In this document: positions 1 through 64,000 of the stretch, piece after piece
Position numbering within the stretch: position 1 is the stretch's first letter
Layout of the letters: each line of letters opens with the position of its first letter
Assembly: GCA_012797975.1 (NCBI GenBank)
Contig: JAAZOD010000026.1
Location: 1-64,000, forward strand
DNA from: Pelolinea sp.
GTDB lineage: Bacteria; Chloroflexota; Anaerolineae; Anaerolineales; Anaerolineaceae
Direction: 5' to 3'
Length of the DNA stretch: 64,000 nt
Position numbers and translations under genes: made by a program
Notes under the pieces: generated by a model
What the model saw: only the letters and a program-made list of their open reading frames with translations
Database searches by the model: none
Told to the model about the DNA's origin: nothing

Positions 1-1
1 C

Positions 2-166
2 AACATCACCCTCCCGGCCAATGTCGAAATGGTCATGCCCGGCGACCGAACCAACATGGAAGTGGAACTGATCATCCCCGTGGCTCTTGAGCAGGGTTCT
101 GACTTCGCCATCCGCGAAGGCGGCCTCACCGTCGGCGCTGGTGTCATCACTGAAATCTTGGAGTAA
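2..166 (+). CDS. tuf: Elongation factor Tu, C-terminal fragment (5' end outside window)
   Basis: Only the last 54 codons are present, in frame from base 2 to a TAA at 164-166. The fragment covers the end of domain 3, with the EF-Tu signatures EMVMPGD and FAIREGG followed by TVGAG. EF-Tu delivers aminoacyl-tRNA to the ribosome as a GTP complex. Two arginines that are very common in the family are replaced here: the R before FAIREGG is D, and the R after it is L (E. coli R373 and R381 by counting back from the C-terminus). It lies 11 bp before rpsJ, as expected for the end of a str operon. The identification is firm; the meaning of the substitutions is unknown. Confidence 0.93.
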
Positions 167-177
167 AAAGGACTATT

Positions 178-486
178 ATGGCAAAGCAAAAAATTCGCAT
201 CCGATTGAAAGCGTATGATCATCGTGTATTGGATCAATCTGCAAAAAGAATCGTAGAGACTGCTGAAAGAAGCGGTGCAAAGGTGGTTGGGCCTGTGCCG
301 CTGCCGACTAAAATCGAAAAATTCACCGTGAGAAGATCAGCTTTCATTGACAAAGATTCTCACGAGCATTTTGAAATTCGAACTCACAATCGGATCATTG
401 ATGTCCTGGAACCCGATGCCAAGACGATTGATATGTTGATGAGGCTCAATTTACCGGCTGGTGTTGATATCGAGATCAAGATCTAA
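178..486 (+). CDS. rpsJ: 30S ribosomal protein S10
   Basis: A 102-residue protein, the normal S10 length, with typical segments such as [13 protein letters not shown] near the N-terminus and GPVPLPTK near residue 40. S10 sits in the 30S head and also serves as NusE in antitermination. An AAGGA Shine-Dalgarno (SD) lies just before the ATG. It is the first S10-operon gene but is separated from rplC by 204 bp, an unusually long gap for this operon, which holds a promoter candidate and a structured leader. Confidence 0.98.
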
Positions 487-515
487 GCGGTCGGCTGGTA
501 AATTTTAACAAAATA

Positions 516-524
516 TGGTATAGT
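516..524 (+). promoter_or_regulatory. Extended -10 promoter candidate before rplC
   Basis: TGG followed by TATAGT matches the extended -10 form TGn-TATAAT with one mismatch. No convincing -35 is present about 17 bp upstream. Predicted start of transcription is near 531, immediately before a perfect hairpin. This would let rplC and the downstream genes be expressed apart from tuf-rpsJ. Confidence 0.5.
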
Positions 525-531
525 AATTCGG

Positions 532-658
532 TTTTGGGCAACACCCAAAAGGTGATGCAAGAATTTTCTTATTGGCGACTGTAAACGAAACCAAGTTGGC
601 CAACGGATTATTGACTACATCACTGAAAGATGATGCAGCTTTGCCCAAGCTGACAGTC
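532..658 (+). promoter_or_regulatory. Structured mRNA leader between rpsJ and rplC
   Basis: The stretch contains a perfect 7-bp hairpin (TTTTGGG 532-538 with CCCAAAA 544-550, loop CAACA), a 10-bp palindrome at 595-604, and two crossing complementarities. GTGATG 552-557 can pair with CATCAC 618-623, and GACTGT 577-582 can pair with ACAGTC 653-658. CATC 618-621 can instead pair with GATG 629-632. The layout resembles ribosomal-protein autoregulatory leaders that switch between structures. L3 or L4 control is inference; no known motif was recognised. An AAGGAG SD follows before the rplC ATG. Confidence 0.4.
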
Positions 659-690
659 TTGAAAACAAACTTAAGGAGAAAAAACAAAAT

Positions 691-1320
691 ATGTTCAAAG
701 GGCTTATTGGAAAAAAGGTTGGCATGACCCAGATTTTCGATTCGGACGGCAATGCGGTTCCGGTAACATTAATCGAAGCTGGGCCATGTTTCGTTACCCA
801 GATTCGTCAGATTGAACGCGATGGTTATTCAGCAGTTCAACTCGGGTATGGAGAAGTTCCAGAACGGAAATTGACCAGCGGGGAAAAAGGTCATTTGAAA
901 AAGAATGAAATTCCAGCAGTACGTTATTTGAGAGAATTTCGCGCAAAAACGTTCGACGTGAAAGAAGGCGATAAGGTAGACGTCAGCCAGTTCGCTGTGG
1001 GCAGTCACGTGGATGTTGTTGGTTTTAGCAAGGGTCGTGGTTTTGCAGGTTCTGTAAAGCGCTACCATTTTCGCGGTGGACCTAAGACCCATGGCGCTTC
1101 CGATCGCTTAAGAGCACCAGGTTCTAGTGGTTCGGGTACCACACCAGGGCGTGTGTATAAGAATAAACGTCGACCAGGGCGCATGGGCAACGACCGCGTG
1201 ACCTCACAAAATGTGGCAGTAGCATTTGTGGATGTCGAGAAGAACCTTCTAGGGATCAATGGATCTGTTCCGGGCCCCAAAGGTGGTTTGGTTGTTATCA
1301 AAGAGGCAAGGAAGCAATAG
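691..1320 (+). CDS. rplC: 50S ribosomal protein L3
   Basis: A 209-residue L3 with the N-terminal [13 protein letters not shown] signature and a central glycine- and arginine-rich extension ([14 protein letters not shown], then GRMGNDRVT) that reaches toward the peptidyl transferase centre. L3 is an early assembly protein of the 50S subunit. A good AAGGAG SD precedes the ATG. It heads the rplC-rplD-rplW-rplB block, which may be transcribed from the internal promoter at 516-524. Confidence 0.98.
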
Positions 1321-1364
1321 CGAAAAATATCGGAACAATAGATTCCGCTTAAATGGAGCCAATC

Positions 1365-1997
1365 ATGAAGGTAGATGTAATTGATTTCAAAGGAAAGAAA
1401 GTAGGCGATGTAGAGCTTCCAAAAGATATTTTTGAAGCCCCCATTAATGTAGCTTTAATGCATCAGGCCTATGTTCGCCAAATGGCAAATGCTCATTTAG
1501 GTACCCATGAAACGAAGACCCGCAGTGATGTTTCCGGTGGTGGCAAAAAACCATGGAAACAAAAAGGTACCGGACGCGCTCGTCAGGGTTCCACCCGTGC
1601 AGCTCAATGGGTGGGTGGTGGAAAGATTTTCACCCCTCATATGCGCAGTTATGACCAAAAAATGCCGTTGAAAATGCGCCGTGCTGCACTACGTTCTGCA
1701 TTGAGTGTAAAAGCCAACGACGGCGAAATTATTGTGGTTGATGATGTCACACTGAAAGAGACGAAAAGCAAGGAATTATCACAGGCGTTTGAAAAATGGG
1801 CTGGCGATAACTCAGCACTGCTTGTAATGCCTGACAAGAAAAAAGAGAACGTATTTGTTTCCGCCAAAAATTTGCCGGATGTCAAGGTTTTGCTTGCACA
1901 TTACCTGAATATTCGTGATCTTTTGACGTATGATCGCCTGGTTTTGGAAAAATCATCCATTCAAGTTATCGAAGAATTTTTGGGAAAAGGAAAATAG
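1365..1997 (+). CDS. rplD: 50S ribosomal protein L4 (L4/L1e)
   Basis: L4 lines the peptide exit tunnel; in gammaproteobacteria it also represses its own operon by binding the S10 leader. The 210-residue protein has the family motif THETKTRSDVSGGGKKPW and the following QKGTGRARQGSTR. An upstream in-frame ATG at 1353 would add four residues. The ATG at 1365 is preferred because GGAG (1355-1358) lies 6 bp before it, while 1353 has no SD. Two bases separate the stop and the rplW ATG. Confidence 0.96.
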   Translation: MKVDVIDFKGKKVGDVELPKDIFEAPINVALMHQAYVRQMANAHLGTHETKTRSDVSGGGKKPWKQKGTGRARQGSTRAAQWVGGGKIFTPHMRSYDQKMPLKMRRAALRSALSVKANDGEIIVVDDVTLKETKSKELSQAFEKWAGDNSALLVMPDKKKENVFVSAKNLPDVKVLLAHYLNIRDLLTYDRLVLEKSSIQVIEEFLGKGK

Positions 1998-1998
1998 G

Positions 1999-2304
1999 AT
2001 GAAAACACCATTCGATATTCTAAAGCGACCATTGGTCACAGAAAAAACAGCTTACCAATCCAGCAAACTGCACCAATATGTATTTGAAGTGGATGGGAAT
2101 GCGACGAAGGTTGATGTGAAGGATGCCGTAGAGAAAGCCTTCAATGTGCATGTTCAGAATGTCAACATTATCAATGTGCCAGCAAAACGTGGAAGAAGAG
2201 CACGCAGCCGCCGTGTTGCGATCCGAAATTCGGAATACAAGAAAGCGATCGTAACCTTGAATGCGGAAGATAGAATTGCAATGTTCGAGGGAGTCGAAGA
2301 ATGA
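1999..2304 (+). CDS. rplW: 50S ribosomal protein L23
   Basis: A 101-residue L23, which binds 23S rRNA domain III at the tunnel exit and forms the docking site for trigger factor and SRP. Family features are [10 protein letters not shown] near the N-terminus and NTVxxxGKxRR-like basic sequence ([12 protein letters not shown]). The reading frame is open upstream to 1930, but the ATG at 1999, with an AAGG-rich region before it, gives the usual protein. The stop overlaps the rplB start by 4 bp (ATGA), implying translational coupling. Confidence 0.96.
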
Positions 2305-3137
2305 GCGTAAAGGTATATAAACCAGTTACTCCCGGTCAGCGCCATCGCACGGGAATGACTTTTGATGAAATCACCAAAACTACTCCTGAAAAAGGATTGG
2401 TCGTTTCACGCAACAATAAATCAGGGCGCAATATGTATGGTCGCATCACCGTGCGCCATCGTGGTGGTGGTAACAAGACCAAAGTTCGCGTGATCGATTT
2501 CAAACGTGAAAAAAATGGGGTTCCTGCAATCGTAAGCGCCATTGAATATGATCCAAACCGCTCCGCCCGATTGGCATTGTTGACCTATGCGGATGGTGAA
2601 AAGCGCTATATTATCGCTCCCCTGGGATTGAAAGTAGGGGATAAGGTCATGTCTGGAAGCCAGGCAGAGATCAAACCCGGTAACACCTTACCGATTGCTA
2701 ATATTCCGATTGGTACGATGGTTCACAATATCGAACTTACCGAAGGCCGGGGCGGTCAGATCGTTCGCTCTGCGGGTGCGGCAGCCCAATTGCTTGCCAA
2801 AGAAGGCGAGTATGCTCAACTGCGCCTGCCTTCCGGTGAAGTACGGCTTGTTCGCCAAAAATGCACGGCGACCATTGGTCAAGTTGGAAATCTTGAGCAC
2901 AGCCAGGAGCAATTAGGCCGTGCTGGACAAAAACGACATAAAGGTATCCGTCCGACCGTGCGCGGCAGCGCGATGTCTCCGCGCGATCATCCCCATGGTG
3001 GTGGTGAAGGCCGTTCACCGATCGGTATGCCAGGTCCTAAATCTCCCTGGGGCAAACCGACACTGGGTTACCGGACCAGGAAGAACAAGAAAACCAATAA
3101 GTATATCGTTCGTCGCAGAAATGCTGCGAAGAGATAA
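2301..3137 (+). CDS. rplB: 50S ribosomal protein L2
   Basis: A 278-residue L2, one of the most conserved ribosomal proteins, needed for subunit joining and peptidyl transfer. The signature HPHGGGEG, which carries the catalytically implicated histidine, is intact near residue 230, followed by [17 protein letters not shown]. Standard length and a 4-bp overlap with rplW. Confidence 0.98.
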
Positions 3138-3166
3138 TTGAGTGGAAGATTAAGGAGCTAGTAACT

Positions 3167-3445
3167 ATGTCTCGATCTCTGAAAAAAGGACCGTTCGTAG
3201 ATCCGAAATTATTGAAAAAAATTGAGGAAATGAACACCAAGAATGAAAAGAAAGTGGTGCGGACCTGGAGTCGTGCCAGCACGATCTTCCCTCAAATGGT
3301 TGGTCATACCATTGCGGTTCATGATGGACATCGTCATGTGCCGATCTACGTAACAGAAAACATGGTTGGGCATAAATTAGGTGAATTTGCCCCCACTCGA
3401 CATTTTCGCGGTCATATGTCTGAAAAAGCCGCCAGTAAGGAATAG
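3167..3445 (+). CDS. rpsS: 30S ribosomal protein S19
   Basis: A 92-residue S19 beginning [11 protein letters not shown], with HDGRxHVPxYVTE-type sequence and [12 protein letters not shown] near the C-terminus. S19 binds the 16S 3' domain in the 30S head together with S13. An AAGGAG SD lies 8 bp before the ATG. Followed after 9 bp by rplV, the standard S10-operon order. Confidence 0.98.
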
Positions 3446-3454
3446 GATTAAGTC

Positions 3455-3790
3455 ATGGACGTACGCGCTGAATTAAAATACTGTCCGGTTTCTCCACAAA
3501 AAGCCCGTCTGGTCATTGATGTGGTGCGTGGAAAGCCAGTCGAAAAAGCGATCACCGATCTAAAGTTCATGCATAAAGCAGCTTCAGAACCGATCTGCAA
3601 ATTGATTGAATCAGCGGCTGCCAACGCGGAGAATAATTTCGGTATTGATCGCAGCAAATTGGTTATTAGTGAAATCTCGGCTGATGGGGCCCCAATTAGA
3701 AAATGGCGCCGCTTTGGTGCACGTGGAAGATTCAAACCGATCTTGAAACGATCTTCTCATATAAAGATTGTTTTGCAGGACAAGGCATAA
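3455..3790 (+). CDS. rplV: 50S ribosomal protein L22
   Basis: A 111-residue L22, which binds all six 23S domains and whose beta hairpin lines the exit tunnel next to L4. Typical elements are [15 protein letters not shown] near the N-terminus and the C-terminal AxGRAxxIxKRxSHI-type segment ([16 protein letters not shown]). Standard length; in the usual place between rpsS and rpsC. Confidence 0.97.
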
Positions 3791-3810
3791 AGGAAAGAGT
3801 AGGAGAAATT

Positions 3811-4488
3811 ATGGGTCGAAAAGTTCATCCAATCGGATTTCGCTTAGGGATCAACCAACCGTGGGAAGGTCGTTGGTACGCCGAAGGGCAGAATTATATT
3901 GATCAATTGCATCAGGATTTCAAAATCCGAGAATTGGTCCGCAAGATGGCTGAAAAAGCCGGTGTTTCTTTCATTGAAATCGAAAGATTCCCCAGCAAGA
4001 TTAAAATTGTTGTGAATACAGCCAAACCGGGAATTCTCATCGGTCGGAAAGGTGAAACTGTCAAGAATATTCGCAAGAGTCTTGAAGATCTCACAGGAAA
4101 GAAGATCGACTTGGAGATCAAAGAAATTGTCAATCCTGATTGCGATGCTCGATTGGTTGCTGAAAATATTGCCGGACAGATCAATCGGCGTATCAGTTAT
4201 CGACGTGCCATGAAGCGGGCAATTCAACAAGCCATGCGGCAGGGTGCAGAAGGCGTCAAGATCGAAGTTGCTGGTCGTTTGAACGGCGCTGAAATGTCAC
4301 GCTCGGTATGGCTGCGTGAAGGACGTGTGCCGCTGCAAACCTTGCGCGCGAATATTGACTTTGCGCGTGACTATGCTTTGACCACCTACGGGAAGATAGG
4401 CATCAAGGTTTGGATCTACAAGGGCGAGATCATGCCTGGTACTGAAGAAGTGTTAGAAGAAACTGAAGGCGTTTACGTTAGCGAATAA
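3811..4488 (+). CDS. rpsC: 30S ribosomal protein S3
   Basis: A 225-residue S3 with an N-terminal [13 protein letters not shown] signature, a KH domain with GILIGRKGE around residues 75-83, and the C-terminal [11 protein letters not shown] motif. It forms part of the mRNA entry channel. The frame is open back to 3703 inside rplV, but the ATG at 3811 is preceded by AGGAG with good spacing and gives the family N-terminus. Ordinary member of the S10 operon. Confidence 0.97.
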
Positions 4489-4521
4489 CCTGGCGTATCG
4501 TACTGGAAAGAGGTAATTATC

Positions 4522-4944
4522 ATGTTAATGCCGAAACGTGTGAAATATCGCAAACAGATGCGCGGACGTATGAAAGGCAAAGAGCTGCGTGGAGCCGAGA
4601 TTTCTTTTGGTGAATATGCATTGCAGGCATTGGAACCCGATTGGATTTCAGCACGCCACATTGAAGCTTGCCGCCGTTCTATTGTTCGAAATTTGAAACG
4701 ACGCGGAAAAGTTTGGATCCGCATCTTCCCTGATAAACCTATTACCCGCCGTGCTCCTGAATCTCGTATGGGTAAAGGAAAAGGAAATGTAGAGTTCTGG
4801 GCATCTGTTGTAAAACCAGGCAGAATTTTATTCGAAGTGGGCGGTGTGGATGAAGAAACTGCCAAGCATGCTCTAAAACAAGCTGCCTATAAACTACCGA
4901 TTAGAACGAAGGTTATTTCGCGATCGGATATTAGTGGAGAATAG
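4522..4944 (+). CDS. rplP: 50S ribosomal protein L16
   Basis: A 140-residue L16 beginning [11 protein letters not shown], matching the conserved start of the family. The motif [20 protein letters not shown] corresponds to the loop near the A-site tRNA elbow. AGAGG lies 7 bp before the ATG at 4522; the second Met at 4528 is a less likely start. Two bases separate it from rpmC. Confidence 0.97.
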
Positions 4945-4946
4945 AG

Positions 4947-5159
4947 ATGAAGATCGAAGAAATTAGAAATCTCTCTGATGAAGAGTTAAAAACAAAAATA
5001 TTCGACGCAAAAAAAGAATATATGGAATTACGCTTCCAGCATATTTCTGGACAGTTAACAAATACCAGTAAATTGAAAATTACACGTCGCGATATTGCAA
5101 AACTTGAGACAATTGTACGCGAACGTGAGATAAAAAATGCTAAGGAAGGTGAGAAATGA
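4947..5159 (+). CDS. rpmC: 50S ribosomal protein L29
   Basis: A 70-residue two-helix L29 with the family pattern EIRNLSDEEL and ELRFQHISGQLTNTSKL. It lies at the tunnel exit near L23. Start 2 bp after rplP stop; its stop overlaps the rpsQ start by 4 bp, indicating coupling. Confidence 0.96.
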   Translation: MKIEEIRNLSDEELKTKIFDAKKEYMELRFQHISGQLTNTSKLKITRRDIAKLETIVREREIKNAKEGEK

Positions 5160-5428
5160 CCGCAAGAAGAAGATTACAAGGAGTTGTCACAAGCAACAAA
5201 ATGATGAAGACCGTTGTGGTCGAAGTCTCACATACCTATCGGCATCCGTTGTATCAAAAAGTTGTCCATTCTGCAAAGAGGTTTATGGCACATGACGAAC
5301 TTGGATGCAAAGTCGGTGATGAGGTCTTAATTGTCGAAAGTAAACCAATCTCTCATAATAAACGATGGGTTGTTCAGGAAATCGTGAAAAAGTCAGAACT
5401 TGAAGAAGAGATTGTAAAAGAGGGCTAA
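5156..5428 (+). CDS. rpsQ: 30S ribosomal protein S17
   Basis: A 90-residue S17 (OB fold, primary 16S binder in the body). Family markers are [18 protein letters not shown] near the N-terminus and KRFMAHDE followed by [14 protein letters not shown]. The end is slightly extended and acidic compared with E. coli S17. Overlaps rpmC by 4 bp. Confidence 0.96.
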
Positions 5429-5432
5429 TACC

Positions 5433-5804
5433 ATGATCCAACATGAATCTCGTTTGAAGATTGCTGACAACACTGGCGCCCGAGAAATTCTAGTGATACA
5501 TGTCGTCGGCGGGTCACGCCGCAAATATGCCCGGGTTGGTGATGTTGTGATTGGCACTGTAAAATCTGCTGCCCCTCAAGGTGGCATTAAAAAGAGTGAA
5601 GTTGTTCATGCAGTTATCGTTCGCTGTTCAAAAGAATGGCGTCGTGCTGATGGGTCCACGATCCGCTTTGATGATAATGCGGCGGTCATCCTGGACGGCG
5701 AAACTCAAAATCCCAAAGGTACCCGTATCTTTGGCCCTGTGGCACGCGAACTCCGTGAACGAGGTTATGTAAAAATTGTTTCACTCGCACCGGAAGTTAT
5801 CTAG
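5433..5804 (+). CDS. rplN: 50S ribosomal protein L14
   Basis: A 123-residue L14, the subunit-interface protein that contacts 16S helix 14 and binds the silencing factor RsfS. The signature [19 protein letters not shown] and the C-terminal [14 protein letters not shown] are both intact. Standard spc order, 4 bp after rpsQ. Confidence 0.97.
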
Positions 5805-5827
5805 GGAAGAGAGTGTAGGAGATAAGA

Positions 5828-6157
5828 ATGAGGTCAAAAATTAAACGTGGTGATCAGGTAGAAATTGTCACCGGCCGGACTGAAGATAAGGGAAAACGTG
5901 GCGAGGTCCTTCGTGTTTTCCCAAAAAGCAAGAAGATCATGGTCCAGGGCTTGAATATTCGTACCAAACATCAAAAACAAGTCCAATCTGAAGGACGCAC
6001 TGTTAATCCAGGAATCGTGAAACTGGAAGCACCTATGAACATGTCCAACGTGATGCTGATTTGCAAAAAGTGCAACAAGCCGACCCGTGTTGGTTTTGTC
6101 CGTGAAGAGAATAAAAGCATCAGAGTCTGCAAAAAATGCGGCGCGAAATTGGATTAG
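5828..6157 (+). CDS. rplX: 50S ribosomal protein L24 with C-terminal zinc ribbon motif
   Basis: A 109-residue L24 with an N-terminal KOW domain ([20 protein letters not shown]) that starts 50S assembly. The C-terminal part carries two CKKC pairs, C79/C82 and C101/C104, a plausible Zn ribbon seen in many bacterial L24 proteins. An AGGAG SD precedes the ATG. Together with Zn-type S14, S4 and L36, this indicates cysteine-containing (zinc) forms throughout this locus. Confidence 0.97.
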
Positions 6158-6173
6158 TGGAGCGGAGAATACA

Positions 6174-6716
6174 ATGAATGTGTTAAAAGAGAAATATCAA
6201 AAAGAGGTAATTCCCGCCCTGATGAAGGAATTCTCCATAGCAAATGTTATGCAGGTTCCCAAGCTTGAGAAGGTGGTTGTGAATATTGGCTTGGGTGAGG
6301 CATTGGATAATCCCAAAGCACTGGATGCTGCCGCGGCAGATATCATGGCTATCACAGGGCAGAAACCGATCATCATAAAAGCCAAGAAAAGTATTGCAAA
6401 CTTCAAACTTCGCGAAGGTCGCTTGATCGGTGCAAAAGTCACTTTGCGTGGTGAAAAGATGTGGGCATTCATGGATCGCCTTATTAACATCGGCCTTCCA
6501 CGTTTGCGTGACTTTCGCGGGATCAATCGAAATTCCTTTGATGGAAGAGGAAACTATACTCTGGGTTTGCAAGAGCAGCTGATCTTCCCTGAAATTGAAT
6601 ACGATAAGATCGACAAAGTCAGAGGTATGGAAATCACGGTTGTGACAACTGCTCCAAATGATGAACAATCCTTGGCAATGTTAAGCATGTTGGGAATGCC
6701 CTTCAGGAAGGTATAA
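6174..6716 (+). CDS. rplE: 50S ribosomal protein L5
   Basis: A 180-residue L5, which binds 5S rRNA and touches the P-site tRNA. Typical features are [36 protein letters not shown] and [18 protein letters not shown]-type sequence in the middle. The frame runs open from 6087 within rplX, but the ATG at 6174 follows GGAG and gives the family length. The stop is 2 bp from the rpsN start. Confidence 0.96.
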
Positions 6717-6718
6717 AG

Positions 6719-6901
6719 ATGGCAAAAAAATGTATGCAGTATCGTGAAATGAGAAGAGAATATCCTACGCAGGTTCGAAATCGCTGCAAGATTTGCGGTC
6801 GACCCCGCGGCTATATGCGCCGATTTGGAATTTGTAGGATTTGTTTCCGGGAATTAGCCCTGAACGGCAAGATCCCCGGTGTAACAAAATCATCATGGTA
6901 A
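6719..6901 (+). CDS. rpsN: 30S ribosomal protein S14, zinc-binding (C+) type
   Basis: A 60-residue short S14 with the zinc cluster C23-x2-C26 and C39-x2-C42, the C+ form; the zinc-free form is about 100 residues. The C-terminal GxIPGVxKSSW ending is intact. S14 lies in the 30S head. No SD-free paralogue is visible in this window. Confidence 0.97.
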
Positions 6902-6919
6902 ACCATCCGGAGGTATTGA

Positions 6920-7333
6920 ATGAGTATAAATGATCCTATTGCTGATATGCTGACTCGCATCCGGAATGGTGCGGCAAATAACCAATCTGTTGTTGCGATG
7001 CCTGCTTCTAAAATGAAAGCAGAAATTGCCCGAATCTTGAAAGCGGAAGGTTTCGTCTCTGGTTATGAGATCGTTGATGGACCGAAAGCCCCTCAAAAGA
7101 TTCTGCGCATCAATCTCAAATACATTGGAGATCGCCGACAGCGCAAAGCGGTCATTACTGGTCTTGTTCGAATCAGTAAACCCGGTCGAAGAATTTATAC
7201 CCACAAACGCGAGATTCCGTGGGTACGTTCCGGAATGGGTGTGGCAATTTTGTCAACTCCGAAGGGAATTATGACCGGTCAAGAAGCCCAAAAGATTGGC
7301 GTGGGCGGCGAAATTCTGTGTAAGGTATGGTAG
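6920..7333 (+). CDS. rpsH: 30S ribosomal protein S8
   Basis: A 137-residue S8 beginning with DPIADMLTRIRNG and ending with the conserved VGGEILCKVW. S8 binds the central domain of 16S rRNA and in E. coli represses the spc operon. GGAGG precedes the ATG. Standard location after rpsN. Confidence 0.97.
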   Translation: MSINDPIADMLTRIRNGAANNQSVVAMPASKMKAEIARILKAEGFVSGYEIVDGPKAPQKILRINLKYIGDRRQRKAVITGLVRISKPGRRIYTHKREIPWVRSGMGVAILSTPKGIMTGQEAQKIGVGGEILCKVW

Positions 7334-7342
7334 GAGGATATT

Positions 7343-7891
7343 GTGTCTCGAATTGGTAAAATGCCTATAACTATACCTGCAGGAGTACAGGTCGATGTCA
7401 ACGGGTCCGATGTGACTGTGAAAGGACCGAAAGGAACCATGCAATACACCTTTTCTCCCATTATTGAAATTAAAAAAGAGGAGAATAAGGTTGTTGTGAA
7501 TCGTTCTTCTGAAGAGAAAAATGTGCGTGCTTTGCATGGAACAACCCGCGCCATCCTGCAAAATATGATCACTGGTGTACATACAGGATTCAAAAAAGTT
7601 TTGCAGATAGAGGGTGTCGGCTACCGCGCTGAAAAGACGGGTTCTGATGTGACCATCTATGTTGGATACTCTCATCCTATAAAAGTTGTTCCTCCCGCAG
7701 GAATCAGTTTTGACGTTGACGATAAAACGAAAACCATTACCGTCAATGGGTATGACAAACAGACCGTTGGGCAGGTTGCAGCGGAAATCAGAAAACTAAG
7801 ACCGCCGGAGCCCTATAAAGGGAAAGGTATTCATTATATTGATGAACATCTGCGCCACAAACCTGGTAAATCTGCCAAAGTTGGTGCATAG
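7343..7891 (+). CDS. rplF: 50S ribosomal protein L6 (GTG start)
   Basis: A 182-residue L6 starting SRIGKMPITIPAGV with two tandem L6 folds and the C-terminal signature RxPEPYKGKGIHY (PPEPYKGKGI). The start codon is GTG at 7343, with AGGAGG 5 bp upstream; no ATG gives the correct N-terminus. L6 supports the GTPase-associated centre. Confidence 0.97.
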   Translation: MSRIGKMPITIPAGVQVDVNGSDVTVKGPKGTMQYTFSPIIEIKKEENKVVVNRSSEEKNVRALHGTTRAILQNMITGVHTGFKKVLQIEGVGYRAEKTGSDVTIYVGYSHPIKVVPPAGISFDVDDKTKTITVNGYDKQTVGQVAAEIRKLRPPEPYKGKGIHYIDEHLRHKPGKSAKVGA

Positions 7892-7916
7892 GAAATTACT
7901 CCGGGAAGGTTGAAAA

Positions 7917-8282
7917 ATGGCAAATAAATCAAGAAATGAAGCAAGATTGAAAAGACATCGCAGAGTTCGCAAAGATATCTACGGTGTTGCTGAAAAGCCA
8001 CGAATGTGTGTATTTCGCAGTTTATCCGATATCTACGTCCAGGTTATTGATGATGACAAAGGGATCACCCTGGTTTCATCCTCCAGTCTGGACAAAGAAT
8101 TAAAAGGCAAGCTCAAAGGAAAAAACAAGACTGAACAAGCAGTTGAGGTCGGTAAACTGGTTGCTGCCCGTGCCAAAGAAAAGAAGATCAGTGATGTGGT
8201 CTTCGATCGTGGTGGGTATCGGTTTGACGGAAGAGTAAAAGCTCTTGCGAATGCAGCCAGAGAAGCTGGTTTGAAATTCTAA
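7917..8282 (+). CDS. rplR: 50S ribosomal protein L18
   Basis: A 121-residue L18, which recruits 5S rRNA with L5. Family sequence [14 protein letters not shown] at the N-terminus (basic, 5S contact) and [24 protein letters not shown] at the C-terminus. GGGAAGG SD before the ATG. Ordinary. Confidence 0.97.
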
Positions 8283-8315
8283 CATCGGCATGAGCGAAGA
8301 ATAGGAATTAAAAAT

Positions 8316-8837
8316 ATGGCATATCAATCAGTTGAAAAAGAATATGACGAACGAGTAGTTGAGATCAAGCGTGTTGCCAAAGTGGTCAAAGGCGGACGCA
8401 GGTTTCAGTTCCGTGTGGCTATTGTTGCCGGTGATAATAATGGAACCGTTGGATTGGGAGTTGGAAAAGCAAATTCAGTTCCCGATGCAATGAAAAAAGC
8501 TACAGCTCACGCGTATAAGAATATGCATAAGGTTTCATTGCAGGGCACCACAATCCCGCATGAAGTGATTGGAAAAGTTGCCGGAGCACGTGTTCTGTTG
8601 AAACCAGCTTCGCTGGGAACCGGCGTAATTGCTGGCGGTGGAGTGCGTGCCGTGTTGGAAGCTGTCGGAGTTCGTGATATTCTCACAAAATCCCTCGGGA
8701 GTGCAAATATCCTCAATGTTGTAAAAGCAACCTTTGAAGCGCTTGATCAACTATACTCTCCAGCCGAAATGGCCGAGATGCGCGGAAAATCTGCAAAAGA
8801 TTTGGCTCCCTTCTGGGAAAGGAGAGAAAATGGCTAA
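8316..8837 (+). CDS. rpsE: 30S ribosomal protein S5
   Basis: A 173-residue S5 with an N-terminal dsRNA-binding-like domain (VKGGRRFQFRVAIVAGD) and the conserved GxVGLGxGKA region, then the S5 C-terminal domain. S5 takes part in decoding fidelity. Its last codons overlap rpmD by 8 bp (ATGGCTAA), so rpmD translation is probably coupled. Confidence 0.97.
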   Translation: MAYQSVEKEYDERVVEIKRVAKVVKGGRRFQFRVAIVAGDNNGTVGLGVGKANSVPDAMKKATAHAYKNMHKVSLQGTTIPHEVIGKVAGARVLLKPASLGTGVIAGGGVRAVLEAVGVRDILTKSLGSANILNVVKATFEALDQLYSPAEMAEMRGKSAKDLAPFWERRENG

Positions 8838-9036
8838 ATCTATCTCTGGAAAAATTTTGAAGATAACATTGGTGAGAAGTCCTATCGGAAATACGATGAA
8901 GCATCGCGATACCCTGCGAGCACTTGGTCTACACCGAATTGGGCAAACCATTGAACAAAAAGACACCCCCACGGTGAGGGGAATGCTGGCAAAAGTGAAT
9001 CATCTTGTAAAAATTGAAGTGCAGGAAGAAAAATGA
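8830..9036 (+). CDS. rpmD: 50S ribosomal protein L30
   Basis: A 68-residue L30 with KITLVRSPIG and the TLRALGLHRIGQTIEQKDTP segment of the family. The open frame extends back to 8734 inside rpsE, but ATG 8830 follows GGAGAG and aligns with the L30 start. Overlaps rpsE by 8 bp and rplO by 4 bp. Confidence 0.95.
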   Translation: MAKSISGKILKITLVRSPIGNTMKHRDTLRALGLHRIGQTIEQKDTPTVRGMLAKVNHLVKIEVQEEK

Positions 9037-9488
9037 AGTTACATGATCTAAAACCCAATCCAGGTTCAAAAAAGAACCGAACTCGTGTAGGCCGCGGTAT
9101 CTCTGCCGGGCAGGGTAAAACGGCCGGCCGTGGTACAAAAGGTCAGCGCTCTCGTACAGGTTTTGGCGGGCATTTGTATCGCCAGGGCGGCAATCTTCCT
9201 TTTTACCGACGTTTACCATTCCGTCGCGGTGAAGGTTTTACTCCCCCAAACCAGGTTGAATATAATGAAGTAAATGTTGAGGCGTTGGCCGAAGCATATA
9301 AAGCAGGCGCAGAAGTCAATCCGGAAAATCTGGCAGAGAAAAACCTTCTGCATAAAAAGCAGAATCCAGTTGTTGTATTAGGGCGCGGCAGCATTGATAA
9401 ACCGCTGACCGTGAAAGTACACCGGATTTCTAAATCGGCTCGTGAAAAGATCGAAGCCGCCGGTGGAAAAGTGGAAATTGTAGGTTAG
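9033..9488 (+). CDS. rplO: 50S ribosomal protein L15
   Basis: A 151-residue L15, a late-assembly 50S protein. The glycine-rich N-terminal half (NPGSKKNRTRVGRGISAG, then GKTAGRGTKGQRSR) and the C-terminal SKSAREKIEAAGGKVEIV signature are intact. Overlaps rpmD by 4 bp and precedes secY by 24 bp with an AAGGAG SD between. Confidence 0.97.
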   Translation: MKLHDLKPNPGSKKNRTRVGRGISAGQGKTAGRGTKGQRSRTGFGGHLYRQGGNLPFYRRLPFRRGEGFTPPNQVEYNEVNVEALAEAYKAGAEVNPENLAEKNLLHKKQNPVVVLGRGSIDKPLTVKVHRISKSAREKIEAAGGKVEIVG

Positions 9489-9512
9489 GAAGCTGCATAA
9501 AGGAGTTCTAAA

Positions 9513-10865
9513 ATGAAGAAATCGGCATGGCGCTACCTATGGACCTCAAAAGACATTCGTAAAAAGATTCTGGTCACATTGCTGATTCTGGCTTTGTATC
9601 GACTGGCTGCGAATATCCCGGTTCCTGGTGTAAATCGCGATGTGATTGCGTCGATCTTTACCACAACAAGTGCTGCCGGAAGTTTGCTCAACGTATTTGA
9701 TCTGCTCTCTGGTGGTACGTTGTCGAATTTTTCCATTCTCGCGATGGGTGTTTATCCGTATATTACTGCTCAGATCATCATCCAGTTGCTCATTCCGTTG
9801 ATTCCTTCATTACAGAAGAGAATTCAAGACAACCCCAAAGAAGGTCGCAAGCTGACAGAACGATATACCATCCTTCTAACCATCCCTCTCTCCGCATTGA
9901 GCGCATTTGGACAGATTCAAATCTTCCGCCAATTGGCTGGATCATCCGCCTCTCTCTTTACGTATGAATTTGGGTTCAAAGGGGCAAATGTATTCCCAAC
10001 ACTGACCACACTGATCAGCATGATGGGTGGGACCATGATGGGTATCTGGTTGGGTGAATTGATCTCAGAGTATGGAATTCCAAATCAAGGTCTGTCGCTC
10101 ATCATCTTTGCAGGTATTGTCTCCAGAATTCCAGGAAGTGTTTATTCGATCATCACGTCCGGTGAGAACGTTGCTTTGTTGCTTTCGATTATGCTGGTGA
10201 TTCTGGTTATTTCAGTCTATGCCATTGTGTATGTACAGCAGGGTCAAAGAAAGGTGCCGGTGATTTTCCCCGGAAGACGTGTGGGCAACAGAATGTCAAT
10301 GCCAGTGCGCAGCAGCTTACCACTGATGATCAATATGGCAGGAATGATTCCCCTGATCTTTGCACAGACCATTCTTTCATTGCCTGCGATTCTGGCACAA
10401 TTCTTTGTCGGTTCAAAAACCGAATGGCTGGCAAACTTCTCGGCCGGTTTATCTAATGTTTTCAATTCAAGCAGTATCTGGTACTCCCTCATGTATTTTG
10501 TGCTGGTGGTGGCATTAACATTCTTCTACACTGAAGTGCTGTTTGAACAGCAAAATTACGGTGAAAACCTGAAGAAACAGGGAGCTCAAATTCCGGGTGT
10601 GGTACGTGGTGAGCCGACCCAGCGTTATCTACTGAAAGTTCAACGCCGCATCACACTGGTGGGTGCATTGTTCCTTGCAGTGGTTGCAACGGCACCCTAT
10701 GTCACGCAGCTCTTCTTGAAAGAGGGAATTGCATCCCAATCTGGCCTGTTCCTGGTCACAACCTCCGGTCTGTTGATCGTGGTTGGTACGGTCAGCGATA
10801 CTTTCAGGGTGATCGAGACCGAGTTGAAATTGCATGGATATGAAGAGAAGTTGATTAAAGGATAA
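9513..10865 (+). CDS. secY: Protein translocase subunit SecY
   Basis: The channel subunit of the SecYEG translocon in the cytoplasmic membrane. The 450-residue protein has about ten hydrophobic segments. It carries family motifs: LYRLAANIPVPGVNRD near the first membrane segment, GxxPYITAQIIIQLL plug-region sequence, and PGxRxGEPTQRYLLKVQRR-type cytoplasmic loop 5. The N-terminus begins WRYLWTSKDIRKKIL. Follows rplO as in most spc operons and is 9 bp from adk. Confidence 0.97.
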   Translation: MKKSAWRYLWTSKDIRKKILVTLLILALYRLAANIPVPGVNRDVIASIFTTTSAAGSLLNVFDLLSGGTLSNFSILAMGVYPYITAQIIIQLLIPLIPSLQKRIQDNPKEGRKLTERYTILLTIPLSALSAFGQIQIFRQLAGSSASLFTYEFGFKGANVFPTLTTLISMMGGTMMGIWLGELISEYGIPNQGLSLIIFAGIVSRIPGSVYSIITSGENVALLLSIMLVILVISVYAIVYVQQGQRKVPVIFPGRRVGNRMSMPVRSSLPLMINMAGMIPLIFAQTILSLPAILAQFFVGSKTEWLANFSAGLSNVFNSSSIWYSLMYFVLVVALTFFYTEVLFEQQNYGENLKKQGAQIPGVVRGEPTQRYLLKVQRRITLVGALFLAVVATAPYVTQLFLKEGIASQSGLFLVTTSGLLIVVGTVSDTFRVIETELKLHGYEEKLIKG

Positions 10866-10874
10866 TCTACAAGA

Positions 10875-11531
10875 ATGGCAATCTTTATTGTCCTGATGGG
10901 ACCCCCTGGAGCGGGAAAAGGAACGCAGGCAGAGATTATCTCTGAGAAACTTTCCATCCCTCATATTTCTTCGGGAGATTTGTTCCGCGAAAATTTAAAG
11001 AATGATACCGAGCTTGGAAAAAAAGCGCGGGCGTTCATGGATAGCGGGAAGTTGGTTCCTGATGATATTACGATTTCCATGGTTGCGGAGCGATTATCAC
11101 GGCAAGATTGTAAGAATGGCGCGTTATTGGATGGCTTCCCACGCACTCCATTTCAAGCGAATGAATTGGATAAAATTCTGAAGGAAAATGGGAATGCCAT
11201 TAACTGTGTGCCGTATATTAAGGTATCCGACCGGGATCTGCTTGAACGATTGACGGGTAGATGGACTTGCAAGGCTGCTGGGCATATCTATCACGAAAAG
11301 TTCAACCCTCCGAAAAATCCTGGTATTTGTGATATCGATGGTTCCCCTCTCTATCAACGAGAAGATGACAAAAAGGAGACCATCGAAAAGAGGTTGGCTG
11401 TATTTCACGAACAAACTGCACCATTGGTGGAGTATTATCGTGAAAAGAACCTTTTGGTTGAGGTTGATGGAACGCGACCGATCGAAGAGGTGAGCGAAAC
11501 CTTATTGAAGACCGTTCGAGCATTGGTTTGA
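10875..11531 (+). CDS. adk: Adenylate kinase, long-lid form with incomplete zinc site
   Basis: Catalyses ATP + AMP = 2 ADP. The 218-residue protein has the P-loop GPPGAGKGT (9-17), the AMP-binding DGFPRT (86-91) and a long lid (about 127-165). The lid usually binds zinc through C-x2-C-x16-C-x2-(C/D). Here C132, C152 and D155 occupy three of these places at exact spacing, but the second cysteine is Ala135; His137 nearby might substitute. A three-ligand or zinc-free lid is therefore likely. secY-adk is the standard order, but map and infA, which usually follow, are absent. Confidence 0.95.
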   Translation: MAIFIVLMGPPGAGKGTQAEIISEKLSIPHISSGDLFRENLKNDTELGKKARAFMDSGKLVPDDITISMVAERLSRQDCKNGALLDGFPRTPFQANELDKILKENGNAINCVPYIKVSDRDLLERLTGRWTCKAAGHIYHEKFNPPKNPGICDIDGSPLYQREDDKKETIEKRLAVFHEQTAPLVEYYREKNLLVEVDGTRPIEEVSETLLKTVRALV

Positions 11532-11561
11532 TTGGACGGGAGACTGAATTTTGAGTATAAT
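11532..11561 (+). promoter_or_regulatory. Sigma-A-type promoter candidate before rpmJ
   Basis: TTGGAC (11532-11537), an 18-bp spacer and a perfect TATAAT (11556-11561) lie directly after the adk stop. Transcription would start near 11568, about 24 nt before the rpmJ ATG and its AAGGAG SD. It would drive the rpmJ-rpsM-rpsK-rpsD-rpoA-rplQ block independently of the spc genes. Confidence 0.6.
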
Positions 11562-11591
11562 AAAAACTTTGCTGAGATAAAGGAGTTTTAG

Positions 11592-11705
11592 ATGAAAGTA
11601 TCACCGTCCATTCGTAAACGATGCGCGAAATGCAAGATTGTGAAGCGAAAACGCGTATTATATGTAATTTGTGAGAACCCGAAACACAAACAAAGACAGG
11701 GATAA
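11592..11705 (+). CDS. rpmJ: 50S ribosomal protein L36, zinc-binding type
   Basis: A 37-residue gene, [17 protein letters not shown] at the start, with the zinc ligands C11, C14, C27 and H32, the C+ form of L36. A consensus AAGGAG SD lies 8 bp upstream, and the stop is 6 bp from rpsM. It follows adk directly because map and infA are missing here. L36 organises 23S helices 42 and 97. Confidence 0.96.
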
Positions 11706-11711
11706 AAAAAT

Positions 11712-12101
11712 ATGGCAAGAATTGAAGGTGTTGATTTACCACGAAATAAACGAGTCGAGATTGGCTTGCAATATATCTATGGTATTGGACCAAAAACTGC
11801 CAAAACCATTCTGGAAGCTACCAAGGTCAGCCCTGATATTCACGTAAAGGACCTGACGGAAAATGATGTCAGCTTGCTGCGTGACTATATTGGGAAGAAT
11901 TATAAAGTGGAAGGTGATTTGCGCCGCGAAGTTCAGATGAACATCAAGCGCTTGGTAGAAATTGGTTGCTATCGAGGGCTGCGCCATCGTCGCAGTCTTC
12001 CGGTGCATGGTCAACGTACACGCACGAACGCTCGTACCCGCAAGGGACCGAAACATACGGTTGCCGGTCGCGGCCGTCGACGTGGAGCTACCAAGAAATA
12101 A
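11712..12101 (+). CDS. rpsM: 30S ribosomal protein S13
   Basis: A 129-residue S13 in the 30S head that contacts 5S rRNA, L5 and P-site tRNA. Markers are [18 protein letters not shown] at the start, [25 protein letters not shown] and a basic tail. SD is weak (AGGGATAAAAAA) and initiation may be coupled to rpmJ, 6 bp upstream. Confidence 0.97.
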
Positions 12102-12133
12102 GGTAGAAGGAAAGAGAATTCAAGAGGACATAT

Positions 12134-12535
12134 ATGGCTCAAGCTACAAAACCTTCACGCAAATCAAATGTAAAGAAAACAAAGCGAAGTTTATCTTCAG
12201 CGACAGTGCATGTATTTGCATCATTCAATAATACGATTATTACTGTTTCTGATTCACAGGGCAATACCGTTTGCTGGTCAAGCTCCGGTGCTGTTGGGTA
12301 CAAAGGTTCCAGAAAAAGCACCCCCTTCGCTGCACGAATGGCAGCCGAAGAAGCTATGAAGAAAGCCGTTTCATTAGGCATTGATCAGATTGATCTCATC
12401 ATCAAGGGACCGGGACCGGGTCGTGAATCTGCGATTCGTGCGATCCAGTCAATGGGTTTGAAAGTTACATCCATTGAAGATATTACCCCCATACCTCACA
12501 ATGGTTGCCGTCCGCCAAAGAAACGACGCGTATAG
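12134..12535 (+). CDS. rpsK: 30S ribosomal protein S11
   Basis: A 133-residue S11 of the 30S platform with [18 protein letters not shown] and the C-terminal [13 protein letters not shown] ending. The N-terminal 20 residues are lysine-rich as in most S11 proteins. Ordinary alpha-operon member; AGAGGA SD. Confidence 0.97.
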
Positions 12536-12552
12536 TTTAGGAGATTGATAGA

Positions 12553-13191
12553 ATGGCTCGATATACTGATTCAGTATGTAAAGTTTGCCGCCGGGAAGGC
12601 GAAAAATTATTCTTAAAAGGCGAGCGATGCTATACGCCAAAATGCGCCATGGAAAAACGTGCTTATGCACCCGGGCAGCATGGCCGTACAGCGCAGGGAA
12701 GACAGGGTCGCCTGTCTGACTATAGCCGCCAGTTGCGTGCAAAACAAAAAGCACGCCAGATCTATGGTGTATTGGAGAAACAATTCCGCCGTTACTTCTC
12801 CGTTGCCATCAATAAACGTGGTTTGACCGGTTTGAATTTGTTGCAGACCCTGGAAATGCGGCTCGATAACGTGATCTACCGCATGGGTTTGGCAGAAAAT
12901 CGACCACAAGCACGTCAAATGGTGTCGCACGGGCATTTCATCGTTAATGGCAGAAGGACTGATATCCCCTCCATGCTTTTGGAACCGGGTGATGTGATCT
13001 CTGTCAGACCACAATCAAAAGATAATGGCATGTTCAAAGATCTTGCAGAAAAAGCTGAGAAGAAAAATTGCGCTTTATGGATCGAACGAGATCTGAAAAC
13101 CATTAGTGGTAGAGTTTTACGGTATCCAGAACGTGGCGAAATCGATGGAAACCTGGATGAACAATTGATTGTTGAATACTACTCAAGGTAG
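12553..13191 (+). CDS. rpsD: 30S ribosomal protein S4, zinc-binding type
   Basis: A 212-residue S4, a primary 16S binder that nucleates 30S assembly. It has the C+ zinc motif C9-x2-C12-x13-C26-x4-C31 and an S4 RNA-binding domain with RLDNVIYRMGLAENRPQARQ and VSHGHFIVNGRRTDIPS. GGAG SD 8 bp before the ATG. Follows rpsK and precedes rpoA. Confidence 0.97.
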   Translation: MARYTDSVCKVCRREGEKLFLKGERCYTPKCAMEKRAYAPGQHGRTAQGRQGRLSDYSRQLRAKQKARQIYGVLEKQFRRYFSVAINKRGLTGLNLLQTLEMRLDNVIYRMGLAENRPQARQMVSHGHFIVNGRRTDIPSMLLEPGDVISVRPQSKDNGMFKDLAEKAEKKNCALWIERDLKTISGRVLRYPERGEIDGNLDEQLIVEYYSR

Positions 13192-13226
13192 AACGATCGA
13201 TTAAACAAGAAGAAGAGGGAAGTACT

Positions 13227-14201
13227 GTGGCTCATACAAAAATGGTTACTCCAATTTTGGAAAGAGAAAAAGAATCCCGTAATTATGGGCAGTTTATGAT
13301 CAGCCCCTTGGAACATGGTTATGGGGTCACGATTGGAAATGCTCTGCGACGGGTGATGCTTTCATCCTTAGAGGGAGCTGCGGTTACATCTATTCGCATT
13401 TCTGATACATTGCATGAGTTCACCGATATTCCGGGAGTGCGCGAAGATGTTCTGCAATTCATGTTGCAGGTTAAGCAGATCCGAATCATCATCCATGAGG
13501 GTGATATCGCCCATCTGCATCTTGATGTAAAAGGTGAAGGTGTGGTAACAGCGGCCGATATACAGGTTCCTTCCGAAGTTGAGATCGTAAACCCGGAACT
13601 GTATCTTTTCACAGTCGATGATCCAAAAGCGGAACTCACCGTGGATATGGTTGTGGAACATGGACGTGGGTATTCGCCTGCCTCCACCAGAAGCGGAGAT
13701 AAGTCCATCGGTGATCTACCGGTGGATGCAATTTATAGCCCTGTACTGAAAGTGGGCTTTGATGTTTCCAATGCTCGCGTGGGTCAAAGCACGAATTATG
13801 ACAAATTGGTCATGGATATCTGGACGGACGGAACGATCACTCCCGAGCAGGCTCTGGGAAATGCTTCCAAAATATTGATGGAACAGTTGAGTCTGATCTC
13901 AGGCATTGAAGAAGAACTGCTGGAAGTCTCAAAAGAACCGGAAGTGGCTGAGGTCGATCATTTGCGCAGTGAAGCTGCCGACACCCCCATTGAAAACCTC
14001 GATCTTTCTGTGCGTGTTTTCAATTCACTGAAGAGAACCGGTATTACCAGTGTCGGTGATGTACTGGAACTTTTGGACAAGGGTGATGAGGCGGTAATGT
14101 CGATCCGAAACTTCGGCGAGAAAAGTTTGACCGAACTGCGTGAGAAAATGATCGAAAAAGGGTTTTTACCCGCGGAAAATGAAACGGAATCGGAGAATTA
14201 A
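13227..14201 (+). CDS. rpoA: DNA-directed RNA polymerase alpha subunit (GTG start)
   Basis: The 324-residue alpha subunit. The N-terminal domain (1-230) has the GNALRRVMLSS dimerisation and assembly signature near residue 40. The C-terminal domain (about 255-318) has LSVRVFNSLKRTGI and NFGEKSL, which contact UP elements and activators. The start is GTG at 13227 after AGAGGGA; no ATG fits. Three bases separate it from rplQ. Confidence 0.97.
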   Translation: MAHTKMVTPILEREKESRNYGQFMISPLEHGYGVTIGNALRRVMLSSLEGAAVTSIRISDTLHEFTDIPGVREDVLQFMLQVKQIRIIIHEGDIAHLHLDVKGEGVVTAADIQVPSEVEIVNPELYLFTVDDPKAELTVDMVVEHGRGYSPASTRSGDKSIGDLPVDAIYSPVLKVGFDVSNARVGQSTNYDKLVMDIWTDGTITPEQALGNASKILMEQLSLISGIEEELLEVSKEPEVAEVDHLRSEAADTPIENLDLSVRVFNSLKRTGITSVGDVLELLDKGDEAVMSIRNFGEKSLTELREKMIEKGFLPAENETESEN

Positions 14202-14204
14202 AAA

Positions 14205-14591
14205 ATGCGACACCAGGTTGCTGGAAAGAAACTTAATAGAAACTCAGGGAATCGCAAGGCATTGCGCAGTACCTTGATAAAGCAATTATTTACCCACGAT
14301 AAGATCAAAACCACCCGTGCAAAAGCGCTGGCAGTTCGTGGGGAAGCAGAAAAATTGATCACTGTTGCCAAAAACAGCAGTAAAGGTTCGGATGCTGAGA
14401 AAGTGCACGCACGCCGCTTGGCTGCTGCAAAATTGAATAATGCAGCTGCCGTAAAACGGCTGTTTGATAACATTGCCCCGCGTTTTGAAGAGCGCAATGG
14501 TGGCTATACCCGCATGACCAAATTGGGACCACGCAAGGGAGATGATGCGGAGATGGTACTTTTGGAACTCGTCGAAAACGAGAAAAAGTAA
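14205..14591 (+). CDS. rplQ: 50S ribosomal protein L17
   Basis: A 128-residue L17 beginning MRHQVAGKKLNRNSGNRKAL with the family segment TTRAKALAVRGEAEKLIT and the C-terminal GYTRMTKLGPRKGDDAEMVLLELV. Located at the tunnel exit. Last gene of the alpha operon proper, 3 bp after rpoA. Confidence 0.97.
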   Translation: MRHQVAGKKLNRNSGNRKALRSTLIKQLFTHDKIKTTRAKALAVRGEAEKLITVAKNSSKGSDAEKVHARRLAAAKLNNAAAVKRLFDNIAPRFEERNGGYTRMTKLGPRKGDDAEMVLLELVENEKK

Positions 14592-14615
14592 TTTTTGAGG
14601 TAGTCCCGCAAGGGA

Positions 14616-15365
14616 ATGGAACATTACCAACTTATTATCGCTTATGAGGGTACGGAATTTCGCGGTTTTCAGCGGCAAAAAAGTTCCCGTACCGTTCAGG
14701 GTGAGCTTGAATCTGCGCTGCGAATGATTGGTTGGCAGGGAGAGACAATTCAAGCGGCTGGAAGAACCGATACAGGAGTGCATGCAACCGGTCAGGTCGT
14801 TACTTTTTTTCTGGACTGGAAGCACTCGTTGAAGGCTCTGCAGTCGGCGGTTGACTCTCATCTCCCACCGGATATTGCGGTTCAATCGGTGGCTAGGGTG
14901 AAGGATGATTTTCATCCACGCTACGATGCGGTAAACCGGCAATATACTTATGCCATCACCATTTCGAAAACTCGCCTTCCACAAAAAGAGCATTTTATGT
15001 GGAGGATCGAACGAGAGCCGAATTGGCAGGCAATGCAGGACACAGCCGAGTTATTCGTCGGGAACCATGATTTTTCTCGGTTTGGCAGAGCGCTAAAAGA
15101 GGATGGCAGCACGGTCAGAAATGTGCTGATATCAAAATGGGAGCAGGTTTCAGCAACCGACCACGTGTACACGATTTGCGCAGATGCATTTCTCTATCAC
15201 ATGGTGCGCAGGATCGTTTTTACGATGGTCAGGGTCGGCCAGGGAAGGATGGACCCAGAAGGTATCCAAAAAGCCCTGCAAGGAGATATGCTGAAAATTG
15301 CTCCCGGTATTGCACCGGCCTGCGGATTGACTCTGACGAAAGTCCGCTACAACGATAGTAAATAA
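14616..15365 (+). CDS. truA: tRNA pseudouridine(38-40) synthase TruA
   Basis: Isomerises uridine to pseudouridine in the anticodon stem of tRNAs. The 249-residue protein has the typical start (IIAYEGTEFRGFQRQ), the catalytic aspartate in GRTDTGVHA near residue 52, and FLYHMVRRIV near residue 195. The start has no well-spaced SD: GGGA sits 1 bp before the ATG and GAGG is 15 bp upstream, so initiation may be inefficient or coupled to rplQ. The rplQ-truA-rplM-rpsI order is common. Confidence 0.95.
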   Translation: MEHYQLIIAYEGTEFRGFQRQKSSRTVQGELESALRMIGWQGETIQAAGRTDTGVHATGQVVTFFLDWKHSLKALQSAVDSHLPPDIAVQSVARVKDDFHPRYDAVNRQYTYAITISKTRLPQKEHFMWRIEREPNWQAMQDTAELFVGNHDFSRFGRALKEDGSTVRNVLISKWEQVSATDHVYTICADAFLYHMVRRIVFTMVRVGQGRMDPEGIQKALQGDMLKIAPGIAPACGLTLTKVRYNDSK

Positions 15366-15391
15366 GAAAGAAAGTTTAGGAGAAAGAAAAA

Positions 15392-15817
15392 GTGGAAAAG
15401 ACCTTTGTGATAAAAGGAAAACCGGAATCTGACTGGGTTTTAGTCGATGCAAGCGGTCAAAGTCTTGGACGATTAGCCGGTGACATTGCAAACATGTTAT
15501 TAGGAAAAAACAAACCGACGTTTACCCCCGGTGTGTTAATGGGCGATAACGTGGTTGTGATCAATGCGGGAAAAATCGCTGTCAGTCCCAAACGGATGGA
15601 AGAGAAAGTTTTTTATTCTCACTCCCAATATCCTGGGGGCATAAAAGCAGTGACAATGCCTGAAATGTTAAGAAAACATCCCGAACGTGTTTTAGCAAAA
15701 GCGGTATGGGGAATGATCCCCCATAATAAATATGGGCGACAGGTTATCAAGCGGCTGCATGTCTATGCCGGTGAGAACCATCCGCATAGTGGGCAAGATC
15801 CCAAACCAGTGAAGTGA
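15392..15817 (+). CDS. rplM: 50S ribosomal protein L13 (GTG start)
   Basis: A 141-residue L13 with WVLVDASGQSLGRLAGDIA, GDNVVVINAGKIAVS and MLPHNKYGR-like (MIPHNKYGRQ) segments; early 50S assembly protein. Begins with GTG at 15392 behind AGGAG. Paired with rpsI, as in nearly all bacteria. Confidence 0.96.
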   Translation: MEKTFVIKGKPESDWVLVDASGQSLGRLAGDIANMLLGKNKPTFTPGVLMGDNVVVINAGKIAVSPKRMEEKVFYSHSQYPGGIKAVTMPEMLRKHPERVLAKAVWGMIPHNKYGRQVIKRLHVYAGENHPHSGQDPKPVK

Positions 15818-15830
15818 AGGAGAGATAAGA

Positions 15831-16226
15831 ATGTCGGCTCAGTATTATGAAGGAATTGGACGTAGAAAAACAGCAACAGCGCGTGTTCGCCTGAGCGCTG
15901 GTTCTGGCAATTTTGTAATCAATCAAAAAAATCTGGAAGAGTTCTTCACCCGTTTTGGCGATACTGAAACTATCTTGGCGCCCTTTAAAGCGACTGGCGA
16001 AAATCAAGCTCAGTATGATGTCAGTGTGATCGTTTCAGGTGGTGGAGTCAATGGACAAACCACTGCAGTTCAATTGGGGCTGGCGCGTGCCTTCGCCAAG
16101 ATGAATGCAGATTATGTTTCCATTTTAAGAAAGAATAGACTGCTTACCCGCGATCCGCGTGAGAAGGAACGCAAGAAACCAGGTCTCAAACGTGCCCGCA
16201 AGGCTCCAACTTACACCAAACGTTAG
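15831..16226 (+). CDS. rpsI: 30S ribosomal protein S9
   Basis: A 131-residue S9, whose C-terminal tail reaches the P-site tRNA anticodon. Markers are YEGIGRRKTATARVRL at the start, the GGGxxGQ region, LLTRDPREKERKKPG and the terminal KAPTYTKR. AGGAGA SD. Last gene of the long translation cluster, followed by a hairpin terminator. Confidence 0.97.
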   Translation: MSAQYYEGIGRRKTATARVRLSAGSGNFVINQKNLEEFFTRFGDTETILAPFKATGENQAQYDVSVIVSGGGVNGQTTAVQLGLARAFAKMNADYVSILRKNRLLTRDPREKERKKPGLKRARKAPTYTKR

Positions 16227-16252
16227 GATCACTTTTTCTTATCTTTCAAAAA

Positions 16253-16288
16253 TACTACCCGCTTCAAAGTCAAACAAGGCGGGTAGTA
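16253..16288 (+). terminator. Hairpin terminator after rpsI
   Basis: A perfect 10-bp stem, TACTACCCGC (16253-16262) with GCGGGTAGTA (16279-16288), has a 16-nt loop and is followed by TAATTTT. The U-tract is interrupted, so termination efficiency is uncertain. It closes the ribosomal protein cluster and overlaps the mazG promoter candidate. Confidence 0.65.
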
Positions 16289-16292
16289 TAAT
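16263..16292 (+). promoter_or_regulatory. Promoter candidate for the MazG-family gene, inside the terminator
   Basis: TTCAAA (16263-16268), an 18-bp spacer and a perfect TATAAT (16287-16292). The -35 lies in the loop and the -10 at the end of the 3' arm of the rpsI terminator. Expected start near 16300, 26 nt before the ATG, with AAGGA as SD. Confidence 0.45.
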
Positions 16293-16325
16293 TTTCCACG
16301 AAGTTCATTTTTAATAAGGATCGTC

Positions 16326-17420
16326 ATGTCGAATAGCGAAATCATTTTGCGTGCTTTAGAAATATCGAAAAACCGGCTGATTATTTTCCCGGCAAGTGAC
16401 CTGAAAGAAAGGCATTTTCCCCCTTTTTCCAGCAATCAAAATGTGTTGATCACCGGACCTTTGGAGGATGACAACCTGGAAAACATCTGCCGGTTGCTGT
16501 TGAGAATTCATTCAGCTGAAAAAAAGATTGCACTTTTTCTATCCGGACCGGAAGAAGCAAATGGATTCCGACTCGAAGAGACGACCATCCAGAAGGCAGC
16601 GAAAAGAGAAAAGCGCAATGAAATCAAGGCCATCTATCTACCAGCTGACCCCACTAAGAATTCGATGCTTGATTTTCAGGAACTCATTGCACATTTAAGA
16701 GCCCCCGAAGGCTGCCCGTGGGATCGTGAACAGACTCACCAGAGTCTGCGCCCAAACCTGTTGGAAGAGACCTATGAAGTGTTGCATACTCTTGATGAAG
16801 AAGATATGCAAGGTCTGCAAGAGGAACTGGGGGATCTGCTTTTGCAGATCGTGCTGCATGCTGAGATCTCCAGTGAACAACACGATTTTAATATTGAAGA
16901 TGTGATCACCGGCATCGAGCGCAAGCTCATCTTTCGACATCCGCATATTTTCGGAGATAAGGCAGTAAGCGGTGCGGATGAGGTGATCAAAAATTGGGAA
17001 ATCCTGAAAGCGCAGGAAAGAAAAGAAAACCATAAGGCACAGGGCCTGCTGCGTTCCGTACCAAAAAGTATGGCCGCTCTCTCGCTGGCGCAAGCGTATC
17101 AAAAACGTGCAGCGCGGGTCGGTTTTGACTGGGAAACCATTGAACCGGTAAAACAAAAAGTCTTGGAAGAACTGCAGGAAGTAGAGACCGCTGCCAATGA
17201 TAGAGAACGTACCAAGGAACTGGGGGATGTGCTTTTTGCGATCGTCAATCTGATCCGCTGGTATGGACAGGATGCCGAATCGGTGCTGCGTGAAGCGGCT
17301 GCCCGTTTCGCCGATCGTTTCGAATACATCGAGGATTGTGTTCAAAAGCGAGGGAAAACCTTTGCAGATTTTTCCCTCGCCGAATTAGACGCTTTTTGGG
17401 AAGAAGCTAAAAAACAGTGA
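16326..17420 (+). CDS. mazG: MazG-family nucleoside triphosphate pyrophosphohydrolase with N-terminal extension
   Basis: Hydrolyses NTPs/dNTPs to monophosphate and pyrophosphate (house-cleaning). Of 364 residues, about 115-364 form the two MazG units typical of full-length MazG. The first has GCPWDREQTHQSL, EETYE and EELGDLLLQIVLH metal-binding motifs, then FRHPHIFGD. The second has EELQEVE and KELGDVLFAIVNL. Residues 1-110 are an unassigned alpha/beta-looking extension, in the place where YabN-type proteins carry a tetrapyrrole methylase domain but much too short for one. Tail-to-tail with tryptophanase, 6 bp apart. Confidence 0.9.
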   Translation: MSNSEIILRALEISKNRLIIFPASDLKERHFPPFSSNQNVLITGPLEDDNLENICRLLLRIHSAEKKIALFLSGPEEANGFRLEETTIQKAAKREKRNEIKAIYLPADPTKNSMLDFQELIAHLRAPEGCPWDREQTHQSLRPNLLEETYEVLHTLDEEDMQGLQEELGDLLLQIVLHAEISSEQHDFNIEDVITGIERKLIFRHPHIFGDKAVSGADEVIKNWEILKAQERKENHKAQGLLRSVPKSMAALSLAQAYQKRAARVGFDWETIEPVKQKVLEELQEVETAANDRERTKELGDVLFAIVNLIRWYGQDAESVLREAAARFADRFEYIEDCVQKRGKTFADFSLAELDAFWEEAKKQ

Positions 17421-17426
17421 GGAATA

Positions 17427-18806
17427 TTAAGCGAGCGGTGTGAATTTCGCGGTAAAGTGGCGCAAGAACTGCGGTTCATAGAGAATGCGGTATCCGTGAA
17501 TATCCTGGCGGTGCTGGCCAACCTTCTTGAAGATTTCAACCACATAATCTAGATGACTTTGGGTATACACTCGCCTGGGCAGGGCGAGCCGTACCAATTC
17601 CATTTGTGGGTAGATCATTTCTCCACTTTGGGGATCGGGATGGGCGAACATGACCGAGCCGATCTCGACGCCACGAATCCCTCCTTCCAAATAGAGGGTC
17701 GCTGCCAAGGCCTGCCCCGGAAATTCGGAATGGGGGATATGCGCTAAAAATGATCCTGCATCTACATAAATGGCGTGTCCACCAGCAGGTTCGATGATCG
17801 GTATCCCATTTTCGAGCAATCGGTTTCCAAAATACGCCGTCTGCCCGATACGGTAGGCAAGATATTCGTCATCCAGACCTTCACGCAATCCAACTGCCAT
17901 TGCATCCAGGTCGCGACCTGCCAGCCCCCCATAGGTTATGAAACCTTCCCGCAGGATCAGTTCATTGCTGATTTTTTGGAACAATTCAGCATCGCGCACA
18001 GCCAGGAACCCACCAATATTGACGATAGCATCTTTTTTGGCGCTCATGAAAGCACCGTCGGCAGTTTGGAAGATCTCGTTGGCGATCTCGAGCAGCGATT
18101 TCTTTTCATAGCCGGGCTCTCGGGTTTTGATGAAATAGCAGTTCTCCGCATAGCGGCAGCAATCGATAAAGAAGGGAATATGATACTTATGATATATCTG
18201 GCTGGTTTCGCGGATATTCTGCAATGAAACAGGCTGCCCGCCGCCGGCGTTGTTGGTAATGGTGATGCACCCAAAGGGAACGTTTTCCGGTCCAGTCTTT
18301 TGGATGAGGGTTTCCAGTTTATCAATATCCATATTCCCTTTAAAAGGGTTCGTTGATTGAGCGATAAACGCTTCCTGAATGACACAATTCTCCGGATCTC
18401 CACCCCTGGCCCGAATATTCGCATCGGTTGTATCAAAGTGCATATTGGATGGGATGATGGCACCTGGTTTTACCAAAATAGAGGAGAGGATATTCTCTGC
18501 AGCGCGACCCTGATGGGTCGGTACGAAATATTCAAAGCCGAAAATCTCCTGCATGGTTTGTTGGAGCCGATAATATGACCGGGCTCCAGCATACGATTCA
18601 TCGCCTTCCAGGATGGCTGCCCATTGATGTTGGCTCATTGCCCCGGTACCGGAATCAGTGAGAAGATCAATGTACACATCTTCGGCTTTCAGAGCGAACA
18701 GGTTGTAGCCAGCTTTTTGCATAGCTTCTTGGCGATCCTGCGGCGAAATCAGTCGAATGGGCTCTGTCATTTTGATACGAAAAGGTTCTGGGGGGTGTGG
18801 CTGCAT
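17427..18806 (-). CDS. tnaA: Tryptophanase (PLP-dependent beta-eliminating lyase)
   Basis: Splits L-tryptophan to indole, pyruvate and ammonia with PLP. The 459-residue protein has the PLP lysine in MSAKKDA (K258), D215/R218 in the cofactor site and THQGRAAE near residue 97. Tryptophanase and tyrosine phenol-lyase are close paralogues. Two positions that distinguish them favour tryptophanase: D125 in FDTT (Thr in TPL) and I382 in VEIG (Arg in TPL). Other stretches, such as GLAGRDLDAMAVGLRE, look more like TPL. The longest frame starts at 18983, but ATG 18806 follows AGGAG with 7-bp spacing and matches the family N-terminus (EPFRIK). A monocistronic catabolic gene. Confidence 0.88.
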   Translation of the reverse strand: MQPHPPEPFRIKMTEPIRLISPQDRQEAMQKAGYNLFALKAEDVYIDLLTDSGTGAMSQHQWAAILEGDESYAGARSYYRLQQTMQEIFGFEYFVPTHQGRAAENILSSILVKPGAIIPSNMHFDTTDANIRARGGDPENCVIQEAFIAQSTNPFKGNMDIDKLETLIQKTGPENVPFGCITITNNAGGGQPVSLQNIRETSQIYHKYHIPFFIDCCRYAENCYFIKTREPGYEKKSLLEIANEIFQTADGAFMSAKKDAIVNIGGFLAVRDAELFQKISNELILREGFITYGGLAGRDLDAMAVGLREGLDDEYLAYRIGQTAYFGNRLLENGIPIIEPAGGHAIYVDAGSFLAHIPHSEFPGQALAATLYLEGGIRGVEIGSVMFAHPDPQSGEMIYPQMELVRLALPRRVYTQSHLDYVVEIFKKVGQHRQDIHGYRILYEPQFLRHFTAKFTPLA

Positions 18807-18853
18807 TTGTTTTCTCCTGGTTAAAGAATTCTCTGTTAGTGTACCAATATTTT

Positions 18854-18862
18854 TGTTATACT
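18854..18862 (+). promoter_or_regulatory. Extended -10 promoter candidate for the 18901 gene
   Basis: TGT followed by TATACT matches the extended -10 form; no good -35 is visible. It lies in the 94-bp divergent region between tnaA and the next gene, 38 bp before that gene's ATG. The same region must hold the tnaA promoter; on the minus strand TGG-TACACT is a weak candidate. Confidence 0.35.
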
Positions 18863-18900
18863 GCCTGTGTAATAAATAATCATTCTTTGCATGGTAAATA

Positions 18901-19533
18901 ATGAAAAATAGAAAAAGCAAGCAGTTCCTTTTCATGGTATCAGGTCTGTGCTTTCTTGTCGCGTTGATAGGCTTGATCGCCACCAGTTTTCATGGACCAC
19001 AAGCGGTGGGGATTTATCGTTTCCCTGCGAATTTTGTAACCGGTGATGATTCTGAGTGGATCACGGCTGCTAGCCAAGCACTTGCTCCTTATCAGGTGGA
19101 AGTGCGTTATCCAGAACAGAGCTGGCAGGGGGAGACATTTCTGATTCAGATCAACTTTTTATATGACGAATCAGCGGTGGCATCGGCCAGTGAAAGTTCG
19201 CTTGCTTTAATCCTCAACACAGCCCTTGAAATGGATCCCGTGACTGCCAAACCAGCCAAGCGTATTTTGCTGCCGATGCAGTTGCCGCATCTTGGATCGA
19301 TTCAATGGGAGGTGACGCCTGAAGATCACTCCCTGTTGCAGGGGAAGATTTGGATTTCTCTCATGTCCGCGCAGGATGCTGAAACATCTATTCCGGTTTT
19401 GGTTCTGCCGGTCGAGGTAGAAGTGCGTTCCATACTTGGCTTGGAGATCAGGGTCTGGCGCTACAGCTGGACAGTCTTGGGCATCGTTGGGCTTTTCCTG
19501 TTTGTCAAGAATTGGACCAGGACGTTCCATTAA
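18901..19533 (+). CDS. Unknown protein with N- and C-terminal membrane segments
   Basis: Not recognised. The 210-residue protein has a basic N-terminus and one hydrophobic segment at about 9-29. A soluble region of about 150 residues follows, likely outside the cell and rich in beta-strand-like sequence, then a second hydrophobic segment at about 186-204 and a short KNWTRTFH tail. No enzyme motif or lipobox was seen. There is no clear SD before the ATG. It lies 24 bp before the AtpZ-like gene, which has its own promoter candidate. Its sequence and position beside murE suggest a cell-envelope role, but this is only inference. Confidence 0.72.
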   Translation: MKNRKSKQFLFMVSGLCFLVALIGLIATSFHGPQAVGIYRFPANFVTGDDSEWITAASQALAPYQVEVRYPEQSWQGETFLIQINFLYDESAVASASESSLALILNTALEMDPVTAKPAKRILLPMQLPHLGSIQWEVTPEDHSLLQGKIWISLMSAQDAETSIPVLVLPVEVEVRSILGLEIRVWRYSWTVLGIVGLFLFVKNWTRTFH

Positions 19534-19540
19534 TTTTGGA

Positions 19541-19549
19541 TGATATAAT
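19541..19549 (+). promoter_or_regulatory. Extended -10 promoter, probably giving a leaderless mRNA
   Basis: TGA plus a perfect TATAAT (19544-19549), with no good -35. The ATG of the next gene is at 19558, 8 bp after the -10, about where transcription should begin. No SD precedes that ATG. A leaderless transcript for the AtpZ-like gene and murE is therefore likely. Confidence 0.6.
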
Positions 19550-19557
19550 CTGGCTCA

Positions 19558-19839
19558 ATGAAAAACTTTGAGAAAAACGCAACTACCAATGGAATTCCCA
19601 AGAAGGAACTGGGAAAGCAGTATTTCATTTCCGTCCTGGTTTCTCTGATGATAACCGGAGGGATCATCGGAGCGGGTTATCTGATCGACCGATGGCGCGG
19701 AGGTTCACCGACCTTCATATTGATCGGATTTGTCATTTCCGGACCTTTATCGGTTTGGGTGAATTATACCTTGGTGAAGCGCAAATACCTCCATGCTTCC
19801 CCAACACAAGAACAGAAGAATAAGCAGAAGATATCATGA
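19558..19839 (+). CDS. AtpZ/AtpI-like small membrane protein
   Basis: A 93-residue protein with two membrane segments (about 27-46 and 52-70) joined by DRWRGGSP. This resembles the GYxxDxxxGTSPxxxxxG core of the AtpZ/AtpI group (putative ATP synthase accessory and Mg/Ca channel proteins encoded before F1F0 genes). The C-terminus is charged. No ATP synthase genes are nearby; instead it overlaps murE by 4 bp (ATGA). Assignment to the family is moderate; the role is unknown. Confidence 0.72.
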   Translation: MKNFEKNATTNGIPKKELGKQYFISVLVSLMITGGIIGAGYLIDRWRGGSPTFILIGFVISGPLSVWVNYTLVKRKYLHASPTQEQKNKQKIS

Positions 19840-21434
19840 CAGCTTTGAAAACGATCCAGGAGTTGTTCTCTTCCTGTCCCGGCATCCTGTCAGCGCCAGA
19901 TAGATTTCCGCCAACCAATGCAATGAGCGTTGAATATGATTCACGGGCGGTTAAAAAAGGGAGCGTCTTCGTTGCCATAGAGGGTGAATATCAAGATGGA
20001 CATGCCTATATTGTGTCCGCTCTTGAAAAGGGGGCAGCAATAGCGGTGGGGACGCAAGCGCAATGGAGGGAACGATTCCCGCAGCAATATGTGCTGGTGG
20101 AAGATGCGCGTAAAGCGTTGGCATATCTGGCCGCCGCTTATTATGATTTCCCAGCGCGAAAAATGACCGTGATCGGCGTGACTGGCACGGATGGGAAAAC
20201 AACCACCACTAACCTGATCTTTCAGATTCTGAAAGAGGCGGGTTACAAGGCCGGCATGGTCTCTACTGTGAATGCTGTTATTGGGGAGGAGATCATTGAT
20301 ACGGGTTTCCATGTCACCACCCCCGAAGCTCCTATGGTGCAGGAGCTATTGGCAAAGATGGTCGAATGCGGATTAACCCATGTGGTGCTGGAAACCACTT
20401 CCCACGGGCTGGCCCAACACCGCGTGGCTGCCTGTGAATATGATATCGGGGTGTTCACCAATATTACCCATGAGCACCTTGATTATCATGGGACCTATGA
20501 GAATTATCTGCAAACCAAGGCGCAGTTGATCCATTATTTGGTGGAGACACAGATGAAGCCCGCTGGGGCGATCCGCCTGGCTGTGATCAACAGGGATGAT
20601 CAATCGTATCCAGCGTTGAGTGAAATGATTAAGGAAGAAGGGAAAGCGGTCCAGTCAATTGCGTATAGCCGCAATTTACCAGCGGATATTCACACCTTAA
20701 ATGAAGAACAATCCTCTGATGGGTTGAAAATTGATGTCTCTGTACAGGGAAAAAAGATCCAGATCCATAGCAATTTGGTTGGTGGCTATAACGTGTCGAA
20801 TATTTTGGCTGCCGTGGGGGCGACCGCCGTTGGTTTGGGCATTGAATTGCAAGTGGTCCAAGCTGGGATTGCGGCACTGCCGGGAATTCCGGGCAGAATG
20901 GAAAGGATCGATCTGGGGCAAAATTTTCTTGCGATCGTTGATTTTGCCCACACCCCGAACGCCATGAAAGTGACCCTGGAAACTGCCAGAGTCATCAGCA
21001 AACGCAGAGTGATTGCCATTTTTGGATCTGCCGGATTGCGCGATCGTGAAAAAAGAAAGATGATGGCTGTGGAGGGCGTGGAGCAGGCCGACATTTGCAT
21101 CTTTACTGCCGAGGATCCGCGTACAGAAAAATTGGATGATATTCTCATGGAAATGCAACTGGCTGCAGAAAAAGCAGGTGGTATTTTAGGGAAAAATTTT
21201 TATGTGGAACCTGACCGCGGCAGTGCCATCCGCCTGGGGGTGCAACTGGCGCAAACGGACGATCTGGTGATCGTATGCGGAAAGGGGCATGAACAATCCA
21301 TGTGTTTTGGAAAAACAGAATATTTGTGGGATGACCGCATCGCCATGCGGGCTGCACTGGCAGAATTGCTACGGGTAGCTGGCCCTGCAATGCCCTATCT
21401 TCCTACTGCAAAAGAAAAAAGAGCTGGTTCTTAA
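19836..21434 (+). CDS. murE: UDP-N-acetylmuramyl-tripeptide synthetase (MurE family)
   Basis: Adds the third amino acid to UDP-MurNAc-L-Ala-D-Glu in the cytoplasm. Of 532 residues, the ATP loop is GVTGTDGKTTT (about 114-124), followed by the carbamylated-lysine region HLDYHGTYENYLQTKAQL and the Mur C-terminal domain with GRMERID and DFAHTPNAM. The motif contacting the incoming amino acid is EDPR, not the DNPR of diaminopimelate-adding enzymes, so the third residue may not be mDAP. ATGA overlap with the upstream gene. Other mur genes of the pathway lie far away (62647 onward). The stop codon lies in the loop of a terminator. Confidence 0.92.
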   Translation: MTALKTIQELFSSCPGILSAPDRFPPTNAMSVEYDSRAVKKGSVFVAIEGEYQDGHAYIVSALEKGAAIAVGTQAQWRERFPQQYVLVEDARKALAYLAAAYYDFPARKMTVIGVTGTDGKTTTTNLIFQILKEAGYKAGMVSTVNAVIGEEIIDTGFHVTTPEAPMVQELLAKMVECGLTHVVLETTSHGLAQHRVAACEYDIGVFTNITHEHLDYHGTYENYLQTKAQLIHYLVETQMKPAGAIRLAVINRDDQSYPALSEMIKEEGKAVQSIAYSRNLPADIHTLNEEQSSDGLKIDVSVQGKKIQIHSNLVGGYNVSNILAAVGATAVGLGIELQVVQAGIAALPGIPGRMERIDLGQNFLAIVDFAHTPNAMKVTLETARVISKRRVIAIFGSAGLRDREKRKMMAVEGVEQADICIFTAEDPRTEKLDDILMEMQLAAEKAGGILGKNFYVEPDRGSAIRLGVQLAQTDDLVIVCGKGHEQSMCFGKTEYLWDDRIAMRAALAELLRVAGPAMPYLPTAKEKRAGS

Positions 21435-21447
21435 AACCAGCTCTTTT
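21417..21447 (+). terminator. Bidirectional terminator between murE and pnp
   Basis: A perfect 13-bp stem, AAAAGAGCTGGTT with AACCAGCTCTTTT, and a 5-nt loop. A/T runs on both flanks make it work for murE (+) and pnp (-). The murE TAA (21432-21434) is in the loop. Confidence 0.88.
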
Positions 21448-21458
21448 GTTATGAAATT

Positions 21459-23660
21459 CTAGCTTTTTCGCCTTCCGCGATTCCCGCTGCGGTTTCCGCC
21501 TTTTTTGTCGCCACTTTTATTATTGTGGCTGTCGTGTTCACGCGCTTCTTCCACACTCCATCCTTCCAGCACTGCTACGTGTGATAGGCGGATTTTGCCG
21601 GTGCGCGAATCAATTTCGGTGACCATAACAGAAATTTCGTCACCTTCAACGACCACGTCCTGGACGGATTTTACACGATCGACACTGAGTTGGGAAATAT
21701 GTACCAGCCCTTCCGTTCCGGGTAGGATCTCAACAAATGCGCCAAAGTCAACGATCTTGGTAACTTTGCCGGTGTAGATATGACCAACGGTTGGCACTTC
21801 GATCATTCTCTCGATCTGCATGCGGGCATTCATTTCATCTTCCTTGTCAACCGCCGCAATAAATACGGTACCATCTTCGGCAATATCGATCTGGGTCTTT
21901 GTTTCTTCCTGCAAACTGCGAATATTCTTACCGCCGGGGCCGATTAATGCACCGATCTTGTCAACCGGGATCTTAACGGTGGTGATGCGGGGAACAAACT
22001 CTTTTAATTCAGGACGTGGTTTGGCGATCACTTCGGTGATTTTGTCCAGAATGAAAAGACGTGCTTCCTTGGCCTGGGCGAGTGCTTCGGACATGATCTC
22101 GGGTGTGATACCTTTGATCTTGATATCCATCTGTAATGCGGTGATTCCTTCGCTCGTTCCAGCCACTTTGAAATCCATATCGCCCAGGTGATCTTCCAGA
22201 CCCTGGATATCGGTCAATACGGTATATTGGTCTCCTTCTTTGATCAGACCCATGGCAATGCCTGCCACAGGCGCCTTAATGGGCACGCCCGTATCCATCA
22301 GAGCTAAGGTTGAGCCGCAGACGGAGGCCATGGAAGTGGATCCATTGGATGAAAAGACTTCAGAAACCAGACGCATGGTGTAAGGGAAGTTGGACTGGTC
22401 AGGTAACACGGGCACCAATGCCCTTTCTGCCAATGCTCCGTGTCCAATCTCACGGCGCGAGCGATGAGGTCGTTGAACTTCACCGGTGGAGAAGGGAGGA
22501 AAGTTGTAATGGTGAATGTAGCGTTTCGATTCTGTGGGGGTCAGATCATCGATTTCCTGCGCTTCTTTGGGTGTGCCGAGCGTTGCCAGAGTCATAACCT
22601 GAGTTTCACCGCGGGTGAAAAGCCCGGAACCATGGGCACGTGGACTAACATTGACCTCGCACCAGATAGGTCGAATTTGTTTCGGGTCCCTGCCATCTGG
22701 ACGGGTCCCTTTGGTCAGGATGCGTGTTCGCACAACTTTTTGATACGCATCGTGGAATGCTTCTTTTACATCGTGCAATTTCTTTTCATTTTCTTCGTTG
22801 GTTTCGTCTACATATCCAGCGAGCAGTTCTTCCTGGATTGCGTCAATGGCGGTATCCAATTCTGCTTTACTGTGGGGTTGTTCAAGCGCATCATTGATCT
22901 CTGCGGCTACTTTTTCGTAAACCTCATTGATCAATGCTGCATCGATCACGGTAAGCGGCACTTCGCGCTTCGCTTTTCCTATCTCCGCAGCCATTTTTTC
23001 CTGCACTGCAATGATGGATTGGATGGAAGCATGGCCGAAGCTGATGGCAGCGATCATGTCATTTTCCTTAACCTCGTTGGAACCGCATTCCACCATCAGG
23101 ATGGCGTCTTTTGTTCCGGCAATGCGCAGGTCAAGGTCGGAGGTTTCCATCTGTTCAAAAGTTGGGTCGACAACGAACTGACCGTCAATTCTTCCAATGC
23201 GCACTGCGCCCACAGGGCCAGCCCAGGGGATGTCGGAAATGATGAGGGCCGCCGATGCAGCATTGATGCCCATAATGTCCAAAGGATTCACGCCATCGGA
23301 TGAGATGGGGAACATCATAATCTGCACTTCATTGCGCATGTTCTTGTCAAAGAGGGGGCGCAGAGGGCGGTCTGCTAAGCGTGCCACCAGAACGGCATCG
23401 TCGCCTGGTCGGCCTTCACGGCGGAAAAATCCACCAGGAATGCGACCACCCGCGTACATTTTTTCTTCATATTCGACGCTGAGCGGGAAAAAATCGGTCC
23501 CTTCAACGACTGTGTTGGACATGGTGGCAGATGCGAAGAGAACGGAATCCCCTACGCGCAAGGTAACTGCACCACCTGCCTGACCTGCCAATTTGCCGGC
23601 TTCGAATGTAAATTCGTGGGTACCGACAATACCACTATAGCTAAAAGCTTTCTGTTGCAT
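21459..23660 (-). CDS. pnp: Polyribonucleotide nucleotidyltransferase (PNPase)
   Basis: A phosphorolytic 3'-5' exoribonuclease, trimeric, also part of degradosome-like complexes. The 733-residue protein has two RNase PH domains, with FFRREGRPGDDAVL near residue 80 and HHYNFPPFSTGEV near 385. A KH domain (KIGALIGPGGKNIRSL) and an S1 domain (GKVTKIVDFGAFVEILPG) follow, ending in a basic Gly/Asn/Arg tail. An ATG at 23684 would add 8 residues but has no SD; ATG 23660 follows a GGGGGAAAGAG purine tract. It lies downstream of rpsO, the widespread rpsO-pnp order, with hairpins in between. Confidence 0.95.
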   Translation of the reverse strand: MQQKAFSYSGIVGTHEFTFEAGKLAGQAGGAVTLRVGDSVLFASATMSNTVVEGTDFFPLSVEYEEKMYAGGRIPGGFFRREGRPGDDAVLVARLADRPLRPLFDKNMRNEVQIMMFPISSDGVNPLDIMGINAASAALIISDIPWAGPVGAVRIGRIDGQFVVDPTFEQMETSDLDLRIAGTKDAILMVECGSNEVKENDMIAAISFGHASIQSIIAVQEKMAAEIGKAKREVPLTVIDAALINEVYEKVAAEINDALEQPHSKAELDTAIDAIQEELLAGYVDETNEENEKKLHDVKEAFHDAYQKVVRTRILTKGTRPDGRDPKQIRPIWCEVNVSPRAHGSGLFTRGETQVMTLATLGTPKEAQEIDDLTPTESKRYIHHYNFPPFSTGEVQRPHRSRREIGHGALAERALVPVLPDQSNFPYTMRLVSEVFSSNGSTSMASVCGSTLALMDTGVPIKAPVAGIAMGLIKEGDQYTVLTDIQGLEDHLGDMDFKVAGTSEGITALQMDIKIKGITPEIMSEALAQAKEARLFILDKITEVIAKPRPELKEFVPRITTVKIPVDKIGALIGPGGKNIRSLQEETKTQIDIAEDGTVFIAAVDKEDEMNARMQIERMIEVPTVGHIYTGKVTKIVDFGAFVEILPGTEGLVHISQLSVDRVKSVQDVVVEGDEISVMVTEIDSRTGKIRLSHVAVLEGWSVEEAREHDSHNNKSGDKKGGNRSGNRGRRKS

Positions 23661-23739
23661 TTTTATTTTCTCTTTCCCCCGCATAGTTAGGAACTGAGAA
23701 ATAAAGAAAAATTCTTTTCGTCATCTCTCAATGCCCAAC

Positions 23740-23757
23740 TTGCGGGATTTCCCGCAA
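23740..23757 (-). repeat. Short palindromic hairpin upstream of pnp
   Basis: TTGCGGG/CCCGCAA with a 4-nt loop, 7-bp stem, immediately downstream of the rpsO terminator on the minus strand. In enterobacteria the pnp leader forms an RNase III-processed stem used for autocontrol; this could be an analogue, but that is inference. Confidence 0.45.
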
Positions 23758-23758
23758 A

Positions 23759-23789
23759 AAGAGTAGATGTTTTTTTACCATCTACTCTT
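23759..23789 (-). terminator. Terminator or attenuator between rpsO and pnp
   Basis: An 11-bp perfect stem (AAGAGTAGATG with CATCTACTCTT) and a 9-nt loop; on the minus strand it is followed by a short U-run. It likely separates the abundant rpsO mRNA from pnp while allowing some read-through. Confidence 0.75.
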
Positions 23790-23803
23790 GATGGGTTCTT
23801 GTA

Positions 23804-24076
23804 TTATTTTGTTCTGATATTCAACTTTTCGGTAACCGCGACGTATTTTTTGTAATCTTTCTTTCGTAAATACGCCAAGAAACTTCTTCGCTGACCTACC
23901 AGTTTGAGCAACCCTCTTCGGGAAGACTCATCGTGCTTATGGATTTTTAAGTGTTCTGTAAGTTGATTGATCCGGTTTGATAATAATGCAATTTGCACCT
24001 CGGTTGAACCGGTATCATTATCGTGTTGCTTGTAGTCATTGATGATTTTTTGCTTTTCTTCTTTTGTCATTGTCAT
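23804..24076 (-). CDS. rpsO: 30S ribosomal protein S15
   Basis: A 90-residue S15, a central-domain 16S binder. Contains [23 protein letters not shown] and the [22 protein letters not shown] segment. The frame is open to 24130, but the ATG at 24076 (MTMTKEEK) gives the family length and follows AAGGAG by 11 nt. The next in-frame ATG, at 24070, is also possible. It has its own promoter candidate and an ~80-nt leader in which S15 autoregulation could occur. Confidence 0.95.
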
Positions 24077-24157
24077 GACGTTGCTATCTCCTTTTCTAAG
24101 CAAGTCTCCTCTTGAGCAGTGAAAGAACAACCGCCGAAGGGACTAGTCATGGAGGTA

Positions 24158-24166
24158 ATTATACCA
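24158..24166 (-). promoter_or_regulatory. Extended -10 promoter for rpsO
   Basis: On the minus strand TGG precedes a perfect TATAAT (24163-24158). No good -35. Predicted start near 24150, leaving a 75-nt leader before rpsO. Confidence 0.65.
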
Positions 24167-24197
24167 GATAGTAAGGGCTGGAAAAAACACGGTACGA

Positions 24198-24995
24198 TCA
24201 CTCTTTCTGTAAGACTTCTATCAGATATTTTTGATTTTCCGGAGTAAACAACGGGGTGATCTTGCGGATATATTTCTTTGCTTTCAAACTGCCGGTGTGG
24301 CAATAAATATCGTGAAAAAAGGATACTGCCTCGATCTCCGACTTTTTGATTAAAACGGTGATCACAGGGTTCAACATTCCATAAGTCTTGATCGATGCGT
24401 CTTCAAGGAATGGGGTCAGCAATGAAAAAACCCAGGGCAGGTCGAAAAAGTATTTTTGCTCAATCACTCTTGCCAGCGTACAAAATGCCAACCTTCTCAA
24501 TTCGGCATCTTCGGTTTGGATCAGGCGTTCGATGAAAGATTGCATATTGGGAGATGTGTTTTTGTGAGAAAGGGGGAGCTGGGTAAGGATCGCCTGATGC
24601 AAGATCTCCTCATCGGTAGAAGCTATCCATTGTGGAAGGCGTTTGCTGATTTCATCTGTTCTTTCTGCAGGCAGGCACAGCAGCAACCGGATGGCCAGCA
24701 GCTTGAATTCCAGCTCTTCCCGTTTCCACAGCGAATCGATAATGAAGATGACATTTTCTGGAAAATCTTGCGTTAATGACGGGAATGTTTCCACAACCTT
24801 TTCGAGGACCAGATTGGGGACATTTTTTTGTGGAAGCAAGGTTTGTAAAGCAATGGTTTCACCCAGTTTGATCTTCTCGGTAGAATACAGGTTGAGCAGA
24901 TCTTCCAGCTTGTGCAGGTAAATCTCCGGATCGCTTCGATAGAGCTGAAGAGATTGAATGCGATTGTTTAAGATAGATAAGTCAACGGCAGGCAT
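24198..24995 (-). CDS. All-helical HEAT-like repeat protein, function unknown
   Basis: A 265-residue protein that looks entirely alpha-helical, with repeated amphipathic helix pairs of about 35 residues, for example ELEFKLLAIRLLLCLP, then DAELRRLAFCTLARVIEQ. This pattern fits HEAT or AlkD-like DNA alkylation-repair folds. I cannot identify the aromatic/acidic active-site residues needed to claim a glycosylase. It is 9 bp downstream of proS, so it is probably co-transcribed with LOG and proS. Confidence 0.72.
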   Translation of the reverse strand: MPAVDLSILNNRIQSLQLYRSDPEIYLHKLEDLLNLYSTEKIKLGETIALQTLLPQKNVPNLVLEKVVETFPSLTQDFPENVIFIIDSLWKREELEFKLLAIRLLLCLPAERTDEISKRLPQWIASTDEEILHQAILTQLPLSHKNTSPNMQSFIERLIQTEDAELRRLAFCTLARVIEQKYFFDLPWVFSLLTPFLEDASIKTYGMLNPVITVLIKKSEIEAVSFFHDIYCHTGSLKAKKYIRKITPLFTPENQKYLIEVLQKE

Positions 24996-25004
24996 AAAAT
25001 CCGA

Positions 25005-26444
<1,440 letters not shown>

Positions 26445-26451
26445 TCATCTG

Positions 26452-26985
26452 TTAAAAGTTGTTCAATTCCGCGACCGCATCCTCAATGGTCGGGCAAAAA
26501 TGGATATAGCCCTTGACCGAATCGGGTACAAGCTCGGGCATTTCATCATAAAAAGCATTGATCACGTTATGCCAGCTCTCTCCAACCAACAACAAGCAGG
26601 GAACAGGAATTGTTTCCAGAAGGATCATGTTCCAGGTCAAGGCGATCTCTGCCAGGGTTCCCACTCCGCCAGACAGGGCAATGGCGGCGTCACAATTTCT
26701 GATCAGTCCGCTGATCCTGCCAATCAGGTCGGTGTTATGCATCACCTCATGCACCCAGCGGTTGGGTTTATCGTTGCGCCATTTTTCAATGTCATCGCAG
26801 GTGACTCCGATCACGTGCCCGCCAGCTTCGGCGGTTCCGCGTGACACTGCTTCCATGGTTCCCACATAACCACCGTTCAGAACGACGTGCCCTTTTTCTG
26901 CAAGAAGCCTCCCCAGTTGATATGCCTCCTGATAACCAGCATCCCCGGGCTTGGGATGTGCACTGCCAAAAACTGTCACTCTCAT
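26452..26985 (-). CDS. LOG-family (TIGR00725-like) nucleotide-binding protein
   Basis: A 177-residue Rossmann-like protein of the LOG/SLOG superfamily (cytokinin riboside monophosphate hydrolases and relatives). It shows VTVFGSAHPKPGD at the start, GHVVLNGGYVGTMEAVSRG, and SGGVGTLAEI where classical LOG has PGGxGTxxE. The family hydrolyses or senses nucleotides, but the specific substrate here is unknown. It appears to head the LOG-proS-HEAT operon on the minus strand. Confidence 0.85.
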   Translation of the reverse strand: MRVTVFGSAHPKPGDAGYQEAYQLGRLLAEKGHVVLNGGYVGTMEAVSRGTAEAGGHVIGVTCDDIEKWRNDKPNRWVHEVMHNTDLIGRISGLIRNCDAAIALSGGVGTLAEIALTWNMILLETIPVPCLLLVGESWHNVINAFYDEMPELVPDSVKGYIHFCPTIEDAVAELNNF

Positions 26986-27083
26986 TTTATAATTCCTGTA
27001 TGAATAAAATTACTGCTTTCTGGTACGGCCTTAAGCCGAATGGGATCAATTGAACTATTTTACTTGATTTCCTTGTTTAAAGA

Positions 27084-27115
27084 AAAAAGGAGTTGGGAAA
27101 AACCAACTCCTTTTT
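27084..27115 (-). terminator. Terminator after the EF-G-like gene
   Basis: A perfect 13-bp stem (AAAAAGGAGTTGG/CCAACTCCTTTTT), 6-nt loop, and T/A tracts on both sides. It ends minus-strand transcription from 29201 and insulates the LOG-proS operon. Confidence 0.88.
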
Positions 27116-27131
27116 ATTCGAACAGTGAAGA

Positions 27132-29201
27132 TTATGCTTCTTTCTCAGCGTCTTCTTTGGCTTTTTTCTCAACGATTTCGTTGGTAATGTGTGCCGGAAC
27201 CACTTCGTAGTGAGAAAATTCCATATCAAAGATGCCGCGTCCGCCTGTGATGGAGCGCAGGTCGGTGGTGTAGCGCTGCATTTCAGACAGTGGAACATTG
27301 GCGGTGACGGTAGATTGTCCTTTCTCAGTCTCCATACCCTGCACACGCGCACGGCGGGTATTCATATCGCCGAGGATATCACCCATATTGTCTTCCGGAA
27401 CGATCACTTTCACCAGCATGATGGGTTCCATGAGGACCGGGCTGGCATCTTTGAAAGCCAGTTTGAAAGCTTCGCGGCCAGCGACTTCGAATGCGATCGG
27501 TTTGGAATCGACGGGGTGCTCTTTTCCATCAAAGACTTCTACTTTAATTCCAGTAACGGTATATCCGGCGATGATGCCTTCTTTCATCACGTTGCGCACA
27601 CCTTTTTCAATGGCAGGCATATAACTGGACGAAATGGCACCGCCGAACACAGCATTGACAAATTCAAATGCGTCACCTTCCAAAGGTTCCACGCGCAGAT
27701 GGACTTCACCGAACTGACCGGAACCACCAGACTGTTTTTTATGCCGGTACATGGCACTGGCTTTTTTGGTGATGGTCTCTTTGTAAGGTACCTTGGGGAT
27801 GGAAGTTTCTAGATTGACCTGAAATTTGGACGCGGCGCGTCGGATGGCGACATCAATATGCTGGTCACCCATACCCTGAAGGATGGTTTGGTTGGTTGCC
27901 TGTTCCTGATGCCAGGAAAGGGTCAGGTCTTCTTCGCAGAGGCGGGTCAGTGTTGGGCTGATCTTGGTGGAATCTGCCATGGTTTTCGGGAAGATCGCCA
28001 CCTGGAATAAAGAGGTGGGATATTCAGGGATGCGAACCTTGACCGGATGCCCCTTGTCGCATAAGGTGTTGCTGGTTGCGGTGACGGTCAATTTCGGGCA
28101 AACACCAATATCACCACTGTGAACAACCTTGACCTGGCTGTTCTCTTTTCCACGAGGTACATAGACGTTCCCCAAACGTTCTTCGGAATCTTTGGATGAG
28201 TTCCAAACGCGGGAATCAGCATTGATCATGCCAGAGAAAATCCGGAAATAAGTTTGTTTACCGACGAAAGGATCTGCAGTGGTTTTCCACACATACGCAG
28301 CAAGCGGTCCGTTATCAGCGGCTGTCAGAGTCTCCTCCCCGCTGACTCCATCTGCGATCTTGCCGGCGACCTGATCAGGGGAGGGGAACATATCGATAAT
28401 GGCGTTCAAGAGTGGAAAAATACCGATCTCTTTTTCACCGGCGCTAACGAACACCGGAACGAAATCGCCTTTGCGAATGACTGCTGTCAGACCTTTGATG
28501 ATTTCTTCGGGAGCGAGTTTTCCGGATTCAAGGTATTTTTCCAGAAGGGAATCGTCGCCTTCCGCGGCTGCTTCGACCAGGATCAGATGTGCTTCTTCCG
28601 CTGCGCTTTGCAGATCAGCCGGGATATCTTCTGCGGTCTTACCATCAGCTTTATACGCTTTCATAGAAAGCAAGTCAATGATGCCCTTAAAATCCTGTTT
28701 TCCCCCCCAAGGAAGCTGTACTTTGATCAGGCGGGTAGAAGAATGTTCTTCTACAGAAGCAATGGCTTTGTGGAAATCTGCATTTTCGCGGTCCATTTTG
28801 TTAATGAGGACGAAGCGGGGAAGATGGAACTTATCGCAATTTTTCCAAGCGATCTCGGTGCCTACCTCGAACCCTGAAACTGCATCCACCACAACCAGGG
28901 CACCTTCCACCACGCTCAACGCTGAGATCATTTCACCGACGAAATCGGTATATCCGGGGGTATCGATAAAATTGATCTTGGTATCTTTGAATTCAATGGG
29001 GATCACGGAAGAGTACAGAGAGATACTTCGCCGAATTTCTTCTTCGTCAAAGTCACTGGCTGTAGTCCCTTCATTGATGGTACCCATACGGGTGGTAGCA
29101 CCAGTTGTGTGAAGAAAAGCTTCGGTGAGGATGGTCTTTCCTGCACTGCTGTGTGAAACAAGAGCGATATTTCTTATGTTGCCAGTACTATATTCTTTCA
29201 T
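27132..29201 (-). CDS. EF-G-like translation GTPase (EF-G paralogue)
   Basis: A 689-residue protein with the five-domain EF-G layout: GTPase (1-270) with IDTPGYTDFVGEM (G3) and NKMD (G4), domain II, domain III, domain IV with HKKQSGGSGQFGEVHLRVEP, and domain V. It differs from canonical EF-G in G1 (SHSSAGKT rather than AHIDAGKT) and in switch I, where RRSISL replaces RGITI. These are marks of the EF-G-2/EF-G-like subfamily, whose role is less well defined. The true fusA is presumably in the str operon just upstream of this window. Strong promoter and terminator; single-gene unit. Confidence 0.92.
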   Translation of the reverse strand: MKEYSTGNIRNIALVSHSSAGKTILTEAFLHTTGATTRMGTINEGTTASDFDEEEIRRSISLYSSVIPIEFKDTKINFIDTPGYTDFVGEMISALSVVEGALVVVDAVSGFEVGTEIAWKNCDKFHLPRFVLINKMDRENADFHKAIASVEEHSSTRLIKVQLPWGGKQDFKGIIDLLSMKAYKADGKTAEDIPADLQSAAEEAHLILVEAAAEGDDSLLEKYLESGKLAPEEIIKGLTAVIRKGDFVPVFVSAGEKEIGIFPLLNAIIDMFPSPDQVAGKIADGVSGEETLTAADNGPLAAYVWKTTADPFVGKQTYFRIFSGMINADSRVWNSSKDSEERLGNVYVPRGKENSQVKVVHSGDIGVCPKLTVTATSNTLCDKGHPVKVRIPEYPTSLFQVAIFPKTMADSTKISPTLTRLCEEDLTLSWHQEQATNQTILQGMGDQHIDVAIRRAASKFQVNLETSIPKVPYKETITKKASAMYRHKKQSGGSGQFGEVHLRVEPLEGDAFEFVNAVFGGAISSSYMPAIEKGVRNVMKEGIIAGYTVTGIKVEVFDGKEHPVDSKPIAFEVAGREAFKLAFKDASPVLMEPIMLVKVIVPEDNMGDILGDMNTRRARVQGMETEKGQSTVTANVPLSEMQRYTTDLRSITGGRGIFDMEFSHYEVVPAHITNEIVEKKAKEDAEKEA

Positions 29202-29241
29202 TAATATAACCCTTTAAAAGAGATATGATAACAACCTGCTT

Positions 29242-29270
29242 ATTTTAAGGTGAATCGTGCCAAATGTCAA
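29242..29270 (-). promoter_or_regulatory. Strong sigma-A-type promoter for the EF-G-like gene
   Basis: On the minus strand, consensus TTGACA (29270-29265), a 17-bp spacer and TAAAAT (29247-29242). Transcription should start about 35 nt before the ATG. The rest of the 197-bp gap up to 29398 shows no gene. Confidence 0.8.
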
Positions 29271-29398
29271 AGATGAGCTGGGAGGTGCAGGAAAAAGTTC
29301 CAGGAAATAACTGCATTGATCAAAACAGGTCTGACAAAATGTTCCTTTTAGCGACTTTTGGATCGGCTTTGGGTGTCACAGCGTAAAAATTTCAACAT

Positions 29399-32041
29399 TC
29401 ACGCATTTTTTTGAAGCGAATCTAAAATTGTTTGCAGGAGCTGGTCTTCTTCGATGGCTGAATTGACCTTTCCATCGATCCATGCATCTGCAAGCTGTTG
29501 GATAATCTGTTTATAAAGCGGGCCAGGATTGATTCCCTGTTCGCGCAGGTCCTTTCCGGTCGTATGCGGTTTTAACTTGCTCCATTCTTCCAGATATTGA
29601 TCAAGGATCTGCAGGACACGATCATTATCGTGAAAGAAAAAGTGAACTGCGTAGAGAGTGTAATTGGGCATCCCTTTCAGAACCGCACAGATCTCACTGG
29701 GCTGCTTATCAATTAAAGTCGGAAATTGCTGGATCAGTGAATGGGTTTGTTGGATGCTTGCTTGTGTGACGGCGGGCAGTTTTAAACGCGCGCCGATCCT
29801 GCGCAGGGTTTCTTCATTATGAGACCCCAAAAGGATGCAGTAACGTGTCACAAGCTCGAGAGATGATTTGCCGATCTTTTGCGGAAGCTGCCATTGCTCG
29901 GATGGTTTTGTCTCCATAATGAATTGCAGAAGAGCAGCAGTCTTCTTTGAAAATGAAAAGTCCGGATCAATGACCTGCAGTAAACCCAACTGGTCCAAGC
30001 GCTGTAAGATGTCGACCGCCATGCGTTCCTGCAAGATCAGATCTATTTCGTGTCTGATGCGGTCACCCGATACCTGTTTTAAGAGCGGTTTGGCTTCCGT
30101 CAAAAGCTCCAGTGTGCGTTCTTCGATCTGGAATCCAAAACGCTGTTCAAAACGTACTGCCCGCAGCATGCGGGTAGGATCATCAACGAAGGAGAGGGAA
30201 TGCAGCACGCGGATGATCCCATTCTTCAGGTCATCCATCCCTCCCCAATAATCAGAAAGGTTCCCGTAATGTTTTCCGTCCAGTTGAATGGCGAGGGTAT
30301 TGATTGTGAAATCACGGCGCAGCAGATCAAGCTTGATACTGCTCAACTTCACCGTAGGTAGTGCAGTGGGGCTTTTATAGAATTCGGTGCGTGCACTGAT
30401 CAGATCGATCGATTTGGGCAAGGCATGTTTTGCTGATGGGGTGTTCGGCGATTGAATACGGACATTTTCCAGGAACCATTTTACTGTGCCAAATTGGCGA
30501 TGGCTAGTTGTTTTCCCGCCATACAATTCCGTGAGGCGGTGAGCAAGCTCAATGGCATTCCCTTCCACAACGAAATCCAGATCCAAGAGGGGGGAATGCA
30601 ACAGGATATCCCGGACCACACCCCCGACCAGGTAAACATGCATTCTCATCTCATATGCCGTGCTGGCAATGACCTTGACCAGTTCCAACAAAAGAGGGTT
30701 CAAGCTTTCTTCAAGGTTGGCTGCCAGATTCATTTTTCCATGGATGGGAGATGGAAATCCCGAATACGCTTGCAGCAGATCTGTGCGGGTGACAATGCCG
30801 ATGACTTTGCCAGTCTCTCGCTGAACTACTGGGATCTGCCCCCAGTTGGATTTTGCCATTAATTGATGCAATTCTTCCAGGGGTGTTTCAGGATAAACAT
30901 GATAATTCCCTGCTTCCATTAAACTTCGAGCCGGAAGATCCAGCTTGTGTGCCAGTGCGCGATCTACCGCCCGCCGCGTGAGCAATCCCACTATCGCATC
31001 GTTTTCAATGACTGGGAAACCCTCATAACCAAATCGTTGCATAAACTGCATAGCTTCCTGAGCTTTGATGGCCGGGTCCAGAAGTAGCGGATTCTTAGAC
31101 ATGATCTGCTTCACCGTGATGGATGGGGTGATGAACGCGTCCAAACCTTTGATGAAATCTTTTTCCAAATTGTGTAAAGTGTTTTTCAAGGGATCCGGAG
31201 TGTGAATCAACGCCGCAGCGGCGCGTGGATGGCCACCTCCGCCATATTTTTCTGCGATGATGGCAACATTGATCTGATCGCTGGTCGAACGAGCGACAAA
31301 ACGGATACCTTCTTTGGTGTGCACAAAGATGAAAAGACCATCCGGGTCATACAGGTCGCAAAGTTTATGCGCAATGCTGGATACCTCTTCTTCCAGAAAT
31401 TCTGCTTCGGCATGCGAGATCATGATATGCTGTTTTTTCAACTCCATGATCTGCTGGTTCTTGATCAGTTCATCCAGCACCTTCCGTTGCCCTTCTGAAA
31501 GGGAAAAGTTCAAATATTCTCCGGCGATCTTCAGACTTGCTCCTTGTTCCAGCAGAAAAGCCACTGCTTGCGCATCACGTGGAGTGGTGCTGGCATACGT
31601 CAGGGAGCCGGTATCTTCATAGATCCCCAGCAGCAGCAACGTGGCGTGGATAATGGACAGACTTCCATTATGTTCCATTAACTGTTCCACAAAGTATGTG
31701 GCACAGGCGCCACTGCTGATGGCATGGAAATCCCAGCTCGAATTAAAGTCTTCTTTCTTTTTGTGATGATCGATCGCACAGACTTGTGTATTCTGGGAGA
31801 TCCCTTTCAAGGTGATCATGGATTGCGTATCTACCAGTGTAATCGAGCGGATATCCTGTTTGGGAAGCGCTTGGAGAAGGATAAAGGGCAACTCGGAGCA
31901 ATACGTGTTATAGAATTGCTGTACGTTCCGGTTGAGGGTGGTTGGCAAAAGTGGGTAGGCATGTTCGCTGAGCAGATACGCTCCCAGGATGGAAGCGAAG
32001 CCGTCAAAATCAGTCTGCTCATGGGTCATGATGATATCCAT
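29399..32041 (-). CDS. DHH phosphoesterase-CBS-CBS-tRNA nucleotidyltransferase fusion
   Basis: An 880-residue multidomain protein. Residues 1-300 are a DHH/DHHA1 phosphoesterase (THEQTDFDGFAS, VDTQS, AIDHHKK, GGGGHPRAAAA), as in NrnA/RecJ-like nanoRNases. About 315-435 are two CBS domains (ITVKQIMSKNPLL, ARSLMEAGNYHVYPETPL). About 470-870 are a class II CCA-adding or poly(A) polymerase-like nucleotidyltransferase: GGVVRD, DLDFVVEG as the catalytic DxD, RRDFTINTLAI and DDPTRMLRAVRFEQRFG. The same fusion is known in other bacteria, in some of which tRNA CC- and A-adding activities are split. Whether this enzyme adds CCA, CC or A cannot be told by reading. No strong SD precedes the ATG. Confidence 0.93.
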   Translation of the reverse strand: MDIIMTHEQTDFDGFASILGAYLLSEHAYPLLPTTLNRNVQQFYNTYCSELPFILLQALPKQDIRSITLVDTQSMITLKGISQNTQVCAIDHHKKKEDFNSSWDFHAISSGACATYFVEQLMEHNGSLSIIHATLLLLGIYEDTGSLTYASTTPRDAQAVAFLLEQGASLKIAGEYLNFSLSEGQRKVLDELIKNQQIMELKKQHIMISHAEAEFLEEEVSSIAHKLCDLYDPDGLFIFVHTKEGIRFVARSTSDQINVAIIAEKYGGGGHPRAAAALIHTPDPLKNTLHNLEKDFIKGLDAFITPSITVKQIMSKNPLLLDPAIKAQEAMQFMQRFGYEGFPVIENDAIVGLLTRRAVDRALAHKLDLPARSLMEAGNYHVYPETPLEELHQLMAKSNWGQIPVVQRETGKVIGIVTRTDLLQAYSGFPSPIHGKMNLAANLEESLNPLLLELVKVIASTAYEMRMHVYLVGGVVRDILLHSPLLDLDFVVEGNAIELAHRLTELYGGKTTSHRQFGTVKWFLENVRIQSPNTPSAKHALPKSIDLISARTEFYKSPTALPTVKLSSIKLDLLRRDFTINTLAIQLDGKHYGNLSDYWGGMDDLKNGIIRVLHSLSFVDDPTRMLRAVRFEQRFGFQIEERTLELLTEAKPLLKQVSGDRIRHEIDLILQERMAVDILQRLDQLGLLQVIDPDFSFSKKTAALLQFIMETKPSEQWQLPQKIGKSSLELVTRYCILLGSHNEETLRRIGARLKLPAVTQASIQQTHSLIQQFPTLIDKQPSEICAVLKGMPNYTLYAVHFFFHDNDRVLQILDQYLEEWSKLKPHTTGKDLREQGINPGPLYKQIIQQLADAWIDGKVNSAIEEDQLLQTILDSLQKNA

Positions 32042-32073
32042 ATTGTTATTCTAATACTTTCTTTTTAAAAACA

Positions 32074-32102
32074 TTGCGCTTCTTCCCTGCGCACACTACA
32101 AT
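32074..32102 (+). promoter_or_regulatory. Promoter candidate for the ThiF-like/PIG-L pair
   Basis: TTGCGC (32074-32079), a 17-bp spacer and TACAAT (32097-32102), with a GAGGA SD before the ATG at 32120. It lies in the 78-bp divergent gap with the DHH fusion gene. Confidence 0.6.
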
Positions 32103-32119
32103 ATCTATGAGGAAAAACC

Positions 32120-32875
32120 ATGAAGGCATTGAATGAGGAAGAACGCGAACGCTATCAGCGCCATTTGTGCATCCCGGAGCTGGGCGAAGCGGGGCAGTTG
32201 AAAATCAAAGCCGGATCAGTTCTGGTGGTGGGTGCTGGCGGACTGGGATCGGCAGTGTTGCTGTATCTGGCTGCTGCCGGCGTTGGGAGACTGGGAATTG
32301 TCGATTCGGATGTGGTGGAACTTTCCAATTTGCAACGTCAGATTCTGTATGACACGGAGCATCTGGGAATAGTGAAGACCGAATTGGCATTCCAGCGTCT
32401 GCATGCCCTGAATCCACATGTTGAACTGAAACTGTACCAACAACGTTTTGAAAAACAAAATGCCTTGAAACTTATGCAGGGTTATGCGATCGTCATGGAT
32501 GGGACCGATAATTTTGAAACGCGTTTTCTCATCAACGATCTGTGTGTGAAATCCGGTAAACCGTATATCTATGGAGCGATCAATCAGTTTCATGGTCAGG
32601 TGAGCGTATTCGATGCAAAAAAGGGAGCATGCTTCCGCTGCGTGTATCCTGCCATGCCGTCCGAAGAGATCATTGCGATGAATAAAGGGGTGGGTGTGGT
32701 AGGGGCGGTTCCGGGGATTATTGGATCAATCGAAGCGCTGGAATGCATTAAGATCCTGACCGGCATAGGGGACCCACTGTACGGGCGGATGATCCTGCTG
32801 GATGGACAAACCATGGAGTTTCGAGAAATTCAAATTCGCAAGCAGACAAATTGCCCGATCTGTGCTGCTCATTGA
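32120..32875 (+). CDS. ThiF/MoeB/HesA-family E1-like adenylyltransferase
   Basis: Activates the C-terminal glycine of a ubiquitin-like sulfur carrier (ThiS or MoaD type) by adenylation. The 251-residue protein has the nucleotide loop GAGGLGS (about 39-45), DxDxVELSNLQRQILY, DGTDNFETRFLIND and two zinc CxxC pairs (CFRC near 170 and CPIC near the end). The segment between the first zinc pair and GVVGAVPG, where many members have an SCAExG cysteine, contains no cysteine here. No carrier protein or molybdopterin/thiamine gene is adjacent, so the pathway is undetermined. Seven bases before the deacetylase. Confidence 0.88.
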   Translation: MKALNEEERERYQRHLCIPELGEAGQLKIKAGSVLVVGAGGLGSAVLLYLAAAGVGRLGIVDSDVVELSNLQRQILYDTEHLGIVKTELAFQRLHALNPHVELKLYQQRFEKQNALKLMQGYAIVMDGTDNFETRFLINDLCVKSGKPYIYGAINQFHGQVSVFDAKKGACFRCVYPAMPSEEIIAMNKGVGVVGAVPGIIGSIEALECIKILTGIGDPLYGRMILLDGQTMEFREIQIRKQTNCPICAAH

Positions 32876-32882
32876 GGAAACT

Positions 32883-33731
32883 ATGACAGAAAAAAAGAAA
32901 ATTCTTGTTGTTACTGCACATCCAGATGACGAGACTTTTGGCATGGGTGGCACCATTGCCAAATGTCAGGCAGAAGGGGCTGAAATTGCCGTTCTTTGCG
33001 CCACCAAGGGAGAGGTCGGAGAAGCGGACGCGGAGTTGCTGGCTCACTTTAAATCCATGGCTGATCTGCGCGTATCTGAAATGCGCTGTGCCATGCAGGT
33101 GCTCGGGGTGAAAGAACTTCACTTTCTGGGGTATCGCGATTCCGGCATGCCGGGCAGTCCCGAAAACTCCCATCCCCAGGCATTTGTTCAGGCGTCACTG
33201 GAGAAAACCGGAATGGATATTGCTTACTATCTGCGTAAATTTAGACCCTCTGTTGTGCTTACTTCCGATCCCATGGGTGGGTATGGGCATCCCGACCATA
33301 TCCATGCTTACCGCTCCGTTGTGAGAGCGCTGGAACTGGCAGCCGATGGGGAGATCCTGATTGAAGGGCTCCAGCCCTTTCATCCTGCGGGGGTCTACTT
33401 GAATACCTTTCCCCGCAAATTCATGCGGCTGGTGGTGAAATTAATGCCGCTGTTTGGAAAAGATCCGACCAAATTTGGGAAAAATGGCGATATTAATTTT
33501 GTTGAGATCATGCAAACCGATTTTCCCATTCATGTGCGCATTCATTATGGAAAATATGCAGTCATACGGGAGAAAGCATCTGCTTGTTATCGTAGTCAGG
33601 GAGGCGACCAGCAGAGTGGATTCTTTATCGCCTGGTTGGAGCGGTTATTCTCGTCCAATGAAGCGTACATGCAGTATTTTCCTGAACCGCAAAGTCGGCG
33701 TGTCCGGAAGGATTTTTTTGACGGGATTTAA
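32883..33731 (+). CDS. PIG-L/LmbE-family N-acetyl-sugar deacetylase
   Basis: A zinc-dependent deacetylase family acting on GlcNAc-containing conjugates (for example mycothiol, bacillithiol and PIG-L substrates). The 282-residue protein has the zinc motif AHPDDE (about 12-17) and the third ligand region GYGHPDH near residue 140. The frame is open back to 32802, but ATG 32883 follows GAGG and starts at MTEKKKILVV. Genetic context does not reveal the substrate. Co-transcribed with the ThiF-like gene; ends 6 bp from the convergent HD gene. Confidence 0.9.
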   Translation: MTEKKKILVVTAHPDDETFGMGGTIAKCQAEGAEIAVLCATKGEVGEADAELLAHFKSMADLRVSEMRCAMQVLGVKELHFLGYRDSGMPGSPENSHPQAFVQASLEKTGMDIAYYLRKFRPSVVLTSDPMGGYGHPDHIHAYRSVVRALELAADGEILIEGLQPFHPAGVYLNTFPRKFMRLVVKLMPLFGKDPTKFGKNGDINFVEIMQTDFPIHVRIHYGKYAVIREKASACYRSQGGDQQSGFFIAWLERLFSSNEAYMQYFPEPQSRRVRKDFFDGI

Positions 33732-33737
33732 TTTTGC

Positions 33738-34364
33738 TTACTCATTTTTGGCAAAAAGAATTCTGCGTGCAGTACATTCCGCAAGCAGGTCACTTTTTTG
33801 GGCGGCAGATCGCAGTTCTTCGTTTCCGTTTTTTTGTTTTGATCTGCAATTGAAGATAATCCTATCTTTTTGAATGGATAAGCTTACCTGATCAATGATA
33901 TTTTTATGCCCATAATCCAGCCCGTCCGCTACGCGCAAAATGGCAGCCAGGTTGGAAACCATTTTCTTCTCATCCTCGTTCAATGCAGCATAATGGCTGT
34001 GGCCATTGTTCGGAAGCGTCTTGCGGTGGTACCTGGCGATCGATCCGATGATCAGCCGGTCTTTGGATGAGAAATGTAACAGCGGTGTGGAAAGGATGAT
34101 GTGCAAAGCGGTTTTGTGATGTCCCCTGGTCCCTTCAGTTTGAATCCCGATGTCATGTAAAAAAGCAGCACACCAAAGATAAAATTGCTCCTGCTTTCCA
34201 AAGCGAAAGAAGCTTTCAAACTGATTGAAAATTTGAAGCGCCAGTTTGACCACCTGGCGAGTGTGGTTTTCGTCATACTGGCAGGTTTGTGCCAAGCGAA
34301 GCACCTCATCGGCATGTTCTTGCTGTTCGGGTGCAAATTGAAATCTATCGGTCGATTCAGTCAT
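33738..34364 (-). CDS. HD-domain protein related to the Ppx/GppA C-terminal domain
   Basis: A 208-residue metal-dependent phosphohydrolase-type HD domain: HTRQVVKLALQIF, AAFLHDIG (about 67-74), GHHKTALHII and ILRVADGLDYGH. The order and the DGLDYGH motif match the C-terminal HD-like domain of exopolyphosphatase/GppA proteins, but the N-terminal actin-like catalytic domain is absent. Last gene of a five-gene minus-strand cluster; overlaps the phosphoesterase by 8 bp. Its company (CHAD, phosphoesterase, Pst/PhoU nearby) suggests polyphosphate or nucleotide signalling. Confidence 0.85.
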   Translation of the reverse strand: MTESTDRFQFAPEQQEHADEVLRLAQTCQYDENHTRQVVKLALQIFNQFESFFRFGKQEQFYLWCAAFLHDIGIQTEGTRGHHKTALHIILSTPLLHFSSKDRLIIGSIARYHRKTLPNNGHSHYAALNEDEKKMVSNLAAILRVADGLDYGHKNIIDQVSLSIQKDRIIFNCRSKQKNGNEELRSAAQKSDLLAECTARRILFAKNE

Positions 34365-35142
34365 CCTTCATTTTGGAAAGATCGGCAAGCGCCCTTTCCA
34401 AATTTACTCCATTCTCAAACATATAAGAAAACTCGACCGGTAGATTATAAACCTCATTTGCATGGATGACCCTGGCGACATTATAGGTGACCCGGAACTG
34501 AGTTACACGGATGGGATCTCCAAGCGAAAGGATCGCATACGATGCGCGGGGATCGCCATCATCCTGCCTGCCAACACTGCCTGGGTTAATAAAAATTGTA
34601 TTTTCCAGTTGTTCTTTCCAAAAGAAATGAGAATTTCCGGTGACGATGAAATCACTTTTTGCATGGCGTTGGTTGAACAATAATTCCACCCGTGAGGTAT
34701 TGGGTCCTAAATGGGCTTTCGGATTTCTGGGTGATCCGTGGGTAAGGTAGAGCATTTTTATTCCTACACCGATCTTTGAAAATTCTGGCAGGGCGGATAA
34801 GAACTCAAAATTATGCCTGCTCAACTGTTCGTAAGCCCATCGGAGGGTGAAAACGCGCAAATAATGTTTTTTCAGTTCAAAGACATTTCTCTTGGTGGGG
34901 AATTCAAGCACTTTTTGGTCAAAATCTCCTTTCACACTGTGAAATCTGTGGATACGGATAAAATCTAGACATTCATTGGGAAATGGACCAAATCCGACGG
35001 TATCACCGGCGTTTAGAAAGAGCTGTGCGCCGTGCTCGATGGCATGCTGGCAGACCGCTTCAAGGGCTGGTAAGTTTCCATGAATATCACTGAGCAAAGC
35101 AATGGTTTGGATAGATAGGTTTTCCTTTTTATTGTGATGCAT
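34357..35142 (-). CDS. Calcineurin-like metallophosphoesterase, YfcE/MJ0936-like, altered metal site
   Basis: A 261-residue protein with SDIHGN (D19, H21), GDTVGFGP (D47), THGS (H135) and NPGSVG near 186, the layout of the YfcE/MJ0936 group. Two usual metal-site motifs are changed. The GN(H/C)D motif reads KGDFD, with Asp73 for Asn, and the GHTH motif reads GNSH, with Asn170 for the first His. Activity or metal preference may therefore differ. Overlaps CHAD by 14 bp and HD by 8 bp, so the three are almost certainly co-translated. Confidence 0.86.
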   Translation of the reverse strand: MHHNKKENLSIQTIALLSDIHGNLPALEAVCQHAIEHGAQLFLNAGDTVGFGPFPNECLDFIRIHRFHSVKGDFDQKVLEFPTKRNVFELKKHYLRVFTLRWAYEQLSRHNFEFLSALPEFSKIGVGIKMLYLTHGSPRNPKAHLGPNTSRVELLFNQRHAKSDFIVTGNSHFFWKEQLENTIFINPGSVGRQDDGDPRASYAILSLGDPIRVTQFRVTYNVARVIHANEVYNLPVEFSYMFENGVNLERALADLSKMKDD

Positions 35143-36154
35143 ATTCCTTCGTTTCTTTTCCCCCTGTCGGTTGTATTGTATGATGATCGTTGTTTGCAGT
35201 GGAAATGGTTGCTTGCAAGATCAACTCTCGTAATTTTAACCAAATTTCAGCAGATTTCCATATTTGCCAATCTTTCATGAACTCTGCATAGATGCGATCC
35301 CGTTCAGCTTGACGATTCTCTGTAATGTAAGTGAATCCTGGAACCAGCCGTTTTATTGCGGAAGGGTGCCCATAATATTTCAAGGTACGCTGTTTTTCCG
35401 ATTCCAGGAAGGCCGGAACAAAGGCGATCCACACATCGCAATCGTGGATCAATCCCAATTTTTGCTGAACGGTTTTCATGATGTTGAGGTAATCCTCCAG
35501 CTTCCCCTGATACAGCGGTAAAAAGACTTCCAGGGTATAGCGCAAACGCTTGGCAGCGATACGCATTAAATGCAGTTCATGTACATCTTCCGGATGGTGG
35601 ATAAACACTTCATAGTAGAGGAATTGGTCCAGGGTGGTGTAAATGGAATGAAATGCGAGCTGGAACAGCTCTGCAGGGCAATCTTTCGGATGTGGTTCTT
35701 GCAAGATTGCCTGCATGGTACTCTGGATGGCCAGAATATCCTCGTTTTTTAGCAAAGCATCGGTATGTTTTTCAACACCTGCTTCTTTCTTCTTTCGCTT
35801 TTGAACCAGCCGCAGGTGAAGCCGCCGAATTCCGGGGCGTACTTGCCTGTCAGTTACCAGGGCAAGCTGATGTTCAAGAAATTCGATCTGTACATCCAGA
35901 TCGCGGGTTTTCCCAAAGGCCCTTGTAATGGAGCGGATGGTATCTTCCCAGCTTTTTACTTTCTGTTTGGGAAAATATTTGTTGAAAATAGATAGAGACG
36001 TGCGAATTCTGCGGGTGGCCACCCGCAGGTCATGGATATCTTCGCTTACATGCCGGGTCTGTATCTTTTCAAGAATTTGTAGAAGATTTTGTGTATTGGT
36101 CAGGATATTCTCGGATGCGTATTGCTGAATGCGTATATCCTTATTCCCCTTCAT
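35129..36154 (-). CDS. CHAD-domain protein
   Basis: A 341-residue helical protein with two half-repeats of the conserved histidine alpha-helical domain: HDLRVATRRIRTSL (about 42-55) and HLMRIAAKRLRYTLEVF (about 197-213). CHAD domains bind polyphosphate through basic surfaces and often localise to polyphosphate granules. No CYTH triphosphate tunnel domain is fused, unlike many CHAD proteins. Cotranscribed with the TMK-like pair upstream and the phosphoesterase downstream. Confidence 0.9.
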   Translation of the reverse strand: MKGNKDIRIQQYASENILTNTQNLLQILEKIQTRHVSEDIHDLRVATRRIRTSLSIFNKYFPKQKVKSWEDTIRSITRAFGKTRDLDVQIEFLEHQLALVTDRQVRPGIRRLHLRLVQKRKKKEAGVEKHTDALLKNEDILAIQSTMQAILQEPHPKDCPAELFQLAFHSIYTTLDQFLYYEVFIHHPEDVHELHLMRIAAKRLRYTLEVFLPLYQGKLEDYLNIMKTVQQKLGLIHDCDVWIAFVPAFLESEKQRTLKYYGHPSAIKRLVPGFTYITENRQAERDRIYAEFMKDWQIWKSAEIWLKLRELILQATISTANNDHHTIQPTGGKETKEYASQ

Positions 36155-36165
36155 AAAAATGTTCT

Positions 36166-36876
36166 CTACTCCTTCTTCTTGGTCTTTTCAACTGGCTTGA
36201 TCAGTTCTTCAACCAGTTTTTTTACTTCTTCAAAGATCTCTTTTGCCGAGCGGTTGGCATCCACCACCTTAAATTGGTATTCTTCTGCCATCAGGTCAAA
36301 CTGCTCGATCATACTGGTTTGATATTGCACGAAACTGTCATATAGATTTTGCTCTTTGATGATGTCCATGCCCGATTCCCAGAAATTGAATCCACGTCCG
36401 TGGATGATGCGGGTTACCAGGGTGGGAATATCGGCCTTGAGATAAATCACCAGGTCGGGAACGAGCGCAAAACCATAGACTTGGCGTGTCCATTGCGGAT
36501 CAAGACCGCGCACCATGTCGCGGGCGATGATGGAATAGAAATAACGATCAGAAAGGACATGAAACCCTGCTCTTAATGCAGGGATGATCTGATTCTCAAG
36601 GCGGTCCGCGAAATCTGTGGCATAGAACAGACTGAGCGTGGTGGGGGTGAGAGTGTTCCCTTCTTTGGCTTTATCCAATCCTGGCTGGGTGAGGGGTGAG
36701 CGGCGCAGCCCGGTATCGGAAACTGCATAATTATTCTTCTCAAGCCATTTTTTTAATAAGGCCACCTGTGTTGACCTTCCGACCCCGTCCGTACCCTCTA
36801 GAACAATCAGTTTCCCTTTTAAGGATTCTTTGTTGAGATAGGGAAAGCCGCTGCCGTAGAATTTCATTTTCGCCAT
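36166..36876 (-). CDS. Thymidylate-kinase-like protein with Arg in Walker A
   Basis: A 236-residue member of the TMK-like P-loop kinases: LSDRYFYS (DRY motif), ATDFADRLENQIIPAL and a C-terminal charged tail. The P-loop reads GTDGVGRST, so the Walker A lysine is Arg34 (codon AGG); the usual form is GKST. The REPGGT loop typical of dTMP kinases is also absent (DTGLRRSPL). Either activity is weak or lost, or the protein acts as partner of its neighbour. ATG at 36876 follows AGGAG. It is a tandem paralogue of the next gene, 3 bp apart. Confidence 0.88.
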   Translation of the reverse strand: MAKMKFYGSGFPYLNKESLKGKLIVLEGTDGVGRSTQVALLKKWLEKNNYAVSDTGLRRSPLTQPGLDKAKEGNTLTPTTLSLFYATDFADRLENQIIPALRAGFHVLSDRYFYSIIARDMVRGLDPQWTRQVYGFALVPDLVIYLKADIPTLVTRIIHGRGFNFWESGMDIIKEQNLYDSFVQYQTSMIEQFDLMAEEYQFKVVDANRSAKEIFEEVKKLVEELIKPVEKTKKKE

Positions 36877-36879
36877 GCT

Positions 36880-37611
36880 TTACTCCTGTGCGGCTTCAGC
36901 ATTCCGCTGCTTTTTTTCATAGTTTTTTGCGGATAAGGTTGGGTTCGGCAATCCTTCCCAACCTCTCAAGATGGAATTGACCAAACTGCGGATCTCTTTT
37001 TGCTGATTTTCGACGGGTTTTTTGGCGTTGATGACCTTAAAGTTGAATTCCCCGATCATCTTTTCATATTCATCCAGCACCCGGCTCTGGAAAAGGCGGA
37101 AACTGGTGACCTTTTTATCCGAGAGTCCCAGATCCATACCGGCTTCGTAATATTTAATCTTTGCCCGTGAAGCAAGGATGCGTTCCACCGCCGTATCAAT
37201 ATCCACTTGAAAATATAGAGCCAGATCGGGTTGAATGGCGAATGAATAAAGATTGCGTACCCAATTACGATCCACGCCGCGAGCCACATCGCGTGCAAAA
37301 GCTGTAAAGGCGTAGCGATCGGCGATCACGATCACCCCTGCTTTTAAGAGGGGAAGCAGATGGTTCTCCCAGCGGTCGGCAAAATCCGTTGCCTGGATCA
37401 GACTGAATGTTGTGGGAGTGAAGAGGCGTTCTTTTTTTCCCAATTTGGTGGTGCTTTTTACCAGTGGTGATGAATTCCATTCGCTGAAATAAACCGACTT
37501 CCCTTTATCTTTCAGCCATTTATAGATAAGATCGATCTGTGTCGATTTTCCACTTCCGTCAATCCCTTCTACGATGATCAACTTCCCTTGGGTTGGATTC
37601 GGTTTTAACAT
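36880..37611 (-). CDS. Thymidylate-kinase-like protein with intact Walker A
   Basis: A 243-residue paralogue of the adjacent gene with an intact P-loop, GIDGSGKST (K22), plus IADRYAFT and ATDFADRWENHLLPLL. Like its neighbour it lacks the REPGGT loop (SEWNSSPL instead), so dTMP as the substrate is not certain. It is the first gene of the cluster TMK-TMK-CHAD-phosphoesterase-HD. The 162-bp gap upstream to phoU holds no gene. A weak minus-strand -10 (TACAAT, 37649-37644) without a good -35 is the only promoter candidate. Confidence 0.88.
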   Translation of the reverse strand: MLKPNPTQGKLIIVEGIDGSGKSTQIDLIYKWLKDKGKSVYFSEWNSSPLVKSTTKLGKKERLFTPTTFSLIQATDFADRWENHLLPLLKAGVIVIADRYAFTAFARDVARGVDRNWVRNLYSFAIQPDLALYFQVDIDTAVERILASRAKIKYYEAGMDLGLSDKKVTSFRLFQSRVLDEYEKMIGEFNFKVINAKKPVENQQKEIRSLVNSILRGWEGLPNPTLSAKNYEKKQRNAEAAQE

Positions 37612-37773
37612 GCCAGTTCCATTTCTAACACTCGGTTTTATCTATTGTATATTTTTATTACGAGAATTGCTATGACAGATTGAAGAACACTCCTGGAGCA
37701 TTGACACGTAAGTATTTCATTTTTAGTGATGAATTTAAAAAGCTATGGTTTCACAGATTTTTGAAGTGGGTGA

Positions 37774-38460
37774 TCAGGAATCGGAAACATCTCCCTCGTC
37801 ATCATTCGAACTCATTTCCATTAATTCACCAGTGGTGATGAAGATGGTGCGTTCACAAATATTGGTGACCCGGTCAGCAAAACGTTCCAAATTATGGGCA
37901 ATCCACAGGATGTCATTGGCTTCATCCATTTGGGATGGGTTGGCAATGGCGTATTGGATGGTTTCGTGATAGATCTTGGTATAGAGATCGTCAACGATAT
38001 CGTCTTCCTGCGGAATGGCGGCTGCCTGGTTGGGATTTTGTTTCAAAAAGGCGTCCAGACCGCGATGAAGCATACTGACGCTTTGTTCGGCCATTTTTTG
38101 AAAATCGCGTACCGGGATGGCGATATCGGATTTTCCGATCTTGATATTGATCTTGGCGATACCTTTGGCATAATCGGCCATTCTCTCCAGCTCGTTGACG
38201 ACCAGCAGCATGGCTGCCAGCAAACGCAGATCACGGGCAAAGGGCTGCTGGGTGGCCAGCAGGATAATGATGGCATTTTCCAGAGCAAAGCGCTTTTCAT
38301 TGATGACCGTATCTTCTTCGTAAATACGTTTGGCTTCCTTCAAATCGCGGGTCTTCAACGTGTTGGTGGCGTCCAAAACCGCTTGTTCGACCATGCTGCC
38401 CAACAGATAGATCTCATCTTGTATTTGAGTTAACTTTGAATCCAATGTTTCACGCGGCAT
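37774..38460 (-). CDS. phoU: Phosphate transport regulator PhoU
   Basis: A 228-residue protein with two three-helix PhoU repeats, each with the metal-site pattern ExxxxD: NELERMADYAKGIAK (about 89-103) and HNLERFADRVTNICERT (about 190-206). PhoU connects the Pst transporter to the PhoR kinase and restrains phosphate uptake. Two ATG codons are adjacent (38463 and 38460); GAGG spacing favours the second. It lies 18 bp downstream of pstB, the common pst-phoU order. Confidence 0.95.
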   Translation of the reverse strand: MPRETLDSKLTQIQDEIYLLGSMVEQAVLDATNTLKTRDLKEAKRIYEEDTVINEKRFALENAIIILLATQQPFARDLRLLAAMLLVVNELERMADYAKGIAKINIKIGKSDIAIPVRDFQKMAEQSVSMLHRGLDAFLKQNPNQAAAIPQEDDIVDDLYTKIYHETIQYAIANPSQMDEANDILWIAHNLERFADRVTNICERTIFITTGELMEMSSNDDEGDVSDS

Positions 38461-38478
38461 CATTCACCTCTATGTAAT

Positions 38479-39264
38479 CTATCCAAAACGCCCGGAAATA
38501 TAATCTTCGGTGATCTTTTCACGAGGGTTGGTAAAGACCTGAGTGGTTTTCCCGTATTCAATGATATACCCGGAGCGATCAGGATACATATTGAATACCA
38601 TGGTGTAGTCAGAAGCCCGGGCGGCTTGCTGCATGTTATGAGTCACTATGACAATTGTATATTCTTTTTTAAGATTTTGGATTAATTCCTCAATTTTCAA
38701 GGTGGCGATGGGATCAAGCGCCGAAGCGGGTTCATCCATCAGAATGACTTGAGGTTCTACCGCCAGCGCGCGCGCAATGCATAAGCGTTGTTGTTGACCA
38801 CCCGAGAGTGCCAGCCCTGATTTATTGAGGTTATCCTTCACTTCCTCCCAAAGGGCGGCTTGAACAAGACTTTTTTCAACGATATCGACCAGCACTGCTT
38901 TATTCTTCAGGCCGTGTGCCCTTGGGCCGTATGCCACATTATCAAAAATGGATTTTGGGAAGGGGTTCGGACGCTGGAAAACCATGCCCACTTGTTTGCG
39001 CAATTCCACCACATCCTGCGTAAAGATATTCTCATTGTCCAAGAAGATATTTCCGGTGGTTCGCACCGAAGGGATCAGTTCATTCATGCGATTGATGGAG
39101 CGCAGGAAGGTGCTTTTTCCGCAGCCCGAAGGTCCAATGATGGAGGTGATGGCGTGTTCGGGAATATCGACATTAATATCCTTCAATGCCTGGAAATCTC
39201 CATAAAAGAGATTGAAGTCCTTGGCAATGATCTTTGAATTTCCGTTTAGTTTCGATGATCGCAT
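38479..39264 (-). CDS. pstB: Phosphate ABC transporter ATP-binding protein
   Basis: A 261-residue ABC ATPase with Walker [11 protein letters not shown]-loop [20 protein letters not shown], signature LSGGQQQR, Walker [14 protein letters not shown] and H-loop [15 protein letters not shown]. The sequence NPFP and the RxSDY region are typical PstB. Energises phosphate import with PstCA. GGAAGC serves as a close SD; 5 bp after pstA. Confidence 0.97.
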
Positions 39265-39269
39265 GCTTC

Positions 39270-40205
39270 CTACTTTCCACTCAAGCGCTTTTGAAAATAT
39301 TTTGATGAAAGATTGATTGCCAAATTCAGGATCATGATGATGATGATCAAAATGGCAGAGGTACCCATGGCTTTATCAAAAGCCCTGGTTTCTGTGGCCA
39401 ACATATAAACATGCAGAGCCAGAGTTCTCCCTGAAGACATCAGATTCTGAGGAAGGCGGTAGCTTCCACCAAGTGTAACCCAGAAAATGGCGGTCTCCGA
39501 TATGATTCTACCAATACTTAACACAATTCCAGTAACGATTCCTGGAATTGCGGCTGGAAGCACAACCCCTGTGACCGTCTGCCACTTGGTGGCACCCAAC
39601 CCTAACGACCCCTCCCGATACGATTCAGGAACCGCCAGCAGGGCTTCTTCGGTCGTGCGGATAATGACGGGCAAGATCAGACAGGCGCCGCTTAATCCCG
39701 CTGATAACAATGAAAATCCCAGTTTCATATACGAAACAAAAATTGCAAAACCAAACAATCCAAAGATAATGGAAGGCACACCTGCCAGAATTTCCACACC
39801 GGTGCGGGCGGTCTTGATCAGCCAGCGGATGAACTTACTGCGTTGCTGTGATTCACTGGCATATTCAATGAAATAAATGGCAGCGCCGATGCCTAAAGGA
39901 GCAGCAACGGCAATGGTAAAAATGACCAGATAAACGGTGGTGACGATGGTGGTGGAAATTCCACCTTCTCCGTCAAACCCGCCAGCCGGGCGGGTGGTCA
40001 GGAATTCAAGATTGATGGCAGGGAGACCTTTCACAAACACATATCCGATGATCCAGATCAAGATTGCCATGGCGGCGAATCCCATCAACCATAGGAAAGT
40101 AAACGCTAAACTTTGTGAAAATTTGCGCCGTTTGAGGTTGGAAGATCGTGCAGACTTTACTCCGCTCCTATTGATTTTTTCCTGGCGAATGAGTGAAGGA
40201 TTCAT
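39270..40205 (-). CDS. pstA: Phosphate ABC transporter permease PstA
   Basis: A 311-residue membrane protein with about six hydrophobic segments and an N-terminal basic stretch. The EAA-like coupling loop is [24 protein letters not shown]-type ([16 protein letters not shown]). [17 protein letters not shown] is diagnostic for Pst permeases. Its start overlaps the pstC stop by 4 bp (ATGA). Confidence 0.95.
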
Positions 40206-41569
40206 GAGTTTTTCTGGCCTTTCATGATGCGATTAGCGAGCCGGTTGATGAACAGGAGGAAGAGGAATAACAAGACGCCGGTAAAGAACAGGGCGGAACG
40301 ATGTGCACCGGCCGCATAGTTGATCTCCACGGCAATATTGCCGGTGAGAGTACGGGCAGTCGAAAAAATGACTGATAAGGGATTCTCATTGACCGGGCTG
40401 GGAATGGCGATGGAGTTGCCAATGACCATGATGAGCGCCATGGTCTCACCCAGGGCTCGGCTGATTCCCAAGATCACCGCTGCAATAATGCCCGAATTGG
40501 CAGCGGGCAGAACCACATCTTTGATGGTCTGCCAGTGTGTGGCGCCCAACGCATACGATGCTTCACGGTAACTGTCGGGCACAGCACGGATGGCATCTTC
40601 GGTGATATTGGTGATGGTGGGGAGGATCATGATTGAAAGAATAATGGATGCATTCAAGATGCCAAAGCCGGTTGTATTTCCTTCAACCGGGATCTGGCGA
40701 ATGAGGGGCGCGATCACCACCATTCCAAACAAACCATATACTACCGAAGGTATGCCGGAAAGCAGTTCAATGGCAGTGCGGAAAATATTACGGATAACAT
40801 CGGGTGCGATCTCAGCTAATAGAATTGCTGTTCCAAAGGATAGAGGTATTCCAATAAGAATGGCCCCCAGTGTGCTGTAAATGGAGCCGACGATCATGGG
40901 AACTAACCCATATTGGCCTTTACCATCGCCGCTAGCGGTTCCCGGGCGCCAAATGGTGTCGGTGAGCAATTCTTTCAACCCTATTTCGGAGATAGCGAGT
41001 TTTGATTCTTGAAAGGTGAAGAGAAAGATGAAAAGGACGATCAAGATTGAACTGAGGGCGGCACCGAACAGGAAATTTTTAACCGTTCGGTTAAAAATGT
41101 GCCTTTGCTTTGGGGTTTCATGGAACGGCCCATCTGCTTTATAGAGAATGTAAAAGAGGATGCCCGGCACCCCAACGTACAAGAAGGTTTTTAAAAGATA
41201 GATCCCAAGATACTTGAGGATATCTTGAACTGAAAGGACCTGTTTGCCTGCAAAAACGACACTTGAAAATTGAAAGATCTGGTTGATCAGGATGACCAGA
41301 CAGGCCAGGATCAAAACGGCAAGCAGACTGGTACGTGCCCAATTTTGTTGGGTGTAGAAGCCTCGGGCGAGGAAAAAGAAAGCAAAACCAAGGATTACCC
41401 CGCTGCCCAGGGCAATTCCACCTTGAACGGGCAGGTGGATCATTCCACGAAATGCCAAAATTCCCATTAGGAGGGATGCAATACATAACATAGCAGAAAA
41501 TAAAGCCAAAAAAACCACAAGAAACGGTTTGTGATAAAACAAAGCTTGAAATTTATTTTTGAGTCCCAT
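40202..41569 (-). CDS. pstC: Phosphate ABC transporter permease PstC with extra N-terminal membrane domain
   Basis: A 455-residue protein; ordinary PstC is near 300. Residues from about 165 onward are a normal PstC with ELLSGIPSVVYGLFGMVV and DSYREASYALGATHWQT coupling loop. Residues 1-150 add about four hydrophobic segments not explained by the permease. An upstream GTG (41599) lies inside a hairpin; the ATG at 41569, after CAGGTAAAA, is preferred. The extra domain could sense or couple phosphate to PhoR/PhoU, but that is inference. Confidence 0.93.
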   Translation of the reverse strand: MGLKNKFQALFYHKPFLVVFLALFSAMLCIASLLMGILAFRGMIHLPVQGGIALGSGVILGFAFFFLARGFYTQQNWARTSLLAVLILACLVILINQIFQFSSVVFAGKQVLSVQDILKYLGIYLLKTFLYVGVPGILFYILYKADGPFHETPKQRHIFNRTVKNFLFGAALSSILIVLFIFLFTFQESKLAISEIGLKELLTDTIWRPGTASGDGKGQYGLVPMIVGSIYSTLGAILIGIPLSFGTAILLAEIAPDVIRNIFRTAIELLSGIPSVVYGLFGMVVIAPLIRQIPVEGNTTGFGILNASIILSIMILPTITNITEDAIRAVPDSYREASYALGATHWQTIKDVVLPAANSGIIAAVILGISRALGETMALIMVIGNSIAIPSPVNENPLSVIFSTARTLTGNIAVEINYAAGAHRSALFFTGVLLFLFLLFINRLANRIMKGQKNS

Positions 41570-41586
41570 TTTTACCTGAGAAACCC

Positions 41587-41620
41587 GAAGATGGAGCACA
41601 GTTCTATGTGCCCCATCTTC
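41587..41620 (-). repeat. Long intercistronic hairpin between pstS and pstC
   Basis: GAAGATGG-x-GCACA pairs with TGTGC-x-CCATCTTC: 13 pairs with one mismatch and a 6-nt loop. No U-run follows, so it is more likely a 3'-stability or processing hairpin protecting pstS mRNA than an intrinsic terminator. Confidence 0.7.
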
Positions 41621-41637
41621 ATTGGAACCATTGAACC

Positions 41638-42549
41638 TTATTTCACGGTGATGTAATCTTGGGCGACGATTTCCTGCCCGGCATCCGAGAGGATGAAGTC
41701 AATGAATGCTTTGGCAAGGCCCTGTGCATCACCATTGGTGAGCAAGTTCAAAGGGCGGAAGATGCTGTAAGTGCCATTCTTGACATTTTCCACGGTTGGG
41801 GCAACAGTATCGATTGCAACGCTTTTTATGGCATCACTGAGATAACCGAAGGAGAGATATCCGATGGTATTGGGGGTGCTGGAAATTACTGTGGAAACTT
41901 GGCCGTTGGACTGCTGCAGAAGTGCGCTTTCCACGATGGGTGTCTCAACGGTTTCGCCGTTTGCATCTTTATAGTTCATAACAAGGTCCTGGAAGGCAGT
42001 ACGTGTGCCAGAACCCTCTTCGCGGGAAACAACCACGATGGGTGCATCCGGTCCACCCACTTCGGAGAAGTTGGTGATCTCACCGGAGAAGATGCCGCGC
42101 ACCTGTTCGATGGAAAGGGTGGGGATATCCAAACCGGGATTCACTACGATCGCGATTCCATCATAGGCAATTTTATAGACTTTCAAGTTGGGGTAGGTTT
42201 CCAGTTCGCTGGATTTCAGATCACGGGAGGCAGTGCCAATATCCACTGTTTCGTCTCCGGCAGAGGTGATGCCAACGCTGGTGCCGCCACCTTGGATCTC
42301 GATGACAACATCTGGATTGGCTTCCATGAAGGATTCGGCCAGCACTTCAGCCAGGGGTTGCACGGTTGTGGAACCGGCAAGCTGCAGTGTCCCGGAAAGC
42401 GGTTCTGCAGTGGGGGCTGCTTCTTCTGCAGTCGCAGCGGCTTCTTCAGCCGTGGGTACAACTTCTTCGGTTGCAGCAGTGCTGCATGCCCCCAGCAGAA
42501 GGGCGCCAACCAGGATGAAACTTAACAAACCTAAATATTTACGAAACAT
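41638..42549 (-). CDS. pstS: Phosphate-binding lipoprotein PstS
   Basis: A 303-residue extracellular phosphate-binding protein anchored by a lipid. A signal peptide leads to the lipobox LLGAC (Cys22), then an Ala/Glu/Thr-rich linker (about 24-50) with repeated TAEEAA units. The PBP fold shows LAGSTTVQPL, GGGTSVGI, ASRDLK and EGSGTRTAF, the phosphate-contact sequences. It is the first gene of pstSCAB-phoU and is preceded by Pho-box-like repeats. Confidence 0.96.
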   Translation of the reverse strand: MFRKYLGLLSFILVGALLLGACSTAATEEVVPTAEEAAATAEEAAPTAEPLSGTLQLAGSTTVQPLAEVLAESFMEANPDVVIEIQGGGTSVGITSAGDETVDIGTASRDLKSSELETYPNLKVYKIAYDGIAIVVNPGLDIPTLSIEQVRGIFSGEITNFSEVGGPDAPIVVVSREEGSGTRTAFQDLVMNYKDANGETVETPIVESALLQQSNGQVSTVISSTPNTIGYLSFGYLSDAIKSVAIDTVAPTVENVKNGTYSIFRPLNLLTNGDAQGLAKAFIDFILSDAGQEIVAQDYITVK

Positions 42550-42581
42550 TTTTCTTTTCTCCTTTTTCTTTTCTAAGCAGA

Positions 42582-42636
42582 ATGATACGAAACCGCTTTT
42601 AACAAGAAGTAAGAGAAAGGTTAAGGTTTAGTTAAG
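42582..42636 (-). promoter_or_regulatory. Pho box array and -10 of the pst operon
   Basis: Read on the minus strand, four TTA-centred repeats lie at 42636-42593: two identical CTTAAC units, then TCTTAC and GTTAAA, starting 11, 12 and 10 nt apart. Eleven-nucleotide direct repeats with a TTAA core are the classic PhoB/PhoP operator layout. A -10-like TATCAT (42587-42582) follows 5 bp downstream, with the last repeat in the -35 place. PhoB control is inferred from this and the adjacent phoB. Confidence 0.7.
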
Positions 42637-42647
42637 GAAATTGCGTA

Positions 42648-44018
42648 TTACTGCCGGATGGGGATGGAAAATGAAAAGATGCTGCCCTTGTTCACAGTGC
42701 TTTCAACCCAAATTTTACCCTCATGGGCTTCTACCAGATGACGGGCAATCGATAATCCTAGCCCCGTTCCGCTCTGTGAACGGGAGCGATCGGTTTTATA
42801 AAATCTCTCAAAAATACGGTCGATGTCTTTGGGGTGAATGCCTATACCGGTATCCTGTACAGAAAAAATGATCCGATCCCCTTTTTGTGCTGCTGAAATA
42901 TGCACTTTACCACCTGGAGGAGTAAATTTGATGGCATTGTGAATGAGATTGATCAATACCTGCTCCAATCGTTCTTGGTCGATCAGCACCTCGGGCAAGT
43001 TGGGGACACAATCGTAAGTGAATTCCAGGCCGGCTCTTTCGGCTTGAACCTGCATGCGGTTGGCAGCATCCGCCAGCAAGATACTAGGAGCAATCGATTT
43101 CTTTTGCAAGGGAACCAGGCCTGATTCAATGCGAGAAAGCTCCAGCAGTTCCTGCACTAACTGGGTGAGATTGTCGATTTCCTTTTCCATCTGCGCCAGA
43201 AAACGTTTTTGGGCGGGTGGGTCCTCCATGGCACCATCGCTTAGGGTCTCTGTGATCAACTTCAGCGAGGTGAGGGGAGTGCGCAATTCGTGCGAAACAT
43301 TGCTGACGAAATCGCGCCGCACGATCTCGAGCTGGTGCAGGCGGGTAATATCCTGAAAAAGGATGAGGATGTTCCCTTCTGTGGCGGGTTCCAATGGCGT
43401 GGCGATACATTGCAGGTAGTTCCGCTCTGGGCTCGTTTCGATCTGCATGGTCTGCTGTGTGTTTTTTTCCTGACAGGTTTGCCATAGCTCTTGAACTCGA
43501 TAATGGCGGATGGTTTCAATCAGCGGTTGGCCACTGATGGCGTTTTCGGGGATGTTGAACATGCGTTTGGCAGCTTGATTTAAAATGCGGACGATCCCAT
43601 GTTGGTCTACGATGCAAATGCCATCGTTCAAGTTTTCCAAAATGCTGGCAAGATAGCGCTGCTGTGAGGTGAGATCGGCGATCGCAGCGTCAGAGCTGGC
43701 AAACGTCTTTAGAACGGTGCTGGTCAGGGCACCGATCTCATCCGACCGATTCATATACTTTTCCAGATCCGGTTTCTTTCCATTTTTTGACAGCAGAAAT
43801 TGGCGTATTTGTTTCAGTGGTTTTTGAATCACCCAGGAAACAAAGAATGACAGAGCGGCTTCCGCCAACAACAAAAAAATCCATTGCGCATACGCAGTGC
43901 GAAATAATTCAAGAAAGGGAAGATTGGTCAAGGCATTCCGAGAAAAGAAGAACACGATTAAAAAGGTGAGAAAAAGAAAGCTAAGGTAGATCTGCCAGAA
44001 AAGAGAAAGCATAAGCAT
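42648..44018 (-). CDS. phoR: Phosphate-regulon sensor histidine kinase PhoR
   Basis: About 456 residues. Two membrane segments (about 5-27 and 43-65) enclose only a short outer loop, so it probably senses through Pst/PhoU rather than an external ligand. A HAMP-like linker, a PAS domain (about 120-230, [16 protein letters not shown]), the phosphoacceptor H in [11 protein letters not shown] and an ATPase domain ([28 protein letters not shown]) follow. The start overlaps the phoB stop (TGATG); a GTG at 44021 is an alternative. It ends 98 bp from pstS, which has its own promoter. Confidence 0.93.
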
Positions 44019-44719
44019 CACCCGTCAAAACGATACCCCGCACTGCGCACTGTGATAATTCGCTGTGGGTCGGCAGGATCAATCTCGATTTTTTCACGCA
44101 GCCAGCGCACATGCACGTCCACTGTGCGGCTGTCGCCGAAGTAATCCCATCCCCATACCTGTTCCAGGATCTTTTCGCGACTGAGCACATGCCCTTTGTT
44201 TTCTGCAAAATACAGCAGCAGATCATACTCTTTGGGTTTTAATTCCAGAATGGTATCTGCGAGTTTTACCTCCCGCCGTTCCTGATCGATGACTAAATTG
44301 GCAAAGCGATATTCCATTTTTTGTGCAGTTTGTGTTTGCAGACTTTCCTGAATGATATGAGCGCGCCGTAGCAATGCCTTGACGCGTGCGATCAGCTCAC
44401 GCATGCTGAATGGTTTGGTCAGGTAATCATCTGCACCCATTTCCAGGCCGACCACGCGATCGATCTCATCATCGCGGGCGGTTAACATTAAAATGGGAAT
44501 AGTCTGTTCTTTGCGAATAATACGACAGACCTCAAAACCGTCCATGCCCGGCAGCATGATATCCAGCAGGATGAGATCTGGATTTTCTTTTTTCGACATC
44601 TCCACGGCAGTAGCGCCATCTGCAGCGGTAATGACCTGGTATCCTTGATGGTTGAGGTTGTATTGCAGTGTTTCTTGTAAGGTACGATCATCTTCCACAA
44701 CCAGGATTTTTTCAGCCAT
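44018..44719 (-). CDS. phoB: Phosphate-regulon response regulator PhoB
   Basis: A 233-residue OmpR/PhoB-type regulator: receiver domain with acidic pocket DD10-11 and phosphorylated D53, KPF at about 103, then a winged helix ([32 protein letters not shown]). It likely binds the repeats upstream of pstS. Its start overlaps the glycosyltransferase stop by 8 bp and there is no separate promoter, so phoBR is expressed with the polysaccharide genes. Confidence 0.94.
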
Positions 44720-45923
44720 TCTTCTTTACCACCTTTCGAAATACTTCCAGCAACAGACTGGCGGTTTGCTGCCGGTTGAAGTACTGTTCCACATATACTC
44801 TACCACGCTGCCCCATTTCTTTGCATTGTTTTGGATCATCATGTAAAATACGGATGGCTTGAGCGATGGCAGTGGCGTTGCCGGGTTGAGCGAAGATGCC
44901 GCAACGAGCTTCTTCCACCACCTTTCGAATGACTCCATCGATCACCAGTACAATGGCTTTTCCGGCAGCCATATAATCGAATACCTTGTTGGGATAAGTC
45001 GTTTTGTACATCTCGATCGGTTTCAGAATGGCAATGCAGCAATCAGCGGCCGCCATGGCATGTCCGATCTCTTTTTTCTCAATGGGCGGCAGGAAGGTAA
45101 GATTCTGTAGACCTTTTTGTTCAGCCAGATCCATCAATACGGGTTTTTCCTTGCCATCCCCGATAAAAACAAAATGAATATCCTGCATCTGTTTCAGTTG
45201 GTCCGCGGCTTCGATGACAACGGGCAGATCATTGGACATGCCGTGCGCCCCGGTGTAGAGAACCAGGAATTTATTTCGCCACCGATGTTGAGCGCGGAAA
45301 TCATTTCCTGACTCACCGGTGGGGAACATGGTGGTATCCACGCCGTTGGGAACCAAAAAAACCGATTTCGCTCCCCGCTGCCGCACGTGATCAATATAGC
45401 CGGGCGAGTTCACCACCAGCGCATCAGCATGGCGGTAAAGGAATTTTTCAAGCCCTTCCGAAAGACGGATAAGCGGTTTATTTTTCAAAACACCCACCGC
45501 CACAGCAAACGACGGCCACAGGTCGCGAACTTCAAATACGAACGGCACCCCTTTCAGGCGCGCTACCAGCCAGGCGGTGATCCCTTGAAAAATGGGTGGG
45601 GAGGTGCCCCAAACCACATCCACTTTGTGCATGCGCATGGCTCTGAAAAAAGAAGAATTCATGAACGAGAGGAAGCTGATGATTCGATGAAAGAAGCTGC
45701 GGTGCAGCGCGGGATAGGTATAGGTGCGGAAGATGGTGATACCATCTTCTCGCACAACCTTTTTCTTTTCTGCATCGGGCTTTCCGGTCAGGTAACTGAT
45801 GGGGCTGGCAATGATGGTGACCTGATGGCCCTGCTGGGCCAAAGCACGTGCCAATTCATGATGGCGGGTCCCGCCGGGTTCGTCGATGGCAGCAAAGGCC
45901 TGGTGGATGAGCAGAATGTGCAT
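44712..45923 (-). CDS. GT4-family glycosyltransferase (WbuB-like)
   Basis: A 403-residue GT-B glycosyltransferase. The N-terminal domain has [20 protein letters not shown], typical of WbuB-like enzymes of surface polysaccharide pathways. The C-terminal donor-binding domain has VLYTGAHG and the [20 protein letters not shown] region, with the E of the EX7E motif not obvious in the usual form. Substrate unknown. It lies 9 bp downstream of the heparinase-like gene and overlaps phoB. Confidence 0.9.
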
Positions 45924-45932
45924 ATTTTGATT

Positions 45933-47867
45933 TTACACTGTTCCGGGTCGATTCTCTGAAAATTCCCACTTTGTGGTCAGTGCAACGGACGTATTGATGT
46001 CCAGCGTGTACAACACGGAGAGGGCGGGCTGTTTGAGGCCGTAAGTGGGGGAAAACCAACCGTAGATGCTCGCATCCCTGTCTGATTGACCTGCCATGAA
46101 TGTCCCGGCACGGATGATCTGCAATGTGGACACGCGGTCTCGATCATTGCTGAAGTGCAAAGAAAAAGATGGGCTCGTGAAATACAGGATATCATTTTGC
46201 GTGATAAATGAAAGATCAGGCAATAGCCAGTGCAAAGTGATTGGATGGATGTTGTGCGTCTGGCATTGTATTTCATCCACGATCTCCCAACCGCAGGGGA
46301 GGGTTTTTCGCAGGGTACGCTGGTGGGTGATGCCCAATTTTTGATAACCATGATGGCAGGCAGTGATAGCACGCGGGTTTGTGGAAAGTATCTCTGCATC
46401 TGCCCAATCCAGCCACAAAAAACGGCTGCTGGGCAGCATCTGGTCCTGGTCCTCTATGCTGACGGTATTGTGAACGCGTGTGGTGCGCAGCCCGTTGCGC
46501 CAGGGAGGTTCTGCGTTGTACAGGTAAGTCCCGGCATCCAATGCCAAATTTTGGCCGTTGTGCCATATTTCCACGTGTAATTGGTCGGCATGGGCAGGGC
46601 GGGAGTGATAGCGCACCGCGCGCAAACTGGCCCAGTCGTTTGCGTCCCCCAGACGCAGTGGGTTGATGGGAATGAAAGGAGCGAACTCTTGCGATTCCAA
46701 ACCTAACCAGCAAGATTTCTCGTCCCACGGCCCTGCTTCAAAGAGATCTTTGTGCAGGAAGATACGCCCGGCTGCCTGCAGTGTGGGGCGATAATCCAGA
46801 TGCCCGGCACATGCCAGAGGTAAAACGTTGGAGCCGTCTTGATGCCCCAGGTTGGGAACCAGACCCGAGATGGGATCAAGCATGTTGAAAAGGAATTGAG
46901 TTGATTGCGCAAGTCTCTGCATTGCGGATTCGGACAGGCTATCTCCCGTTTGACGGGCAAGGACTGCCAGCCAGATGGCTTCGTCCAGTATCAGACGATG
47001 ATAATTGGCGCTGTGCTGGATATAGGTGCCATCTGGTTCGATCTGGTCAAGCACGGCCTGCTGGAAAATGGTCCAGCCAAGCTGTTTCCATTTCATTGCC
47101 TCCGGATATCTTTCCAGCAGGCAACCGGCGGTATACAAGCCAACCCCTTCACTGATGAGGTGGTTATTGCGCTGAGAACGAGCGTAGCACAGGGTGGGGG
47201 GAATGCGGGCAGCATTCACCGCCACGGCCACTCTGATCTCGCGCAACAGATCAGGAGGAGTGGTGGGGGATTGGGAGAAAATGTGATGGGCAAAGCTCAA
47301 CGCCATGATGCGTAGTGCGGCTTCCTGTCCAGAGGTCCAGTTGGCACCAGCGTAAGGTGGATTGAGTTGGTTGAACTCATCCAATCTTGATTTAAAAGAA
47401 AGCCTGTAGCGTGCCTCTCCACTCAGATGGAACGCTTTGGCGAGCGTGAAAGACCAGCCAAAACGTGCGGGTTCCCAGATGAACTTGATATCCCTGTCCG
47501 AATGGAATTTTCCGCGCTCGATATCGCTCCAATGCAACAGGGGAGAGTGAGGGGAAAGGTCCATTTTTTCATTCAGTTCGTCGAATAAAATGACATTTCC
47601 ATCCAGCAGGGCATCTGCTTCACCGATCTGACGGTTGAGCTGATCACCCAGCGCTTCCTTCAAATCTTGTGCTGGAACACACGGCAAGATAGATCTGCCC
47701 GATTTTGAAAGTTGCTTCTGCATCTCCAAAAGATGCGGTTCTGGGGTGTGTGCTTTGAAATATCCGCTGTGCAATCCAATTTGATACAGCGCATACTGCG
47801 TAACCGATCCCCATCCCAATTGAAAGGGTGTCTTTATCAGATTTTGCAGTTGCTTGATCTTGCTCAT
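45933..47867 (-). CDS. Heparinase II/III-family protein
   Basis: A 644-residue protein. An alpha/alpha toroid (about 60-370) contains NNHLISEGVGLYTAG. A C-terminal beta-sheet domain (about 400-640) contains AHADQLHVEIWHNGQNLALD and the following HNTVSIEDQDQ, the Heparinase_II_III signature with its conserved His. No signal peptide is seen. Family members are polysaccharide lyases; members in surface-polysaccharide loci of this type have unclear activity. The start chosen is ATG 47867; a TTG at 47873 overlapping the upstream stop is an alternative. Confidence 0.9.
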   Translation of the reverse strand: MSKIKQLQNLIKTPFQLGWGSVTQYALYQIGLHSGYFKAHTPEPHLLEMQKQLSKSGRSILPCVPAQDLKEALGDQLNRQIGEADALLDGNVILFDELNEKMDLSPHSPLLHWSDIERGKFHSDRDIKFIWEPARFGWSFTLAKAFHLSGEARYRLSFKSRLDEFNQLNPPYAGANWTSGQEAALRIMALSFAHHIFSQSPTTPPDLLREIRVAVAVNAARIPPTLCYARSQRNNHLISEGVGLYTAGCLLERYPEAMKWKQLGWTIFQQAVLDQIEPDGTYIQHSANYHRLILDEAIWLAVLARQTGDSLSESAMQRLAQSTQFLFNMLDPISGLVPNLGHQDGSNVLPLACAGHLDYRPTLQAAGRIFLHKDLFEAGPWDEKSCWLGLESQEFAPFIPINPLRLGDANDWASLRAVRYHSRPAHADQLHVEIWHNGQNLALDAGTYLYNAEPPWRNGLRTTRVHNTVSIEDQDQMLPSSRFLWLDWADAEILSTNPRAITACHHGYQKLGITHQRTLRKTLPCGWEIVDEIQCQTHNIHPITLHWLLPDLSFITQNDILYFTSPSFSLHFSNDRDRVSTLQIIRAGTFMAGQSDRDASIYGWFSPTYGLKQPALSVLYTLDINTSVALTTKWEFSENRPGTV

Positions 47868-47869
47868 GT

Positions 47870-50017
47870 TCAATTGATTGGAACGCGGGTGGCTTCGGCT
47901 GCAGCTTTGCCTGCCAGAATGGCTGCCCGGCTGACCCCCAGGAGCTGTGGGTAAGGGATGGGTGCAGCCCGCCCATTTTGAATAGCATCCACGAAGGCGC
48001 TCCAGGATGCCTGATGCCCTTTATCCTGGCGGAAAGCAGAACGATAGTGTTTCTTGTGACCATTGAAAACCAGTTCCAGGGTGCGGAAATCATCCAGCAC
48101 CGCCACCCTGCCGCCGCAGAAGATCTCGACCCTTTCTTTTGGAAAAGTTTTATCACCGTTGGCAAGATAGGCAATGCTGCCGATCGAGCCGTCGGCATAT
48201 TCCAGGGTGATATGCATATTATCCTGATGATATTTCCCGAGGTTGGGCAGGGCAGTGGCTTGGACGGCGGAAATGGGTTGATTTGCCAGAAATGTGAGGT
48301 AATCGATAAAATGGCATCCTTCTCCGATGATGCGGCCACCTCCCTGCTGCAGATCATGCAACCAGTGGTTGGAAGGCAGAAAGCCAGCGTTCACCGTGTA
48401 GTGCGCGTACAGCGGTTCGGAGCGGCTGGAGAAAAACTCCTGTAAGGGAATGGATAAGGGAGCAAAGCGCCGGTTGAAGCCGACCATGAGCAGAGGTGTT
48501 TTGGGCTTTGCCAGCTCCTCTTCGATATTTTTCAGGTCCTCCAGGGTGAGCGCCAACGGTTTTTCACAGTACACATGTTTTTTGGCTCTTAAAGCTTGCA
48601 AGCTCAGGGCAGCATGTTCATCGTGGCGGGTCATGATCACCACGCTGTTGATGGTCTTATCCCTGATGATCTCCTGTGCAGAGGAGGTGGCATAGGCGAA
48701 GCCGAATTTCGCAGCGGCGTGCTGTGCATTGACCCCGTTGATCGAAGCAATACCGACGAAATGGGTATCTTTATCCTTGCGCATAGCCGGTAAAAAGGTG
48801 GCTTTGGCATAGTTCCCTGCGCCGATCACCCCCACATTCACCTTCCCAGCAGGCATGCTCCCGGTTTGAACGGGGATGCGCACTGCTGGTTTTTCTTTGG
48901 TTTGAGGGTAGGTGAGCAAAACTCCCAGGTAGGGTTCCTTTGTCCTCCCGGTGATCAATTCATAGGCACTGCTAGCGTTCTGGATCTCGAATTGGTGAGT
49001 GACAAGGTCAGCCACCTGCAGCCTTCCATTATGCAGAAGGTTCACGAATGCTTCTAAGTTTCTGCCTTCTGTCCAACGCACATACCCGAGCGGGTAGTCA
49101 TGCCCTTCTTCTTCATAGAGCGTGTCGTAGCGCCCTGGCCCAGAGGATCGGGAAACTTGAAAATGCAGCTCCTTTTCATAGTAAGGTTTGCGGGGAATGT
49201 TCAGACCCACCACGCCCAGTGAAATGACATGTCCACGGTCACGAGCGATCTCGCCGGCCAATTGAACGGTATCATCACTGCTGGTGGCAGCGCAAATCAA
49301 AACCGCGTCAAAGCCGTGACCGTCGGTCAACGCGCTGGTTTTGGCACTGATCTGCTCCCGGCTGCAGGCATTGATCCCCGCTTTTTTGGCAAATCGGATG
49401 CGCTCTGCACTGGTATCAATACCGGTGACAAGGCAGCCGTTGGCTTCCACCAGTCGGCTGGTCAGCAAACCCAGCAAACCCAACCCAATCACTGCCACGC
49501 GGTTGCCAATTTCCAGATGTGCCAGACGGATGCCATTTAGGGAAATGGCACCCAGTGTGGCAAAGCAGGCAGATTCAAACGGAATATCAGCCGGTAGATG
49601 CGCCAGCAGATTTTGCGGGATCACGGCATACTCGGCGTGGACTGCATGATTCCCACCTGCACAGACCACCCGGTCTCCAACCTGGAATCCTTCCAATCCC
49701 TCTCCGACTTCTGTAATGGTCCCTGCCGATGAATAGCCAAGCACGAGGGGTTGGTCAAGACGGTTAAAGGTCGAATCCAGCGTGGTAAGGATGCCCTCCC
49801 TTTTTGCCTTGTCCAGCACCTGTTTTACCAGATCGGGGCGGGATTTTGCTTTTCGCATCAGGTTCTTTTCCGCAAATTCCACCAGAGATCGTTCGGTTCC
49901 AGCAGAAACCAGTGAAGCGGCGGTGCGCACCAGGGCGGTTTTTTTCTGCACCTGCGGAATGGGCACATCCACTACCTTTGTTTCTCCCGTGTTGATATAC
50001 TGAAGAACCTGTTTCAT
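47870..50017 (-). CDS. Bidomain oxidoreductase: zinc-type dehydrogenase fused to Gfo/Idh/MocA
   Basis: A 715-residue fusion. Residues 1-370 are a medium-chain dehydrogenase (GDRVVCAGGNHAVHAEYA, GLGLLGLLTSRLVEANG nucleotide loop). About 375-715 are a Gfo/Idh/MocA NAD(P)-sugar oxidoreductase (VNVGVIGAGNYAKATFLPA, EKPLALTLEDL, HDLQQGGGRIIGEGCHFIDYL). This architecture is known next to heparinase-like and glycosyltransferase genes and probably modifies a nucleotide-sugar. ATG 50017 follows GAGG with 5-bp spacing; the frame extends to 50032. First gene of the operon oxidoreductase-heparinase-GT-phoB-phoR. Confidence 0.92.
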   Translation of the reverse strand: MKQVLQYINTGETKVVDVPIPQVQKKTALVRTAASLVSAGTERSLVEFAEKNLMRKAKSRPDLVKQVLDKAKREGILTTLDSTFNRLDQPLVLGYSSAGTITEVGEGLEGFQVGDRVVCAGGNHAVHAEYAVIPQNLLAHLPADIPFESACFATLGAISLNGIRLAHLEIGNRVAVIGLGLLGLLTSRLVEANGCLVTGIDTSAERIRFAKKAGINACSREQISAKTSALTDGHGFDAVLICAATSSDDTVQLAGEIARDRGHVISLGVVGLNIPRKPYYEKELHFQVSRSSGPGRYDTLYEEEGHDYPLGYVRWTEGRNLEAFVNLLHNGRLQVADLVTHQFEIQNASSAYELITGRTKEPYLGVLLTYPQTKEKPAVRIPVQTGSMPAGKVNVGVIGAGNYAKATFLPAMRKDKDTHFVGIASINGVNAQHAAAKFGFAYATSSAQEIIRDKTINSVVIMTRHDEHAALSLQALRAKKHVYCEKPLALTLEDLKNIEEELAKPKTPLLMVGFNRRFAPLSIPLQEFFSSRSEPLYAHYTVNAGFLPSNHWLHDLQQGGGRIIGEGCHFIDYLTFLANQPISAVQATALPNLGKYHQDNMHITLEYADGSIGSIAYLANGDKTFPKERVEIFCGGRVAVLDDFRTLELVFNGHKKHYRSAFRQDKGHQASWSAFVDAIQNGRAAPIPYPQLLGVSRAAILAGKAAAEATRVPIN

Positions 50018-50045
50018 ACTTACCTCACGCATATTGGATGATGAA

Positions 50046-50073
50046 ATTATAACTATTTATTCACGAATATCAA
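50046..50073 (-). promoter_or_regulatory. Promoter of the polysaccharide-phoBR operon
   Basis: On the minus strand, TTGATA (50073-50068), a 16-bp spacer and a perfect TATAAT (50051-50046), 28 bp before the chosen ATG. It begins right at the tail of the preceding terminator. Confidence 0.72.
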
Positions 50074-50104
50074 AAAGAGGCTGAACAATCATTCGGCCTC
50101 TTTT
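50073..50104 (-). terminator. Terminator after the bactofilin-like gene
   Basis: A 13-bp stem (AAAAGAGGCTGAA with TTCGGCCTCTTTT, one G-T pair), 6-nt loop and a T-run on the minus strand. It separates the sigma/anti-sigma/bactofilin unit from the polysaccharide operon. Confidence 0.85.
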
Positions 50105-50125
50105 CAATCGATCGGTTTTCTTGAA

Positions 50126-51130
50126 CTACTTGCTTTTTTGGGGCAGTTCGGGGGGAGTGGCTGGTTTGGGTGGGGAATGCTTCCCTTTTTTATTTCCAGC
50201 ATCTTCGATCTTTCCAAAGCGACTGATCACCACTCCGCCCAATCCGTAGCAGCTTGCCACCATTCCCAAGATCAAACCCAGGCAGGGGATAAAGCTGAGC
50301 AAACTTACAACAATGGAGATCAGAATGGCTCCGACCAATGTTTGCAGAATTGACGACATTTTCAAGTATAGCCAGTGATTGAATCGTTCTCCCACAATGG
50401 CTGCCAGCGCGATCCATCCGAAAAGCAGCGCTAGGCCAAAAATTACCAGCAGGATCAGTGCAATGGGGGAGAGGCAAATGGTGATGGCCAAAATGATCGA
50501 TATTACCGGCACAACCAGGGTTACCAGGAATCCCACACCCCAGGCAGTGCCTGGCTGATTTTTGATGGTGCGCACACAGTTTTGTGCGGGTTTCGGCAGC
50601 AGGTAAATGATTAAACATGCGAGAAAGCAGAAGATGGCAGCAAAGATCAAACGGCTGCTCAGCACCCGCTCCGGATTGGTGAGGTAAGGAAAGATGGCGC
50701 TGAGACCGGTCCAGGTCTGGCGAAACGCAAAGGGGTTGGAATAGGTGCTGATCTCTCCCATCACAGCAGCACCAGGTTCCTTATCCAACTCATGAAAAAC
50801 CTGGTCGATATTCCCATGAACGATTGCGCTGGATGATAGGGTGGTGGAGCCACCCAAGGCAAAAATATCGCCGGTAACATCCCCTGAGATCGCGGCGGTG
50901 CTCCCGATGAGACTGATATCCCCATTTACCGTCGCTCCCTCTTCAATGGTAATGCTGGAGCCGATGACTGCTACATCTCCCTGCAATGTTTTTCCGCTGG
51001 CGAGCGTATATACCTCGCCGATGACCAGTGTGCCATCATCGCTTTCCTGAACGACAGCGGTTTGGGTGCACCCTGCAAGCAGGAGTATCAGGAAAAAAAG
51101 AAAGAGAAAGAACCCTTTATTCTTCTGCAT
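50126..51130 (-). CDS. Bactofilin-like lipoprotein with multi-pass membrane domain
   Basis: A 334-residue protein. A signal peptide ends in the lipobox LLAGC (Cys21). Residues 30-115 show repeated short beta units (SGKTLQGDVAVIGSSITIEEG, then GDISLIGSTAAISGDVTGDIFALGG), typical of bactofilin/polymer-forming repeats. Residues 160-300 hold about four membrane segments. The C-terminal tail is Lys/Pro-rich. The bactofilin-like part probably lies outside the membrane. Its start overlaps the anti-sigma gene by 14 bp. Confidence 0.85.
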   Translation of the reverse strand: MQKNKGFFLFLFFLILLLAGCTQTAVVQESDDGTLVIGEVYTLASGKTLQGDVAVIGSSITIEEGATVNGDISLIGSTAAISGDVTGDIFALGGSTTLSSSAIVHGNIDQVFHELDKEPGAAVMGEISTYSNPFAFRQTWTGLSAIFPYLTNPERVLSSRLIFAAIFCFLACLIIYLLPKPAQNCVRTIKNQPGTAWGVGFLVTLVVPVISIILAITICLSPIALILLVIFGLALLFGWIALAAIVGERFNHWLYLKMSSILQTLVGAILISIVVSLLSFIPCLGLILGMVASCYGLGGVVISRFGKIEDAGNKKGKHSPPKPATPPELPQKSK

Positions 51131-51668
51131 AAGCCGGGGCTTCCTGTTGTTCCCGATGATTTTTTCTGGCTTTCCAGATGATGTAGGTAAGCAAAATGAT
51201 GAACATATTGGCGACGCCGATCATGAAGATGCCCAATGACCATCGGACGATGGAAGGGACTCCATTGATGAGCATGGTCAGCTCTGAAAGACCCTTGGTG
51301 ATGAAGAGGATGATCTGTGTGGTGAGGGTGATCAGGTTTGCCAGGAAAGAGGCGAAGGAACCAGAGAGAAGAATATAGGCAATCAGGGAAAGCAGAAGAA
51401 AGAACAGACTGCTGAAAACGATGATGCGCCTTCTAACGATTGTGCGTTTTCTCTGTTCTTGCTGCAGCTTGACCTGCCAGCGAGCGGTGAAACCGGCTGT
51501 GGGAACATGCTGGTCAGCGCTGTGTATGCCTTGCAAACTTTTTTGCCAGCCCTCATTCAATTTTTGGCAAACACTGCAGCTTGCCAGGTGGTTTTTCAGC
51601 AGTTCACTTTCCTCGGCGCTTAAAGGTGAATCATCCAGGATCCATTTTTCATATTGCTTGTGGTTCAT
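51117..51668 (-). CDS. Zinc-finger anti-sigma factor
   Basis: A 183-residue protein with an N-terminal zf-HC2 motif H27-x3-C31-x2-C34, as in anti-sigma factors of the RsrA/ChrR class. About three membrane segments follow (near 75-97, 100-122 and 145-170). It likely holds the adjacent ECF sigma factor at the membrane. The frame is open to 51740, but the ATG at 51668 follows GGGAGG. Overlaps the sigma gene by 20 bp and the bactofilin-like gene by 14 bp. Confidence 0.88.
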   Translation of the reverse strand: MNHKQYEKWILDDSPLSAEESELLKNHLASCSVCQKLNEGWQKSLQGIHSADQHVPTAGFTARWQVKLQQEQRKRTIVRRRIIVFSSLFFLLLSLIAYILLSGSFASFLANLITLTTQIILFITKGLSELTMLINGVPSIVRWSLGIFMIGVANMFIILLTYIIWKARKNHREQQEAPAYAEE

Positions 51669-52281
51669 GCTGCCTCCCTTCTTTACGGGAAATATCATTC
51701 TCTTCGGAATTCCATTGTTCTGCCATATGCTGCCTTGCACGATGTAATCTGCTCTTTACTGCGCTCTTGGTTATTTCGAGCGCATCGCTGATTTCATCTT
51801 CTGAAAAATCATACCAATATTTTAGAATCAATACCATTCTATCCTTTACCGGCAGAGCTGCCAGGTTTTTTTGGATAAGTTCGTTCTGTTCGCCGGTGGT
51901 AACGACCTTTTCCGGGTCCGGAGAATCATCCATGATGCCAAATTCCATGATCTCATCCAGGTCAACCGACAGCAGGTGCCTTTTTCGCTGCTGGTCGATG
52001 CAGTAATGGGCTGCGATGGATAACAGCCAAGTCGCAAAAGGGCGGCTGGAATCATAACGGCGGATATAGCGATAAGCCCGGATGAACGATTCCTGTGCAG
52101 CATCTTCCGCTTCCTGGGGTGTGCCCAGCATGCGGTAGCAAAGGTTGTAAACAGGTATTTGAAAATGCTCGACGATAGCCGTGAAGGCATCCTCGTTCCC
52201 TTCCAGAACCTGTTTTACGCATTCTGCTTCCGCGAAGCTGGTATCCAAGTGCGGCTCCAAAGTTTTTCTATTTATTCCCAT
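51649..52281 (-). CDS. ECF RNA polymerase sigma factor
   Basis: A 210-residue sigma-70 family protein of the ECF type. Region 2 contains YNLCYRMLGTPQEAEDAAQESFIRAYRYI and FATWLLSIAAHYCIDQQRKR; region 4 contains LPVKDRMVLILKYWYDFSEDEIS and a helix-turn-helix ending VKSRLHRARQHM. The ATG at 52281 lacks a clear SD; a TTG at 52311 would add 10 residues. First gene of the three-gene unit. The minus-strand promoter was not identified; a GAAATATTTC palindrome lies at 52334-52343. Confidence 0.93.
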   Translation of the reverse strand: MGINRKTLEPHLDTSFAEAECVKQVLEGNEDAFTAIVEHFQIPVYNLCYRMLGTPQEAEDAAQESFIRAYRYIRRYDSSRPFATWLLSIAAHYCIDQQRKRHLLSVDLDEIMEFGIMDDSPDPEKVVTTGEQNELIQKNLAALPVKDRMVLILKYWYDFSEDEISDALEITKSAVKSRLHRARQHMAEQWNSEENDISRKEGRQHEPQAI

Positions 52282-52357
52282 ATACGCTTTCGTGCAGAAA
52301 AGGTTGCACAAATCTCAATTCCAAGATAGTGGTGAAATATTTCGCATGTTTTCGCTG

Positions 52358-52385
52358 TTGAAAAAAACCATTTTCCAGCTATCAT
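52358..52385 (+). promoter_or_regulatory. Promoter candidate for the cyclase-like gene
   Basis: TTGAAA (52358-52363), a 16-bp spacer and TATCAT (52380-52385), in the divergent gap with the ECF sigma gene. AGGA precedes the ATG by 9 bp. Confidence 0.45.
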
Positions 52386-52418
52386 CCATTATAGAATATA
52401 TTGAACAGGAATAAGTTA

Positions 52419-53381
52419 ATGTGGCGTGAATATTTTCTTAACGATCCTCTTCCGGCATTGTTAAGCGCCCAAGATCCAGGGCTGTGTTATTCGGTCGAAC
52501 ATGTCCTGTTGGGCAGGTCAAATCAGAATGTGCACGAGATTTGGCGGAGCAAACCGGTTCTCCGCATTCTGAAAGGGCAGCAACCTGATGGAAGCTGGCG
52601 TTTCAAGGGCAGCCGGCCGGGGGAGGAATTCGGCGAGAATTATGAACTGGTGGAAACCTGGAAAATGTTGCGTCAACTGGTGGGGAAATATGCATTCGAT
52701 CGGGAACATCCGGCTCTGCAACTTGCGGCAGAGTTTGTGTTTTCATGCCAGAGCGCGGAGGGAGATATCCGCGGCATCCTCAGCAATCAGTATGCCCCTT
52801 ATTACACTGGCGCTCTCCTGGAGTTGTTGATCGAGGCCGGTTATGAAAAAGATGACAGGGTGCAGCGAGGATTGGATTGGCTGCTTTCCATGCGTCAGAA
52901 TGATGGGGGTTGGATCATCCCTTTGAACATGTTCAAGCAGACCTTTTATTATGGAATGGCTCGCAAAGATCCCATTCCACCCGATAAAAGTTTGCCCTCT
53001 TCCCACATGACCACCGGCATGGTGCTGCGTGCTTTTAGTGCCCATCCTGACTATCGAAAAAAAGAAGAGGTGCTGTGGGCTGCCGAATTGCTGGCATCGC
53101 GTCTTTTTAAAGCGGATGCCTTTACCTTTAGACAGGCACCCAGCTACTGGTTCAAATTGCAGTACCCATATTGGTGGACCAACCTGCTTTCGGCGATGGA
53201 TTCACTGGCTGCTTTTCGTTTCAAACCGCAGGATCCGCGCATTCGTGCCGGGTTGGAATGGTTTCGTAATAATCAAAACCCCAGCGGGACCTGGAATTCC
53301 AGTTATGACGGAAAAGACCCGGATGCAAATGGCTGGATCACCTTTGCTGTTTGCCGGATGGTGAAATCTTTTCTTGGATGA
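52419..53381 (+). CDS. Prenyltransferase/squalene-cyclase-like toroid protein
   Basis: A 320-residue alpha/alpha toroid with QW-type repeats: QQPDGSW (near 55), RQNDGGW (near 160) and QNPSGTW (near 285), plus a W-rich middle. It is half the length of squalene-hopene cyclases and lacks the DXDD catalytic motif, so cyclase activity is unlikely. Such single-barrel proteins may bind or break down sugars or lipids, but function is unknown. A TTG at 52401 is in frame; ATG 52419 is preferred because AGGA precedes it. It ends 18 bp from the convergent GNAT gene. Confidence 0.85.
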   Translation: MWREYFLNDPLPALLSAQDPGLCYSVEHVLLGRSNQNVHEIWRSKPVLRILKGQQPDGSWRFKGSRPGEEFGENYELVETWKMLRQLVGKYAFDREHPALQLAAEFVFSCQSAEGDIRGILSNQYAPYYTGALLELLIEAGYEKDDRVQRGLDWLLSMRQNDGGWIIPLNMFKQTFYYGMARKDPIPPDKSLPSSHMTTGMVLRAFSAHPDYRKKEEVLWAAELLASRLFKADAFTFRQAPSYWFKLQYPYWWTNLLSAMDSLAAFRFKPQDPRIRAGLEWFRNNQNPSGTWNSSYDGKDPDANGWITFAVCRMVKSFLG

Positions 53382-53399
53382 AAATGGGCTGCCAGCTCT

Positions 53400-53933
53400 T
53401 TAACGATCGTAGGGGATGGATATCCAGTACCTCTGGATGATCTTTCCGCTCCCTTCTTCCTGCATCTCGTTTTCCAGAATGCCGCCATTGTTAAGGATGG
53501 TCTTTGCCGAGCCGATATTTTCCTTGTAACAACCCAGCAGTACCTTGTTCAGATGCAGTTTCTTGCATTCGAGCAAAGCCAGTTGCAGAATACGGGTGGC
53601 ATAACCTTTCTGGCGTTCATCAGGTCGTACCTCATAGCCGATGTTTCCCCAGGCAACCAGCAGCTTCTCATTAAGGGAATGCCTGATGTTGACCGCACCG
53701 ATCATTTTGGCCAGCTCTTCTTCATAGGCCCAAAAGGTAGAGGAGGGTACGAACCCTTCCGGAACGTTGATCCCCCGCGAAAATTGATCGAAACGGGCGA
53801 CCATGCCTTCAAAATCGGCAGGATCTTCCAGCAAAGCCCATGTTTTTGGTTTCTCACCGATCGCATCCCACGCCTGCAGCATTTCCAAATATTGATGCTG
53901 ATATTGAACATGAGGTTTGACCAAACGGAGCAT
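53400..53933 (-). CDS. GNAT-family N-acetyltransferase
   Basis: A 177-residue acetyltransferase with the acetyl-CoA loop region GYEVRPDERQKGYATRIL (about 100-117) and the conserved LGCYKENIGSAKTILNNGG segment, as in the YjgM/YesJ-like group. Substrate unknown. The frame extends to 53948; ATG 53933 (MLRLVKPH) is chosen as the more usual N-terminus. It lies 57 bp downstream of the deoxynucleoside kinase, possibly in the same transcript. Confidence 0.86.
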   Translation of the reverse strand: MLRLVKPHVQYQHQYLEMLQAWDAIGEKPKTWALLEDPADFEGMVARFDQFSRGINVPEGFVPSSTFWAYEEELAKMIGAVNIRHSLNEKLLVAWGNIGYEVRPDERQKGYATRILQLALLECKKLHLNKVLLGCYKENIGSAKTILNNGGILENEMQEEGSGKIIQRYWISIPYDR

Positions 53934-53990
53934 GCTTGAATCCCTCACCGGATAAATGGCAGAGAATCGAAACAGTCGCTGGTTGATGGA

Positions 53991-54632
53991 TTATTGATTG
54001 AATACCATCTCTTCCTTGCCTGCCAGCTTATCCTGAATGCGGGCGATGACCAGGTCGAGGTGTTTCTTTTTGTGCACAAAGTCGAGGTCGTCCGTACGAA
54101 TGGTCAGCACCGGGCAAAGGTCAAAGGTCTGGACCCAATCGGCATAGAATGATTCCAGCAGCGAAAGATAATCGGCAGAGATGCCGCTTTCCATATCCCT
54201 CCCGCGCTCGTGGATGCGGGCCATGAGAGCAGGGACGGGGCAATGCAGATAGATGAGCAGGTCGGGCGGGGTGAGCTGGTTGACCACCAGATTGTAGAGC
54301 TGCAGGTAGGTCTGGTAATCCAACTCGCTCAGGTTGCCCATGCGGTTGAGGGCGCGGCAGAAGATGAACGCGTCTTCGTAAATGCTGCGGTCGATGATGG
54401 CAGAGCGCGGATCGCATGCCATCTCCTGATGCTGCAGGGCGCGGTGCCCCAGGAAATAGACCTGCAGGTGAAAAGACCAGGTGCGCATATCCTTGTAGAA
54501 ATTGGGCAGGTAGGGATTGTTGACCACCGATTCATAGGCAGTGCGCCAACCGAGCTGCTCGCCGATGCGCTCGGTGAGCGAGGTCTTTCCGGATCCGATG
54601 TTGCCGGCTACCAGGATCAGTTTCTTTGCCAT
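53991..54632 (-). CDS. Deoxynucleoside kinase (dNK/dGK family)
   Basis: Phosphorylates deoxynucleosides for salvage. The 213-residue protein has the P-loop GNIGSGKTSL (10-19), ESVVNNPYL, the DRSIYEDAFIF motif (about 82-92) and the arginine-rich lid (MARIHERGRDME). Specificity (dAdo, dGuo or dCyd) is not readable with confidence. Located 39 bp after the class II RNR gene, so both act in deoxynucleotide supply. Confidence 0.92.
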   Translation of the reverse strand: MAKKLILVAGNIGSGKTSLTERIGEQLGWRTAYESVVNNPYLPNFYKDMRTWSFHLQVYFLGHRALQHQEMACDPRSAIIDRSIYEDAFIFCRALNRMGNLSELDYQTYLQLYNLVVNQLTPPDLLIYLHCPVPALMARIHERGRDMESGISADYLSLLESFYADWVQTFDLCPVLTIRTDDLDFVHKKKHLDLVIARIQDKLAGKEEMVFNQ

Positions 54633-54671
54633 ATTTCCTCCAACGATCCAATCGTTCTGTGCTGAGAAAAG

Positions 54672-57311
54672 CTAGCATTCGCTGTGTCCGCAGGCATAGC
54701 ACTTGCGGCAACCCTCCTCATTGACCAGCGCCGCCTGGCCGCATTCCGGGCACAGGTCGCCGATCTTGAGCGCATACTGGTCTTCCTTTGGCTTCTCCTG
54801 TGATTCCTGTTTGGGTGCTTTGGTATTGCGCAGCAAGTCATCCAGGCGCATGGGTTCTTCCAACGCGATGCGTTCGCTGCGTTGATCCATATATTCCACC
54901 AGAACCTGGGCTACCCCATCGGGCAGGGAACGTACGCGATTGGGGCCGAACCCCAGCGGGCGCCCGCCACCCAGCCCGCTCAACTGGCGCCAGATCTCCT
55001 GCAGGCGCTGGCTGGGTTCTACCGGCGAAGATAAGCGCAGGATGTACGACATCAGGCGCGCGATGGCTTCCGAATCAGCTGCCACATCTGATCCGGCCTT
55101 GGCGGTGTTGATGAACACCTCAAAGGGTTGGTTGTAGCCGTTTTCGTTGATGGTGATGAAGGTTTTGCCCACCGGTGTCTTGATGCCGTAAGTCATGCCA
55201 GGCAGGAAGCGCGGGCGTGGCTTCTTGGCTTCGCTCCATAAGTCGGGCTGATCGTAATTCTCCTCGGTCAGCCAGACCGGTTTCAGCGGGTCGCTGCGAG
55301 GTTCCACCATTTCGCGCACCTCTGCGTTTTGCTTTTGGCTGCGCGTGGCAGCGGTCTCAAGTACCACATGTTCGCGGGAACCGGTGACATACACGGTGAT
55401 GCCCTTACAGCCCATCTTCCAGGCCAGCGAGAAGGCGGCGGCAATATCATCCTCGCGGGCACTGGGTGGGAAATTGATGGTCTTGGAAATGCTGTTATCA
55501 ACAAATGCCTGCAGCACTGCCTGCATGCGCACATGTTCTTCACCAACGATATCTTGGGAGATGACAAAGACATTGCGGATGTGGTCAGGCAGTTGGTCGA
55601 TATCCTGGCAGGAGCCGTTGTCTAGGATCTCCTGAATGATGGCTTCGCGATCTTCGGTTGTAAATTCACATTGATCCAATGCTTCCTGCAGAATGGGGCT
55701 TAGATAGGTCAGCTCCAGGTCTTTGCCATTGTCGTCCACATGGCGTACATATGCCAGGGCGAAGACTGGTTCACAGCCATACCCTTCGCAACCTGCCACC
55801 GTGGAAATGGTACCGGTGGGGGCGATGGTGGTGAGGGCGGCGTTGCGGATGCCATGGGTGCAAATACCCTGGATGACCTGGCTCCAATCCAGTTCCGGGC
55901 GACCCCAATTATGCGTATAGGCAATGACCGATTGCGGTGGCTGCCAGGTCATGGCTTCGGGATTGTAAATGCTGTCTTTGATAGCAGGGAAGGGGGAAAA
56001 TTCTTTGGCTAGCTCAATGCTGGTCAGCATGGCATGGTAGCGGATGAACTCCATGATCTGGGCTGCGAATTCCTGCCCTTCTTCCGATCCATAGCGAATG
56101 CCGCACACATACATCAGGTCTGCCAGCCCCATGAATCCCAATCCGATGCGGCGGGCGCGCAGCGCGTTTTCACGAAGCTGCGGCACAGAAGGCACATATT
56201 TGTTGGCATCAACCACATTATCCAAAAAACGCACTGCCAGTTGAACGCTTGCGCGGATGGCTTCCCAATCCACGCCATGCTCGGCAGTGAAATGTTTGGC
56301 AAGATTGATGGAACCCAAACAGCAGTTCTCATACGGTCCGAGCCATTGTTCTCCGCAGGGATTGGTGGCTTCCAAACTGTATAGGGCAGGCACGGGGTTG
56401 GTATGGTTGGCGGCATCCATGAAGAGTATGCCTGGCTCGCCATTATGATGGGCTTGAAAGACCATCAGGTTGAACAGGTCACGCGCCCGCACGGTTTTAT
56501 AAGTTACCAGCGGGATGCCTGCTTTTTCGGCGTCTTCAAAGGTCCCCTCAAAATTGCGGTAAAGGGGATGGTTGACATCCGGAAAACGCAGATCCCATGT
56601 GCTGTCATCTTCCACTGCCTGCATGAAGGCATCGGTGATGCCGACCGAGATATTGAAATTGGTGATGGCATTTTCATGGGTTTTGCAGGTGATGAAAGAT
56701 TCGATATCCGGATGATCCACGCGCAAGACAGCCATGTTTGCACCACGGCGTGTGCCGCCCTGGGCCACCTCGCCAAAAGCGTGATCGAATACTCGCATGA
56801 ACCCAATGGGCCCCGTTGCTTTGCCGGAGGAAGATTTTACCAATGCACCGGATGGGCGCAATCCTGAGAAAGAAAAGCCGTTTCCCCCTCCGGTTTGCTG
56901 GATGAGAGCTGCATCGCGCAGGGTTTGAAAGATGCCGCTGGGCTTCTTGCCCATGTCATCGCTGATGGGCAAGACGAAACAAGCGGCCAATTGCCCCAAG
57001 GGAGTGCCTGCCCCGGTGAAAGTTGGGGAATTGGGCAGGAATTTCATGCTTGCCATCAGTGTGTAAAATTGCCTGGCGGTTTCCATGACCTCTTCTTCTG
57101 TGCTGTTCTCAGCAGCGGCAATGGTATATGCCACACGCCAAAAGGTTTCTTCGGGTGTTTCGGTCAGTTGACCATCTTCCCCTTTGCGCACATATCTTTT
57201 GGTAAAGACCTGGTAGCTGTTTTCACTGAACTCTACTTTCGGCAGACCAAGCGGCATCTCAATGAGGGGACGATTATTTTTTGGCGGCTGGCTTGCAGAC
57301 TTTGAGGTCAT
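54672..57311 (-). CDS. nrdJ: Class II (adenosylcobalamin) ribonucleotide reductase
   Basis: An 879-residue B12-dependent reductase that makes deoxynucleotides without oxygen. Cys111 (AACF) is the likely redox partner, NPCGE (317-321) carries the radical cysteine C319, and a TSCPD-type region follows. The C-terminus has CPECGQ and [12 protein letters not shown], which shuttle electrons from thioredoxin. It has no N-terminal ATP-cone. A good AGGAG SD precedes ATG 57311. It overlaps nrdR by one base (TAATG) and is likely repressed by it. Confidence 0.95.
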
Positions 57312-57781
57312 TATTTTTCTCCTTTGCGTTCTTTTCTTTCCAATAAACGGTCGATTTCATCGCGCAGAGCGTTGAGATTCCCTAATGGTAAATACACGCT
57401 CGCAAAACGGATATAGGCAACATCATCCAACTTTCGCAAACCTTCAATCACCATGTCTCCAATGAACTGCGATTGCACTTCCAACTTGGTGGAATGCTGC
57501 AGATTGGCTTCGATCTCGCCCGCCAGCCGTTCGATCTGCTCTGCCGAAACAGGGCGCTTGGTGCAGGCGAGGCGGATACCCTGCAGCAACTTTTCTTTAT
57601 CGAATTCTTCACGGGTATTGTCGCGTTTGATGATCAGCGGGGTGGAAAGAACGGGTCTTTCGTAGGTGCTGAAACGATGATCGCAATCTTCACATACTCT
57701 TCTGCGCCGGATTCCCCCTTTGGCATCGTGGGTTGTATCGATTACTCTGGTATTCTCACTTTCACAGTGCGGACAACGCAT
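57311..57781 (-). CDS. nrdR: Transcriptional repressor NrdR
   Basis: A 156-residue regulator of ribonucleotide reductase. Zinc ribbon CPHC and CEDC (residues 3-6 and about 31-34), basic DNA-binding [15 protein letters not shown], then an ATP-cone ([19 protein letters not shown]...) that binds (d)ATP. The open frame extends to 57925, but ATG 57781 follows AAGGAG with 6-bp spacing. Cotranscribed with nrdJ; NrdR-box-like palindromes lie at its promoter, suggesting autorepression. Confidence 0.95.
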
Positions 57782-57849
57782 ACAACTTCTCCTTTGGTGA
57801 ATTGAAAGTACCTGTGCTGCCTTGTGCGACGCAAGGCCTGGTGAAAAAT

Positions 57850-57890
57850 CCCCCATATATGGGGGATCAATAGCGGCGATATATATCAGT
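57850..57890 (-). promoter_or_regulatory. Two NrdR-box-like palindromes
   Basis: A perfect 16-bp palindrome, CCCCCATATATGGGGG (57850-57865), and GATATATATC (57878-57887) within a 16-bp site at 57875-57890. Both have the ATATAT-centred core of NrdR boxes. Their centres are 25 bp apart; the 31-33 bp distance usual for NrdR is not met. The upper site sits at the expected transcription start, the other within the leader. Confidence 0.55.
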
Positions 57891-57896
57891 GGGGTC

Positions 57897-57925
57897 ATTC
57901 TAGCATAAAAAAAAAACAGATTCAA
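57897..57925 (-). promoter_or_regulatory. Promoter of nrdR-nrdJ
   Basis: On the minus strand TTGAAT (57925-57920), a 17-bp spacer that is mostly T, and TAGAAT (57902-57897) preceded by TGC, an extended -10. Transcription should start near 57890, on the upper palindrome. Confidence 0.72.
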
Positions 57926-58030
57926 GTAAGGGGAGAAAGTTAATCTTAAAGATTGCTGTTTTTTAACGATGGGAGCGGGACAAGAAGAGAACGAACGGCA
58001 AAAAACAAAGCCCTTTTGCTGGTGAAGAGT

Positions 58031-58061
58031 GGGGTATGAGCCGGGTGAGAGCTCATACCCC
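58031..58061 (-). terminator. Hairpin downstream of ftsZ
   Basis: A perfect 11-bp stem GGGGTATGAGC/GCTCATACCCC with a 9-nt loop, 36 bp after the ftsZ stop. No U-run follows directly on the minus strand, so it could be a stability element or a Rho-assisted stop. The rest of 57926-58096 shows no gene. Confidence 0.5.
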
Positions 58062-58096
58062 GTACAAAGGAGAAAAAGGATTTCCTAAGAGGCTAA

Positions 58097-59245
58097 TTAA
58101 TCGTTTTCGTACTTCCGAATAAAGGCAGGAACCTTTTCAATGTCTTCCGTGTTGTAAACCCGCGGTTGAAAATCGCGGTTGTCACGGCCTGGCTCTTGAA
58201 AATCCTTTATTGGACGAACTCCATAAGCTTTTTCTTCTCCTTTCTTCTCGCCAACGTCCCCGAAATGATGGATGCGGGTGCGCATGGGAGATTGATCAAA
58301 CCCCGTGGCGATAACGGTGATGCGGCATTCATCGCCCATGTTTGGATCGATGACCGCACCAAAAATGAGGTTGACATCAGGATGGGCAGTCTCTTTGATG
58401 ATGGCAGCTGCTTCATTGACCTCAAAGAGGGTTAGGTCCGAGCCACCGGTCACATTGAAGAGAATGCCATGTGCGCCATCGATGGTGATATCCAGCAGAT
58501 TGCTGGAGATGGCCTTCTCGGCCGCTTCGCGGGCGCGATTCTCACCGCTGCCGCGTCCGACTGCCATGAGGGCAGCCCCGCCTTCCGACATGATGGTGCG
58601 AACATCGGCAAAGTCGAGGTTAATGCGGCCTGGAACGGTGATCAACTCCGAGATCCCTTGAATGCCCTGGCGTAAAACATCATCGGCGGTGGAAAAAGCT
58701 TCTTCCAGCGAAGCGCGTTTGTCGACGATCTGCAACAGGCGATCGTTCGGGATCACGATCAACGTATCGGCCTGTTCCTTCAGTTTGGTAATGCCCATTT
58801 CAGCAGCTTGCATGCGTTGAGCGCCTTCAAAGGTAAAGGGTTTGGTGACCACACCAATGGTCAGCGCGCCAACTTCTTTGGCGATCTGGGCGACGATGGG
58901 GGCGGCACCTGTACCTGTGCCACCGCCCATACCGGCGGTCACGAAAACCATGTCGCTGCCTTTGAGAACCTGATAAAGTTCTTCTGAGGATTCTTCTGCA
59001 GCTTTGCGACCCATTTCGGGAATGCCCCCCGCTCCTCTTCCGCGTGTGACTTTTTCGCCAATGCGCACGCGGGTTTCAGCTTGCGAAAAGAGCAGCGCTT
59101 GTCCGTCAGTGTTGATCGAAATAAACTCGACCCCGCGAATTCCTTCGGAGATCATGCGGTTGACAGCGTTGCAACCGCCGCCTCCTACTCCTACTACTTT
59201 GATGCGTGCAAATGATTCACCTTGTTGATACGAATTTGTCTCCAT
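58097..59245 (-). CDS. ftsZ: Cell division GTPase FtsZ
   Basis: A tubulin-like GTPase that forms the Z-ring. The 382-residue protein has [17 protein letters not shown], the tubulin signature [10 protein letters not shown] (near 105), NLDFADV and the C-terminal partner-binding peptide [11 protein letters not shown]. The frame runs open to 59380 but ATG 59245 follows GGAGGAG. The long frame start is not supported. Last gene of the murC-murB-ddl-ftsQ-ftsA-ftsZ run, followed by a hairpin. Confidence 0.97.
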
Positions 59246-59285
59246 TTTTTCTCCTCCGATCTGCATCATTCTCCTAAACCTATCG

Positions 59286-60518
59286 TTACTGCGGCAGGAA
59301 GCGTTTAATGAGTTCTTTCGCGCGTTCCAACGCTCCAATAGGCGGCAAACCGCGCGTGCGGGTAGATCGTTTGACCGCACGGGTCAGAATGCCTGCCCAC
59401 TTCAGCAATCCCACACTGGTGGAATATGCTGGTGAGTACAACTGATCCACAAGACCGTTCAGGTCGTTGGGTTGGGCGATCCGGACTGGCAAACCCAGAA
59501 CATCACTTGACAGGTCACGGACCCCTGGTAATAAACTGGAACCTCCGGTTAATACGACTCCGGCTGGTAAAAGACCGTCATAACCAGAGCGCTTCAGTTC
59601 CTGTAAAACAAATTGGAAGATCTCTTCGGCGCGAGCTTCAATGATATATGCCAGATCGGCGTACCGAATTTCAGTGGCTTCCTCTTCGCCAAAGGGGCGA
59701 ATGCTGAATATTTCATGCGCACTCGTGTCTGATTCCTTCGCGCGCCCGTAAGCGACCTTTACTTTTTCTGCATCGGGTAGCGAAAGCCGCAGCCCATAAG
59801 CAATATCCGAAGTGATCAGATCACCACCTATGGGAATGACAGTGGTGTACCAGACGTTGTTGTTAATGTACACTGCCAGGTCGGTCGTCCCACCGCCAAT
59901 GTCGCAGACCATCACTCCCAGCTGGCGTTCGGCTTCGGTCAGCACCACTTCTGCGGATGCCAGAGGATTCAGCACAAACGCTTTTACTTTCACACCGGTG
60001 GCTTCCACACATTTGCGGATATTCTCCACCGAAGCGGCGGAGGCGGTGATGATGTGCGTTTCCACTTCCAAACGGTAACCATGCATCCCGATCGGTTCAT
60101 TGATGCCATCCTGCCCATCGATCGTAAAACCGCGTTGGATGACGTGCAGCACCTCGCGATCATGCGGGATGGCAACTACCTGCGCAGCTTCCAAAGCACG
60201 GTTGATATCCACTTGGCTGACAACCCCATTGGTGATGCCAACCGCTCCGCGGCTGTTGATGGAAGAAACATGTGACCCGGCAATGCTTACCAGAGCCGAG
60301 GTGATTTCATAACCCGAAGAGCGCTGCGCCTTTTCGACGGATTTGGCTATGGCATTGGTGGTCTTGGTCAGATCAACGATCATGCCTTTTCGCATACCAT
60401 CAGACGGCTCAATCCCCACGCCTAAAATGCAAAAAGAATCATCTTCTTCCACTCGGGCGATGAGGGTGCAAACTTTGGTCGTGCCGATATCAATGCCTAC
60501 GATTATCTCTTCTTCCAT
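59286..60518 (-). CDS. ftsA: Cell division protein FtsA
   Basis: A 410-residue actin-like ATPase that anchors FtsZ to the membrane. Phosphate-1 GIDIGTTKV (8-16), the 1C domain, phosphate-2 [14 protein letters not shown] and the adenosine motif [13 protein letters not shown] are present. The C-terminal [16 protein letters not shown] is a short amphipathic helix for membrane binding. 5 bp downstream of ftsQ. Confidence 0.97.
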
Positions 60519-60523
60519 TTTTC

Positions 60524-61546
60524 CTAATCCAATCGATAGTACGGTGCATTTATTTGCTCCACGCTGATCAGAGTGGGTTGAACGGCGGCTTTGACAAGTG
60601 TTTTTACGATCTCCTCGATCATGTTCATCTTGGCGGTGATATCCCGCATATCGGTTCCTACATAAACTTTAAACCCACGTGCATCATTCCAGCCCAATCC
60701 TCTGCTGGCATCATAAAGAATGAGGCCCTGTTCTGGCAGTAGCTGATTTAGCTCTTTGATGGCTTGATAGGTGATGGGTTCAATTTTTTGATACACGTTG
60801 AATAATGCTAAAGAATCGTTATCTCCTTTCGCGACCACGGTCTTGCGCAGTCGTTTCTCACCCTGCAAAATGATGCTTTCTTCAGGGATGTAAAAAGGCG
60901 GTTTCTCCGTAGAATCAATGGTGAGCGCAATCTCAGCGTTTCCTCGCACCGGCAGCAGATAGCCATCAGGATCGATCCACAAGCTTTTGCCTTGGTAACT
61001 CCAATTGAGGAAAGGTTCGCGTTCCTGCACTTTCACATGCACCTTGGCAGGTAGGGAAAGCGATACCTGCACATCATATAGTTCCGGAAAGTGCTCGCTG
61101 ATCTTCTGCTCGATGGAGAGAGGGGAGATCTGAAAGATGCGCTGTTGGTCAATATCCAGCACTGAGGTGATCTCTTCTTTGGTTACACGGTTGATTCCTT
61201 CAATATCAATATCGGTGACACGATATTCTACAGAACGCCAGGCGCTGATGAGAACCAGCAGGCATGCCAGTGCAACGGCTCCGCTCAGAAAACGCCAACT
61301 CAGGTGGATCTTGGGAGAGGCATATTTCTTATTGTTGTCAATGGCAATGTGCGTGAGTGGATTTTTCTCATCGCGTAGCGGTCGAAAGTCACGCTGGGTC
61401 TCTTCATAGGCTTCAGCTGCAGTGCGCGAGGCCATACGCTCCGCACGGGAATCAACCGTGTGCAGCCATTCGCTCTGCTCTCGTTGGCGTTTCTGCCTGA
61501 GAAGGTCTGACCTTTTCAAAGATTCAGCATGCTCTTTCTTTTTCAT
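60524..61546 (-). CDS. ftsQ: Cell division protein FtsQ/DivIB
   Basis: A 340-residue bitopic protein of the divisome. It has a long charged cytoplasmic N-terminus (1-82), one membrane segment (about 85-103), a POTRA domain (VTDIDIEGINRVTKEEITSVL) and the FtsQ beta domain (VQEREPFLNWSYQGKSLWIDPDGYLLP). The N-terminal tail is longer than in E. coli FtsQ, as in DivIB of monoderms. 3 bp after ddl. Confidence 0.94.
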   Translation of the reverse strand: MKKKEHAESLKRSDLLRQKRQREQSEWLHTVDSRAERMASRTAAEAYEETQRDFRPLRDEKNPLTHIAIDNNKKYASPKIHLSWRFLSGAVALACLLVLISAWRSVEYRVTDIDIEGINRVTKEEITSVLDIDQQRIFQISPLSIEQKISEHFPELYDVQVSLSLPAKVHVKVQEREPFLNWSYQGKSLWIDPDGYLLPVRGNAEIALTIDSTEKPPFYIPEESIILQGEKRLRKTVVAKGDNDSLALFNVYQKIEPITYQAIKELNQLLPEQGLILYDASRGLGWNDARGFKVYVGTDMRDITAKMNMIEEIVKTLVKAAVQPTLISVEQINAPYYRLD

Positions 61547-61549
61547 AAT

Positions 61550-62650
61550 TTATTCCGAATATTTCCTTTCGCTGCGGTTCCGTTCTGCTTTTCGTTCAAA
61601 AGCCAGGTTCACCAGTTCATCGACCAAAGCCGCATAGCTCAATCCACTGGCTTCCCATAGCTTGGGGTACATACTGATTTTGGTGAAGCCCGGAATGGTG
61701 TTCACTTCGTTGACGAACAATTGATTGGTTGCGCCATTCACCAAAAAATCAACCCGCGCCATACCCGCACAGTCGATGGCTTTATAGGTACGGATGGCAA
61801 TATCCTGTATTTCCGCAATGGTTTCTTTTGGTAGGGGGGCGGGAATGATCAGTTCGGACCTGTCATCGATGTATTTTGCTTTATAACTGTAGAATTCATC
61901 GGATGGTTTGATCTCGCCAGGTAGAGATGCGCGCGGGAATTCATTCCCCAGCACGCTGACCTCGATTTCGCGGGCATTTTCCACACCCCTTTCGATCAAA
62001 ATACGGCGGTCAAACCGGCAGGCCTGCATGATACCTTCCAGCAGATCGGAATGATTTTTGCATTTGCTGATGCCCACCGACGAACCAAGGTTGGCAGGTT
62101 TTATGAAGAATGGATAAGTTCCCAGTGCTTCAGTATCGTGCATAAGCGCATCAATGTTTTTCTCAGCGTCTTTGCGGCTGGCGATGATCCAATCGACCAC
62201 CGGGATATTGTTGGAACGCATCACATCCTTGAAGAGCCCTTTATCCATCCCAACGGAAGAACCCAGCACACCCGCGCCGACATAGGCAATATCTGCCATT
62301 TCGAAGAATCCTTGCAGCGTGCCATCTTCTCCGAATGTTCCGTGCAGCACCGGAAATATCACATCCAGTTCGACCAAAGGTTCCAGATTATCCTTTTCAC
62401 GTTTATACAGAACGGTTTTCCCTGGTTCGGGGATGAGCAAAACCCGGTAAAGCCCTTCAAAGGAGCCTTCTTGGAATTTTTGCCAGGTCTGTTTGCCGCT
62501 CCACCACTCCCCTGAATGGGTGATCCCAATTTCCGTGATCTCGTATTTTTGAGGATCCAGAACGGAGAGAACGGATCTTGAGGACATGAGCGATACCTCA
62601 TGTTCCCCAGAGCGACCCCCGAATAGAACACCGATGCGGATCTTTGTCAT
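61550..62650 (-). CDS. ddl: D-alanine--D-alanine ligase
   Basis: Makes the D-Ala-D-Ala dipeptide for peptidoglycan. The 366-residue ATP-grasp enzyme has GGRSGEHEVSL (about 12-22), FIKPANLGSSVGISK, FYSYKAKYIDD with the KY dyad typical of D-Ala-D-Ala (not D-Lac) ligases, and the metal-binding VNEVNTIPG near the C-terminus. Its start overlaps murB by 4 bp. Confidence 0.95.
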   Translation of the reverse strand: MTKIRIGVLFGGRSGEHEVSLMSSRSVLSVLDPQKYEITEIGITHSGEWWSGKQTWQKFQEGSFEGLYRVLLIPEPGKTVLYKREKDNLEPLVELDVIFPVLHGTFGEDGTLQGFFEMADIAYVGAGVLGSSVGMDKGLFKDVMRSNNIPVVDWIIASRKDAEKNIDALMHDTEALGTYPFFIKPANLGSSVGISKCKNHSDLLEGIMQACRFDRRILIERGVENAREIEVSVLGNEFPRASLPGEIKPSDEFYSYKAKYIDDRSELIIPAPLPKETIAEIQDIAIRTYKAIDCAGMARVDFLVNGATNQLFVNEVNTIPGFTKISMYPKLWEASGLSYAALVDELVNLAFERKAERNRSERKYSE

Positions 62651-63618
62651 GCTTTCTCCTGTGATGCTTCGAATTTCCCAAAAGTCTCATAAATTGCCGC
62701 ATCCCACTCGCCAATGAGTTGCATTTCGGGGTGCAGGTAATAGCCAAATTTCTGATGGACGGCGTTTTCAATGGTTTCGATCAAAGCCCAAATATCCTGA
62801 GCGCTTCCGCCGTTATTATTCATGATGAAGTTGGCATGTTGATCGCTGATCTCTGCTCCGCCGATCTGTTTTCCCTTCAGACCGGCAGCTTCGATCAATT
62901 GACCTGCCTTTTCATCCGGCGGGTTGCGGAAAATGGACCCCATACTGGGACCTGACGGTTGCGTTCTCTGCCGGCGCTCTTTATAATCTTCGACCTTTGC
63001 CACCATTTGATCGTAATCGCCCGGCTGCGCGGAGAAACTGGCAGTCAGTATCACACAGTCAGTGCATTCCCGTTTCAAGACACTGGAGCGATATGCAAAA
63101 GCCATGGCATCCTTTCCGTAAACCATTTTGCCATTTTTTCGGTGCAAGATTTCTGCCTGAATGAAGGAATCGGCAGTTTCCTTGCCAAAACAACCAGCGT
63201 TGCCATAGACCGCTCCACCAACCGTTCCGGGTAGCGTGGCAGCCCATTCCAATCCTGCCAGATGGCGGTTGATGGCCTGCCTGGCCACTTTCGATATCAG
63301 CGCTCCGGATTCTGCATTCACCCGGAATTTGTCCTGGTAGCTGTGGATGGCCATGTTGTGGGCATGATTGATGATGACCACACCGCGAATACCCTTGTCG
63401 CTGACGAGGATATTGGATCCGCTGCCCAGCACCAACAGAGGCAGATCCAATTTCCAAACCGAAGTGGTGAATGTTTCCAATTCTTTTGCATCCTGTGCGA
63501 TCAGCAGGGCATCTGCATACCCACCGGTCTGAATGGTGGTGTAGTGTTTCATCTGGACGTTCTCTTGCAACCGTTCACCAAATTTTTCCTGAAGCTGTTT
63601 CAAATCCGAATCACGCAT
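62647..63618 (-). CDS. murB: UDP-N-acetylenolpyruvoylglucosamine reductase (MurB, type II)
   Basis: A FAD enzyme that produces UDP-MurNAc. The 323-residue protein has LGSGSNILVSDKGIRG (FAD), LPGTVGGAVYGNAGCFG, AYRSSVLK and GSIFRNP with the catalytic Ser; short length and C-terminus LHPEMQLIGEW put it in the type II group common in monoderms. 4-bp overlap with ddl and 8-bp overlap with murC. Confidence 0.95.
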   Translation of the reverse strand: MRDSDLKQLQEKFGERLQENVQMKHYTTIQTGGYADALLIAQDAKELETFTTSVWKLDLPLLVLGSGSNILVSDKGIRGVVIINHAHNMAIHSYQDKFRVNAESGALISKVARQAINRHLAGLEWAATLPGTVGGAVYGNAGCFGKETADSFIQAEILHRKNGKMVYGKDAMAFAYRSSVLKRECTDCVILTASFSAQPGDYDQMVAKVEDYKERRQRTQPSGPSMGSIFRNPPDEKAGQLIEAAGLKGKQIGGAEISDQHANFIMNNNGGSAQDIWALIETIENAVHQKFGYYLHPEMQLIGEWDAAIYETFGKFEASQEKA

Positions 63619-64000
63619 GCTTCCCCCTTTCTTTCAGTTGGGCGGATAACTGCTGATTGATCTGATATGCATCTCCTGCGGAAAGCACAAGAACGACATC
63701 CCCGCTTTTTAATTCTTTCTGCAGAAATTGCACGACCTCTGCGATGGAAGCGATGAAATGAACGTTGTCGTGATGGATCTGCGATGCGATTAATTGCGAA
63801 GAGTAATTTTGCTGTTTTTCACGAGAAGCATAGATTTCTGTCACGATCACCATATCGCTGGCGTGAAAAGCATCCAAATATTCCTGGAACAATTGTTGGG
63901 TGCGACTGTACGTGTGGGGTTGCCACACTGCGATGATGCGCTGCTGCGGGTAGCGGCTGCGGGCGGCCTGGATGGTGGAGCGGATCTCGGTGGGGTGGTG
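63611..64000 (-). CDS. murC: UDP-N-acetylmuramate--L-alanine ligase, C-terminal fragment
   Basis: The frame runs from the window edge to a stop at 63611, giving 129 codons of the Mur ligase C-terminal domain. Visible are HHPTEIRSTI at the edge, AVWQPHTYSRT (family FQPHRYSRT, here with Trp for Phe) and VLVLSAGDAYQI. Adds L-Ala to UDP-MurNAc. The 5' part lies outside the window. It overlaps murB by 8 bp. Confidence 0.9.
   Translation of the reverse strand, partial: HHPTEIRSTIQAARSRYPQQRIIAVWQPHTYSRTQQLFQEYLDAFHASDMVIVTEIYASREKQQNYSSQLIASQIHHDNVHFIASIAEVVQFLQKELKSGDVVLVLSAGDAYQINQQLSAQLKERGKHA

Follow-up and report, generated by a model that had tools for sequence, protein, structure and literature searches.

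Polyphosphate is the phosphate-storage polymer of the cell. Whether a given bacterium makes it is as a rule decided by looking for ppk1 or ppk2 in its genome, and PPK2 itself can either make or use the polymer. The polyphosphate kinase work of Hofmann et al. reportedly concerns TMK-like genes located beside ppx. This work is entitled "archaeal family 3 polyphosphate kinase" in a 2024 preprint and appeared in 2026 (J Biol Chem 302:111283); the sentences citing it speak of a distinct polyphosphate kinase in Sulfolobus (PMC13318637, PMC11677633). According to passages of PMC10892726, the CHAD cluster of Sulfolobales includes PPX together with a dTMP kinase gene, and within these passages the kinase is given no polyphosphate role. 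CHAD domains are known polyphosphate binders (PMC6537752), and a P-loop kinase fold similar to that of TMK is ascribed to PPK2 (PF03976) in PMC4748334. The literature searched contained no bacterial TMK-like polyphosphate kinase. The nearest solved relative of the proteins considered below is ST1543 from Sulfolobus tokodaii (2PLR, 4NZY, 4RZX, 5H70), a protein described in print and in the PDB as a thymidylate kinase; bound TMP is mentioned in none of the titles of these four PDB entries.

The stretch of DNA analyzed here ("the window") comprises 64,000 nucleotides, namely positions 1–64,000 of the forward strand of contig JAAZOD010000026.1 of Pelolinea sp. (assembly GCA_012797975.1). The region 33738–37611 harbors five ORFs, all on the minus strand (Table 1). 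The preliminary description had placed five genes here, packed with overlaps of 8 and 14 bp, and this arrangement was reproduced: the ORFs are present, their families are confirmed by Pfam, and the overlaps are those of HD with MPE (8 bp) and of MPE with CHAD (14 bp). TMK-A and TMK-B are separated by 3 bp, TMK-B and CHAD by 11 bp. The described adjacency to the phoU-pst-phoR-phoB genes holds as well; they lie upstream on the same strand (37774–44719), with a gap of 162 bp between PhoU and TMK-A. A scan for promoters and terminators gave matches no commoner than in shuffled sequences, and no terminator was prominent in the PhoU–TMK-A gap.

Table 1. Features of the Pelolinea sp. locus (positions within the window).
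Feature	Coordinates	Strand	Match	Assignment
HD protein, stand-alone	33738..34364	-	Ppx-GppA_III PF21447, 1.6e-18	homologous to Ppx/GppA domain III
MPE	34357..35142	-	Metallophos_2 PF12850, 2.2e-19	YfcE-type metallophosphoesterase with altered metal-site motifs
CHAD-domain protein	35129..36154	-	PF05235, 2.2e-43	presumed polyphosphate binding and granule targeting
TMK-B	36166..36876	-	PF02223, 4.5e-20	paralogue of TMK-A, Walker A Lys to Arg (GTDGVGRST); proposed partner subunit, probably catalytically altered
TMK-A	36880..37611	-	PF02223, 2.5e-24	TMK-like P-loop kinase, Walker A intact (GIDGSGKST); proposed to be the catalytic partner in a two-subunit polyphosphate kinase
PhoU	37774..38463	-	PF01895, 3.6e-37	directly upstream of TMK-A
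pstB-pstA-pstC-pstS-phoR-phoB	38479..44719	-	ORFs	conserved context, order kept in relatives

The two kinases of this locus are likely to constitute a two-subunit polyphosphate kinase which replaces PPK1. Their gene pair is orthologous to the TMK-like genes linked with PPX in Sulfolobus (locus L060 and the tree described below), the organism of the crenarchaeal polyphosphate kinase family, where the orthologues directly follow PPX. In contrast to that family, the pair of the window is bacterial, lies behind pst-phoU and is accompanied by CHAD, MPE and a stand-alone HD protein instead of full PPX. It is probably a bacterial, Pho-linked form of the crenarchaeal family, the identity of the enzyme of Hofmann et al. 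with the pair being judged from titles and citing sentences. Since that family has been reported and the Sulfolobus orthologues adjoin PPX, the term "undescribed", previously applied to the system, is probably too strong.

Neither subunit matches PF02503 (PPK1) or, at E≤1, PF03976, which rules out a divergent PPK2. Against the NCBIfam dTMP kinase family TIGR00041 (cut-off 83.25) TMK-A scores 94.6 and TMK-B 77.6, i.e. above and below the cut-off, respectively. Among PDB sequences both are closest to 2PLR (196 bits for TMK-A and 146 bits for TMK-B, against 54 and 46 bits for the next TMK). Comparison of structures concurs for both subunits, placing ST1543 far above any other TMK (best Foldseek hit of the TMK-A model, E 8e-21; AF2 pLDDT is 90.7 for TMK-A and 89.9 for TMK-B). 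ST1543 shares 48% identity with TMK-A. Within a Sulfolobus genome, the identity of 2PLR is 65% with the TMK-A linked to PPX and 27% with the canonical TMK.

TMK-A retains all P-loop kinase residues in the alignment. The Walker-A lysine and the other catalytic residues are invariant in all 48 TMK-A representatives. The corresponding position of TMK-B is occupied by arginine in 42 of 47 representatives, the five rows with lysine forming a gut clade. This substitution suggests that the P-loop of TMK-B serves binding rather than catalysis. In both subunits the arginine of the AAR motif is replaced by phenylalanine and AYQ by ARD as compared with canonical TMKs, in which these residues contact the base. 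The changes add a nearly invariant arginine near the acceptor site.

In a tree of 100 proteins TMK-B forms one clade (100/98) and the canonical TMKs stand apart (97/89). The TMK-A sequences form one group, except that those of gut Gastranaerophilales and Clostridia are nearer to B. Within the A group 2PLR pairs with the TMK-A of Sulfolobus sp. UBA167 (L060_A, 100/98), and L060_B, itself long-branched, lies in the B clade. Fine placement in this tree is unsafe owing to such long branches (L060_B, L151). A separate canonical tmk is present in every genome checked, including the pair-carrying genomes of Sulfolobus, Nitrosopumilaceae, Acidobacteria and Anaerolineae. In Pelolinea it resides on another contig (C5:15863-16429; 183 bits with PF02223 vs 86 for TMK-A and 72 for TMK-B). 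TMK-A and TMK-B are not the dTMP kinase of the cell, because the canonical gene sits elsewhere in the same genome.

The distribution of the two-gene unit was determined by a scan with an alignment headed by 2PLR over 84,980 bacterial and archaeal species (one genome per species), of which the best 80 loci were taken. All 80 contain both TMK-A and TMK-B. They span archaea and more than 10 bacterial phyla (Thermoproteota, Nitrososphaerota, Thermoplasmata, Methanoliparum, Acidobacteriota, Verrucomicrobiota, Planctomycetota, Nitrospirota, Chloroflexota, Myxococcota, Omnitrophota, Gastranaerophilales and others), so that a family-specific oddity is ruled out. Of 99 loci in which the gene order was mapped, 98 have A ahead of B, most commonly with a 4-bp overlap at the junction.

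In the window's own family phoU is located directly upstream of TMK-A in 14 of 16 loci and CHAD downstream in 15 of 16; this linkage is not due to chance. The best 80 loci, amounting to 1.09 Mb of locus and examined flank, contain PPX in 37 cases, CHAD in 29 and PPK2 in 3, at least one of these being found in 47; the remaining 33 have none of the three in the flank examined, which is short in some cases. Assuming that a genome has roughly one gene for CHAD or PPX, well under one such match would be expected by chance. In an Anaerolineales locus (L070) the order PPK2-PPX-TMK-A-TMK-B-CHAD is kept in one direction. In L058 PPK2-PPX-TMK-A-TMK-B, likewise in one direction, adjoins an HD-CHAD fusion and pst-phoU. 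In Sulfolobus sp. UBA167 (L060) PPX directly precedes TMK-A-TMK-B. Lack of conserved linkage in relatives had been named beforehand as one of the points that would speak against a cluster built around polyphosphate. The linkage to PPX, CHAD, PPK2 and phoU across phyla, along with the exclusion of PPK1 described below, strongly supports such a cluster. Of the "polyphosphate-handling or signalling" proposed earlier, it is handling that these data support; signalling gained no specific support.

PPK1 was found neither in the Pelolinea genome (98% complete) nor in four congeners. PPK1 (PF02503) is unrelated in sequence to the pair, for which an equivalent role is proposed. In a sample of 151 Chloroflexota genomes (not counting G172, in which one weak match was obtained) the pair occurs in 30, PPK1 in 70 and both in 5 (p=4e-4). 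The separation is sharper where CHAD is present (84 genomes): PPK1 alone was found in 59, the pair alone in 18, both in 5 and neither in 2 (Fisher p=6e-12), i.e. PPK1 or the pair is present in 82 of 84. Neither is found in 54 of the 67 genomes that lack CHAD. The p-values obtained by counting genomes are inflated through common descent, and safer evidence is provided by the CHAD-containing Chloroflexota counted once per family (p=6e-5, families tallied by hand) and by an independent sample from a second phylum, that of the Acidobacteria genome with locus L069, where the pair was found in 27 of 149 genomes, PPK1 in 69 and both in 2 (p=3e-6, a genome-level value). No association was seen in Chloroflexota genomes between the pair and PPX alone (p=1), because PPX accompanies PPK1 too. 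Judged by this pattern, the pair most likely stands in for PPK1 in Pelolinea sp. as well as in numerous other bacterial and archaeal genomes. The earlier remark that the window contains no PPK is right in that no member of the PPK1 or PPK2 families is matched there, but the kinase pair itself is probably the PPK. If so, many genomes have wrongly been counted as devoid of the main enzyme, such as the 18 CHAD-containing Chloroflexota with the pair and no PPK1; genomes in which the pair is accompanied by neither PPK1 nor PPK2 offer a clean setting for testing its role.

PPK2 is commoner with the pair (20 of 30 Chloroflexota genomes with the pair vs 44 of 121 others, p=0.004), it adjoins the pair in L058, L070, L093 and L137, and Pelolinea has a separate PPK2 gene at C8:108509-109168, about 45 kb past the window end. 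This association, as well as the TMK fold and the TIGR00041 match of TMK-A, would fit an auxiliary nucleotide kinase (for dTMP, NMP or NDP) working with PPK2, polyphosphate itself being untouched by the pair. We regard this as improbable: such an enzyme would not predict the exclusion of PPK1, and residues which contact the base in canonical TMKs are replaced in the manner described above. Moreover, 8 Chloroflexota genomes with the pair lack both PPK1 and PPK2, and three of them, belonging to one family, have PPX and CHAD directly adjoining the pair. S. acidocaldarius likewise yielded a PPX match and none for PPK1 or PPK2 in the genome profile search.

The frequent presence of PPK2 would also be consistent with a mainly polyphosphate-consuming pair, which would form ATP or other NTPs from the polymer as a PPK2-like energy buffer, PPK2 acting as the maker. 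This explanation is about equally unlikely, for in genomes with CHAD the pair substitutes for PPK1, which is usually regarded as the synthase, and several genomes with the pair have no PPK2 at all. That the two genes simply encode ordinary, redundant dTMP kinases and lie in the pho region by accident is suggested by database names and by the literature and PDB titles of ST1543 but is made very unlikely by the separate canonical tmk, by the position in the tree, by the two-gene architecture with the altered Walker A of TMK-B and by the linkage to polyphosphate genes across phyla.

For the preferred two-subunit polyphosphate kinase the following mechanism is proposed. TMK-A would bind ATP or ADP by its intact P-loop and transfer phosphate, in either direction, between the nucleotide and the polyphosphate chain end. 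TMK-B, presumably the product of an ancient duplication, would form a heteromer with TMK-A in the way in which the subunits of TMKs normally pair. Its arginine-containing P-loop may hold phosphate or polyphosphate or play a regulatory part rather than hydrolyze ATP. The polyphosphate store would be tapped by PPK2, encoded at another place in the genome, to remake nucleotides. The position behind pst-phoU groups polymer handling with phosphate uptake, and the genes may be co-regulated within the Pho system. In its widest form the proposal is that many bacterial and archaeal lineages without PPK1 have as their main polyphosphate kinase a heteromeric TMK-fold enzyme, with one normal and one arginine P-loop, that this enzyme is widely misannotated as thymidylate kinase, and that in Anaerolineae it is joined to pst-phoU, coupling storage to uptake; the chances of this whole statement being correct seem to us about even. 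If the pair is a polyphosphate kinase, "dTMP kinase" annotations are wrong in a large number of cases, the 2PLR structure needs re-examination, and an enzyme of two subunits, one of them with arginine naturally in its P-loop, becomes available for study.

The CHAD protein (149 bits with PF05235 at a cut-off of 25.6) is the sole CHAD match in the Pelolinea genome, and its best PDB matches are 3e0s and the CHAD-domain structures 6qv7 and 6qv5. It would bind the polyphosphate product and tether the enzyme to granules. The best PDB match of the HD protein is residues 348–482 of exopolyphosphatase 8jgo, and its metal ligands (H34, H70-D71, H82, H113, D150) are conserved. The gene matches domain III only. 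As judged by domain composition, the HD protein cannot be a normal PPX, because neither full-length Ppx-GppA nor the catalytic PF02541 domain was found in the genome (98% complete). This detached Ppx domain and MPE probably trim polyphosphate or clear related nucleotides, though these roles are guesses. The HD gene is present in 11 of the 16 loci of the window's own family. MPE is the loosest member of the cluster, because it is present in 6 of these loci. Its metal-site motifs are GDFD and GNSH in the window's genus and GN.D and GHSH in more distant members, which bears out its earlier characterization as atypical.

Among the 99 mapped loci of the paired thymidylate-kinase-like genes TMK-A and TMK-B, TMK-B precedes TMK-A solely in the Phycisphaerae locus L116, where the single gene lying between them joins Ppx with CHAD. 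In the gut clade of Gastranaerophilales and Clostridia (L067, L075, L076, L095, L098, L110, L113, L114, L126 and L135) TMK-B retains the Walker-A lysine; PPX, CHAD and PPK2 are absent from the retrieved flanks of these loci. One or two stop codons fall inside the aligned TMK-B match in three genomes, which is probably explained by extension of the alignment beyond the gene end.

Solitary genes from this broader TMK-like family, with no partner detected, occur in three genomes, two of which carry PPK1. The window's own genome (G000) contains two more matches to Thymidylate_kin, both weak.

The metal-site motifs of the cluster's metallophosphoesterase are altered (GN.D to GD.D and GHSH to GNSH) in the window's genus and some relatives, and unaltered in others. 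The PIG-L family deacetylase of the window is adjoined by a ThiF-family gene.

Coordinates of the features discussed and of other genes in the window
Feature	Position	Remark
B-before-A locus	L116:4458-8726	
TMK-B with stop codons	G005:C288:4429-5076	
TMK-B with stop codons	G009:C82:35442-36137	
TMK-B with stop codons	G036:C16:43651-44301	
Solitary TMK-like gene	G273:C16:58086	
Solitary TMK-like gene	G318:C13:75733	
Solitary TMK-like gene	G342:C35:6788	
Weak Thymidylate_kin matches	G000, C5:42479-43000 and C5:45102-45563	L004, L005
Metallophosphoesterase	window 34357-35142	
DHH/DHHA1, two CBS domains, poly(A) polymerase/CCA-adding head	window 29399-32041	one 880-aa protein
PIG-L family deacetylase	window 32802-33731	MshB/Mca (mycothiol)-like, scores under MshB/Mca cut-offs

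Follow-up and report, generated by a model that had tools for sequence, protein, structure and literature searches.

Why does a gene for a bactofilin-like membrane protein follow directly upon the genes for an ECF sigma factor and its predicted membrane-bound anti-sigma factor, and does its product take part in the sensing of envelope stress? This question is raised by a locus in the 64,000-nucleotide stretch of the Pelolinea sp. genome analyzed here (the window). Three minus-strand genes between 52248 and 50126 are arranged in the order sigma factor (51649..52248), anti-sigma factor (51117..51668) and bactofilin-headed membrane protein (50126..51130), and the overlaps of 20 and 14 bp originally described for the three reading frames are both exact. 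Our preferred answer, to which we assign a probability of about 0.5, is that they make up a self-contained and self-regulated envelope-stress switch consisting of a sigma factor, a zinc-type anti-sigma factor and a co-anti-sigma factor with five transmembrane helices and a bactofilin head.

The three genes are a strongly conserved unit. The original prediction named separation of the bactofilin gene from the sigma pair as its refutation, and the opposite was found. Among 147 genomes of the source family, 99 contain both the sigma and the bactofilin gene, 44 contain neither and four contain one of the two (bactofilin protein in 102 genomes at E <= 1e-6; sigma in 100 genomes with profile A1 at E <= 1e-55). 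Broken frames or contig ends can explain the four split genomes: G018, G124 and G136 have bactofilin without sigma and G032 has sigma without bactofilin; the sigma frame is broken or shortened in G018 and G124 (loci L077 and L034), and the matches in G136 and G032 are contig-end fragments (L105 and L184). The genes stand in order at 99 of 110 loci, 98 times with the head and once (L110) without it. The remaining eleven comprise two loci with no sigma gene in the stretch (L043, L062), four fragments (L098, L101, L104, L105) and five stand-alone long paralogues (L106-L109, L111). As choosing by bactofilin was to be avoided, a further set was seeded by the sigma profile alone in the named-genome collection, and the best 80 of 575 relatives, all Chloroflexota, were used. 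Some genomes occur in both this set and the family set, so that the two differ in how loci were chosen and are not independent samples; in the sigma-seeded set, the anti-sigma gene is present at all 80 loci and the bactofilin protein at 79, the missing one being on a stretch that ends 320 bp after the sigma gene (L232). The exact 20-bp overlap is kept in 81 of 98 family cassettes and in 72 of these 80 loci, a recurrence beyond chance in two sets that have genomes in common. Deeper in the Chloroflexota, 180 of 400 genomes gave a bactofilin profile match. In 14 of 20 stretches from other families and classes sigma, anti-sigma (some with weak scores) and bactofilin are encoded on one strand, three contain sigma and bactofilin with no anti-sigma detected (L352, L353, L356) and three have no sigma nearby (L343, L349, L355). 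Two of the stretches (L346, L347) are near-copies, and in L337 and L350 about 1 kb lies between anti-sigma and bactofilin.

The first gene encodes an ECF sigma factor, exactly as had been claimed. The short protein contains sigma-70 regions 2 and 4, both over the Pfam cut-offs (Sigma70_r2, PF04542, E 5.1e-18; Sigma70_r4_2, PF08281, E 1.5e-15), and scores 103.6 bits with TIGR02937 (cut-off 42.9). The nearest NCBIfam models are those for SigW, both below cut-off, and orthology with SigW was rejected on the equivalog cut-offs (149.4 versus 209 and 139.3 versus 243.1 bits). The ECF-type promoter of the operon, TGCAAC-N16-CGTATA, is an exact match on the minus strand at 52281..52308 (running from 52308 to 52281) and recurs in relatives. 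It speaks against the ATG at 52281 as the start of the sigma gene, since this codon begins at the last base of the -10 element; because of this overlap, translation probably starts at the TTG at 52248, which has GGAG 6 nt before it and agrees better with the relatives. With the pattern [N]G[CA]AAC-N15-17-CGTA, the promoter was found at the expected place in 95 of the 99 family-set cassettes, 88 with a spacer of 16 and seven with 17. Of the other four, one has GAAAAC instead (L026), one is located where the contig begins (L061), one has a broken sigma frame (L077) and one is the headless cassette L110 discussed below. The same promoter type precedes 80 of 80 sigma-seeded loci (best 80 of 575 relatives), four times 121-150 bases before the sigma domain where 60-100 are usual, and it is present for ten and absent for seven of 17 deep-phylum sigmas. 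We infer from these sequences that the operon is autoregulated by its own sigma factor.

A hairpin with a U-rich 3' arm (50070..50108, minus strand) directly past the bactofilin gene has 13 pairs and a fold energy of -20.9 kcal/mol (z -3.65; none of 200 shuffled sequences did as well), and a sigma-70-like site agreeing in 11 of 12 positions is situated at 50073-50046 before the next gene. Together these two features suggest that the three genes form one transcription unit, and the hairpin is probably the operon end. We word this with caution because the hairpin is absent from the list returned by a simple terminator scan of the region and promoter-like sites are near shuffle numbers: terminator-like sites number four versus 2.9 in shuffles, which is near chance, and sigma-70-like sites six versus 3.1, which is not clearly above it. 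The downstream neighbour (47870-50032, minus strand) has a sigma-70-like site of its own and, judged by eye, looks like a fusion of an alcohol-dehydrogenase-type and a Gfo/Idh-type oxidoreductase. Upstream of the operon, a divergent ORF extends from 52401 to 53381.

The second protein had been described as a zf-HC2 anti-sigma factor with three membrane segments. Its zinc domain is corroborated: the Hx3Cx2C motif of zinc-type (class I) anti-sigma factors resides in a small cytoplasmic helical domain, the gene lies beside an ECF sigma gene, H27, C31 and C34 are invariant among relatives and H3 is nearly so. Pfam zf-HC2 matches 37 of 58 aligned relatives at E <= 0.01; for the Pelolinea protein the match (E 0.0017, 18.8 bits) stays under the cut-off of 22.2. 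The membrane part needs correction, as hydropathy across the 58 relatives yields two firm segments at about 86-95 and 146-158 and a marginal hydrophobic one between them (about 105-135), so that three equally firm segments are rejected. With the structural model (pLDDT 92.5, pTM 0.43), Foldseek found one plausible relative, RsiW with SigW (5wuq, probability 0.94, E 0.22), and a second structural comparison put three anti-sigma factors on top, namely RsiW (Z 6.4, rmsd 5.9, 68 aligned), RslA (Z 5.0) and RseA (Z 4.4). By the standards of the tool itself such Z values are modest; support comes from the three top anti-sigmas in combination with the invariant zinc ligands. The protein is predicted to bind and inhibit the sigma factor.

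For the third protein, a bactofilin-like lipoprotein with a multi-pass membrane domain had been proposed. Residues 46-127 match Pfam Bactofilin with 30.4 bits (cut-off 27.9), and 36 of 64 relatives match at E <= 0.01. The model (pLDDT 86.5, pTM 0.59) features a beta-solenoid at 33-130 that aligns with the Thermus bactofilin 6rib (Z 14.0, rmsd 1.9, 92 aligned) and with BacA (2n3d, Z 11.9), the next row, which is unrelated, being at Z 10.6. Bactofilins ranked first only in this second structural comparison; it came after Foldseek, which gave no match at E <= 0.001 for the whole model and ranked two bactofilins 9 and 10 with a probability of 0.90. When a sequence profile was compared with solved structures, BacA came up at no better than E 0.38, and a scan of genome contigs seeded by the bactofilin protein alone confirmed no relatives. 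Pfam score and structural match together identify the head as a bactofilin beta-solenoid. In the model, helices follow at 153-177, 193-216, 218-254, 260-278 and 282-302, and hydropathy and charges point to about five transmembrane segments with the head outside and the C-terminal tail probably inside; a Pfam family covers this region in no more than one of 64 relatives. Head and membrane domain of the proposal are thus retained, and a lipid anchor is predicted for the window's protein, which has a signal peptide with the lipobox L-A-G-C21. Relatives seldom have a lipobox: in the family set it occurs in 17 of 99 proteins, or in 18 when L-P-G-C is counted as well, and among the proteins of the sigma-seeded set (best 80 of 575) in 8 of 79. 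Lipidation was rejected as a defining feature on these counts, and the predicted lipid anchor is a lineage-specific trait, not a conserved one.

Cassettes that lack the head help in deciding which part of this protein matters. In genome G122, a second cassette (L110:1277-2974) consists of sigma, anti-sigma and the transmembrane domain alone. A search of 400 genomes of the phylum with this headless protein, for which no Pfam match was found at E <= 0.01, gave 23 genomes with a match. Nine of the 20 loci returned (L400-L405, L407, L408, L415) encode a sigma factor, an anti-sigma factor (weak scores, zinc motif present) and a headless transmembrane protein of about 165-210 aa in this order; two others are cut by contig ends (L399, L406), five have no sigma gene within the stretch (L409-L413) and four are headed forms (L414, L416-L418). 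The ten headless sigmas make up one side of a branch with a support of 100/99 in a tree of 65 rows. The five-helix domain thus accompanies sigma/anti-sigma pairs repeatedly, in some cassettes with the head and in others without, which suggests that the membrane domain and not the bactofilin head is the regulatory partner. Of the original idea that a polymer-type protein partners the anti-sigma factor, the three-gene unit remains; the head itself is probably not obligate, given that the sister cassettes keep the transmembrane part only. In several headless cassettes, a second copy of the transmembrane gene follows. A longer stand-alone paralogue combining bactofilin and transmembrane parts is present in the Pelolinea sp. 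genome (L106:4883-6280, contig C23) with no sigma gene nearby. The sigma's promoter motif precedes the longer paralogue in G064 and G065 (L219, L220), and a TGAAAC variant of it makes the one in G003 (L109) a possible target.

What the switch controls can be approached through its promoter. The strict motif is present in 106 of the 147 family genomes, the reversed control giving 0 to 3 matches per genome. Six genomes have both genes and no strict site; nine, all 61-87% complete, have neither gene and yet a strict site. From genus g27 (G073-G101, 29 genomes) the cassette is absent throughout, and the strict motif occurs there in one of the 29 genomes as a single site (G088); PspC is also absent in both g27 genomes sampled (G075, G080). 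We took 111 sites, that is L112 of the Pelolinea sp. genome, 30 motif-search loci and 80 chosen from the listed sites, the latter from genomes up to G067 only and avoiding known operon sites. A start was found within 150 bp for 106 of them, ten belonging to the operon's own sigma, which left 96 predicted targets with mechanically chosen ORFs. At a Pfam threshold of E <= 0.001 these include PspC (16), DUF2807 (9), DUF5362 (8, weak), Phage_holin_4_2 (6), DUF4870 (5), LiaI-LiaF-like_TM1 (5), Sensor (4), LiaF-TM (4, partly the same proteins), YccF (3), DUF2085 (3) and two each of DUF4126, DUF4013, Rce1-like, DUF7544 and Bactofilin. Other families occur once each, and among these terminase, MFS and glyoxalase have the appearance of chance hits; PspA is absent among the 25 of 29 Pfam families listed. 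Among the frequent predicted targets is a conserved membrane protein of about 74 aa (L167:1162-1383, L132, L138, L141, L222-L226); its sole Pfam match, to DUF5362, is weak.

The claim of envelope-stress control gains support from this predicted regulon. Besides the target families themselves, a strongly hydrophobic segment occurs in 87 of the 96 targets compared with 13 of 48 window genes, a hand-picked control of the larger ones. In the reverse direction, 30 PspC genes were picked solely by their Pfam score, and for 24 of them the motif lies no more than 150 bp upstream; the remaining parts of these loci give an expectation of 0.003. The Pelolinea sp. genome has only two strict sites. There, a LiaF-TM-like gene follows the strict motif and a PspC gene the relaxed one, but neither the relaxed motif (five versus 12 in the reversed control) nor GAAAC-N15-17-CGTA (33 versus 129) is enriched. 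As far as predicted promoters tell, PspC and LiaF-type genes are thus under the control of the system.

At rest, the sigma factor would be held at the membrane by the cytoplasmic domain of the anti-sigma factor, and the five-helix protein would sit beside the latter as a co-anti-sigma factor, in the way that YhdK accompanies YhdL in the SigM system; the beta-solenoid head on the outside would report on the cell surface or serve as its scaffold. Upon disturbance of membrane or wall the complex would change and the sigma factor would be freed, possibly by allostery or by proteolysis. The free sigma factor would then direct transcription of its operon and of a Psp/Lia-type set, which comprises PspC, LiaF-TM proteins, DUF2807 lipoproteins, holin-like proteins with four transmembrane segments, small membrane proteins and, in two genomes, the longer bactofilin paralogue; the membrane would thereby be reinforced, and newly made anti-sigma factor and partner would shut the sigma factor off again. 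Going by sequence, the three-gene switch probably turns on membrane-repair genes upon envelope damage. The proposed co-anti-sigma role rests on analogy, conservation and the headless clade. In a bolder version, the bactofilin fold has become, in Chloroflexota, the sensory or scaffolding outer head of a five-helix co-anti-sigma factor that restrains a SigW-like sigma, and the Psp/Lia-type regulon is switched according to how far a bactofilin layer outside the cell is assembled; this version appears rather doubtful to us.

It is also conceivable, if at clearly less than even odds, that an ordinary sigma/anti-sigma switch is at work and that the bactofilin-headed protein takes no part in signalling. 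It would be simply the first effector of the switch, a scaffold on the outside that makes membrane or wall stiffer, and dosage would explain its co-transcription with the sigma pair. The longer paralogue, which in G064 and G065 is an ordinary predicted target and in G003 a possible one, keeps this explanation alive, stand-alone paralogues without sigma exist, and the bactofilin fold is a structural one. A mere effector is harder to reconcile with a fixed place beside the anti-sigma gene at 79 of the 80 sigma-seeded loci (best 80 of 575), the other targets being scattered, and with a second sigma clade in which the membrane domain occurs and the head does not. This clade, taken together with the sigM-yhdL-yhdK precedent, leads us to favour a co-anti-sigma factor with an added head.

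Sensing might instead reside in the anti-sigma factor, which, like RsiW, would be cut by a PrsW-type and then by a site-2 protease and leave the third protein as a modulator or bystander. RsiW is its nearest fold, and PrsW-family matches occur in 20 and M50 matches in all 21 of 21 genomes examined, Pelolinea sp. included; both families are common and their presence does therefore not discriminate. However, RsiW has a single transmembrane span, the protein studied here has two firm segments and a hydrophobic middle, and the third gene stays linked, all of which renders this route improbable. No support was found for the bactofilin gene as a chance neighbour of the sigma pair. With fixed order and overlaps, joint presence and absence (99/44/4) and 79 of 80 sigma-seeded loci (best 80 of 575), chance neighbourhood is rejected, its probability being negligible.

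If a bactofilin head belongs to a co-anti-sigma factor, a bactofilin domain would lie on the outer side of the membrane and have a part in signalling. For a little-studied phylum, the analysis predicts a main envelope-stress system whose promoter, regulon and parts are defined, and it draws attention to a five-helix domain, not covered by a Pfam family, that repeatedly accompanies ECF sigma pairs as their third partner. The system can be tested in cultured species that carry the cassette, Pelolinea submarina, Longilinea arvoryzae and Anaerolinea thermolimosa. In the open-licence literature, we found no report of a bactofilin with a transmembrane domain in Chloroflexi and no work that brings together at least three of the subjects Anaerolineae, Chloroflexota, ECF sigma factors, envelope stress and bactofilins. 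In the same literature, of which the 2021 ECF reclassification is not part, no paper ties, by its title, a bactofilin to an ECF/anti-sigma pair. The main texts of two Psp surveys (PMC11237479, PMC9239133) and an anti-sigma survey (PMC7406223) do not mention bactofilins.

Among known systems, SigW-RsiW from B. subtilis provides the nearest NCBIfam models for the sigma factor, the nearest solved anti-sigma fold (5wuq) and the same kinds of targets; the scores lie below the SigW cut-offs, and the system described here differs by more than one transmembrane segment in the anti-sigma factor and by the bactofilin-headed third gene. The SigW promoter is TGAAAC/CGTA. The sigma-W core regulon includes yvlABCD, with pspA secondary (PMC3498285), YvlC being a PspC protein and YvlB a DUF4097 protein (PMC9239133). 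The Lia/Psp systems share PspC, LiaF-TM and DUF2807 with the predicted targets, and LiaF also joins a transmembrane domain to a beta-helix (PMC11237479), but control is exerted by LiaRS there and by an ECF sigma factor here. Moreover, the head is of the bactofilin and not of the Toastrack type (Z 7.6 with Toastrack 4opw versus 14.0 with bactofilin). With the bactofilins BacA and that from Thermus it has the solenoid fold in common and exceeds the Pfam cut-off; classic bactofilins are cytoplasmic, whereas the protein presented here combines a signal peptide with about five transmembrane helices. SigM-YhdL-YhdK is likewise encoded in a three-gene operon of sigma factor, membrane anti-sigma factor and second membrane protein (PMC6827917), the very composition found in Pelolinea sp. 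YhdL and YhdK hold SigM, and a response to undecaprenyl phosphate without regulated proteolysis has been proposed (PMC11081497). The bactofilin head is an addition here, and the five-helix domain is likened to YhdK by arrangement. The nearest characterized arrangement is thus sigM-yhdL-yhdK, and the Pelolinea sp. operon appears to encode an ECF envelope-stress switch of a known type that is new in its bactofilin-headed membrane partner.
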